From: a virus
Direction: 5' to 3' (one strand)
IMG/VR virus record: IMGVR_UViG_3300046753_000161
Span: 1 to 30,523 of that record
DNA length: 30,523 bases
A program made the translations under genes and the position numbers. A model generated the notes under the pieces. The model was not told where the DNA came from. It searched no databases and saw nothing but the letters and a program-made list of their open reading frames with translations. Below, one piece after another: positions 1 to 30,523 of this stretch. Position 1 is the first letter of the stretch, and every line of letters begins with the position of its first letter.

Positions 1-522
1 TTCGAACAATTTTTAAACGAAAAGTCATATAGAATGACAGGTATCTACTCGGCCAAAGGTCTTGTAGGTAAAGTAATGCAAGCGTTTAGACAAGAGATTA
101 AAACGATAAAGTACGAAGGTATTAATATAGTAACTCAAGAAGAAGTTAATAAAGAATGGGCAAAGTTTGAAGACAAAGCTAAAAAGATTATTTTAGATCA
201 AGTAGAAAAAGGAGCAGGCGGCATGGATGGTATCTTATTTGTTACTGCTAATCTTTTTAATGGATTCGCCATAGATGAGGTTAATGGTTTAAATCGTGAA
301 GATTCAGATACATTATATCTTTCATACGAGGTAGTAATTAATGTAGGCTTTATGGATGATGTTAACGGTAAAAAATTCGCTAGAAAAATCGATAAGACCG
401 GAATGATGAATTCCCCGTTATCATACGAAAAGGAAGTTATTTACGGTAAATATGACGAGTCGGTTGGTAACAACAATCTAGAAATTAGAGATAGCGAATA
501 TATCCAAATAGACAGAAAATAA
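1..522 (+). CDS. Probable internal head protein, 5' end outside window
   Basis: The reading frame is already open at base 1 and continues to the TAA at 520-522, so the gene starts upstream. The first codons read FEQFLNE, which resembles the T4 internal-protein capsid-targeting sequence (MKTYQEFIAE in T4) and ends in an LxE match to the gp21 prohead-protease cleavage rule. I infer that the protein is packed into the prohead and trimmed after this Glu. The ATG at 34 is in frame but would remove the tag, so I do not treat it as the start. The remaining 160 or so residues are mixed alpha/beta with no motif I recognise. The next gene starts one base after the stop. Its position before another candidate virion protein supports a structural role. 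The function is unknown beyond that. Confidence 0.55.
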   Translation, partial: FEQFLNEKSYRMTGIYSAKGLVGKVMQAFRQEIKTIKYEGINIVTQEEVNKEWAKFEDKAKKIILDQVEKGAGGMDGILFVTANLFNGFAIDEVNGLNREDSDTLYLSYEVVINVGFMDDVNGKKFARKIDKTGMMNSPLSYEKEVIYGKYDESVGNNNLEIRDSEYIQIDRK

Positions 523-523
523 T

Positions 524-2242
524 ATGCCTTCTGTAAGTAAGTCACAACAAAGATTAATGGGCATGGCATACGCTGTTAAATCCGGCGATATGAAAATCTC
601 AGACATCGACCCAGCTTACAGAGACAAAGTAAAATCATTATCAGACGGAATGACAAAGAAAGACTTAAAGAAATACGCTTCAACAAAACATGATAATTTA
701 CCAGAGACGGTAGACGAAGCATTTATTGGACCGTTTGTATTTAATGACAGTATGTCAGATGAAGAATTACTAGGAATGTATAATGGAGCATTAGATGGTT
801 ATGCTAACTATGCTAAAGGAATGCACTACTCTAAATCGGAATACAAGAAAGCTTACCAAGAAATTGAAAAGATCTTAAAAAAGCGAGGTGTTGCAGTAGA
901 TGAAGATTTTGCGCATGCAGCACAGAACATTACTCCTAGCGCAAACATTGGAGGTATGGGTCCTGTGGTTCTACCTTCTGATGGTGGTGTAGGTTCTGGT
1001 GACGTTCCTTCAGTTGCAGATATTGATGATGACGAGGAAGAGGCTAAGAAAGATAAAACAAAAAAGAAATTAGAGATGGAAAACTTTAATCTATATACAC
1101 AGTTTAATTCATTTGTAGGTGAATCATTGGTTAGCGAGGCATTTAAGTTTGGTAAGAAAAATCAATATTCAATTGATGATGTTAATGAATCCTATGGTTT
1201 TTGGGGTACATTAGATACTGCTGGTTTTAGACGTAAAGATATTGAAGACTGTTGGCATTCTGCAATGGCATGGTTAACTGAAGCTTACAAATTCTCTGAT
1301 GCCGGAGCACTTTACTACTTAAACGCAAAAGCAGGTAGATGGATTGCAGATCAAGTTATCGAACAAAAAGGTAATAAAGATGTAGTCGATGTATTAGAAG
1401 ACTATGCTACTGATGCTGAATGGAAGAAGTGGTCAAAAGAGTATAATAAGTTCGCTCAAGAGGAAATGATGTCAGAAGCGACGGACTCCAAAATTTATGA
1501 AGAGGCCTTACTTGAAAACGCAGTAAGAGATTTACATTTTGAAACTGATCCAAAGAAAGCTGAAGATATGAAGATTGCAATCGGTACATCTCAGGGAGAA
1601 GTTACAAGAAGAAAGCAAATTGAAGGTGGTGAATATTCTTTAAGAAGATTTAGAAAAGAGATTAAATATGGTGACGGTAAAGACTTAGGAGTATTTCTCC
1701 CAGGTTCTTATGACGCTGCCACTTCTACATTAGGAGACGGACCACACAAGAAAGCGGTTAAGAAAGTAAAATGGAATAGAAAGAAATACGATCAATGGAT
1801 TGAAGATGTAGCTTCTAATGATGGTTGGAAGAATGCATTCGATATGGCACAAAATGCTAAACATGAACCAGGTCTATTACAATGGGCTAAGAAAGAATTT
1901 AGAGGTGAAGATGTAATGCAAAGAATTCAATGGGATATTGAAGCATTTGCAGAATCATTGGTTACCGAAAAGAAACTGGATAGAGATGCTATGATTAAGT
2001 GGATCGAAAAGTATATGGACTTTGTAAGAACTACTGAAGAGTTTAACGGTTCTCAAGGTGGTATCTGGGTTTCAGGTGAAAATATGGACGAGTATAAGGG
2101 TAGAGTAATTTATGACTACTACTCTGAAGACTACAAGAACAGAACGTTTGGTGTAGATAACAAGTGGGAAAAGGAACTTAATAAAAAAGGGTGGTATAGT
2201 GAATGGCATGATGCAGGCACATCCATGATTTGGCCACTATAA
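524..2242 (+). CDS. DUF3008-like phage protein with long C-terminal extension
   Basis: A protein of 572 residues. Residues 1-65 match the small phage family known as DUF3008 (pattern SVSKSQQRLMGMAYAVK, then ASTKHDNLPE), which is common in marine phages and has no known function. Residues 66-125 are helical. Residues 135-184 form a Gly/Pro/Asp-rich linker ending in a charged run (DDDEEEAKKDKTKKK). A second module starts near Met185 with NFNLYTQFNSFVGES, weakly similar to a capsid-targeting sequence, followed by about 370 Trp- and Lys-rich residues that I do not recognise. Met185 (ATG at 1076) follows an A-rich stretch like this phage's gene leaders, so a shorter 388-residue product is possible. 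DUF3008 proteins are usually stand-alone and under about 100 residues, so this looks like a fusion. It is followed by a strong terminator. The virion role is inferred only from position. Confidence 0.6.
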   Translation: MPSVSKSQQRLMGMAYAVKSGDMKISDIDPAYRDKVKSLSDGMTKKDLKKYASTKHDNLPETVDEAFIGPFVFNDSMSDEELLGMYNGALDGYANYAKGMHYSKSEYKKAYQEIEKILKKRGVAVDEDFAHAAQNITPSANIGGMGPVVLPSDGGVGSGDVPSVADIDDDEEEAKKDKTKKKLEMENFNLYTQFNSFVGESLVSEAFKFGKKNQYSIDDVNESYGFWGTLDTAGFRRKDIEDCWHSAMAWLTEAYKFSDAGALYYLNAKAGRWIADQVIEQKGNKDVVDVLEDYATDAEWKKWSKEYNKFAQEEMMSEATDSKIYEEALLENAVRDLHFETDPKKAEDMKIAIGTSQGEVTRRKQIEGGEYSLRRFRKEIKYGDGKDLGVFLPGSYDAATSTLGDGPHKKAVKKVKWNRKKYDQWIEDVASNDGWKNAFDMAQNAKHEPGLLQWAKKEFRGEDVMQRIQWDIEAFAESLVTEKKLDRDAMIKWIEKYMDFVRTTEEFNGSQGGIWVSGENMDEYKGRVIYDYYSEDYKNRTFGVDNKWEKELNKKGWYSEWHDAGTSMIWPL

Positions 2243-2266
2243 GGACAAACTTTTTACAAAATAATT

Positions 2267-2297
2267 AGCCTGATATTTTTTTATGTCAGGCTTTTTT
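2267..2297 (+). terminator. Intrinsic terminator after DUF3008-like gene
   Basis: AGCCTGA (2267-2273) pairs perfectly with TCAGGCT (2286-2292) and is followed by a T run to 2297. It lies 24 bases after the stop codon and separates the first two genes from the accessory and replication genes. Confidence 0.85.
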
Positions 2298-2314
2298 ATT
2301 ATATTAGTACTGTG

Positions 2315-2476
2315 ATGAACAAGAAAAAGAAACATGATGACAAATTAGACTTCAACGGAGGATGGTCTCCGGGTGAGGCTGCGCATCATATTTCTAAGAA
2401 GATGACACAACAAACAGTATCAGATAAAACTAAGTACTCAAGAAAGAAGAAACATAAAAATAAAGACGATGAGTAA
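2315..2476 (+). CDS. Small basic protein, 53 aa
   Basis: A short gene between the terminator and the phosphatase gene. It encodes 53 residues starting MNKKKKHDDKLDFNGGW and ending in a Lys/Arg-rich tail (KYSRKKKHKNKDDE). The stop overlaps the next start in ATGAGTAA, the tight packing seen throughout this genome, and this is the main support for it being real. The charge distribution, with basic ends around a small neutral centre, would suit a nucleic-acid or polymerase-binding peptide, but no family is recognised. A start at 2315 fits an operon that begins just after the terminator at 2297. Confidence 0.6.
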   Translation: MNKKKKHDDKLDFNGGWSPGEAAHHISKKMTQQTVSDKTKYSRKKKHKNKDDE

Positions 2477-3146
2477 AATAGTAGTAATAGGAGACATTCA
2501 CGGACACGTGAGTTGGAAGAAGATTATCGAGCTGAATCCTGATGCTACTGAGTTTGTATTCATTGGAGACTATTTTGATTCATTCTCAGTTTCACATGTA
2601 GAACAAATCTATAATTACAAAGAGATTATTGCATGGAAGGAATCTACTGATGTTAAGGTAACTATGCTGATCGGTAATCATGACTTTCACTATATGTCAG
2701 ATTGTGGTGGAAGATATGGTGGATATAATGTATGGCACGCACCGGAAATTGGTGAACTCTTAAAAGAAACTAAAGAACATTTACAAGTAGCATATCAGGT
2801 AGATAAGTTTTTATTTACGCATGCCGGCGTTTCGAAAGAATGGTATGAGGCCAATTTCCCAGAAGGTGGTAATATCCCAGAACAAATTAATGATCTATGG
2901 TCTTATGATAAGAGATCGTTTAATCATAGTGGTATGGAAATGTATGGTAATTATGATGGTGAAGGTCCAATGTGGATTAGACCTCAAGCCCTAAGACGTA
3001 ATCCTCTTAACGATACTATTATACAAGTCGTTGGGCATACTAATATGAAAGTGATCGACTATGATGATAATCACTATTTTGTTGACTCACTCCCGCATGA
3101 GTATCTTTGTATTGAAAATGGAGTCCCAGTTATCTACGAACTTTAG
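2469..3146 (+). CDS. PPP-family metallophosphatase (Ser/Thr phosphatase-like)
   Basis: A 225-residue calcineurin-like phosphoesterase. All metal-binding signatures of the PPP family are present in order: GDIHG at 8-12, GDYFD at 33-37, GNHD at 69-72, THAG at 117-120, and GHT at 189-191. This family removes phosphate from Ser/Thr (sometimes Tyr) residues with a two-metal centre, and related lambda and T4-type phage enzymes act on proteins or nucleotides. The length is close to lambda phosphatase (221 aa). It is cytoplasmic, with no signal peptide. The start overlaps the preceding small gene by eight bases. The substrate cannot be read from the sequence; bis-nucleoside tetraphosphatase activity is an alternative. 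Confidence 0.85.
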   Translation: MSKIVVIGDIHGHVSWKKIIELNPDATEFVFIGDYFDSFSVSHVEQIYNYKEIIAWKESTDVKVTMLIGNHDFHYMSDCGGRYGGYNVWHAPEIGELLKETKEHLQVAYQVDKFLFTHAGVSKEWYEANFPEGGNIPEQINDLWSYDKRSFNHSGMEMYGNYDGEGPMWIRPQALRRNPLNDTIIQVVGHTNMKVIDYDDNHYFVDSLPHEYLCIENGVPVIYEL

Positions 3147-3199
3147 TGAAACAAACTAGCATTCTTCTCTATAATAATTAAGATTTAATTAGTTATTTT

Positions 3200-3535
3200 A
3201 TGAGCAAGAACATTCTAAAAACAGCAGACGAAATTATTAACAACAGATCCGAAGAGAAAGAACGTATGTACGGTCCTTTCGAAGAAGGCATGAGACGTGC
3301 CGCGATGATCTGTTCAGGAATGACCGGTAAAGAATGGTCAGGTTCCGATATGTATGCAGCGCTTGTCGCACTTAAATTAAGCAGACATTCTTACAACTAT
3401 AAAGAAGACAATCTTCTAGATGCTGTCGCATATATCGGCGGCCTTGACAATTATATTAAGAAGTATGGCTATGGTGAAACTGAAAAGCCAATTAATTTAA
3501 CTGACGCAGACGCTGGATATGGAGACAAACAATAA
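3200..3535 (+). CDS. Conserved phage protein, DUF6378-like, 111 aa
   Basis: A 111-residue soluble helical protein. The pattern RMYGPFEEGMRRAAMI, followed by ALVALKLSRHSYNYKEDNL and LDAVAYIGGLDNY, resembles a small phage family annotated as DUF6378 that is often found near nucleotide-metabolism genes. The many Glu/Asp and His residues on predicted helices recall all-alpha NTP pyrophosphohydrolases, but I do not see a clear ExxE...ExxD arrangement, so the enzymatic idea is only a guess. The leader before the ATG is A/T-rich without a Shine-Dalgarno. The 3' end overlaps the next gene by 17 bases. Confidence 0.65.
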   Translation: MSKNILKTADEIINNRSEEKERMYGPFEEGMRRAAMICSGMTGKEWSGSDMYAALVALKLSRHSYNYKEDNLLDAVAYIGGLDNYIKKYGYGETEKPINLTDADAGYGDKQ

Positions 3536-4595
3536 CCTAGTCTATTTCACAGACCTAGAGAAAGACACTAATATACGTGTCGGTATTTCTGCACTAGTTG
3601 GAAAACTTAGTAGCAAACTAACTTCACATAAATCTGGATGGGCATTCCATCTAGCAAATCAATTAAAACATGCTGGTTACTCCAGTGTTTCTGTAATTAC
3701 AGATAACTCAGCTTGGAAGGCAGACGATTTCGACGTGATTCTTATTGAACATGGAATGGAATTTAAAGGCAATTTTAATATCTTCGGTGGGGCGAACGAT
3801 GACTTATACCATCAAATCATTAGAATGTTCGCTCCCGGTATACGTATGTATTCGCTCCACCACGATATGCCTTGTGTAGGCACTCTAATTGAGAAACGTT
3901 TAAAGACAGGTTCAGATCTTTTTAAAACCCTTGAGGTGCAAATAGAAGACGCTAAGGTAATCTGCGCTAGTATTCCCAGAGTAGATAAAATCCAAAATAC
4001 AGATAAACTCTGTTTTGGAGACTCACACAGTTTCAGTCAATATACTCCAGGTTACATGACTGATAGACATGATGGTCTAACTCTATTCGGTACTCTACGA
4101 AGAGGTATTCGCTCTTATGTACCTGAAAGCATCAAGTCACTGCGTATCTATCTAGGGAATATAGATATAAGACACCATCTTATGAGACAGGATAATCCTG
4201 CTAAATCTCTAAAAGAAATGGTATCTAATTATGAACAACAATTAATCGATTTAGAAATTGATGATATTGAAGTTATTCAGGCTCTTCCAATTGAGAATGA
4301 GTCTAGACCACTACCAAAGACTGGTTACTATAAAGATACTCCTTTTATGGGTAGTTGGGCTGAAAGAACTGAACTTGTAAAAGAGTTCAATAGATTGATA
4401 AGAGAAATGTGTACTAGAAATGAGTGGAAAACTTGGAAACATCCAGAAGTATTCTATAATTCATTTGGTGAATTAACATTTGATGTAATGGAAAAACCAA
4501 AATCAGTTCACATTGCTAGAGAGTACTATCGTTGGGATTTAGTCAATGATGAACCTAACAAAAAATTAATAAAAGTAACACAAGCATTATTTTAA
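3519..4595 (+). CDS. SGNH-hydrolase-like protein with Rossmann-like N-terminal half
   Basis: A 358-residue protein in two apparent parts. Residues 15-125 look like a nucleotide-binding alpha/beta half; the stretch DFDVILIEHG...NIFGGAND...RMYSLHHDMP is loosely reminiscent of the N-terminal half of T4 beta-glucosyltransferase (which has NFFGG followed by IYYLFTDIRLP). That resemblance is from memory and weak. Residues 160-335 carry SGNH-hydrolase blocks: GDSHS at 167-171 with candidate nucleophile Ser169, GNID at 213-216, and a late His331 in KSVHIAREYYRW. The usual Asp of the DxxH block is absent (KSVH), so catalysis is uncertain. It lies with enzymes rather than virion genes and overlaps the next small gene by one base (TAATG). 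Best described as a conserved phage protein, possibly an esterase or sugar/DNA-modifying enzyme. Confidence 0.5.
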   Translation: METNNNLVYFTDLEKDTNIRVGISALVGKLSSKLTSHKSGWAFHLANQLKHAGYSSVSVITDNSAWKADDFDVILIEHGMEFKGNFNIFGGANDDLYHQIIRMFAPGIRMYSLHHDMPCVGTLIEKRLKTGSDLFKTLEVQIEDAKVICASIPRVDKIQNTDKLCFGDSHSFSQYTPGYMTDRHDGLTLFGTLRRGIRSYVPESIKSLRIYLGNIDIRHHLMRQDNPAKSLKEMVSNYEQQLIDLEIDDIEVIQALPIENESRPLPKTGYYKDTPFMGSWAERTELVKEFNRLIREMCTRNEWKTWKHPEVFYNSFGELTFDVMEKPKSVHIAREYYRWDLVNDEPNKKLIKVTQALF

Positions 4596-4756
4596 TGAAA
4601 AGATATAAAATATTAATAACACCATTAACAAAAACCGGAGGGAGAGGAGATGCTCCATATACCATTGAATTAGAAACCGATCGACTAGAGTGGTCGATAG
4701 AGCAGTACCAAAGAAATAGAGCTGCCTTTTCATGGGAAGTTGTAGATGAAAATTAA
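4595..4756 (+). CDS. Small protein, 53 aa, unknown
   Basis: A short gene filling the gap between two larger ones. It starts in the TAATG overlap at 4593-4597 and ends inside the next gene (ATGAAAATTAA at 4746-4756). The 53 residues begin MKRYKILITPLTKTGGRG and end SWEVVDEN. The predicted fold is a short beta-alpha-beta unit with no known motif. Overlaps at both ends are the main evidence that it is translated. It may act with the neighbouring SGNH-like or helical protein. Confidence 0.6.
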   Translation: MKRYKILITPLTKTGGRGDAPYTIELETDRLEWSIEQYQRNRAAFSWEVVDEN

Positions 4757-5963
4757 AACCACAAAATATTACGACGAGTTTATTCGCTACTATGAGTTAG
4801 CACTAGACCAGCAGAAGAAATCCAACTTAGGTCATATTCCACATGCTGAGTCTAAGATGCAAGACCCTCTTATGGAGCAAATAGAGCTATATGATGTTGT
4901 AGAAAGAAAGTTTGCAGGATTTAGTCAAATTGTAAATGATGTATTTTACGGTTGGACTGAAGAACACCCATATTGGTCAAGAATGCAGGCAGGTCTTTAT
5001 ACTGAACAGCGTAAAGATGTTGCTACTAATTGGACTGGTAAACAAGAAGTCTTTGGCCTACCAGAATGGCTTTACATATTCATATTACATAGAGTATGTG
5101 GTTCTGCAATTAACTATGCAACTAAACCTAGCGGCTACCACAATACGCTTCTATTTGATCTGTGGCAATCCGATACAATAGAGCAAATGTGTGAACAGGT
5201 GAAGGCAGCTACAAAATCATTTTACACTTCAGTTGGGTATCAATTCCCAGCATTCCCAAAACCCCCACAGCCAGAAGTAAATGAAGATTCATTTGTTGGC
5301 ATGGCAAACTTTGAAGGCCCTCAGTTTACTTACAAGAGAGGTGGCGACTATTTCCTATGTGAATTTGCACCACGCCTAGCTAGAGACATGGCTAAGTACT
5401 TAGAAGAGGGTGGTAAGAAAGACCTAAGAGAATTGGGCCAATGGATGTTTGATTGGAATGTTGCAAACGGATTAAGACAATATAAATTCCAATATGCAGC
5501 AGTTTTAGCAGATGTAGCAGATTGGTTTCCACAGTATGTTAACAAGGACTCAATGTTCTACTATGGTACGAATGCAATAGAATGTATTGGTTATCTAGCA
5601 GATCCTGTAGAAGGCAAGGGTAAGAAATCAGAACCTTTCCTAGATGCAGTGATGACAAAAATATATGAACAAACAGGCAGTCTTCCGTATAACGCAGAAG
5701 ATGTAGCATGTGACTTTATTAGATGGATTGAAAACTATATGAGACCAGGAGCTGACTATGCACATATTGATATGGACGGAGTTTGGAATTCTTCAGTAAT
5801 TAAAGACCATCCATTCGGTAGACAAAAAGCAATGTTAGACTTAGGGCTAATAGAAACATTTAACGGAATGAAACATCATCCTTCCGATGATAAAATAATT
5901 GCAGAAGCTGGTATAACAGTAGAAGCATATAAGAAAAAAGTAGCAGAATTTTATGGCGCATAA
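4746..5963 (+). CDS. Helical protein of unknown family, possible nucleotide/DNA modification enzyme
   Basis: A 405-residue, mostly alpha-helical, Trp- and aromatic-rich soluble protein. I do not recognise the family with certainty. Residues 40-140 (DPLMEQIELYDVVERKF, then RMQAGLYTEQRKDVATNW and FILHRVCGSAINYATKPSGYH) recall in style the helical domains that Iyer and co-workers described in thymidine hypermodification systems (first named alpha-glutamyl/putrescinyl thymine pyrophosphorylases, later hmdU DNA kinase helical domains). No alignment was possible. Conserved-looking polar positions include His114, Arg115 and Tyr131. The gene overlaps the PLP-enzyme gene by 11 bases, so the two are probably translated together and may act on one substrate. 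Gene 56 follows. No thymidylate or dCMP hydroxymethylase gene is visible in this window, which weakens a base-modification reading. Confidence 0.45.
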   Translation: MKIKTTKYYDEFIRYYELALDQQKKSNLGHIPHAESKMQDPLMEQIELYDVVERKFAGFSQIVNDVFYGWTEEHPYWSRMQAGLYTEQRKDVATNWTGKQEVFGLPEWLYIFILHRVCGSAINYATKPSGYHNTLLFDLWQSDTIEQMCEQVKAATKSFYTSVGYQFPAFPKPPQPEVNEDSFVGMANFEGPQFTYKRGGDYFLCEFAPRLARDMAKYLEEGGKKDLRELGQWMFDWNVANGLRQYKFQYAAVLADVADWFPQYVNKDSMFYYGTNAIECIGYLADPVEGKGKKSEPFLDAVMTKIYEQTGSLPYNAEDVACDFIRWIENYMRPGADYAHIDMDGVWNSSVIKDHPFGRQKAMLDLGLIETFNGMKHHPSDDKIIAEAGITVEAYKKKVAEFYGA

Positions 5964-6849
5964 TAACCACACAGAATTACTTATGAACCAGGATCTAAAT
6001 CTGATGATGCCGAACAAACAGGCATGGTTGGATTTAGCAGGTGATTGGCAAGATCCATTTGAGGCTCCACAATTAGTAGACCATGATGGATTTAAAGTAG
6101 TCAGAGAAGACCTAATGGGTTTTGGTTCTAAGTGTAGATTTGGAGATATTCTAGTTAGTACTTGTAAACAAGATACTCTAGTCTATGTTCAACCTAGATA
6201 TGGATTTGCAGGTATCTCGCTTGCATATTTAGCAAATAAGTATAATAAGAAACTTGTACTATTTAGTCCAAGTCAAAAAGAGATTTCAGATCATCAGGCA
6301 ATTTGTGTTGAGATGGGAGCTGAAATGAAATTTAAGAGAATTGCAGCAATGCCAGTCTTAAATGCTCACGCTAAGAAATGGGCAGAAGATAATGGAGCAT
6401 TTTTTATTCCTTTAGGACTTCGCCATGAATTGGTTACAGCAGCCGCTGTGAAGGTCGCACACGATCTTGCAGAGAAACATGGTTATCCAGAAGAAGTATG
6501 GTCAGCAATATCTACTGGCGTTCTACAACGCTCTTTACAAATAGCTTGGCCTGATGCTAAGTTTAATGGAGTTGCAGTAGCAAGAAATATTAAGAAGGGT
6601 GAAAGAGGTATTGCAACTATTTGGTCACATCCAAAGGCATTTACACAAGATGTAGACCCACAATATAATCCACCATTTCCATCGGCTATGAATTACGATG
6701 CGAAGGCTTGGGAGTTCATGACAAAGCATGGAAGTCCTGGCGCCTGGTTCTGGAATGTAGGTGGAGATCCTAAGCCTGAGAAGGCTGATACAAAGTTGTT
6801 AACAAAATCGTATAGAGATTGGGGACAAGAACTTGAAACAGATAAGTAA
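5953..6849 (+). CDS. Fold-type II PLP-dependent enzyme (ACC deaminase/D-cysteine desulfhydrase-like)
   Basis: A 298-residue protein. Residues 50-65 read VREDLMGFGSKCRFGD, matching the ACC deaminase/D-cysteine desulfhydrase signature REDL..GGxKxRk; Lys60 is the expected PLP Schiff-base lysine. Two Rossmann-like segments follow: QPRYGFAGISLAYLANKY with KLVLFSP (substrate side), and IPLGLRHELVTAAAVKVA with VWSAISTGVLQRSLQIA. The last stands where family members have the Gly-rich phosphate-binding SGGTxxG loop, and the change to STGVLQR is unusual. Known relatives catalyse beta- or gamma-elimination or replacement on amino acids. In some phages PLP enzymes work on amino-acid-modified thymines, and the overlap with the upstream helical protein makes a similar role possible here, but that is inference. 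It is about 30 residues shorter than bacterial ACC deaminases. Confidence 0.7.
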   Translation: MAHNNHTELLMNQDLNLMMPNKQAWLDLAGDWQDPFEAPQLVDHDGFKVVREDLMGFGSKCRFGDILVSTCKQDTLVYVQPRYGFAGISLAYLANKYNKKLVLFSPSQKEISDHQAICVEMGAEMKFKRIAAMPVLNAHAKKWAEDNGAFFIPLGLRHELVTAAAVKVAHDLAEKHGYPEEVWSAISTGVLQRSLQIAWPDAKFNGVAVARNIKKGERGIATIWSHPKAFTQDVDPQYNPPFPSAMNYDAKAWEFMTKHGSPGAWFWNVGGDPKPEKADTKLLTKSYRDWGQELETDK

Positions 6850-6878
6850 TTTTAACTATAAAATACAAATAACAAAAT

Positions 6879-7343
6879 ATGGCGAACGCAGATAACAAAT
6901 GTGCCGATCTCGAGGTACAAGATTTCCACTCGGAAGCAGAAGACACACTAGGCCTGATTTACAATAAACAGGTAGAACTACAAAAGCGTTTAGGTTTTGA
7001 CTTTACAGGTTGGAACTTAAAACAAATTGCAGACTTCTGGTGTGTTAACAAACATGCAATGAGTGATGAACTAAATGAAATGTTTGATGCCTTAGGAGGT
7101 ATCAACGATGGTATCGCTTCTGGTGCTTGGAAGTATTGGAAAAGCACACACAAAGAAGCAGAGAACATGAAGATCGAGGATTTGACAGAGGCAGATAAGT
7201 TAGAACTCTTTTATGAATGGATCGATGGATTGCACTTTTATATGAACTTTGCAATTTCTATTGGTATGACTTCTAAAGATATTGTTAACTTGTACATGGC
7301 GAAGAACGCAGAAAACCATGACCGTCAAAACCGAGGATATTAA
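6879..7343 (+). CDS. 56: dUTPase/dCTPase, T4 gp56-like
   Basis: A 154-residue all-alpha nucleoside triphosphate pyrophosphohydrolase. The C-terminal half aligns closely with T4 gp56 (171 aa): WKYWKSTHKEAENM, then LGLGM-type ISIGM, and the ending KNAENHDRQNRGY against KNKENFARQDRGY in T4. The expected magnesium ligands are E64xxE67 and E113xxD116. The enzyme converts dUTP (and in T4 dCTP) to the monophosphate, keeping uracil out of DNA and supplying dUMP for dTTP synthesis. Whether dCTP is also used cannot be told from sequence. The gene sits directly before the polymerase, sharing a base at TAATG. The A-rich leader 6850-6878 has no Shine-Dalgarno. Confidence 0.9.
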   Translation: MANADNKCADLEVQDFHSEAEDTLGLIYNKQVELQKRLGFDFTGWNLKQIADFWCVNKHAMSDELNEMFDALGGINDGIASGAWKYWKSTHKEAENMKIEDLTEADKLELFYEWIDGLHFYMNFAISIGMTSKDIVNLYMAKNAENHDRQNRGY

Positions 7344-8749
7344 TGTTATTAGATATTGAACAAAGAGAGAAAGAAGTAATCGTATCATATTACGATAAAC
7401 AAGGTGAAGTTGCCTTTAAAAGATACAACATTGACAAGTTTCAAAACTGGGTTGTAGCTAAAGATAACGACAGATGGAAAGACGCAACAGTTAGAAACTG
7501 GGATGGTCGCCATGTTAAGAAGTCTATCTCTAGATCTTTTAATAAGTTTTCACTTCTTTATTTCATGGACGGTCTACCACAAAAAGATCAAGATGAAATC
7601 TTTGAGTTTAATATGCCACGAACATACTTTGTCGATATTGAGACAGAGATTGTTGATGGCTTCCCGAAACCTGAAGAGGCTAAGTCTAGAATCTTAACCT
7701 TTTCTATTATTACTCCAGAAAGAAAAGCAATCGTACTCGGACTAGAAGATCTTTCGGCCGATCAAATTAAAAAGATTGAAGACGATACGAATGCTCACTT
7801 TACTGGGTATGACCAGGACTGGGAATTTAGTTACTACAAATTCAAGAATGAGTATGACATGGTCTACGCTTTCTTGCATAAGTTTTTACCTAAGTTTCCT
7901 ATGATGACTGGTTGGAACTTTATCAATTATGACTGGCAGTATATTGTCAACAGATGTAAAATCCTACAAATTGATTTAACAGAAGTTGCTTGTACTGGCG
8001 CTCTTGATAAAAAAGACTCTCGCCCACTTCACATGGGTATATTAGACTACATGCAATTGTACGATAAATATGATAGGTCTGTTGCAGTAAAAGAATCTAA
8101 TGCATTAGCATTTGTTTCTGGAGCAGTCCTAGAGGGTATAAGTAAAATACAATATAGTGGTAGCTTGCAAGGCCTCTATGAAAACGACTTTCAAAAGTAT
8201 GTTTTCTATAACGTGGTTGACTCCTGTCTAGTTTACTATATCGATCAAAAGCTTAGATCGATGGAAGTACTGCTTACTTTAGCAACAATAACTAGAATGC
8301 CTCTATATAAAGCCGCTTCACCAGTGGCTGTGACTGAATCTCTAATGGCTCGTAAACTAACCGAACAGGGTAAACGTATCGGTGTAGAATATGATAGAGA
8401 AGACAGTAAGAAGGATAGCAAGTATGAGGGTGCTTTTGTTAAGCAACCAATTGTTGGATATTATGGTGGTGTAAGTGCATTTGACTTTGCATCGCTATAT
8501 CCATCCATCATGAGGCAGTTTAATATCTCGCCCGATTCATTCGTCGAAATGGTAGAGGAATCGCAAATAACTGAGCGTCGTAAAGATGAATCAGTAATTG
8601 TTTGTGAGAATGGCGTAGTATATCAGAAGGAAGATAGTATTCTTAAGAAGATTTTGGCAGATTTATACAACCAAAGAAAAGACTACAAGAAAACTTCTTA
8701 TACATATTATGAAAAAGCGCATGAAATCGAAAAAAAATTTAAGCTCTAA
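7343..8749 (+). CDS. 43: DNA polymerase family B, N-terminal half (exonuclease plus motif A)
   Basis: The first 468 residues of a T4 gp43-type replicative polymerase. It has the 3'-5' exonuclease motifs: Exo I DIE at 98-100, Exo II TGWNFINYD ending at Asp197, and Exo III YNVVD with Asp293. Palm motif A follows, FDFASLYPSIMRQFNISPDS, with catalytic Asp381. The protein then enters the fingers (LYNQRKDYKK near 445-455) and stops at KKFKL. Motifs B and C are missing here but present in the gene at 12633. Together the halves give 870 residues against 898 in T4 gp43, so little or nothing is lost. There is no intein or endonuclease sequence at the break. The half proteins must assemble for polymerase activity, because motif A and motif C Asp residues share one active site. 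Confidence 0.92.
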   Translation: MLLDIEQREKEVIVSYYDKQGEVAFKRYNIDKFQNWVVAKDNDRWKDATVRNWDGRHVKKSISRSFNKFSLLYFMDGLPQKDQDEIFEFNMPRTYFVDIETEIVDGFPKPEEAKSRILTFSIITPERKAIVLGLEDLSADQIKKIEDDTNAHFTGYDQDWEFSYYKFKNEYDMVYAFLHKFLPKFPMMTGWNFINYDWQYIVNRCKILQIDLTEVACTGALDKKDSRPLHMGILDYMQLYDKYDRSVAVKESNALAFVSGAVLEGISKIQYSGSLQGLYENDFQKYVFYNVVDSCLVYYIDQKLRSMEVLLTLATITRMPLYKAASPVAVTESLMARKLTEQGKRIGVEYDREDSKKDSKYEGAFVKQPIVGYYGGVSAFDFASLYPSIMRQFNISPDSFVEMVEESQITERRKDESVIVCENGVVYQKEDSILKKILADLYNQRKDYKKTSYTYYEKAHEIEKKFKL

Positions 8750-8764
8750 AGTCAATAAATTTCT

Positions 8765-8800
8765 GCAGCGCAAAGATATATAAACCAATAGCAGCGCTGC
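8765..8800 (+). other. Hairpin enclosing a GATATATAA box
   Basis: GCAGCGC (8765-8771) can pair with GCGCTGC (8794-8800). The right arm also lies in the self-complementary AGCAGCGCTGCT (8790-8801). The loop contains GATATATAA at 8775-8783, identical to the box found before late genes. It lies just after the first polymerase half. Its role is unknown; it could be a regulatory RNA structure or a protein-binding site. Confidence 0.4.
8775..8783 (+). promoter_or_regulatory. GATATATAA box (possible late promoter) upstream of nrdB
   Basis: An exact match to the box seen before structural genes. It lies 131 bases before the nrdB start and upstream of terminator-like hairpins. It is the only copy I found outside the late region, so it may be a chance match or allow extra late expression of the nrd genes and clamp. 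Confidence 0.35.
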
Positions 8801-8833
8801 TAATAATTTATTAGGTTTAAGTAGAGGTTAAAT

Positions 8834-8872
8834 AAGGTCGGAAAGACCTTTTTTGGTCTAAAGGACCTTTTT
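8834..8872 (+). terminator. Two overlapping terminator-like hairpins before nrdB
   Basis: Hairpin 1 pairs AAGGTC (8834-8839) with GACCTT (8845-8850), followed by T residues. Hairpin 2 pairs GGTC (8855-8858) with GACC (8864-8867), followed by TTTTT. A third pairing, AGACC (8844-8848) with GGTCT (8855-8859), would exclude both. This arrangement could act as a terminator or an attenuator separating the polymerase half-gene from nrdB. Confidence 0.6.
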
Positions 8873-8914
8873 ATTAAATTAATTAGAAAACCATAAAAAA
8901 TAAAGAATTAGCAA

Positions 8915-9916
8915 ATGTCATTATTCACAGAAAGAATTGCCTTCAAACCATTTGAATATCCAGAATATTATACAGAAGGTTGGCTAAAACAAGCCCAAGC
9001 CTTTTGGCTACATACAGAAATATCAATGCAAGGTGATGTTAAAGATTGGAATGAAAATCTTTTACCTCACGAAAAACACTTAGTAGGTAATATCCTATTA
9101 GGTTTTGCTCAAACCGAATGTGCTGTATCAGATTACTGGACTCAATATGTTACAACTTGGTTTCCAAAACATGAAATCAAACAGATGGCAATGATGTTTG
9201 GCTCACAGGAAACTATCCACGCAACAGCATACTCGTACTTAAACGAGACATTAGGTCTTGAAGACTTTGAAGCATTTTTACATGAACCTGCAACTGCAGA
9301 TAAATTTGAACTATTAACAGCTACTACAGCTCCGTATACCCACGAAGATTTGAAGTTTAATGCGACCGCTAGAAAAGAGGTTGCTAGATCTCTTGCGATT
9401 TTTTCGGCGTTTGCAGAGGGTTGCTCACTCTATAGTTCTTTTGCAGTTTTATACTCATTCCAAATGAGAAACTTATTAAAAGGTATCGGCCAACAAATGA
9501 AATGGTCAGTACGTGATGAATCTCTACACTCAAGAATGGGATGTAGACTATTTAGACACATGTGTGAAGAGTACCCAGACTTGAAACAATCGGTACAAGC
9601 CGACGTATTAAAAGCAGGAGAGCTTATTAAGGAATTAGAGCATAAGTTTATCGATAAGATGTTTGAACAAGGAGATCTAGATAACTTAAAAGCTAAAGAC
9701 CTTAAGAACTTTATCACTAAGAGAGTTAACGAAAAGTTACAAGAGCTTGGTTACGAACCAGCATTCGATTATGATGAAGATTCTGCTGGAGAACTGGATT
9801 GGTTCTATCACTTAACTGGTGGTCATACTCACACAGATTTCTTCGCTATCAGATCTACAGATTATTCTAAAGCTGGCGAAGGTGAAAACTGGGACGAAGA
9901 CGACTTATTCGACTAA
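8915..9916 (+). CDS. nrdB: Ribonucleotide reductase class I, beta subunit
   Basis: A 333-residue NrdB, the metal-cofactor subunit that starts radical transfer for ribonucleotide reduction. Metal ligands by motif: Glu68 (FAQTECAV), Glu99 and His102 (QETIHATAY), Glu168 (AFAEGC), Glu202 and His205 (RDESLHSR). Tyr106 stands at the radical-tyrosine position. The first ligand is Glu where E. coli and T4 enzymes have Asp. Glu there is known in Chlamydia-type (Ic) enzymes and, as I recall, in the dimanganese group from flavobacteria (Id), so the cofactor may not be a classical diiron-tyrosyl radical. No ATP-cone is fused. The acidic C-terminal tail (ENWDEDDLFD) should dock to NrdA, whose gene begins 9 bases downstream. 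T4 NrdB is 388 aa, with the opposite gene order. Confidence 0.95.
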   Translation: MSLFTERIAFKPFEYPEYYTEGWLKQAQAFWLHTEISMQGDVKDWNENLLPHEKHLVGNILLGFAQTECAVSDYWTQYVTTWFPKHEIKQMAMMFGSQETIHATAYSYLNETLGLEDFEAFLHEPATADKFELLTATTAPYTHEDLKFNATARKEVARSLAIFSAFAEGCSLYSSFAVLYSFQMRNLLKGIGQQMKWSVRDESLHSRMGCRLFRHMCEEYPDLKQSVQADVLKAGELIKELEHKFIDKMFEQGDLDNLKAKDLKNFITKRVNEKLQELGYEPAFDYDEDSAGELDWFYHLTGGHTHTDFFAIRSTDYSKAGEGENWDEDDLFD

Positions 9917-9925
9917 AATTAAATT

Positions 9926-11746
9926 ATGGCAGACAAAATAAAAAACCACGGAGAACATCTCGGTTGGGAACTGGGAGTGGACTTTCCACTTTGGGCAAAC
10001 ACCGAAGTTTATGTTAAAACAATATCAGCAGGTTACCTATTTGGTGATGAAAAACCAAAAGACGCATACTGGAGGGTTTCAACCACAGTAGCAAGACGTT
10101 TAGGTAAACCTGAATTATCAAGCAAATTTTTTGATTATATCTGGAAAGGCTGGCTGAACCTAGCCTCTCCAGTTTTATCTAATACAGGACTAGAAAGAGG
10201 ACTACCTATTTCTTGTTTTGGTATCGACGTAGCAGACTCTATCCACGACATTGGATCTAAAAACTTAGAGATGATGCTGTTAGCAAAACATGGAGGCGGC
10301 GTAGGTATTGGTATTAATCAAATCAGACCAGCAGGTAGTAAGATTACAGGTAATGGTACATCAGATGGTGTAGTTCCATTTACTAAAATCTATGACTCAA
10401 CAATCTTGGCTACGAACCAGGGTTCAGTGAGAAGAGGAGCAGCATCTGTCAATATCGATATTGAACATGGTGACTTCTGGGAATGGTTAGAAATTAGAGA
10501 ACCAAAGGGAGATGTCAATAGACAATCTTTAAACCTACATCAATGTGTTGTAGTACCTGATGGTTTTATGGAAAAGATTGACGCTGGAGATAAAGAGGCT
10601 AGAAGAAGATGGGTTGCAGTACTTAGAAAGAGAAAAGCAACTGGTGAGCCTTATGTAATGTTCAAAGGTAATATTAATAGAGCAAACCCAGAAGCGTATA
10701 AACAAAACGGATTAAAAGTTTATATGACTAATATCTGTTCTGAAATTACTCTACATACAGATGAGTCTCACTCTTTTGTTTGTTGTTTATCCTCAGTTAA
10801 CTTAGCAAAATATGATGAGTGGAAAGATACTGATTTAGTTTATACAGCAACTTGGTTCCTGGATGGAGTGTTAGATGAATTTATTCAGAAAGCAAAATTC
10901 ATGAGAGGGTTTGAGAACTCAGTAAGATCTGCAGAAAAGGGTAGAGCTCTAGGACTTGGAGTTTTAGGATGGCATACTTATTTACAAGAAAGAGGTATTC
11001 CATTTGAAGGCTTATCAGCTCAATTTGAGACTCGCAAGATTTTTTCGCAGTTAAAGACGGAAAGTGAAAAGGCATCTAGAGATATGGCACATGAATATGG
11101 CGAACCTCTATGGTGTGTTAATACAGGAATGAGAAATACTCACCTGAGAGCCGTGGCACCAACTGTAAGCAACTCAAAACTAGCAGGTAATGTATCTGCA
11201 GGTATTGAGCCTTGGGCTGCTAACGTGTTCACAGAACAAACAGCAAAGGGTACTTTTATTAGAAAGAATCCAGTATTAGAGCAATTCTTAAAATTAATCA
11301 ATAGAAACTCTAAGAAAACTTGGGATAAAATTTTAGAAGACGGAGGTTCTGTACAAGGGCTAGACTTTATTGAAGACTACTATGTAAAACTAGCCACTTC
11401 TATTTTAGATAAAGATAATATTATTACTCAGACTAAATTTGATAATTTAGAAGAGAAAGATCAAGATCTTTATATTCCAGTAAAGAATATCTTTAAGACA
11501 TTTAAAGAAATTAATCAACTAGATTTAGTAAAACAGGCTGGTGTTAGACAACAATATGTTGACCAGGCTGTAAGTTTAAATCTAGCATTTCCAAAAGAGG
11601 CTGATACTAAGTTTATTAATAAAGTACACTTAGAGGCTTACAAAGAGGGAGTGAAGACACTTTATTATATGCGAACTGAATCTGTACTAAGAGGCGATAT
11701 TGCCGCAGCCGCTACAGACCCAGATTGCGTCGCATGTGACGGTTAA
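9926..11746 (+). CDS. nrdA: Ribonucleotide reductase class I, alpha subunit
   Basis: A 606-residue catalytic subunit that reduces ribonucleoside diphosphates to deoxy forms with NrdB. Active-site features: Cys97 (PISCFG), the NxCxE loop Asn269-Cys271-Glu273 (TNICSEI), the second redox Cys at 286/287 (FVCCLSS), the radical-transfer pair Tyr580-Tyr581 (LYYMRTES), and the C-terminal reducing pair Cys601/Cys604 (DCVACDG), which accepts electrons from thioredoxin or glutaredoxin. The N-terminus begins almost at the catalytic domain, and the roughly 90-residue ATP-cone of E. coli and T4 NrdA is missing; this accounts for most of the shortness (T4 is 754 aa). dATP shut-off is therefore probably absent, which would suit a phage that needs high dNTP supply. 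It lies between the two polymerase halves. Confidence 0.95.
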   Translation: MADKIKNHGEHLGWELGVDFPLWANTEVYVKTISAGYLFGDEKPKDAYWRVSTTVARRLGKPELSSKFFDYIWKGWLNLASPVLSNTGLERGLPISCFGIDVADSIHDIGSKNLEMMLLAKHGGGVGIGINQIRPAGSKITGNGTSDGVVPFTKIYDSTILATNQGSVRRGAASVNIDIEHGDFWEWLEIREPKGDVNRQSLNLHQCVVVPDGFMEKIDAGDKEARRRWVAVLRKRKATGEPYVMFKGNINRANPEAYKQNGLKVYMTNICSEITLHTDESHSFVCCLSSVNLAKYDEWKDTDLVYTATWFLDGVLDEFIQKAKFMRGFENSVRSAEKGRALGLGVLGWHTYLQERGIPFEGLSAQFETRKIFSQLKTESEKASRDMAHEYGEPLWCVNTGMRNTHLRAVAPTVSNSKLAGNVSAGIEPWAANVFTEQTAKGTFIRKNPVLEQFLKLINRNSKKTWDKILEDGGSVQGLDFIEDYYVKLATSILDKDNIITQTKFDNLEEKDQDLYIPVKNIFKTFKEINQLDLVKQAGVRQQYVDQAVSLNLAFPKEADTKFINKVHLEAYKEGVKTLYYMRTESVLRGDIAAAATDPDCVACDG

Positions 11747-11763
11747 TATTCCAGTTGTGGTTA

Positions 11764-11835
11764 AGTCCACTTCTTAGGACCGAGATAGTTCTCGGATCGA
11801 GGCCAGGGGTTCGCTACTTCCTGGCCTCACTTTTT
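11764..11835 (+). terminator. Three-hairpin structured region ending in terminator
   Basis: The 141-base gap after nrdA is unusually GC-rich for this genome. Three stems follow each other: GTCC (11765-11768)/GGAC (11777-11780), CCGAGA (11780-11785)/TCTCGG (11790-11795), and GAGGCCAGG (11799-11807)/CCTGGCCTC (11820-11828), the last followed by TTTTT at 11831-11835. The final stem looks like a working terminator for the nrd genes. The preceding stems suggest a structured 3' end or a small RNA. Confidence 0.7.
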
Positions 11836-11887
11836 ATGAAACAACTAGTAACTTACCAATATAACAATCAAACAAAAATATATTTAG

Positions 11888-12631
11888 ATGAAACTACAAA
11901 TTGATCGAATTGACCAACACGCTTTAACTGGGTTTATTAACCGAGTAAAGCTTATAGACTCTTTTGTCTATATGAAAATCCAAAACGGCCAAATCCACTC
12001 AGCGGTTTATCTTCCACAACGAGATGCAGTAAAATCACATTCTGTAGCCTGTGATAAGATTTTCCAAGTTAGTAACTGGCCAGACACAGATGCAGAGATG
12101 AAAGTTGCTTTCTTTGAAGGTAATAAAGTAATCGAAGCTATTAAGCATTTTGAAAGCGATGCTATTAAAGGTGAGCTAGAATTTATTGAACAAGAAGGTG
12201 AGCTAATTGCTTCATCTCTAAGAATGTTTAATGATGAATTAGAAATTACACTTGCATGTTCAGAACCTTCATTAGGTTTTAAAGATTTAACACCAGCACA
12301 ACAACAAGCTATTTTCGCTATCGATAATACTAAGTTTAGCTTTAATATTGATACACATACTATTAATAAAGTAAAGAACTTATTTGGACTTGATAAAGAA
12401 GAAACATTTAGCGTAAAAGCAAATGGTAAAGGTGTTGCTGTAAATGGTAAATCATTTAATGCAGTGATTAATCCAGAATCTAACGGCGAAGGCGCAGTAA
12501 CTGTTTACAAAAAGTACTTAAATCTACTAGATAGAGAAGAACAAAAAGTACACGTAACAGATTCAAAGATTGTATTTCAATCTACAGAATCAGAAACATT
12601 ATTAACAGTATCTACTTGCCAAACGGCGTAA
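11888..12631 (+). CDS. 45: Sliding clamp, T4 gp45-like
   Basis: A 247-residue DNA polymerase clamp (T4 gp45 is 228 aa). Two repeated beta-alpha-beta-beta domains are visible, one beginning at LTGFINRVKLIDSFVYM and one around FAIDNTKFSFNIDTHTINKV. The order and spacing of strands match the gp45 family, although absolute identity to T4 appears low. The trimeric ring tethers polymerase to DNA and, in T4, also activates late transcription by binding gp55 and gp33. The gene lies one base before the second polymerase half, so clamp and polymerase C-terminal half are probably co-expressed. A clamp-loader gene (44/62) is not in this window. Confidence 0.85.
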   Translation: MKLQIDRIDQHALTGFINRVKLIDSFVYMKIQNGQIHSAVYLPQRDAVKSHSVACDKIFQVSNWPDTDAEMKVAFFEGNKVIEAIKHFESDAIKGELEFIEQEGELIASSLRMFNDELEITLACSEPSLGFKDLTPAQQQAIFAIDNTKFSFNIDTHTINKVKNLFGLDKEETFSVKANGKGVAVNGKSFNAVINPESNGEGAVTVYKKYLNLLDREEQKVHVTDSKIVFQSTESETLLTVSTCQTA

Positions 12632-12632
12632 T

Positions 12633-13841
12633 ATGGATGTAACCGCACTTACTGAGAAACCTATCGATCAACTTAGTAGAGAAGAGGCAGAGCTGCTTGT
12701 AGACCACTACAAGCAGATGTCTGCTAAATATACTGCTTATGAACAAGCTGTAAAATTAACTCTTAACTCTATCTATGGTGCATTCGGTAACAAGTGGTTT
12801 CACTTCTTTAATATAGACATTGCAGAGTCAATTACAAAACAGGGTAAGAATGCTATTCTTTATTCTGAAACTATATTGAATAAGTACGTCCAAGAGTTTT
12901 GGCATAAGGACACTAAAGTGCATGAACAATTCGGCTTAACTGTCAAGGGTAAAGTTGAAAAACCAGCAGTAATTTATATTGATACAGATTCTTGTTACGT
13001 ACAGTTTCAAGATCTATATGAAACTATTGTTTGGAATGATGACGCTAAAGCTCTACCACTTGATGAGTTTATCTTAGCATTCTATGCATTTAGACTTAAA
13101 GATTATATCACAGCTACTATGAAAAAGTATGCTGATCTTAGAAATACAGATAACTTCTTATTTTTTGAATTAGAGTCTCTTGCATATAATGGTATTTGGA
13201 TGTCTAAGAAAAAGTATATTCAAAATATTGCATGGGATGATAAGTTAGAAGTTACTGATAGACATAAGTCCCTAAAGAAAGTAAAGACTATTGGATTTGA
13301 TACTATTCAATCCTCAACTCCTAAATTTGCTAGAGAGAAATTAGTAGAAGCACTTAGGATTTTGTTTAAATCACAAAAAACCCCAGGTGCTGAAGAATTG
13401 CAAGAATTAGTTGCATTTATGAAAGCATCTAAAAAAGAATTTCAACTAGCAGATGTCGATGACATTTCATTTAATCGTAGAACTAATAATATTGAGAAGT
13501 ATATTGTCGACGATCAAATTGAATTTCAAGTAGGACTAAAATGTCCAGCTAATGTAAAAGCAGCTGGCTACTACAATTATATTTTAAATCAAAATCAAAA
13601 ATATAAGAATAAGTATAAAGTAATCGGTAATGGTGAGAAGTTAAAAATTTACAACTGTAAAACACCAATCTCAGAAGTTTATGCATATCTACCAGGTGAA
13701 CATCCTTATGAGATTGCACCGCAAGTTGATTTTGATACACAATTTGAAAAATGTATGATAGATCCACTTAATAGAGTATTAAAAGCAATTGGACTACAAA
13801 CATTAGATACTAACCTGATCTACGCATCAGCATTATTTTAA
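12633..13841 (+). CDS. 43: DNA polymerase family B, C-terminal half (motifs B and C)
   Basis: The remaining 402 residues of the gp43-type polymerase. It begins in the fingers with an acidic helix (EKPIDQLSREEAELLVDHYK) and has motif B KLTLNSIYGAFGN (Lys41, Asn45, Tyr48, Gly49), motif C YIDTDS with catalytic Asp117 and Asp119 (T4 has YGDTDS), and the thumb. The C-terminus ends ASALF, comparable to the short hydrophobic tail with which T4 gp43 binds the clamp. ATG at 12633 follows the clamp-gene stop by one base and about 44 residues precede motif B, so the break falls in the fingers tip. Neither half has both catalytic Asp sets, so both proteins are needed. The three genes between the halves are not mobile elements. 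Confidence 0.92.
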   Translation: MDVTALTEKPIDQLSREEAELLVDHYKQMSAKYTAYEQAVKLTLNSIYGAFGNKWFHFFNIDIAESITKQGKNAILYSETILNKYVQEFWHKDTKVHEQFGLTVKGKVEKPAVIYIDTDSCYVQFQDLYETIVWNDDAKALPLDEFILAFYAFRLKDYITATMKKYADLRNTDNFLFFELESLAYNGIWMSKKKYIQNIAWDDKLEVTDRHKSLKKVKTIGFDTIQSSTPKFAREKLVEALRILFKSQKTPGAEELQELVAFMKASKKEFQLADVDDISFNRRTNNIEKYIVDDQIEFQVGLKCPANVKAAGYYNYILNQNQKYKNKYKVIGNGEKLKIYNCKTPISEVYAYLPGEHPYEIAPQVDFDTQFEKCMIDPLNRVLKAIGLQTLDTNLIYASALF

Positions 13842-13845
13842 AATT

Positions 13846-14055
13846 ATGGACGGAACATATTACAAATTTAGAAAAATCATGGAATTGGTAGAAACATTTC
13901 CTAATGATATGGAATTAGGAGAAGCAGTAAGAAATTATTACTGGACCAATTGGCAAAAACAATCACAAAACCATCTTCAACTTAAATTTGATTTTGGTGA
14001 TGAACCTATTATCGACGCAGATATTGATAGCGTTGCAAGAAGAGCTGAGGACTAA
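13846..14055 (+). CDS. Small protein, 69 aa, unknown
   Basis: A 69-residue acidic protein starting MDGTYYKFRKIMELVETF and ending SVARRAED. It has an N-terminal helix, an aromatic patch (NYYWTNWQK) and an acidic second half. It starts four bases after the polymerase C-terminal half and ends in a TAATG overlap with the next gene, so it belongs to the replication operon. No family is recognised. Confidence 0.75.
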   Translation: MDGTYYKFRKIMELVETFPNDMELGEAVRNYYWTNWQKQSQNHLQLKFDFGDEPIIDADIDSVARRAED

Positions 14056-14255
14056 TGGAAGGTAAAATTAAGATAGAAGATTTACCGGAAAACCAGCAGG
14101 AATACGTAAGAGAATACCAAAGAATCTTACATGGTCTAGCAGATGTGCAAGATCAAATTAGAGTATTAAGCGGAAAGGCTAAATACTATATGGAAGAATT
14201 AGATAAGCTTAGAGCAAAAGAAAAAGCTGAATTTGGCGAAGACAATATACTCTAA
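14055..14255 (+). CDS. Small coiled-coil protein, 66 aa, unknown
   Basis: A 66-residue, highly charged protein that is helical almost throughout (heptad-like ILHGLADVQDQIRVLSGK, then YYMEELDKLRAKEKAEFG). It sits directly before uvsX. In T4 the recombination mediator UvsY is also a small helical protein that works with UvsX, but I cannot show homology and the length is half that of UvsY (137 aa). The start overlaps the previous stop. Confidence 0.75.
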   Translation: MEGKIKIEDLPENQQEYVREYQRILHGLADVQDQIRVLSGKAKYYMEELDKLRAKEKAEFGEDNIL

Positions 14256-14298
14256 ACAATCTAGTAATTCCACATATAATAATAAACAAAAGAATACA

Positions 14299-15411
14299 AT
14301 GGCAAAAAAGAAAGCATTTAGTTTTGATGACATTAATAAAGAGTTAGCGGACCTTAATCCGCTAGGTTCCGTTATGGAACATTCTAATTTTAGTGAAGTT
14401 ACAGAGTGGATCGATACTGGTAACTATCATTTAAACGCATGTGTTAGTGGTTCACTATTTGGTGGATGGCCTAACAATAGATCTTGTTCAATTGCAGGAC
14501 CTTCAGGAACTGGTAAAACATACCTAATTTTAAACTCGATTGCAAGAGCAATTGATATGGGATATAGTGTTATCTTTTATGATTCAGAAGCAGCAGTTGA
14601 TAGAGAGTTGATGAAGAAGTTTGGTATTGATACTAATAAAGTAAACTACCAACCATGTAATACTGTACAAGAGTTTAGACAATCAGTAACTACAATTACC
14701 TCTAAAATGCAAGAGGTAAAAAGAGCTGGTGGTGAAACGCCCAAAGTAATGATTATTTTAGATTCAGCAGGTAACTTAGCAACTGCAAAAGAAATTGATG
14801 ATGCTAAAACCGGATCTGAAAAATCAGATATGACTAGATCTAAAATCTTAAAGTCTATCTTTAGAATTATTATGACTCCACTTGCAGATCTTAAGATACC
14901 ATTTATCTTTACTAACCACACATATCAAACACAGTCATTTATTTCTCAGACTGTAGCAGGTGGTGGTACTGGACCAGAATATGCAGCTTCAATAGTTTTA
15001 TTCTTAGGTAAAGCTCAGTTGAAAGAAGGTGGCGAAAAGACTGGTATTATTGTAACAGCTAAACCAAATAAAAATAGATTTGCAAAACCACATCCAATTA
15101 AATTCCACTTACACTTTACAGAGGGTATGAACAGATATGTTGGCTTAGAGCAATATATTGATTGGGAAGAAATCGGTATTGCAAAAGGTAGTATTGAAAA
15201 GGGAGTTAAAACTCCTAAGGCTACAGCAAGGGGTTGGATTTGTAAACACTTAGATGAAGCAGTACCTAATGCAGAGTTCTTTACAGATAAAGTATTTACA
15301 GAAGAGATTCTACAAAAGATTGAAAAGAAGATTCAGCCAATATTCAATTATAGCACTGAACACAGAGAGCTAAACGTAGATGAGTTACTAGAAGTAGAAG
15401 ATGAAGATTAA
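14299..15411 (+). CDS. uvsX: RecA-like recombinase UvsX
   Basis: A RecA-family strand-exchange protein of 370 residues from ATG 14299 (T4 UvsX 391 aa). Walker A GPSGTGKT lies at 67-74, and a Walker B-like VMIILDSAGN segment and the DNA-binding loop region around QTVAGGGTGPEYAAS follow. It ends in an acidic tail (VDELLEVEDED), as does T4 UvsX. A TTG 66 bases upstream would extend the frame, but the resulting Ser/Asn/Lys-rich extension and the A-rich leader with ATGGC at 14299 favour the later start. It forms filaments on single-stranded DNA to drive recombination-dependent replication and repair, working with gp46/47 resection and gp41 helicase encoded downstream. The 3' end overlaps the next gene by 11 bases. 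Confidence 0.92.
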   Translation: MAKKKAFSFDDINKELADLNPLGSVMEHSNFSEVTEWIDTGNYHLNACVSGSLFGGWPNNRSCSIAGPSGTGKTYLILNSIARAIDMGYSVIFYDSEAAVDRELMKKFGIDTNKVNYQPCNTVQEFRQSVTTITSKMQEVKRAGGETPKVMIILDSAGNLATAKEIDDAKTGSEKSDMTRSKILKSIFRIIMTPLADLKIPFIFTNHTYQTQSFISQTVAGGGTGPEYAASIVLFLGKAQLKEGGEKTGIIVTAKPNKNRFAKPHPIKFHLHFTEGMNRYVGLEQYIDWEEIGIAKGSIEKGVKTPKATARGWICKHLDEAVPNAEFFTDKVFTEEILQKIEKKIQPIFNYSTEHRELNVDELLEVEDED

Positions 15412-15700
15412 TAAGGATAAGCTACCGATCAAGTATATCCTAGGGATAGAAAAAGATCTACCAGATTATCCAACCGCTCTAGATGTTTTACAAGCTGAAG
15501 TAAAACTGTGTAATAGAAACCCAGACAGATATAAAGGTAGCTTTACCTACCATGCATTAAAAACTTATAGATTCCCAGAATCTGAACCAGATAAAATTTT
15601 AGAATCTGCAAAAGAATTGGTAATATTAGGTTTATGTGAACAAACAAACGAAGAGCCCGGTAAAGAGGCTTTTAAAATTTTAATAAACCCATTCGAATGA
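15401..15700 (+). CDS. Unknown protein, 99 aa, between uvsX and oxygenase gene
   Basis: A 99-residue protein starting MKINKDKLPIKYILGIEK. The middle (TYHALKTYRFPESEPDKILESAKELVILGLCEQ) looks like a small helical domain that could be a winged-helix fold, with a C-terminal beta hairpin (AFKILINPFE). I do not recognise it. It overlaps uvsX by 11 bases and the next gene by four (ATGA), so it is translated in the replication operon. Confidence 0.75.
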   Translation: MKINKDKLPIKYILGIEKDLPDYPTALDVLQAEVKLCNRNPDRYKGSFTYHALKTYRFPESEPDKILESAKELVILGLCEQTNEEPGKEAFKILINPFE

Positions 15701-16278
15701 TAGCAGTATTTGACAATTTCATAAAAGATCCGACTCTATTGAAAGAGATCGAGATAAACTATAAACATATTTTTAGAGATCCAGGTAAGTATAAGTACTG
15801 GAATGGTTGGTGGAATACTCCAGCAAATAATACAACTAAAAAAGTAATTCAATATGTATGGGGAGAGAATTGCCCTATTTCACAAGGCTATAGTATTGAT
15901 GGCTTTGAGTATTGGACTGGTATTCAAACAGCAGCAAATATTGAAGATGGCTGGAGTGATAACCTAAATATACATTTTGATAAAGATGAAGCCTGGTTTG
16001 AAAAAACTGAAGAAGTTGTAAGCCCAATTATAGGTAGTGTATATTATCCAGCAGGACAAGATTTTGATGGAGGTGATCTTGCAATATACACAGAAGGCCG
16101 AGATTCGACACCAGAGGTCATCAAAGCAAAACCTAATAGATTTATCATCTTTAAAGCTGGGAACGATCTACACACAGTCCAGCAAGTTACACGAGGTATT
16201 AGAAATGCTATTGCAATTAACTTATGGGAAGATGAACCTTATTCTAAACAAAAAGGACATTTAGTCATAGAACAATAA
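15697..16278 (+). CDS. 2-oxoglutarate/Fe(II)-dependent oxygenase
   Basis: A 193-residue double-stranded beta-helix dioxygenase of the prolyl-4-hydroxylase-like superfamily. Iron ligands are His93 and Asp95 (IHFDKDE) and distal His159 (DLHTVQQV); Arg169 (RGIRNAIAINLW) is placed to bind the 2-oxoglutarate carboxylate. The core strand pattern VYYPAGQDFDGGDLAIY is typical. Such enzymes hydroxylate proteins, small molecules or nucleic-acid bases. T4-like marine phages often carry several of unknown target. This one sits among recombination and helicase genes, so a nucleic-acid or replication-protein target is possible but unproven. It overlaps the upstream gene by four bases and precedes gene 41 by seven. 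Confidence 0.85.
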   Translation: MIAVFDNFIKDPTLLKEIEINYKHIFRDPGKYKYWNGWWNTPANNTTKKVIQYVWGENCPISQGYSIDGFEYWTGIQTAANIEDGWSDNLNIHFDKDEAWFEKTEEVVSPIIGSVYYPAGQDFDGGDLAIYTEGRDSTPEVIKAKPNRFIIFKAGNDLHTVQQVTRGIRNAIAINLWEDEPYSKQKGHLVIEQ

Positions 16279-16285
16279 AAATAAT

Positions 16286-17602
16286 ATGCAGTTCGGACAA
16301 GACTTTGAAAAAATATTCTTTAGACTCTCATTAGAGAAGCCAAAATACTTACAGGCAATTAAATTTAACTTCTATACTTCAGAAGAAATTGATGCCTTAA
16401 GTTTTTTAGCTAATAAGTTCTATGCTAAATTTAATGAGACTCCAACTAGAGAGAATTTAAAGTTATTAGTTCAAAATCATCCTAAGTCTAAGGAGAGAGT
16501 TTCAGATGGTATCTTAGATATGATCTTTGATGTAGACCTAGACAAATACGATGAGGAGTGGCTAACTAATACTGCAGAAGCTTGGATTAAGTGGAGAACA
16601 TTTAATAACTCATTAACAGATACAATTGAGTATATTAAAACCACTGATGTTAATCCAGAAAACGTAGAAGCTATCGTAACCAAAGTAAAGGGTTTAATTA
16701 ACGATAGAAATAACTTAACATTTAATTCTGATCTTGGTCTTAACTTCTTTGATTTTGATGCACACGACCAGAAAGAATCTGAGAAAGTTAGTACAGGTTA
16801 CAATTTCTTAGACCGAATGTTAGGTGGTGGTTATGACAAAGGTGGTAACCTTGTAGTTTATGCTGGTGAACAGAATATCGGTAAATCTATTTACTTAGCA
16901 AATGATGCAGCTAACTTTGTCAAGATGGGAACTAATACTGTAGTAATTACTGCGGAAATGGCAGCCCATAAATTTGTAAAAAGAATTGGTTCTAATCTTC
17001 TTAGTATTAATATTAATGATTATGCTGAGAAGGCTAAAAACAGGGACCACATTAAAAGAAGGTTAGAAACGGTTGGTGACGGGTTCACTCCTCCTGGACA
17101 ACTTTATGTAAAACAATTCCCAACATCACAGGCTACAGTCTTAGATATTGAAGCCTATGTTGCACAAATAGAAGAAGAGTTACAGATCAAAGTAGGAGCG
17201 GTTGTCATTGACTATATTAATATCTTAGCCAATTATCGTAACCAAAATACGGAGAATACATATATGAAGATCAAGCAAATTGCAGAGGACCTTCGTGCTA
17301 TGGGTATTCGTAACAATTGGTTGATTGTCACAGCAACTCAAATAAACAGAAACGGCTATAATTCTTCAGATATTTCCATGTCGGACGTTGCAGAATCTGC
17401 AGGTCTTTCACATACCGCTGACGTAATGCTTGGTATTATCCAAGACGACTTAATGCGTGCTAACCAAGAGTATTGGTTAAAGGTATTGAAAATTAGAGAT
17501 GGTGAGGGTAAAGGTAATAAGTGTAAGTTAAATGTTGACTATAACTTTATGCGACTAATTGAAACCGACGACATTAGCACATCAAGTATTCATAGCATTT
17601 AA
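16286..17602 (+). CDS. 41: Replicative DNA helicase, T4 gp41/DnaB-like
   Basis: A 438-residue hexameric 5'-3' helicase (T4 gp41 475 aa). The N-terminal helical domain is residues 1-150. The RecA-like motor carries Walker A GEQNIGKS at 194-201 (T4 has a similarly relaxed GGVNVGKS), Walker B VGAVVIDYIN with Asp309, and DnaB motifs WLIVTATQINR and DVAESAGLSHTADVM. It unwinds the replication fork and would recruit the primase gp61, whose gene is not in this window. It is located in the recombination-replication operon, with a 14-base A-rich gap to the following gene. Confidence 0.92.
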   Translation: MQFGQDFEKIFFRLSLEKPKYLQAIKFNFYTSEEIDALSFLANKFYAKFNETPTRENLKLLVQNHPKSKERVSDGILDMIFDVDLDKYDEEWLTNTAEAWIKWRTFNNSLTDTIEYIKTTDVNPENVEAIVTKVKGLINDRNNLTFNSDLGLNFFDFDAHDQKESEKVSTGYNFLDRMLGGGYDKGGNLVVYAGEQNIGKSIYLANDAANFVKMGTNTVVITAEMAAHKFVKRIGSNLLSININDYAEKAKNRDHIKRRLETVGDGFTPPGQLYVKQFPTSQATVLDIEAYVAQIEEELQIKVGAVVIDYINILANYRNQNTENTYMKIKQIAEDLRAMGIRNNWLIVTATQINRNGYNSSDISMSDVAESAGLSHTADVMLGIIQDDLMRANQEYWLKVLKIRDGEGKGNKCKLNVDYNFMRLIETDDISTSSIHSI

Positions 17603-17616
17603 AAATAAAAAACAAT

Positions 17617-18051
17617 ATGGCAAATGATAAAATCTTTAATAACAGTTTCGATACACCAGAGTTTGAATTAGGTAATATCAGCTTTGAATTAGATCCCTCT
17701 GTTAAAAACAACCAAGATGAAGAAGAGAGAATTCATTATGAAATGATCGCTAGAAAGATTCATGAATTAATTTTAGCATCTAGGTTTAAAGTTTTTAATG
17801 AAATCGACGAACAGGGAAGATGTAATAAATTAAAAAAGAATGACGTCAATGACGTGTATGGTTATATTATAGACGAAATTGGTAATAATTGGTCTAAGAT
17901 AGACTTATTTAGTGAGATGTGTATTTACTTCGATATTAAACCAGCAAAATTTTATAGCTCTCTTTCTAATGTATATAAGGAAGATCTTATTCAAGAGCTA
18001 GATAGAAAAACAGGTATTTTAGAAAAGAAGAACATTAAAAAGTTATTTTAA
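17617..18051 (+). CDS. Candidate late-transcription co-activator (gp33-like)
   Basis: A 144-residue soluble protein. The N-terminal 35 residues are acidic and probably disordered, and the rest is helical. The segment LFSEMCIYFDIKPAKFYSSLS, followed by YKEDLIQELDR and TGIL, resembles the layout of gp33 proteins from T4-like cyanophages (aromatic helix, short loop, basic helix, NFL-like end) as I remember them. The C-terminus NIKKLF is a short hydrophobic tail of the sort that binds the sliding clamp (T4 gp33 ends LDFLL). T4 gp33 bridges RNA polymerase and clamp in late transcription. This is a weak assignment from pattern and C-terminus only; it could also be a helicase-loading or recombination accessory protein. 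It abuts gene 47 directly (TAAATG). Confidence 0.4.
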   Translation: MANDKIFNNSFDTPEFELGNISFELDPSVKNNQDEEERIHYEMIARKIHELILASRFKVFNEIDEQGRCNKLKKNDVNDVYGYIIDEIGNNWSKIDLFSEMCIYFDIKPAKFYSSLSNVYKEDLIQELDRKTGILEKKNIKKLF

Positions 18052-19167
18052 ATGATTGAACCCAAGGTAATTAAACAGGGAGCCAAAAGAGTATGGGTCC
18101 TTGGAGACTTACACTTTGGTGTAAGAGCAAACTCGGTCGAGTGGCTAAATATCCAAAAAGACTTCTTCGAGAATATGTTTATCCCAACATTGAAGAAGCA
18201 TGTACAACCAGGTGATGTATTAGTACAAGTAGGAGATACTTTTGATAATAGACAGTCTATTAATATTAAGGTATTAAGCTATGCCGTGGATCTATTTGAA
18301 AGACTAGGTCAAATTCTACCATGTTATGTAATCTGCGGTAACCATGATATTTGGGCTAAGAAGTCAAATGATATTTCATCAATCGATAGTTTAAAATGGA
18401 TTCCTAATGTACAGGTTTACAAAGAGCCAGAACTTTTAAATTGGTCTGGTAAGAATGTATTATTAATGCCGTGGAGAAGAGATGCAGAACATGAAGCAGA
18501 AACTCTAGCAGATTATCCACAAGCAGATATTGTATATTGTCACTCAGAAGTTAGAGGTATTTACCTTAATGCTAAAGTTAAGAATGAGCATGGTACAGAT
18601 TCTAACATCTATGACAAATATACAAGAGTTTACTCTGGTCATATCCACTTCAGACAGGAAAGAGGTAAACTACTAATGGTCGGTGTACCATATCAATTAA
18701 CAAGATCCGATAGAGATAATCCGAAAGGATTTGATTTAGTCAATTTAGAAAATATGGAAGAGACTTTCTTTGAGAATCATATTTCCCCTAAATTTCTAAG
18801 ATATAACATTAAAGCGCTATATGATATGCCTCTCGGCAAGTTTAAGGAACAAATAGAAAATAACTTTGTAGATCTATTCGTACCTTCACAAATCGCTACA
18901 ACCAATGCATTAAGCCAGTTGGTTAATGAAATTCAAAATATTTCTAGAAAGTTAGAACCGAATATTTATGAAGAAGATTCATATATCGATAAAGACTTTT
19001 ATGACATTAATGAAATTGAAGAGATGTACAAGAATTACAATATTCTTAATCTTTGCAATATGTATATTGATGGTATGAAACAAGACGAGGATTTAGCTCT
19101 AAAACTAAAGAGCAAGTTAAAACAATTGTATACGCAATGTGCTTACAATTATGACACCGACAAATAA
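18052..19167 (+). CDS. 47: SbcD-like recombination nuclease subunit, T4 gp47-like
   Basis: A 371-residue Mre11/SbcD-type phosphoesterase (T4 gp47 339 aa). Metal-binding motifs in order: GDLHFG with Asp19/His21, GDTFDNR, CGNHDIW, a CHSEV-type motif in VYCHSEVRG, and SGHIHFR. With gp46 it forms the nuclease that resects DNA ends so that UvsX can start recombination-dependent replication. The C-terminal 100 residues are helical, as expected for the part contacting the gp46 coiled-coil base. The stop overlaps the gene 46 start (TAATG), a conserved gene pair. Confidence 0.93.
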   Translation: MIEPKVIKQGAKRVWVLGDLHFGVRANSVEWLNIQKDFFENMFIPTLKKHVQPGDVLVQVGDTFDNRQSINIKVLSYAVDLFERLGQILPCYVICGNHDIWAKKSNDISSIDSLKWIPNVQVYKEPELLNWSGKNVLLMPWRRDAEHEAETLADYPQADIVYCHSEVRGIYLNAKVKNEHGTDSNIYDKYTRVYSGHIHFRQERGKLLMVGVPYQLTRSDRDNPKGFDLVNLENMEETFFENHISPKFLRYNIKALYDMPLGKFKEQIENNFVDLFVPSQIATTNALSQLVNEIQNISRKLEPNIYEEDSYIDKDFYDINEIEEMYKNYNILNLCNMYIDGMKQDEDLALKLKSKLKQLYTQCAYNYDTDK

Positions 19168-20837
19168 TGAGAATAGACTATATTGAGTTTAAGAACTTTG
19201 CTTCATACGGAAACCAAAGACAACGAATAGATTTTAAACAAGATACATCTGAGTTATTTTTAACTCTAGGTAAAAATGGTGATGGTAAAACTACTATTGC
19301 TAATGCTATTATCTATGCTCTATATGGAAAAGTAGAAGGTGTTAAATTAGCAGACCTACCTAATCGTATTAACAAAGAACTTCATGTAAAGATTGGTTTA
19401 CAATGTGGTACTATGGCTATAGAAATAGAGCGTGGTATTGCACCAAATAGATTTAGCGTCTTAATTAATGGAGTTGAGTTTGATAAAGCAGGTAAGAAAT
19501 CTGTACAAGAGTATTTAGAAGACGAAGTATTCGGTATTCCATATCATGTATTTAAAAATATAATTATTCTATCAGTAAATGATTTTAAATCATTTTTAAC
19601 TATGTCAAATCAAGACAAGAAGCAGATTATCGATAGAATGTTTGGTTTCTCTATTCTTAATGATATGCAAAGGCAAATCAAAGACGAACGTAGAGATATT
19701 AAATTTGATATTGATGCTTATGATGCTGAGTTAAATGAGATAATGAATTCAATTGGATCAGTTAAAGGTAAATTAAATACTCTACTTGCAGAATCTAAAA
19801 CTGCAAATAAATCTAAGATCCAAGAATTAAAAGACCAATTAGTTACTCTACATGAAACTGTATTAGATATTGAAGCTAATCGTACGAAGGAAGAAGATGC
19901 GATGAATAAGTTCAATAAAGAATACAATGAAAAGAGAACTGAGGCTGGAGATATTAAAAGAGAAATTGATTATCTAAATAAGAAGTTAAAACTATATGAG
20001 AGTGGACATTGTCCAACTTGTGAAACTAAGTTAACTTCTGATTGGCACGTAAAACAAAAAGATTCTTTTACTGAAAAGATTGATGCCAGTACAAATGATA
20101 TTAAGTCTATTAAAACAGAGATGGATGCTCTACAAGATAAAGTTTTAAAGGCTAGAACTGCTAAACTAGATTTAGAAGGTCAGATCTCAGATAATAAAGT
20201 AACGATGCGTGGTCTTAAGGCGGAATTAATGAAGTTAAAAGATACTCCAGAGGGTGCAGACTTCGATCACTTAAGAGGACTTATTACAGAGTTTGAAGAA
20301 AAAGAAGCTGAGAAATCTGCAAGTAAAGATCAGTTAAATGGAGACTATAACTTTATGGAAATCGTTGAACAAGTCTTAGGAGAAGATGGTGTCAAGAACT
20401 TAGCAGTTAAAACTATTCTACCAGGACTTAATACTAATATTGCAGCCATGGCTCAAACCATGCACCTACAATTCCATATTAGATTTGACGAGAAGTTTAA
20501 TTGTATTATTAATCACCTAGGTGAAGATATTAATCCAATGACACTTTCAACAGGTGAACGTAAGAAAGCAGACTTTATTGTTATTGTTGCTATTATTAAA
20601 ATATTAAAACTAAGGTTTCCACAATTAAATCTTTTATTCTTAGATGAGCTATTATCTTCTGTAGACCACGATGGAGTCTATAATATTCTTAAGATACTTA
20701 ATCAAGTTATCAAAGAACATAAGATAAATACTTTTGTAATTAATCACTCTGTTTTACCACATGAGATATTTGATAAAAAGATTCAAATATATAGAGAGAA
20801 CGGCTTCTCTAAGTTTACTATCGAAAGTATCGATTAA
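19167..20837 (+). CDS. 46: SbcC/Rad50-like recombination ATPase, T4 gp46-like
   Basis: A 556-residue ATPase (T4 gp46 560 aa). Walker A GKNGDGKTT lies at 35-43, then a coiled coil from about 170 to 400 interrupted by the zinc hook CPTC (Cys282, Cys285), then the ABC signature LSTGE at 460-464, Walker B LLFLDE with Asp493/Glu494, and the switch His in VINHSVLP. Two subunits dimerise through the hook and by ATP sandwiching and act with gp47. It is the last gene of the replication block; a GATATATAA box follows the stop after four bases and late genes begin. Confidence 0.94.
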   Translation: MRIDYIEFKNFASYGNQRQRIDFKQDTSELFLTLGKNGDGKTTIANAIIYALYGKVEGVKLADLPNRINKELHVKIGLQCGTMAIEIERGIAPNRFSVLINGVEFDKAGKKSVQEYLEDEVFGIPYHVFKNIIILSVNDFKSFLTMSNQDKKQIIDRMFGFSILNDMQRQIKDERRDIKFDIDAYDAELNEIMNSIGSVKGKLNTLLAESKTANKSKIQELKDQLVTLHETVLDIEANRTKEEDAMNKFNKEYNEKRTEAGDIKREIDYLNKKLKLYESGHCPTCETKLTSDWHVKQKDSFTEKIDASTNDIKSIKTEMDALQDKVLKARTAKLDLEGQISDNKVTMRGLKAELMKLKDTPEGADFDHLRGLITEFEEKEAEKSASKDQLNGDYNFMEIVEQVLGEDGVKNLAVKTILPGLNTNIAAMAQTMHLQFHIRFDEKFNCIINHLGEDINPMTLSTGERKKADFIVIVAIIKILKLRFPQLNLLFLDELLSSVDHDGVYNILKILNQVIKEHKINTFVINHSVLPHEIFDKKIQIYRENGFSKFTIESID

Positions 20838-20841
20838 TAGG

Positions 20842-20850
20842 GATATATAA
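20842..20850 (+). promoter_or_regulatory. Candidate late promoter GATATATAA
   Basis: GATATATAA followed by TAAAAATA, 27 bases before the ATG at 20878. It resembles the T4 late-promoter TATAAATA element and recurs before other head and tail genes. It marks the switch from replication to structural genes. Confidence 0.6.
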
Positions 20851-20877
20851 TAAAAATACAAAACATACAAACTAATT

Positions 20878-21579
20878 ATGGCAACATCAAGATTATTTGG
20901 CTACATGATTAACAACGCATCTCCAGAGCCTGCTCAATTCACAAAGAATGGCAATCTCTTAGCAGCTGACGTTACTACACCATCTACGCCCACTGGATAT
21001 ATTCCAAACGAACATGCATACTATATGGGACCTGATGAAGAAGTACATCCAGACTATATTGCGTATACTATGGTAAATGCAGAAGATGTATTTGTACAGT
21101 TTAATACAGAAGGTGACCAAGGTGACGATGGTACTCCAGGTGATAAAGGCGCTTGGATTGCATTTAGAAAATTTGACGGTACAGATGCAGATTTTTTAAT
21201 TAAAGTAAATGAAATTCAAGCTTTAAGAGGCGATGATCCTTCAGCAACAGCAGGTGACGCATATACTTGGGTAAATCTAAACTCTTGTTGGACAACGAAT
21301 GATGCACCAGCTGCAGAACCAGCAACAACTAGACCTCCAAATGCTTACAAATATTGGAATATTAGATCTTGTCAGAACCCAGAAGTAACTGGAGTCTTAA
21401 GAACACCATCTAGTGAAATTCTTATACAAGAACAAGCATACGACTTTAACCAAGTCCTAATAGCGTCTGGGGCAGAAGAATGGGATGGTACTTCAGTTTA
21501 TATTGTTAATGGCTCAACAGAGTTAACAAACTACATTGCTCACGATGAATCTCCTAAAACGGCGATTTGTGAGATTTAA
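20878..21579 (+). CDS. Unknown late protein with short collagen-like segment, 233 aa
   Basis: A 233-residue acidic protein, probably beta-rich. Residues 79-92 (GDQGDDGTPGDKGAW) contain a short Gly-x-y run of collagen type, as often seen in phage fibre or virion-surface proteins. A Thr/Pro/Ala-rich linker lies near 142-158 (APAAEPATTRPPNAY). Two Cys are in the C-terminal half (NSCWTT, RSCQNP), with a third in the final AICEI. It has its own candidate late promoter upstream and a strong terminator downstream, so it forms a single-gene late unit. It may be a tail, neck or head-decoration protein; I recognise no specific family. Confidence 0.7.
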   Translation: MATSRLFGYMINNASPEPAQFTKNGNLLAADVTTPSTPTGYIPNEHAYYMGPDEEVHPDYIAYTMVNAEDVFVQFNTEGDQGDDGTPGDKGAWIAFRKFDGTDADFLIKVNEIQALRGDDPSATAGDAYTWVNLNSCWTTNDAPAAEPATTRPPNAYKYWNIRSCQNPEVTGVLRTPSSEILIQEQAYDFNQVLIASGAEEWDGTSVYIVNGSTELTNYIAHDESPKTAICEI

Positions 21580-21601
21580 TAAAGTAATTATACATTAATG
21601 T

Positions 21602-21633
21602 AAAAATGGCCAATAGAAATATTGGCCATTTTT
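21602..21633 (+). terminator. Strong intrinsic terminator
   Basis: A perfect 13-bp stem: AAAAATGGCCAAT (21602-21614) with ATTGGCCATTTTT (21621-21633), loop AGAAAT. The A run on the left and T run on the right suggest it could also stop transcription from the opposite strand. A GATATATAA box follows after 16 bases. Confidence 0.92.
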
Positions 21634-21649
21634 GTTTATTTAGAAGTAT

Positions 21650-21658
21650 GATATATAA
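21650..21658 (+). promoter_or_regulatory. Candidate late promoter GATATATAA touching gene 15 start
   Basis: Same box as before other late genes, but it ends only three bases before the ATG at 21662. If initiation is about six bases after the box, as in T4 late promoters, the transcript would start at or inside the start codon. It follows a terminator, so gene 15 needs a promoter here. Confidence 0.55.
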
Positions 21659-21661
21659 TCT

Positions 21662-22753
21662 ATGGCAACATATAATTTAAAATTTAATAAAGACGATTCA
21701 GTTATTAGACACGTCATCGTGGGACTATTAGCTGACCTGAACTCTAAACTTAGTTTTTTTAGACAAGTTAGTAATGATGAAAGAGTGGAAATAGATGTTC
21801 CATTCTTCTACGCAGTTTCTGGAGATGAAAACTTCATGAAAGATAATTTTCTATTTTCAAATGTAAACGGACTAGGATGTGACCCTGATGGTGATTTTGC
21901 AGATGGTAACTACGATAAAGTACCAAGAGGTATTGTAAATCTAACATCATTTGCAGTAGACCCTTCTAAACTAGTTAATAAAAGAAACATGGGTAATTAT
22001 ATGATGATGAACGAAGAGGGATTAATGGAAGGTTATGTTGCTGAGTTCGAAATGATTCCATGTTCGATTGGAGTTGATATAGAAATTTTAGTATCAAGTC
22101 AGTTAGATCTATTTAAAGTTACTGAGGCTATTGTAAAGAAAATGTATAAGGCTAATTTTTATCATGTAGATGCTGGACACTTAGAAGAGGGTACTTATAG
22201 AATTTCATCTGAGTATATGATGCCAGATGATTATTCACAAGAGCGTCCGATCGAATACTCATTTGACGATAAAGCAAATCATAAAGTCACATTCTCATTA
22301 GAAATTAATTCATTTATTCCATCCTTTGATTTCGAAGAAGATACTTATAGAAAGTATACAAGAACTACATACGCGTCTTCTACTGTATTTCCAAATGGAG
22401 TTATTTGTTCAAACTATGAAGATCCAAATGGATTCTTAGATCCAAGTAAAACACCGGATATTTATTTTGATAACTATAAACCTGCTAAATGGCAATCTAA
22501 TGGTGAAGAATGGATTAGAGTTGAGGAGGGAGTTTCCTGCTCGGATGTTGCTGCAGATCTAGGTAAACAACTTTCTACAGAAAGTCAAATTAAGAGAATT
22601 ACTAGACGTAGAAAACAGGCAAATAGAATGTTTACAATTGGTAATAGTAATACAAATGCACCTAGCAGTGGCCAAGCAGATAGTGCATTACAAGGAGACC
22701 AATATACCGTCAAGGCGAAGCGCTTCCCATGGGGTGATAAAATTGACGAATAA
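21662..22753 (+). CDS. 15: Tail sheath stabiliser, T4 gp15-like
   Basis: A 363-residue protein (T4 gp15 272 aa). The pattern matches gp15: a helix with LLADLNSKLSFFRQVSNDER and VDVPFFYA-type strand (T4: GDLFSNIQIKRQL, IRVPITYAS), then VPRGIVNLTSFAVDPS, then the SIGVDIEILVSSQLDLFKV segment (T4: YELSIFTRYEDDMFQIVEQ), and TFSLEINSFIPSFDF (T4: WSLTFEVNGWMYPPV). In T4, gp15 forms a ring capping the tail and joins it to the head. The C-terminal extension of about 90 residues, with a basic stretch (RITRRRKQANRMF), is additional. The start at 21662 is kept because no other Met lies near the conserved N-terminus, even though it leaves no leader after the late box. Confidence 0.75.
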   Translation: MATYNLKFNKDDSVIRHVIVGLLADLNSKLSFFRQVSNDERVEIDVPFFYAVSGDENFMKDNFLFSNVNGLGCDPDGDFADGNYDKVPRGIVNLTSFAVDPSKLVNKRNMGNYMMMNEEGLMEGYVAEFEMIPCSIGVDIEILVSSQLDLFKVTEAIVKKMYKANFYHVDAGHLEEGTYRISSEYMMPDDYSQERPIEYSFDDKANHKVTFSLEINSFIPSFDFEEDTYRKYTRTTYASSTVFPNGVICSNYEDPNGFLDPSKTPDIYFDNYKPAKWQSNGEEWIRVEEGVSCSDVAADLGKQLSTESQIKRITRRRKQANRMFTIGNSNTNAPSSGQADSALQGDQYTVKAKRFPWGDKIDE

Positions 22754-22759
22754 TATGAT

Positions 22760-22768
22760 GATATATAG
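22760..22768 (+). promoter_or_regulatory. Late box variant GATATATAG
   Basis: One mismatch to GATATATAA, 26 bases before the ATG at 22795 and seven bases after the gene 15 stop. Spacing agrees with the boxes at 20842 and 27549. Confidence 0.45.
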
Positions 22769-22794
22769 AATAAGAAAACAAAAATAACTTGATA

Positions 22795-23979
22795 ATGACA
22801 AATACAGTTAATAACAAAGTTACATCTCCAGTTTTAGAAAGTGGACAAGGTCATCTTTTCCATACAGCAGGAGCTAACTTTAAAATTACAGGCAGTCATA
22901 TCGAATCAATTACTGAAACTAATGATCTATTTCAGACACTAGTAGCCGCTAATAAAGTATTCGATATTAATGAAACAGGCGTTTCATTTTACTATGACTA
23001 CAACAACAAACAATCAGTTACTAAAATAGAAGAAGGCTCAGTTAAAAACTTTGGTCAATTCTTAGAATTAAATGATAAGCTAGATTTCTTAAAAAACTCT
23101 GCAAAAGACTTAAGACTTGCTGGTGAGAGGGGTAATGCTCTTTCTGAAGTAAATAAAGAAATTGAAACTACAGGTATGGCAATTGCCGAGTCTAAGGAAA
23201 AATCTTTAGTAATTGAATTTAGATATGTAGCTGAATCCAACAAATTTTTTGCTGGTAATATTGAAATTACTTTAGGTAACGAAGAGTCTTTAGCAGAAAG
23301 ATTCTTTAATATCGGCTATATTAAATATGCAGACAAATCTTTACTAGAAGCTTTCCAAACAGCAGCAGAAAACTTTGGCTCATTTAAAGTTTTAGATTTT
23401 GTAACAGAATCTAAATCAGATAATATTGTAGTTTCTACAATGAGAGCTGAAAAAAATGCATTTGTTTATAGATTAAATGAAGAAACTAAAATATCTAAGT
23501 TTCAAAAAATGCTAGCAGATGCTGCAATTAAATTTGTTGCAGAAAATACTGGTGTTGATATTTCAGAACAATTTGCAGATCTATTAGAAGAGAGCGCTAA
23601 AAGAACTCAAATGAAAAATGAGAAAATTTCTATTCTAAAAGAAATGTTAGCATTCTTATATGACCAAAGAGGTAGATTAGCAGAAGCTGATAGAAACTTA
23701 CCGGACATTAAAGCTGCAGATAATTTAATTGAAACAGAAATTACTAAAGTTAAAGCTGATATTGCTAATTTAGAAGAAACACTTTCTATCGAAGATGGTT
23801 ATGTAAATGCAACTACTAAAGGTGAAGTTGAAGGACTTCCAGAAGGAGCAGAACTTAAAGTTGATGCTGTTGAATTTAACCAAGCAGGTAAGAATGATAT
23901 TCTAACTGTTTTTGTTGAAGACAAGCCATTTAGAGTAGAAAAGTACAAGATTAATATTGCTGGAGAAGACAATCTTTAA
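22795..23979 (+). CDS. Unknown late protein, 394 aa
   Basis: 394 residues from ATG 22795; a TTG two codons earlier is less likely. It is acidic and soluble. Residues 85-130 are helical (EGSVKNFGQFLELNDKLDFL), the central part is mixed alpha/beta, residues 275-335 form a probable coiled coil (MKNEKISILKEMLAFLYDQR and IETEITKVKADIANLEETL), and the C-terminus is a small beta domain (DILTVFVEDKPFRVEKYKI). It lies between gp15 and gp55, with a late box before it and a terminator after it, so it is likely a virion or assembly protein. I do not recognise the family. Similar size and position could suit a neck, whisker or core protein, but nothing in the sequence proves this. Confidence 0.75.
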   Translation: MTNTVNNKVTSPVLESGQGHLFHTAGANFKITGSHIESITETNDLFQTLVAANKVFDINETGVSFYYDYNNKQSVTKIEEGSVKNFGQFLELNDKLDFLKNSAKDLRLAGERGNALSEVNKEIETTGMAIAESKEKSLVIEFRYVAESNKFFAGNIEITLGNEESLAERFFNIGYIKYADKSLLEAFQTAAENFGSFKVLDFVTESKSDNIVVSTMRAEKNAFVYRLNEETKISKFQKMLADAAIKFVAENTGVDISEQFADLLEESAKRTQMKNEKISILKEMLAFLYDQRGRLAEADRNLPDIKAADNLIETEITKVKADIANLEETLSIEDGYVNATTKGEVEGLPEGAELKVDAVEFNQAGKNDILTVFVEDKPFRVEKYKINIAGEDNL

Positions 23980-24010
23980 GCATTCCATTTTATATTAATT
24001 TATAGGAAAA

Positions 24011-24039
24011 GCCCATTTCGAAACAAATGGGCTTTTTTT
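24011..24039 (+). terminator. Intrinsic terminator before gene 55
   Basis: GCCCATTT (24011-24018) pairs with AAATGGGC (24025-24032), six-base loop, followed by seven T residues. It separates the unknown late gene from the 55-4-2 group. Confidence 0.93.
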
Positions 24040-24070
24040 CATATAACTAGTAATCAATTAGAAGAAAACT

Positions 24071-24448
24071 GTGCCTAGAAAAAAGAATTATTTAAACAAT
24101 AGAGATTTATACGATCAGATCGTATTATCTAAAGAGCAAGATAAATTAACACCCGATGCAGAAAAAATGCTAATATTACTCTCTGAAAGAGCGATTAGAA
24201 AATTAGTTTACCTGAATGAGGATGATAGAAATGACTGCTTACAATTTGCAATATTAGATTTATTAAAGTATTGGAGAAACTTTAACCCTAAGTATACTAA
24301 TGCATTTGCCTACTTTACAGAAATAGCAAAGCGTGGTTATGCAAAGGGCTGGAATAAAATACATCCGACTAAATATAAAAATACAATGTCAATGGATCGT
24401 ATCAACACTAAGAATAGTGATGGTGAATCCGGTATGTTTAATATCTAA
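24071..24448 (+). CDS. 55: Late-promoter sigma factor, T4 gp55-like
   Basis: A 125-residue protein starting at GTG 24071. The body follows T4 gp55: YLNNRDLYDQIVLSK (T4 YVNNKELLQAIIDWK), then a sigma-region-2-like stretch DDRNDCLQFAILDLLKYWRN, FNPKYTNAFAYFTEIAKRG (T4 FDETKYKNPHAYITQACFN) and a basic end. In T4, gp55 replaces the host sigma factor to read TATAAATA promoters together with the sliding clamp and gp33. The GATATATAA boxes nearby are the likely target. It is 60 residues shorter than T4 gp55 and ends GESGMFNI; the hydrophobic tail could replace the clamp-binding SLDFLYE of T4 and resembles the MFDF end of T4 gp43. It overlaps gene 4 at TAATG. Confidence 0.85.
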   Translation: MPRKKNYLNNRDLYDQIVLSKEQDKLTPDAEKMLILLSERAIRKLVYLNEDDRNDCLQFAILDLLKYWRNFNPKYTNAFAYFTEIAKRGYAKGWNKIHPTKYKNTMSMDRINTKNSDGESGMFNI

Positions 24449-24927
24449 TGTCAATAAAGAACTTAAAACCCAGCGGTAACTCTGGATTTGTACAAGGTTA
24501 TTATACGCCTGAAAATCCTGATAAATATATTGGTCCAACACCAATCATTTATCGTTCCTCCTGGGAAAGAAAGTTTTGTATTATGTGTGATACTAAAGAA
24601 AATGTATTAAAATGGTCTTCCGAGCCGGTTAAAATTAAATACCGCTCAACTATGGATAAGAGAGAACATACTTATTATCCAGACTTCTATATGAAAACTA
24701 AAGGTACAAATGAGGAAGGTCCTATTGAATGGCTAGTTGAAATTAAGCCAGAAGCACAGATCAAAAAACCACTACCCCCTAAAACAAAATCTAAAAAAGC
24801 ACTTAATTCATATAAGTTTTTAGCAGAACAATATATTAAGAATAGAGATAAGTATGCCTATGCAAAGGCATGGTGTGAAAATAGAAAATGGAGGTTTATC
24901 GTCTTAACAGAAAAAACTCTTAAATAA
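24448..24927 (+). CDS. 4: Head completion nuclease, T4 gp4-like
   Basis: A 159-residue protein (T4 gp4 about 150 aa). The signature YRSSWERKF at 35-43, with CDTKENVLKWSSEP following, is strongly gp4-like. The catalytic layout matches a PD-(D/E)xK nuclease: Glu40, Asp79 (YYPDFYM), and Glu98-x-Lys100 (LVEIKPEAQ). gp4 acts after packaging to finish the head before tail joining. A Lys/Pro-rich loop (KKPLPPKTKSKK) separates the core from the C-terminal helices. It overlaps both neighbours at TAATG, so 55, 4 and the next gene form one translational unit. Confidence 0.9.
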   Translation: MSIKNLKPSGNSGFVQGYYTPENPDKYIGPTPIIYRSSWERKFCIMCDTKENVLKWSSEPVKIKYRSTMDKREHTYYPDFYMKTKGTNEEGPIEWLVEIKPEAQIKKPLPPKTKSKKALNSYKFLAEQYIKNRDKYAYAKAWCENRKWRFIVLTEKTLK

Positions 24928-25508
24928 TGGGCCAGGTTAAAAAACAAATAAGAGAGTTAAGTAAAGATGCTGGTGGTAAAGCTAGAGCAAAAGGCGCTGC
25001 TGAATCTTGGTTTGAAGATTCTAAGAAATCTATTAGAGAAACCATGGTTCAAAAAACAGCCACTAGATTTAGACCTGGACAAATTTATGTATTTAGATAT
25101 GATGACCCTAAGTATGCTGAATGGTGGGATAGAAACCCATGTGTATTATCATTAGATCCAGCAGGTAATAATGATTGTGGCATTAATCTAAATATGTTAC
25201 CACCTAATATTAAAGAAGAATTATTAGATGTGGTATATGAAAGATACCAAGGATTTATTAGAGGGCAAGAAGGAAAGCCGGCAAAATCTCAAAGACCATT
25301 AGGTTTTAGTTGGGATGGAGCAAAACAATTTCTAGGTAGATATGGATTTGATTTTGCGATTAGACAATATATCCCTAGTCGTAAAACATCACAAGCAATT
25401 GTAGGTTATGAAAACTGGGCAAGAATGGCACTTTGCGATTTTACCGATCTAGATGGTAAGTCAATTGGAGCTATTAGAGCCATGTTCAGAAACCACTTAA
25501 ATAAATGA
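24927..25508 (+). CDS. Possible DNA end protector (gp2-like)
   Basis: A 193-residue basic protein. The N-terminal 50 residues are Lys/Arg-rich, then FRPGQIYVFRYDDPKYAEWW with CVLSLDPAGNNDCGINLNML, and a C-terminal helical part (GAIRAMFRNHLNK). The core pattern (an RxGxxYxFxYDPK strand pair, then xxLNLxYLP) matches, from memory, proteins in T4-like cyanophages annotated as DNA end protector gp2. In T4, gene 2 lies beside gene 4, which agrees with the location here. T4 gp2 binds packaged DNA ends and shields them from host RecBCD. The assignment is tentative because length (274 in T4) and sequence differ; it may instead be a head-tail completion protein. Confidence 0.45.
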   Translation: MGQVKKQIRELSKDAGGKARAKGAAESWFEDSKKSIRETMVQKTATRFRPGQIYVFRYDDPKYAEWWDRNPCVLSLDPAGNNDCGINLNMLPPNIKEELLDVVYERYQGFIRGQEGKPAKSQRPLGFSWDGAKQFLGRYGFDFAIRQYIPSRKTSQAIVGYENWARMALCDFTDLDGKSIGAIRAMFRNHLNK

Positions 25509-25517
25509 GATATATAA
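25509..25517 (+). promoter_or_regulatory. Candidate late promoter GATATATAA before portal gene
   Basis: It begins on the base after the stop of the preceding gene and ends 20 bases before the portal ATG at 25538. It is the only promoter-like sequence in the 29-base gap. Confidence 0.6.
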
Positions 25518-25537
25518 AACAGAAATAATACTATATT

Positions 25538-27133
25538 ATGGCAGGATTTACCGAAAAAAGAAACGGACCATTTAGTTCTAACTCAAGACCATTTAGCCTC
25601 TCCAATGCATTGAAGACGCTAAGTTCTTTTGGTATGCGTTATGACGACATGGTACTTAGACAATCTCAAGCTATTGGTCCAATGGAAGACCAGTTCGGCT
25701 ATAGAGAGATGAACCCGTTCGGCCTAGACAATGATGATATTTATGGTGCATTTGCTGCACTATCCATGGGAGATATTAATATGAAGAAGAACGTACCGTT
25801 CTTTGATATTGATTACCCTGGTAAAAGAGAAGAATTAAGAAGGTTCTCATTAAACGATGAAATTGAAGATATTCTAGATATACTTTGTGATGAAGCAGTG
25901 GTATATGACGAAAAGAACTTCTTTGCACAACCTTCAATTATGGGACTCGATGTCTCAGATCAGGTTAATAAAGACCTTAACAAATACTTTAGACAAATCT
26001 ATCACTATTTTGGTTTTAATGGTGAACAATCAGCATGGTACTTCTTTAGAAAGTTCCTAGTTGATGGTTACTTATCATTTGAGATAATTTATTCCCCAGA
26101 CCAAAAAGAAATTATAGGTTTTAAAGAAATCGATCCAGTAACCCTAATGCCTGGTTTTAATAAAGACGATGGTAAAAAGGTATGGGTACAATATAAAGAC
26201 GATCCAGTAAAAGAAAGAGTGTTATATGATTCTCAAATCATTTACATTTCATATTCTTCCCTGTCAACTGCTTCAAGAGTTAGTTATGTTGAGAGACTGG
26301 TTAGATCGTTTAACCTACTTAGAATTATGGAACACACCAGAGTAATCTGGGCAGTGACCAATGCTTCATTTAGAATGAAGTTTATTATCCCTGTTGGTGG
26401 TAAATCTAAAACAAGAGCAAAACAATCGTTAGCTCAACTGATGAATAACTATAAAGAGGTTGTTGACTTTGATTTCGAATCAGGCTCATTAACAACAGAC
26501 GGTAAACCAATGCTACAGTTTAATAAAGAATATTGGTTACCTTCTAAAGATGGTGAAACACCAGAAATTGAAACTCTTGGTGGTGAAGGACCAGACCTAT
26601 CTGATACAGAAGCATTAAAATACTTCTCAGATAAAATGAAAGAGGTTTCTAAAATACCTTACAATAGATTCTTATATGAAGATGATGGTGGTGACTATGC
26701 TTTAGCTGGTGATGGTATGGTAAGAGATGAGATTAAGTTTGGTAAGTTTATCAAGCGTCTAAGATCAGTCTTCCAAGAGATACTAGTAAAACCACTTTAT
26801 ATTCAAATGTGTCTTAAATATCCAGAGTTCCAAAACGATCCACAGTTTAAAACTCAAGTGGCTTTAAGGTTTAATGAAGAGAATGTATTTGCAGAATTAA
26901 AAGAGCAAGAAATCATGCAATTAAGATTAGACTTTATCGCAAGCATGAGAGATTCTCTAATGACAACTAATCCAGAAACTATGGAAGAAGAATACTATTT
27001 CGACCAAGAATATCTAGTAACTAAATACTTGAAATTAACTGACGACGAGATTAGAGCTAATAAAGCCTATAAGGCAAAAGAGGCTAAAGATAATGCAGAG
27101 GAACCTGAGAAAGAGGACCCAAACGCAATTTAA
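25538..27133 (+). CDS. 20: Portal protein, T4 gp20-like
   Basis: A 531-residue portal (T4 gp20 524 aa). Recognised by order and motifs: an N-terminal region with EEL-type REELRRFSLNDEIEDILDIL, then VDGYLSFEIIYSPDQ, EIDPVTLMPGF, the wing/stem with YVERLVRSFNLLRIMEHTRV, the DVEFGSGSL-like segment, VSKIPYNRFLYEDDGGDYA, and an acidic C-terminal tail (EEPEKEDPNAI). It forms the dodecameric ring at the unique head vertex through which DNA is packaged, and nucleates prohead and core assembly. The following genes encode core, protease/scaffold and capsid, the T4 order 20-67-(68)-21-22-23. Confidence 0.94.
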   Translation: MAGFTEKRNGPFSSNSRPFSLSNALKTLSSFGMRYDDMVLRQSQAIGPMEDQFGYREMNPFGLDNDDIYGAFAALSMGDINMKKNVPFFDIDYPGKREELRRFSLNDEIEDILDILCDEAVVYDEKNFFAQPSIMGLDVSDQVNKDLNKYFRQIYHYFGFNGEQSAWYFFRKFLVDGYLSFEIIYSPDQKEIIGFKEIDPVTLMPGFNKDDGKKVWVQYKDDPVKERVLYDSQIIYISYSSLSTASRVSYVERLVRSFNLLRIMEHTRVIWAVTNASFRMKFIIPVGGKSKTRAKQSLAQLMNNYKEVVDFDFESGSLTTDGKPMLQFNKEYWLPSKDGETPEIETLGGEGPDLSDTEALKYFSDKMKEVSKIPYNRFLYEDDGGDYALAGDGMVRDEIKFGKFIKRLRSVFQEILVKPLYIQMCLKYPEFQNDPQFKTQVALRFNEENVFAELKEQEIMQLRLDFIASMRDSLMTTNPETMEEEYYFDQEYLVTKYLKLTDDEIRANKAYKAKEAKDNAEEPEKEDPNAI

Positions 27134-27154
27134 CCTAGATTCGATAGAAAAAGA

Positions 27155-27163
27155 GATATATAA
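27155..27163 (+). promoter_or_regulatory. Candidate late promoter GATATATAA touching next start codon
   Basis: The box ends three bases before the ATG at 27167, the same arrangement as at gene 15. Transcription from it would give a leaderless or near-leaderless mRNA. Confidence 0.5.
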
Positions 27164-27166
27164 ATT

Positions 27167-27517
27167 ATGAAAAACGATTTTACAATTATCAGAACCTTTG
27201 AGGAATTCATTTCTGAAGATGCATTAAAGGCTGGAGAGGATTCTAAAATATATGTCGAAGACGTTACTTTAGATTCTGGGTCAACCATTAAATCAGCAGA
27301 AATTTTAGGAGCTATTACTGCTTCTAAAACAGAAGGTGAATTTAAAGAATACTTTTATTCAGAATATGGCGTTAATGCCTTTGCCGAAGGCGAAATGGAT
27401 ATTTTAGTAGCTTATTATTTAGATAAAGAGGCTGAAGATGCTGAAGCAGAGAAAGAAGCTGAAAAAGAAGAGGCACCTGCAGAGGGTGGAGAAGAAGATC
27501 CACTGGCCGACATCTAA
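27167..27517 (+). CDS. Small acidic prohead core protein with capsid-targeting tag
   Basis: A 116-residue protein. Near the N-terminus, FTIIRTFEEFISEDALK resembles the T4 internal-protein capsid-targeting sequence (MKTYQEFIAE), and ISE fits the IxE rule for gp21 cleavage. The middle is a small alpha/beta stretch and the last 35 residues are a Glu/Ala-rich tail (EAEDAEAEKEAEKEEAPAE). In T4 the small acidic core protein gp67 lies at this place between portal and protease. Sequence similarity to gp67 is not obvious, so homology is inferred from location, acidity and size. It is a likely component of the assembly core and cleaved during maturation. Confidence 0.6.
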   Translation: MKNDFTIIRTFEEFISEDALKAGEDSKIYVEDVTLDSGSTIKSAEILGAITASKTEGEFKEYFYSEYGVNAFAEGEMDILVAYYLDKEAEDAEAEKEAEKEEAPAEGGEEDPLADI

Positions 27518-27548
27518 AAGATATTAAGATAATTGCATAATACAAGTA

Positions 27549-27557
27549 GATATATAA
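27549..27557 (+). promoter_or_regulatory. Candidate late promoter GATATATAA before protease-scaffold gene
   Basis: Followed by TAAAAATA as at 20842, and 22 bases before the ATG at 27580. The leader is A-rich with no Shine-Dalgarno. Confidence 0.6.
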
Positions 27558-27579
27558 TAAAAATAGATAAACCATAGAT

Positions 27580-29850
27580 ATGGCAAACAAAAACGACTTA
27601 TTGATCGTAGAAATGTCTTCATCTCAGTTAAAAGTAGCTGAAGGTGAAAACAAAGAGTACATTCTAGAAGGTATCTTTGGCGAAATTGACGCTAAAAATA
27701 AAAATAATCGAATCTATACTGAAGATGAGTATGTTCCTCAAATTCAGCAATTACAAGATAAGATTAAATCTTCTAAACTATTAGGTGAGTTAGATCACCC
27801 ACAACAGTTTGATGTTTCTCTTAAGAATGTTTCACACATTATTGAAGAACTTTATTACGACAAAGATAACAAACACGTTAAAGGTAAAATCAGACTTTTA
27901 GATACTGATGCTGGTAGACAAGCTAAAGCTCTTGTTGATGCTGGAGTACCTTTACAAATCTCTTCTAGAGCAGCTGGTGCCGTTGAATCTAACGGTAAAG
28001 TTAAAATCAAGCAATTATTTACTTATGACTTAGTAGCAGATCCTGGATTCGCTAATGCTGAGTTAAAGAGAGTAAATGAATCTTATGGCTTTGATGATAA
28101 CTCAGGTCTATGGATCTACGAAATGAACGGCGAGAGCGCAGAAGCTCCTGAAGTAGCACAAGAAATTACAGAAACCAATATAGAAACAAATAATAATAAA
28201 AACATGGCAGAATTTGTAAAGGCTGAAGATTTCCACAAGTATTCTGAGTACTTAGCTGGTGAAATCAAGTCACTAAAAGAGTCAATCGGAGCAAACAGCG
28301 AAGATGACACGTTAGAGAACGTAAAGTCTCATAACGATCACATCGTTGAAAGCGTCAATACTCTCTCAGAATACGTAGAGTATTTAGCTAGCAAATTAGA
28401 CGAGTCAATCCAATATACAGAGCATGTAGCTGAAAAAGCCGATCAAGGTATTTCATATACAGAAACTGTAGCAGAAAAATTAGATCAAGGTATTCAATAC
28501 TCTGAGCATTTAGCTGAATCTATTAGTAAAGTTAAAGACTTTGCTGAGATTGTTGCTGAAGGTAATAATGAGCATTCTGAAACTGCAAAGAACCTTTTAT
28601 CTTATGTTGACTACTTAAAAGAAAATCTACAATCTGTATCTGAGTATGCAGAGTATATTGCTACTTCAATTAATGAAGGTAGTATGGTTGAAGAGACTGA
28701 AGAGGTTGAAGAAACTGAAGAAGTTGAAGAAACTGAAACTACTGAAGTTGAAGAAACTAAAGAAGTTGCTGAAGAAGACGAAGCTGGTGAAGGTGCTGAA
28801 GAAGTAGTCGAAGAAGAAGGCGAAGAAGTTGAAGAAACTGAGGAAGTTGAAGAAACTGAGGAAGTTGAAGAAACTGAAGAAGCACATCACGAAGAAGGTG
28901 AAGTTGAAGAGACTGAAGAAGTTGAAGAGACTGAAGAAGTTGAAGAAGACGAAGCTGGCGAAGGTGCTGAAGAAGTAGTTGAAGACGAAGTTACTGAAGA
29001 AGAAGCAGAAGAGGTTGAAGAAACTGAGGAAGTTGAAGAAACTGAAGAAGTAGTTGAAGACGAAGTTGAAGAGACTGAAGAAGTTGAAGAGACTGAAGAA
29101 GTTGAGGAAACTGAAGAAGTAGCTGAAGAAGATGAAGCTGGTGAAGGTGCTGAAGAAGTTGCTGAAACTGAAGAAGTTGAAGAAACTGAAGAAGTTGAGG
29201 AAACTGAAGAAGTAGCTGAAGAAGATGAAGCTGGTGAAGGTGCTGAAGAAGTAGCTGAAGAAGATGAAGTTGAAGAAACTGAAGAAGTTGAAGAGACTGA
29301 AGAAGTTGAAGAATCTGCTTTAGATACTTACAAAAAAGAAATTTCATCTAAGTTAGATGCACTAGTTGAAGCTGCACAAGTAAAAGAAAATGAAAATCCT
29401 GCATTTTTAAATGTAGTATCAAGTTCTATACAAGAAGCTTACAATGCATTAAACGAAGATGCTAAAACTGAAGTTAGAAATAGAGTAACAAAAAGAGCAT
29501 TTATGAATGAGGCACAAATCAGTGCAATCATTGAAAACGCAGATGCTGTTGTTGAAGCTAGAAACTCTGAACCATTCTTTATCTCAGCTATGCCTGCAGA
29601 ATATAAAGAAAAGTTTGAAGCTCTAACTGAAGGAAAACAAAATCAAATCAAAGCTCAAGCTAATTACCATACTCTAAAAACTGAGTATCAAGTTAGAAAC
29701 TTCTGGGAAACTAGAGATCTAAGAGAGGTAAAAGTTGACCTAGAAAAGTTAGCGGTAGTTAACGAATCAGCAGTTGCTGAAAAGAAGAACGAGCCACTTT
29801 ATGATGTGTCTAACTACGCTGAAGGCTTAAAGAAAAGATTTAATAAATAA
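27580..29850 (+). CDS. 21: Fused prohead protease and scaffold (gp21-gp22 fusion)
   Basis: A 756-residue protein joining two T4 functions. Residues 1-185 are the gp21 prohead protease: LEGIFGEIDAKNKNNRIY, GELDHP with His73, and ISSRAAG with Ser128/129, 55-56 residues after the His as in T4 gp21 (His85, Ser140). Residues 186-208 are an Asn/Thr-rich linker (EITETNIETNNNKN). From Met209 a scaffold-like part begins: helical 14-residue repeats (265-334, for example YTETVAEKLDQGIQ), a Glu-rich region (about 370-578) built from EVEETE units, and a C-terminal helical domain (579-756) that probably contacts gp23. In T4 protease (212 aa) and scaffold gp22 (269 aa) are separate genes. No separate gene 22 lies before gene 23. 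Self-cleavage and core digestion on maturation are expected. Confidence 0.85.
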   Translation: MANKNDLLIVEMSSSQLKVAEGENKEYILEGIFGEIDAKNKNNRIYTEDEYVPQIQQLQDKIKSSKLLGELDHPQQFDVSLKNVSHIIEELYYDKDNKHVKGKIRLLDTDAGRQAKALVDAGVPLQISSRAAGAVESNGKVKIKQLFTYDLVADPGFANAELKRVNESYGFDDNSGLWIYEMNGESAEAPEVAQEITETNIETNNNKNMAEFVKAEDFHKYSEYLAGEIKSLKESIGANSEDDTLENVKSHNDHIVESVNTLSEYVEYLASKLDESIQYTEHVAEKADQGISYTETVAEKLDQGIQYSEHLAESISKVKDFAEIVAEGNNEHSETAKNLLSYVDYLKENLQSVSEYAEYIATSINEGSMVEETEEVEETEEVEETETTEVEETKEVAEEDEAGEGAEEVVEEEGEEVEETEEVEETEEVEETEEAHHEEGEVEETEEVEETEEVEEDEAGEGAEEVVEDEVTEEEAEEVEETEEVEETEEVVEDEVEETEEVEETEEVEETEEVAEEDEAGEGAEEVAETEEVEETEEVEETEEVAEEDEAGEGAEEVAEEDEVEETEEVEETEEVEESALDTYKKEISSKLDALVEAAQVKENENPAFLNVVSSSIQEAYNALNEDAKTEVRNRVTKRAFMNEAQISAIIENADAVVEARNSEPFFISAMPAEYKEKFEALTEGKQNQIKAQANYHTLKTEYQVRNFWETRDLREVKVDLEKLAVVNESAVAEKKNEPLYDVSNYAEGLKKRFNK
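28204..29850 (+). CDS. 22: Possible internally started scaffold protein (gp22-like)
   Basis: ATG 28204 (Met209 of the fusion) is preceded by an A-rich stretch ending ATAATAATAAAAAC and followed by GCA, like the leaders and first codons of many genes here (for example 29961, 17617, 14299). The upstream residues look like translated intergenic sequence (TNNNKN). Starting here would give 548 residues containing only scaffold parts, similar to lambda Nu3 inside gene C. This is a prediction from sequence; no direct evidence shows that the start is used. Confidence 0.4.
   Translation: MAEFVKAEDFHKYSEYLAGEIKSLKESIGANSEDDTLENVKSHNDHIVESVNTLSEYVEYLASKLDESIQYTEHVAEKADQGISYTETVAEKLDQGIQYSEHLAESISKVKDFAEIVAEGNNEHSETAKNLLSYVDYLKENLQSVSEYAEYIATSINEGSMVEETEEVEETEEVEETETTEVEETKEVAEEDEAGEGAEEVVEEEGEEVEETEEVEETEEVEETEEAHHEEGEVEETEEVEETEEVEEDEAGEGAEEVVEDEVTEEEAEEVEETEEVEETEEVVEDEVEETEEVEETEEVEETEEVAEEDEAGEGAEEVAETEEVEETEEVEETEEVAEEDEAGEGAEEVAEEDEVEETEEVEETEEVEESALDTYKKEISSKLDALVEAAQVKENENPAFLNVVSSSIQEAYNALNEDAKTEVRNRVTKRAFMNEAQISAIIENADAVVEARNSEPFFISAMPAEYKEKFEALTEGKQNQIKAQANYHTLKTEYQVRNFWETRDLREVKVDLEKLAVVNESAVAEKKNEPLYDVSNYAEGLKKRFNK
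28372..28581 (+). repeat. 14-residue tandem repeats in scaffold region
   Basis: Five consecutive 42-base units encode related 14-residue segments: YVEYLASKLDESIQ, YTEHVAEKADQGIS, YTETVAEKLDQGIQ, YSEHLAESISKVKD, FAEIVAEGNNEHSE. The period of two heptads suggests a coiled-coil rod. Divergence between copies shows they are older than the Glu-rich repeats downstream. Confidence 0.8.
28684..29313 (+). repeat. Glu-rich repeat region (EVEETE units)
   Basis: About 210 codons built mainly from the 18-base unit GAAGTTGAAGAAACTGAA (EVEETE), broken by four copies of a longer block EEDEAGEGAEEV near 28765, 28940, 29120 and 29215. A 62-base stretch starting at 29098 recurs without change at 29191, giving a 93-base duplication in frame. 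Every insertion keeps the frame, so the region is under coding constraint but variable in length. Confidence 0.9.
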
Positions 29851-29851
29851 G

Positions 29852-29860
29852 AATATATAA
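29852..29860 (+). promoter_or_regulatory. Late box variant AATATATAA before gene 23
   Basis: One mismatch to GATATATAA, directly after the fusion-gene stop and about 100 bases before the gene 23 ATG. The long leader between contains a small hairpin GTTCA-GAAA-TGAAC at 29911-29924 with a GNRA-type loop, perhaps affecting stability or translation of the capsid mRNA. Confidence 0.5.
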
Positions 29861-29960
29861 AAATATCGACGATAAAAGAGTGACAGAAGCAGAACACTCA
29901 AGCAAGTCGAGTTCAGAAATGAACGTTTAAACAAAACCATTAAAAAAACAATTTAACAAA

Positions 29961-30523
29961 ATGGCAAATTTAATTAATGAAGCTGAAGTTAGAAACACTT
30001 GGTCTCCGATTATCGAAGAAGCAACTGGAATTAACGAAAGCTCAAAGCTAGCTTGGATGTCAGAATACTGTCACAATCACAAGCTTTATGAAGATGCATC
30101 TGTAATGACACTAGGTAATGGTGGAACAGGTGGTAACATCTTTGGTATGGGTGCAACTAAGTTCCCAACTGCAGGTAACGCAGACGGTTCAGGTGATAAA
30201 GCTCCAACTTTACTACCTTTAGCGATGCAAGTTGCTGCACAAACAATCGGTTTAGACCTAGTACCTGTTGTACCTATGGCTGGACCAATGGGATTACTTT
30301 CTTACTTAGACTTCGTATACGAAGGTGGTAAGATTGCTGGTTCTGTAACTCCAACTTACATCAAGTATGGTGACAAAGATTCAGATAAAGTAGGAACTGA
30401 CGTAAGAGTTGGTTTCTCAAGAATCGATGGTAAAGCAATCATCAAAATCGTTGATGCATTAGATGCTGGTCAAGTTATTACTGACAGATATACTGGTGCT
30501 GAACTAGTTGCTGCATTAGAAGA
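29961..30523 (+). CDS. 23: Major capsid protein, T4 gp23-like, 3' end outside window
   Basis: The first 187 codons of the capsid protein, running off the window end. The start ATGGCAAAT follows an A-rich leader. The N-terminus INEAEVRNTWSPIIEEATG corresponds to the T4 gp23 propeptide start (LLNKWKPLLEGEG). The segment PLAMQVAAQTIGLDLVPVVP with MAGPMGLLSYLDFVYEGG matches T4 gp23 (VRRAIPNLIAFDICGVQPMNSPTGQVFALRAVYG). Its prohead form is expected to be cleaved by the gp21 protease; IxE/LxE matches occur at PIIE and KLYE, but I cannot say which is used. The N-terminal part is shorter than in T4. It forms the hexamers of the head. Confidence 0.93.
   Translation, partial: MANLINEAEVRNTWSPIIEEATGINESSKLAWMSEYCHNHKLYEDASVMTLGNGGTGGNIFGMGATKFPTAGNADGSGDKAPTLLPLAMQVAAQTIGLDLVPVVPMAGPMGLLSYLDFVYEGGKIAGSVTPTYIKYGDKDSDKVGTDVRVGFSRIDGKAIIKIVDALDAGQVITDRYTGAELVAALE

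Follow-up and report, generated by a model that had tools for sequence, protein, structure and literature searches.

This locus raises the question of what an uncultured phage does with a helical protein and a PLP enzyme encoded by overlapping genes. The window, by which we mean the whole stretch of 30,523 nucleotides analysed, is a fragment (30.5 kb) of the genome of an uncultured T4-like myovirus, with genes for portal gp20, gp23, a split DNA polymerase, UvsX and SbcCD; amid its T4-like structural genes lies the N-terminal domain of a TnsA-like endonuclease (24448–24927; PF08722, E 1.1e-18). A sequence-only reading had taken the pair, with an SGNH-like gene, a phosphatase and a dUTPase beside it, for a possible new nucleotide or DNA modification pathway, by analogy with phage thymidine hypermodification, and had proposed HMM and structure searches of both proteins and an analysis of their co-occurrence.

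An overlapping gene pair and its linked neighbours

The gene of the helical protein, here called hel (4746–5963, 405 aa), and that of the PLP enzyme (5953–6849, 298 aa) lie on the + strand and overlap by 11 nt (ATGGCGCATAA). Among distinct relatives the overlap is 11 nt in 24 and 14 nt in 9, and in most of the remainder extra genes separate the two. Both open reading frames are kept across IMG/VR (75 hel loci and 65 PLP loci, with at least 513 relatives of hel), and they are therefore genes rather than chance; the overlapping pair described from the sequence alone is real.

A third member of the module, an SGNH-family protein (3519–4595, + strand) whose N-terminal half has no family assignment, is recognised by its linkage to hel, by a homologue fused to a further domain in phage 44RR, and by its invariant residues, namely GDSH, a G-I-D-x-R-H-H (GxIDxRHH) block and a late C-terminal His, which bear out the earlier naming of an SGNH-like gene. 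Among the 43 distinct hel loci that have enough flank, the PLP gene accompanies hel in 39 and an SGNH gene lies within 6 kb of it in 40. Since this linkage persists across several gene orders, hel, PLP and SGNH form a real module, and the co-occurrence analysis comes out in favour of the pairing. A second helical protein, hel2, is present at 19 of the same 43 loci. The usual upstream neighbour is a DUF6378 protein (3200–3535, + strand), whose gene in the relative G003 adjoins a dCMP-hydroxymethylase-like gene and a copy of the SGNH gene. The phosphatase noted beside the pair is present (2469–3146), but among relatives it is only a variable neighbour.

Homology of the PLP enzyme and fold of the helical protein

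The PLP enzyme matches PF00291 (E 4.5e-6, under the curated cut-off) and the PHROG family 'threonine dehydratase' (E 1.4e-41), and its structure is that of fold-type II, with D-cysteine desulfhydrase, threonine deaminase and O-phosphoserine sulfhydrylase as the closest folds. The predicted Schiff-base lysine, Lys60 (codon 6130–6132, + strand), does not vary among 28 homologues, nor among all 31 once M6-type relatives are included, in agreement with the fold type and the lysine first named from the sequence. The proposed HMM and structure searches place the enzyme in the hypermodification subfamily of phage M6: hhalign aligns it with the M6 PLP enzyme at a probability of 99.7% (E 2.8e-26), an HMM of the M6 family finds it at E 2.8e-15, and it shares with M6-type enzymes the C-terminal signature PFPxxxxYDxKAW...FWNxG, which in the window reads PFPxxxxYDxKAW...FWNVG (6673–6762, + strand). 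The phosphate-loop region (S187-T188-G189; 6511–6519, + strand) has S-T-G-V against S-S-G-T in the M6 family, with S187 and G189 conserved between them. Judged by its sequence, the enzyme is clearly a homologue of the M6 PLP enzyme, well beyond a shared fold.

PHROG and Pfam name the enzyme only as threonine-dehydratase-like, which would suit a pair that acts off DNA, in the infected cell's metabolism of small molecules, nucleotides or tRNA. We consider such a role very improbable in view of the fold of hel described below, the M6 subfamily of the PLP enzyme and the dCMP hydroxymethylase genes to which the pair is linked in several contigs.

In M6 the PLP gene starts directly after the gene of the PF18724 transferase. 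Of the known phages compared, M6 and ViI have a PALP enzyme, and none was found in phiW-14, T4, 44RR or Aes012. Lee et al. are said to have described, in 2022, the PLP enzymes of thymidine hypermodification pathways as decarboxylases. The bases of M6 and ViI, 5-(2-aminoethyl)deoxyuridine and 5-(2-aminoethoxy)methyldeoxyuridine respectively, carry a primary amine from a short chain, and that of phiW-14 is putrescinylthymine (PMC6449724). Relatives of the window enzyme were also seen in Erythrobacter phage R6L (L137, 4885–7311) and Microcystis phage Mae-JY30 (L138, 6378–8696), fused with or adjacent to a fragment of an N6/N4 DNA methylase and to genes annotated ParB/sulfiredoxin, and in R6L a gene annotated as PAPS reductase lies nearby; these loci are possibly another DNA modification system. 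One module phage (G009) encodes a second, cysteine-synthase-like PLP enzyme directly 5' of its canonical thymidylate synthase (L139, 581–1474).

The AlphaFold2 model of hel (pLDDT 82, pTM 0.83) confirms the helical content claimed for the 405-residue protein. Searched with Foldseek against BFVD, the model matches an 'Amino acid:DNA transferase domain-containing protein' (57% identity, E 2.5e-38); this name is a database annotation whose source could not be traced, given that hel goes undetected by PF18724 itself. Further matches are two unnamed proteins, a second AADT-named protein (E 1.5e-3) and two 5-hmdU DNA kinases, from SP10 (prob 0.97) and phiW-14 (prob 0.92), both with a high rmsd of ~9. 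Every informative name in the best nine matches is either amino-acid:DNA transferase or 5-hmdU DNA kinase, and by this search hel has the fold of the AADT/HMUDK helical superfamily.

Sequence comparisons gave no such link. Neither PF18724 (ADDT, amino-acid:DNA transferase) nor PF18723 (HMUDK_hel, 5-hmdU DNA kinase helical domain) matched any of the 23 records at E≤1, with nothing at the curated cut-off; as a control, both models find the proteins of M6, ViI and phiW-14. Searches with hel against Pfam, PHROG and the PDB sequences came back empty, tblastn against 50,697 phage records found neither a match nor a cultured-phage homologue, and hhalign of hel against single sequences of M6 ADDT and hel2 found nothing, while a PDB fold search gave only weak matches to 8-oxoguanine glycosylase. 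Compared with the ADDT and HMUDK_hel family alignments, the hel profile scored inside the shuffled range (40 shuffles), in a test by which the ADDT and HMUDK_hel profiles are themselves mutually indistinguishable from noise, and which is coarse because several shuffle sets each hold one outlier above 130, read as a gap artefact.

Residues 248–277 of hel (5487–5576, + strand) contain the invariant residues F-Q-Y-x-A-x3-D...F-x-Y-G-x-N-A, which we propose, from a match by eye, as the counterpart of F-x-A-Y-Q-x3-D...GPG[AC] in HMUDK_hel; the spacing is identical to that in the HMUDK_hel domain of ViI (F to D 8, D to G 18). As sequence profiles give no support, the family assignment of hel as a predicted amino-acid:DNA transferase-like enzyme rests on its fold, the spacing of this one motif and its context. 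Of the kinase and transferase relationships that had been anticipated for hel, the structure search recovered what PF18724, PF18723 and the profiles did not. The sole pair to stand out among the family-alignment profile comparisons was hel and hel2, with a score of 25.0, above all 40 column shuffles (maximum 23.6) and in register over the motif region. Like hel, hel2 had no tblastn match in the phage collection, and it was not found in many module contigs. The fold matches of hel, the M6-type PLP enzyme and the linkage of the module, together with the fusion in 44RR, make a DNA hypermodification module of the helical transferase plus PLP type well supported.

Gene context and the target base

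The gene next to PLP (6879–7343, + strand) encodes a T4 gp56-like dCTPase/dUTPase (31% identity to T4 gp56, E 1e-23). The dUTPase recorded beside the pair is thus present, with a dUTPase_2 Pfam match, but it is a homologue of the T4 dCTPase/dUTPase. Homologues of thymidylate synthase (TS) were sought in 38 module contigs. Our first reading of the module was hmU chemistry, because a TS homologue adjoins hel, and this was rejected after comparison of the residue at position 177. A divergent TS homologue occurs in 16 contigs, and all 16 copies have Asp at the position of N177 in E. coli TS, as does T4 gp42 (dCMP hydroxymethylase); in canonical TS copies, as in the hmdUMP enzymes of M6, ViI and phiW-14, the residue is Asn. 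It is documented that Asp here marks dCMP specificity and phage contigs with modified cytosine (PMC8670742). No hydroxymethylase of the hmdUMP (Asn) type turned up, the TS homologues of module contigs being either canonical or of the Asp type, and one of them (L045) has 55–63% identity to gp42-type enzymes among the best phage matches listed.

In three contigs (G004, G019 and G034) genes for a dCMP hydroxymethylase and a dCMP deaminase lie directly 5' of hel. A UDG-like ORF is placed between deaminase and hel in G034, overlapping both, and an ORF that is UDG-like by eye lies between hydroxymethylase and hel in G005. In the window's own clade (G001, G009, G023) the Asp-type enzyme is 87–113 kb upstream, and in G014 it is 44 kb downstream; tabulated contigs without an Asp-type match are (nearly) uninformative because their upstream reach is at most 90.3 kb (G007). 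The 30.5 kb of the window hold no TS homologue, and of the T4-type 5hmC (5-hydroxymethylcytosine) pathway the gp56 homologue is in the window and the gp42-type enzyme only in related contigs, from which we infer a dCMP hydroxymethylase for the window genome. AGT and TAGT had no match in nine module contigs. In G023 (256,444 bases) a thymidylate synthase match is split across both contig ends, suggesting a complete, circular record that carries hel, hel2, a canonical TS and the Asp-type homologue.

This gene context points to cytosine, not thymine, as the base that is decorated, and the substrate of the module is likely 5hmC. Hypermodification of thymidine via 5-hydroxymethyluracil, as in M6, ViI and phiW-14, would accord with the thymidine-hypermodifying phages from which the nearest named folds of hel and the subfamily of its partner come, yet it seems decidedly improbable when module contigs show canonical or Asp-type TS homologues and the window itself encodes a gp56-type dCTPase. 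The modification pathway first hypothesised therefore survives as a hypermodification module, and its analogy with thymidine is probably wrong as to the target base. A 2OG-Fe(II) oxygenase-like gene in the window (15697–16278) would be the candidate T-hydroxylating oxygenase were thymidine the target.

A putative pathway and its relation to known systems

On balance we favour the view that the pair forms the centre of a module for post-replicative, amino-acid-derived hypermodification of 5hmC, in which hel would act as the transferase and the PLP enzyme as the decarboxylase. The gp56-like dCTPase would remove dCTP, a T4 gp42-type dCMP hydroxymethylase encoded elsewhere in the genome would make hm-dCMP, and 5-hydroxymethyl-dC would replace dC in new DNA. 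The hydroxymethyl group would then be activated in DNA by hel2 or another protein; no activating kinase was identified, which counts against the amino-acid reading of 5hmC, as do the lack of a sequence-level match of hel to PF18724 or PF18723, the missing TS homologue in the 30.5 kb, the sub-cut-off HMUDK_hel match in 44RR (described below) and the failure to find hel2 in many contigs. Coupling of an amino acid to the activated group would fall to hel, and the PLP enzyme would tailor it once attached, decarboxylation being the likeliest reaction, to leave an aminoalkyl group on cytosine, with the SGNH protein taking part at some step. Variable genes in or near the module, which are CitG-like (L112, 4876–5670), NAD-dependent epimerase (L052, 11072–12034), LOG/lysine-decarboxylase-like (L098, 7320–7994) and cytidylyltransferase-like (L091, 169–651), may alter the donor or the final group.

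To our knowledge, the cytosine decorations of phage DNA are sugars and a carbamoyl group, and amino-acid-derived groups are known on thymine. Amino-acid-modified 5hmC or cytosine was not reported in the literature searched, the scope of which left out most subscription journals, a negative that does not prove its absence. That uncultured T4-like phages have the first aminoalkyl cytosine hypermodification, made by an AADT-like helical enzyme, an M6-type PLP enzyme and an SGNH protein, and that a related helical/SGNH fusion would explain a putative 5hmC decoration in Aeromonas phages such as 44RR, is a proposal for which we see the balance as nearly even. If true, amino-acid chemistry on 5hmC would be a new class of modified base, the module would point to enzymes for amine labelling of 5hmC, and there would be a testable answer to the question of how 5hmC is protected in those T4-like phages that, like 44RR, lack glucosyltransferases (PMC2993671).

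The closest known arrangement is that of M6 (5-hmdU kinase, PF18724 transferase and PLP enzyme), where, as in the window, a helical transferase-type gene is followed by a PLP gene of the same subfamily. The module differs in that hel is missed by PF18724 and PF18723, the hydroxymethylases of its phages are of the dCMP type, it includes SGNH and hel2 in addition, and the module contigs tested have no HMUDK_hel match. ViI resembles the module phages in being a myovirus that encodes helical proteins of the kinase and transferase kind together with a PLP enzyme of fold-type II, but the specificity position of its TS homologue is Asn and its PLP enzyme is 424 aa long with a different C terminus. 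With the T4 5hmC pathway (gp56, gp42 and glucosyltransferases) the module shares the gp56-like dCTPase of the window and the gp42-like enzymes of its relatives, the helical/PLP/SGNH module standing in place of AGT and TAGT. The 5-carbamoyloxymethylcytosine system likewise pairs a transferase with an Asp-type TS homologue and decorates 5hmC, through a carbamoyltransferase of an unrelated family (PMC8670742).

Homologues of the SGNH protein occur in T4-like Aeromonas phages. ORF233c of 44RR2.8t belongs to the same SGNH family and carries, as a fusion, a C-terminal HMUDK_hel-like domain, which matches PF18723 at E 0.0036 with 17.2 of 25 bits, under the Pfam cut-off, and contains the motif GMGPYYCYHF...AGPGA. 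In 44RR, genes 42 and 56 are present without glucosyltransferase genes, and decoration of 5hmC in phages of this type is an open question (PMC2993671). As far as these matches indicate, ORF233c joins the SGNH protein and a putative helical hypermodification domain in a 5hmC phage; 44RR differs from the module phages in that no PALP enzyme was found and in that the helical domain of ORF233c is not detectably hel-like by profile.

In Aeromonas phage Aes012 (L309, 2761–6032) the SGNH homologue lies beside a UDP-galactopyranose mutase gene and a glycosyltransferase-like gene, the latter labelled from the annotation of its relatives, and sugar decoration of 5hmC is possible in phages of this type. 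Such surroundings, as well as the desulfhydrase, deaminase and sulfhydrylase folds nearest to the PLP enzyme, would fit a module that decorates 5hmC but in which the group added by hel is not an amino acid, or the PLP enzyme serves just to supply hel or SGNH with a donor, made for instance through elimination or replacement at a free amino acid. We think this unlikely, since in sequence the PLP enzyme is closest to its M6 counterpart, which belongs to an amino-acid-based pathway.
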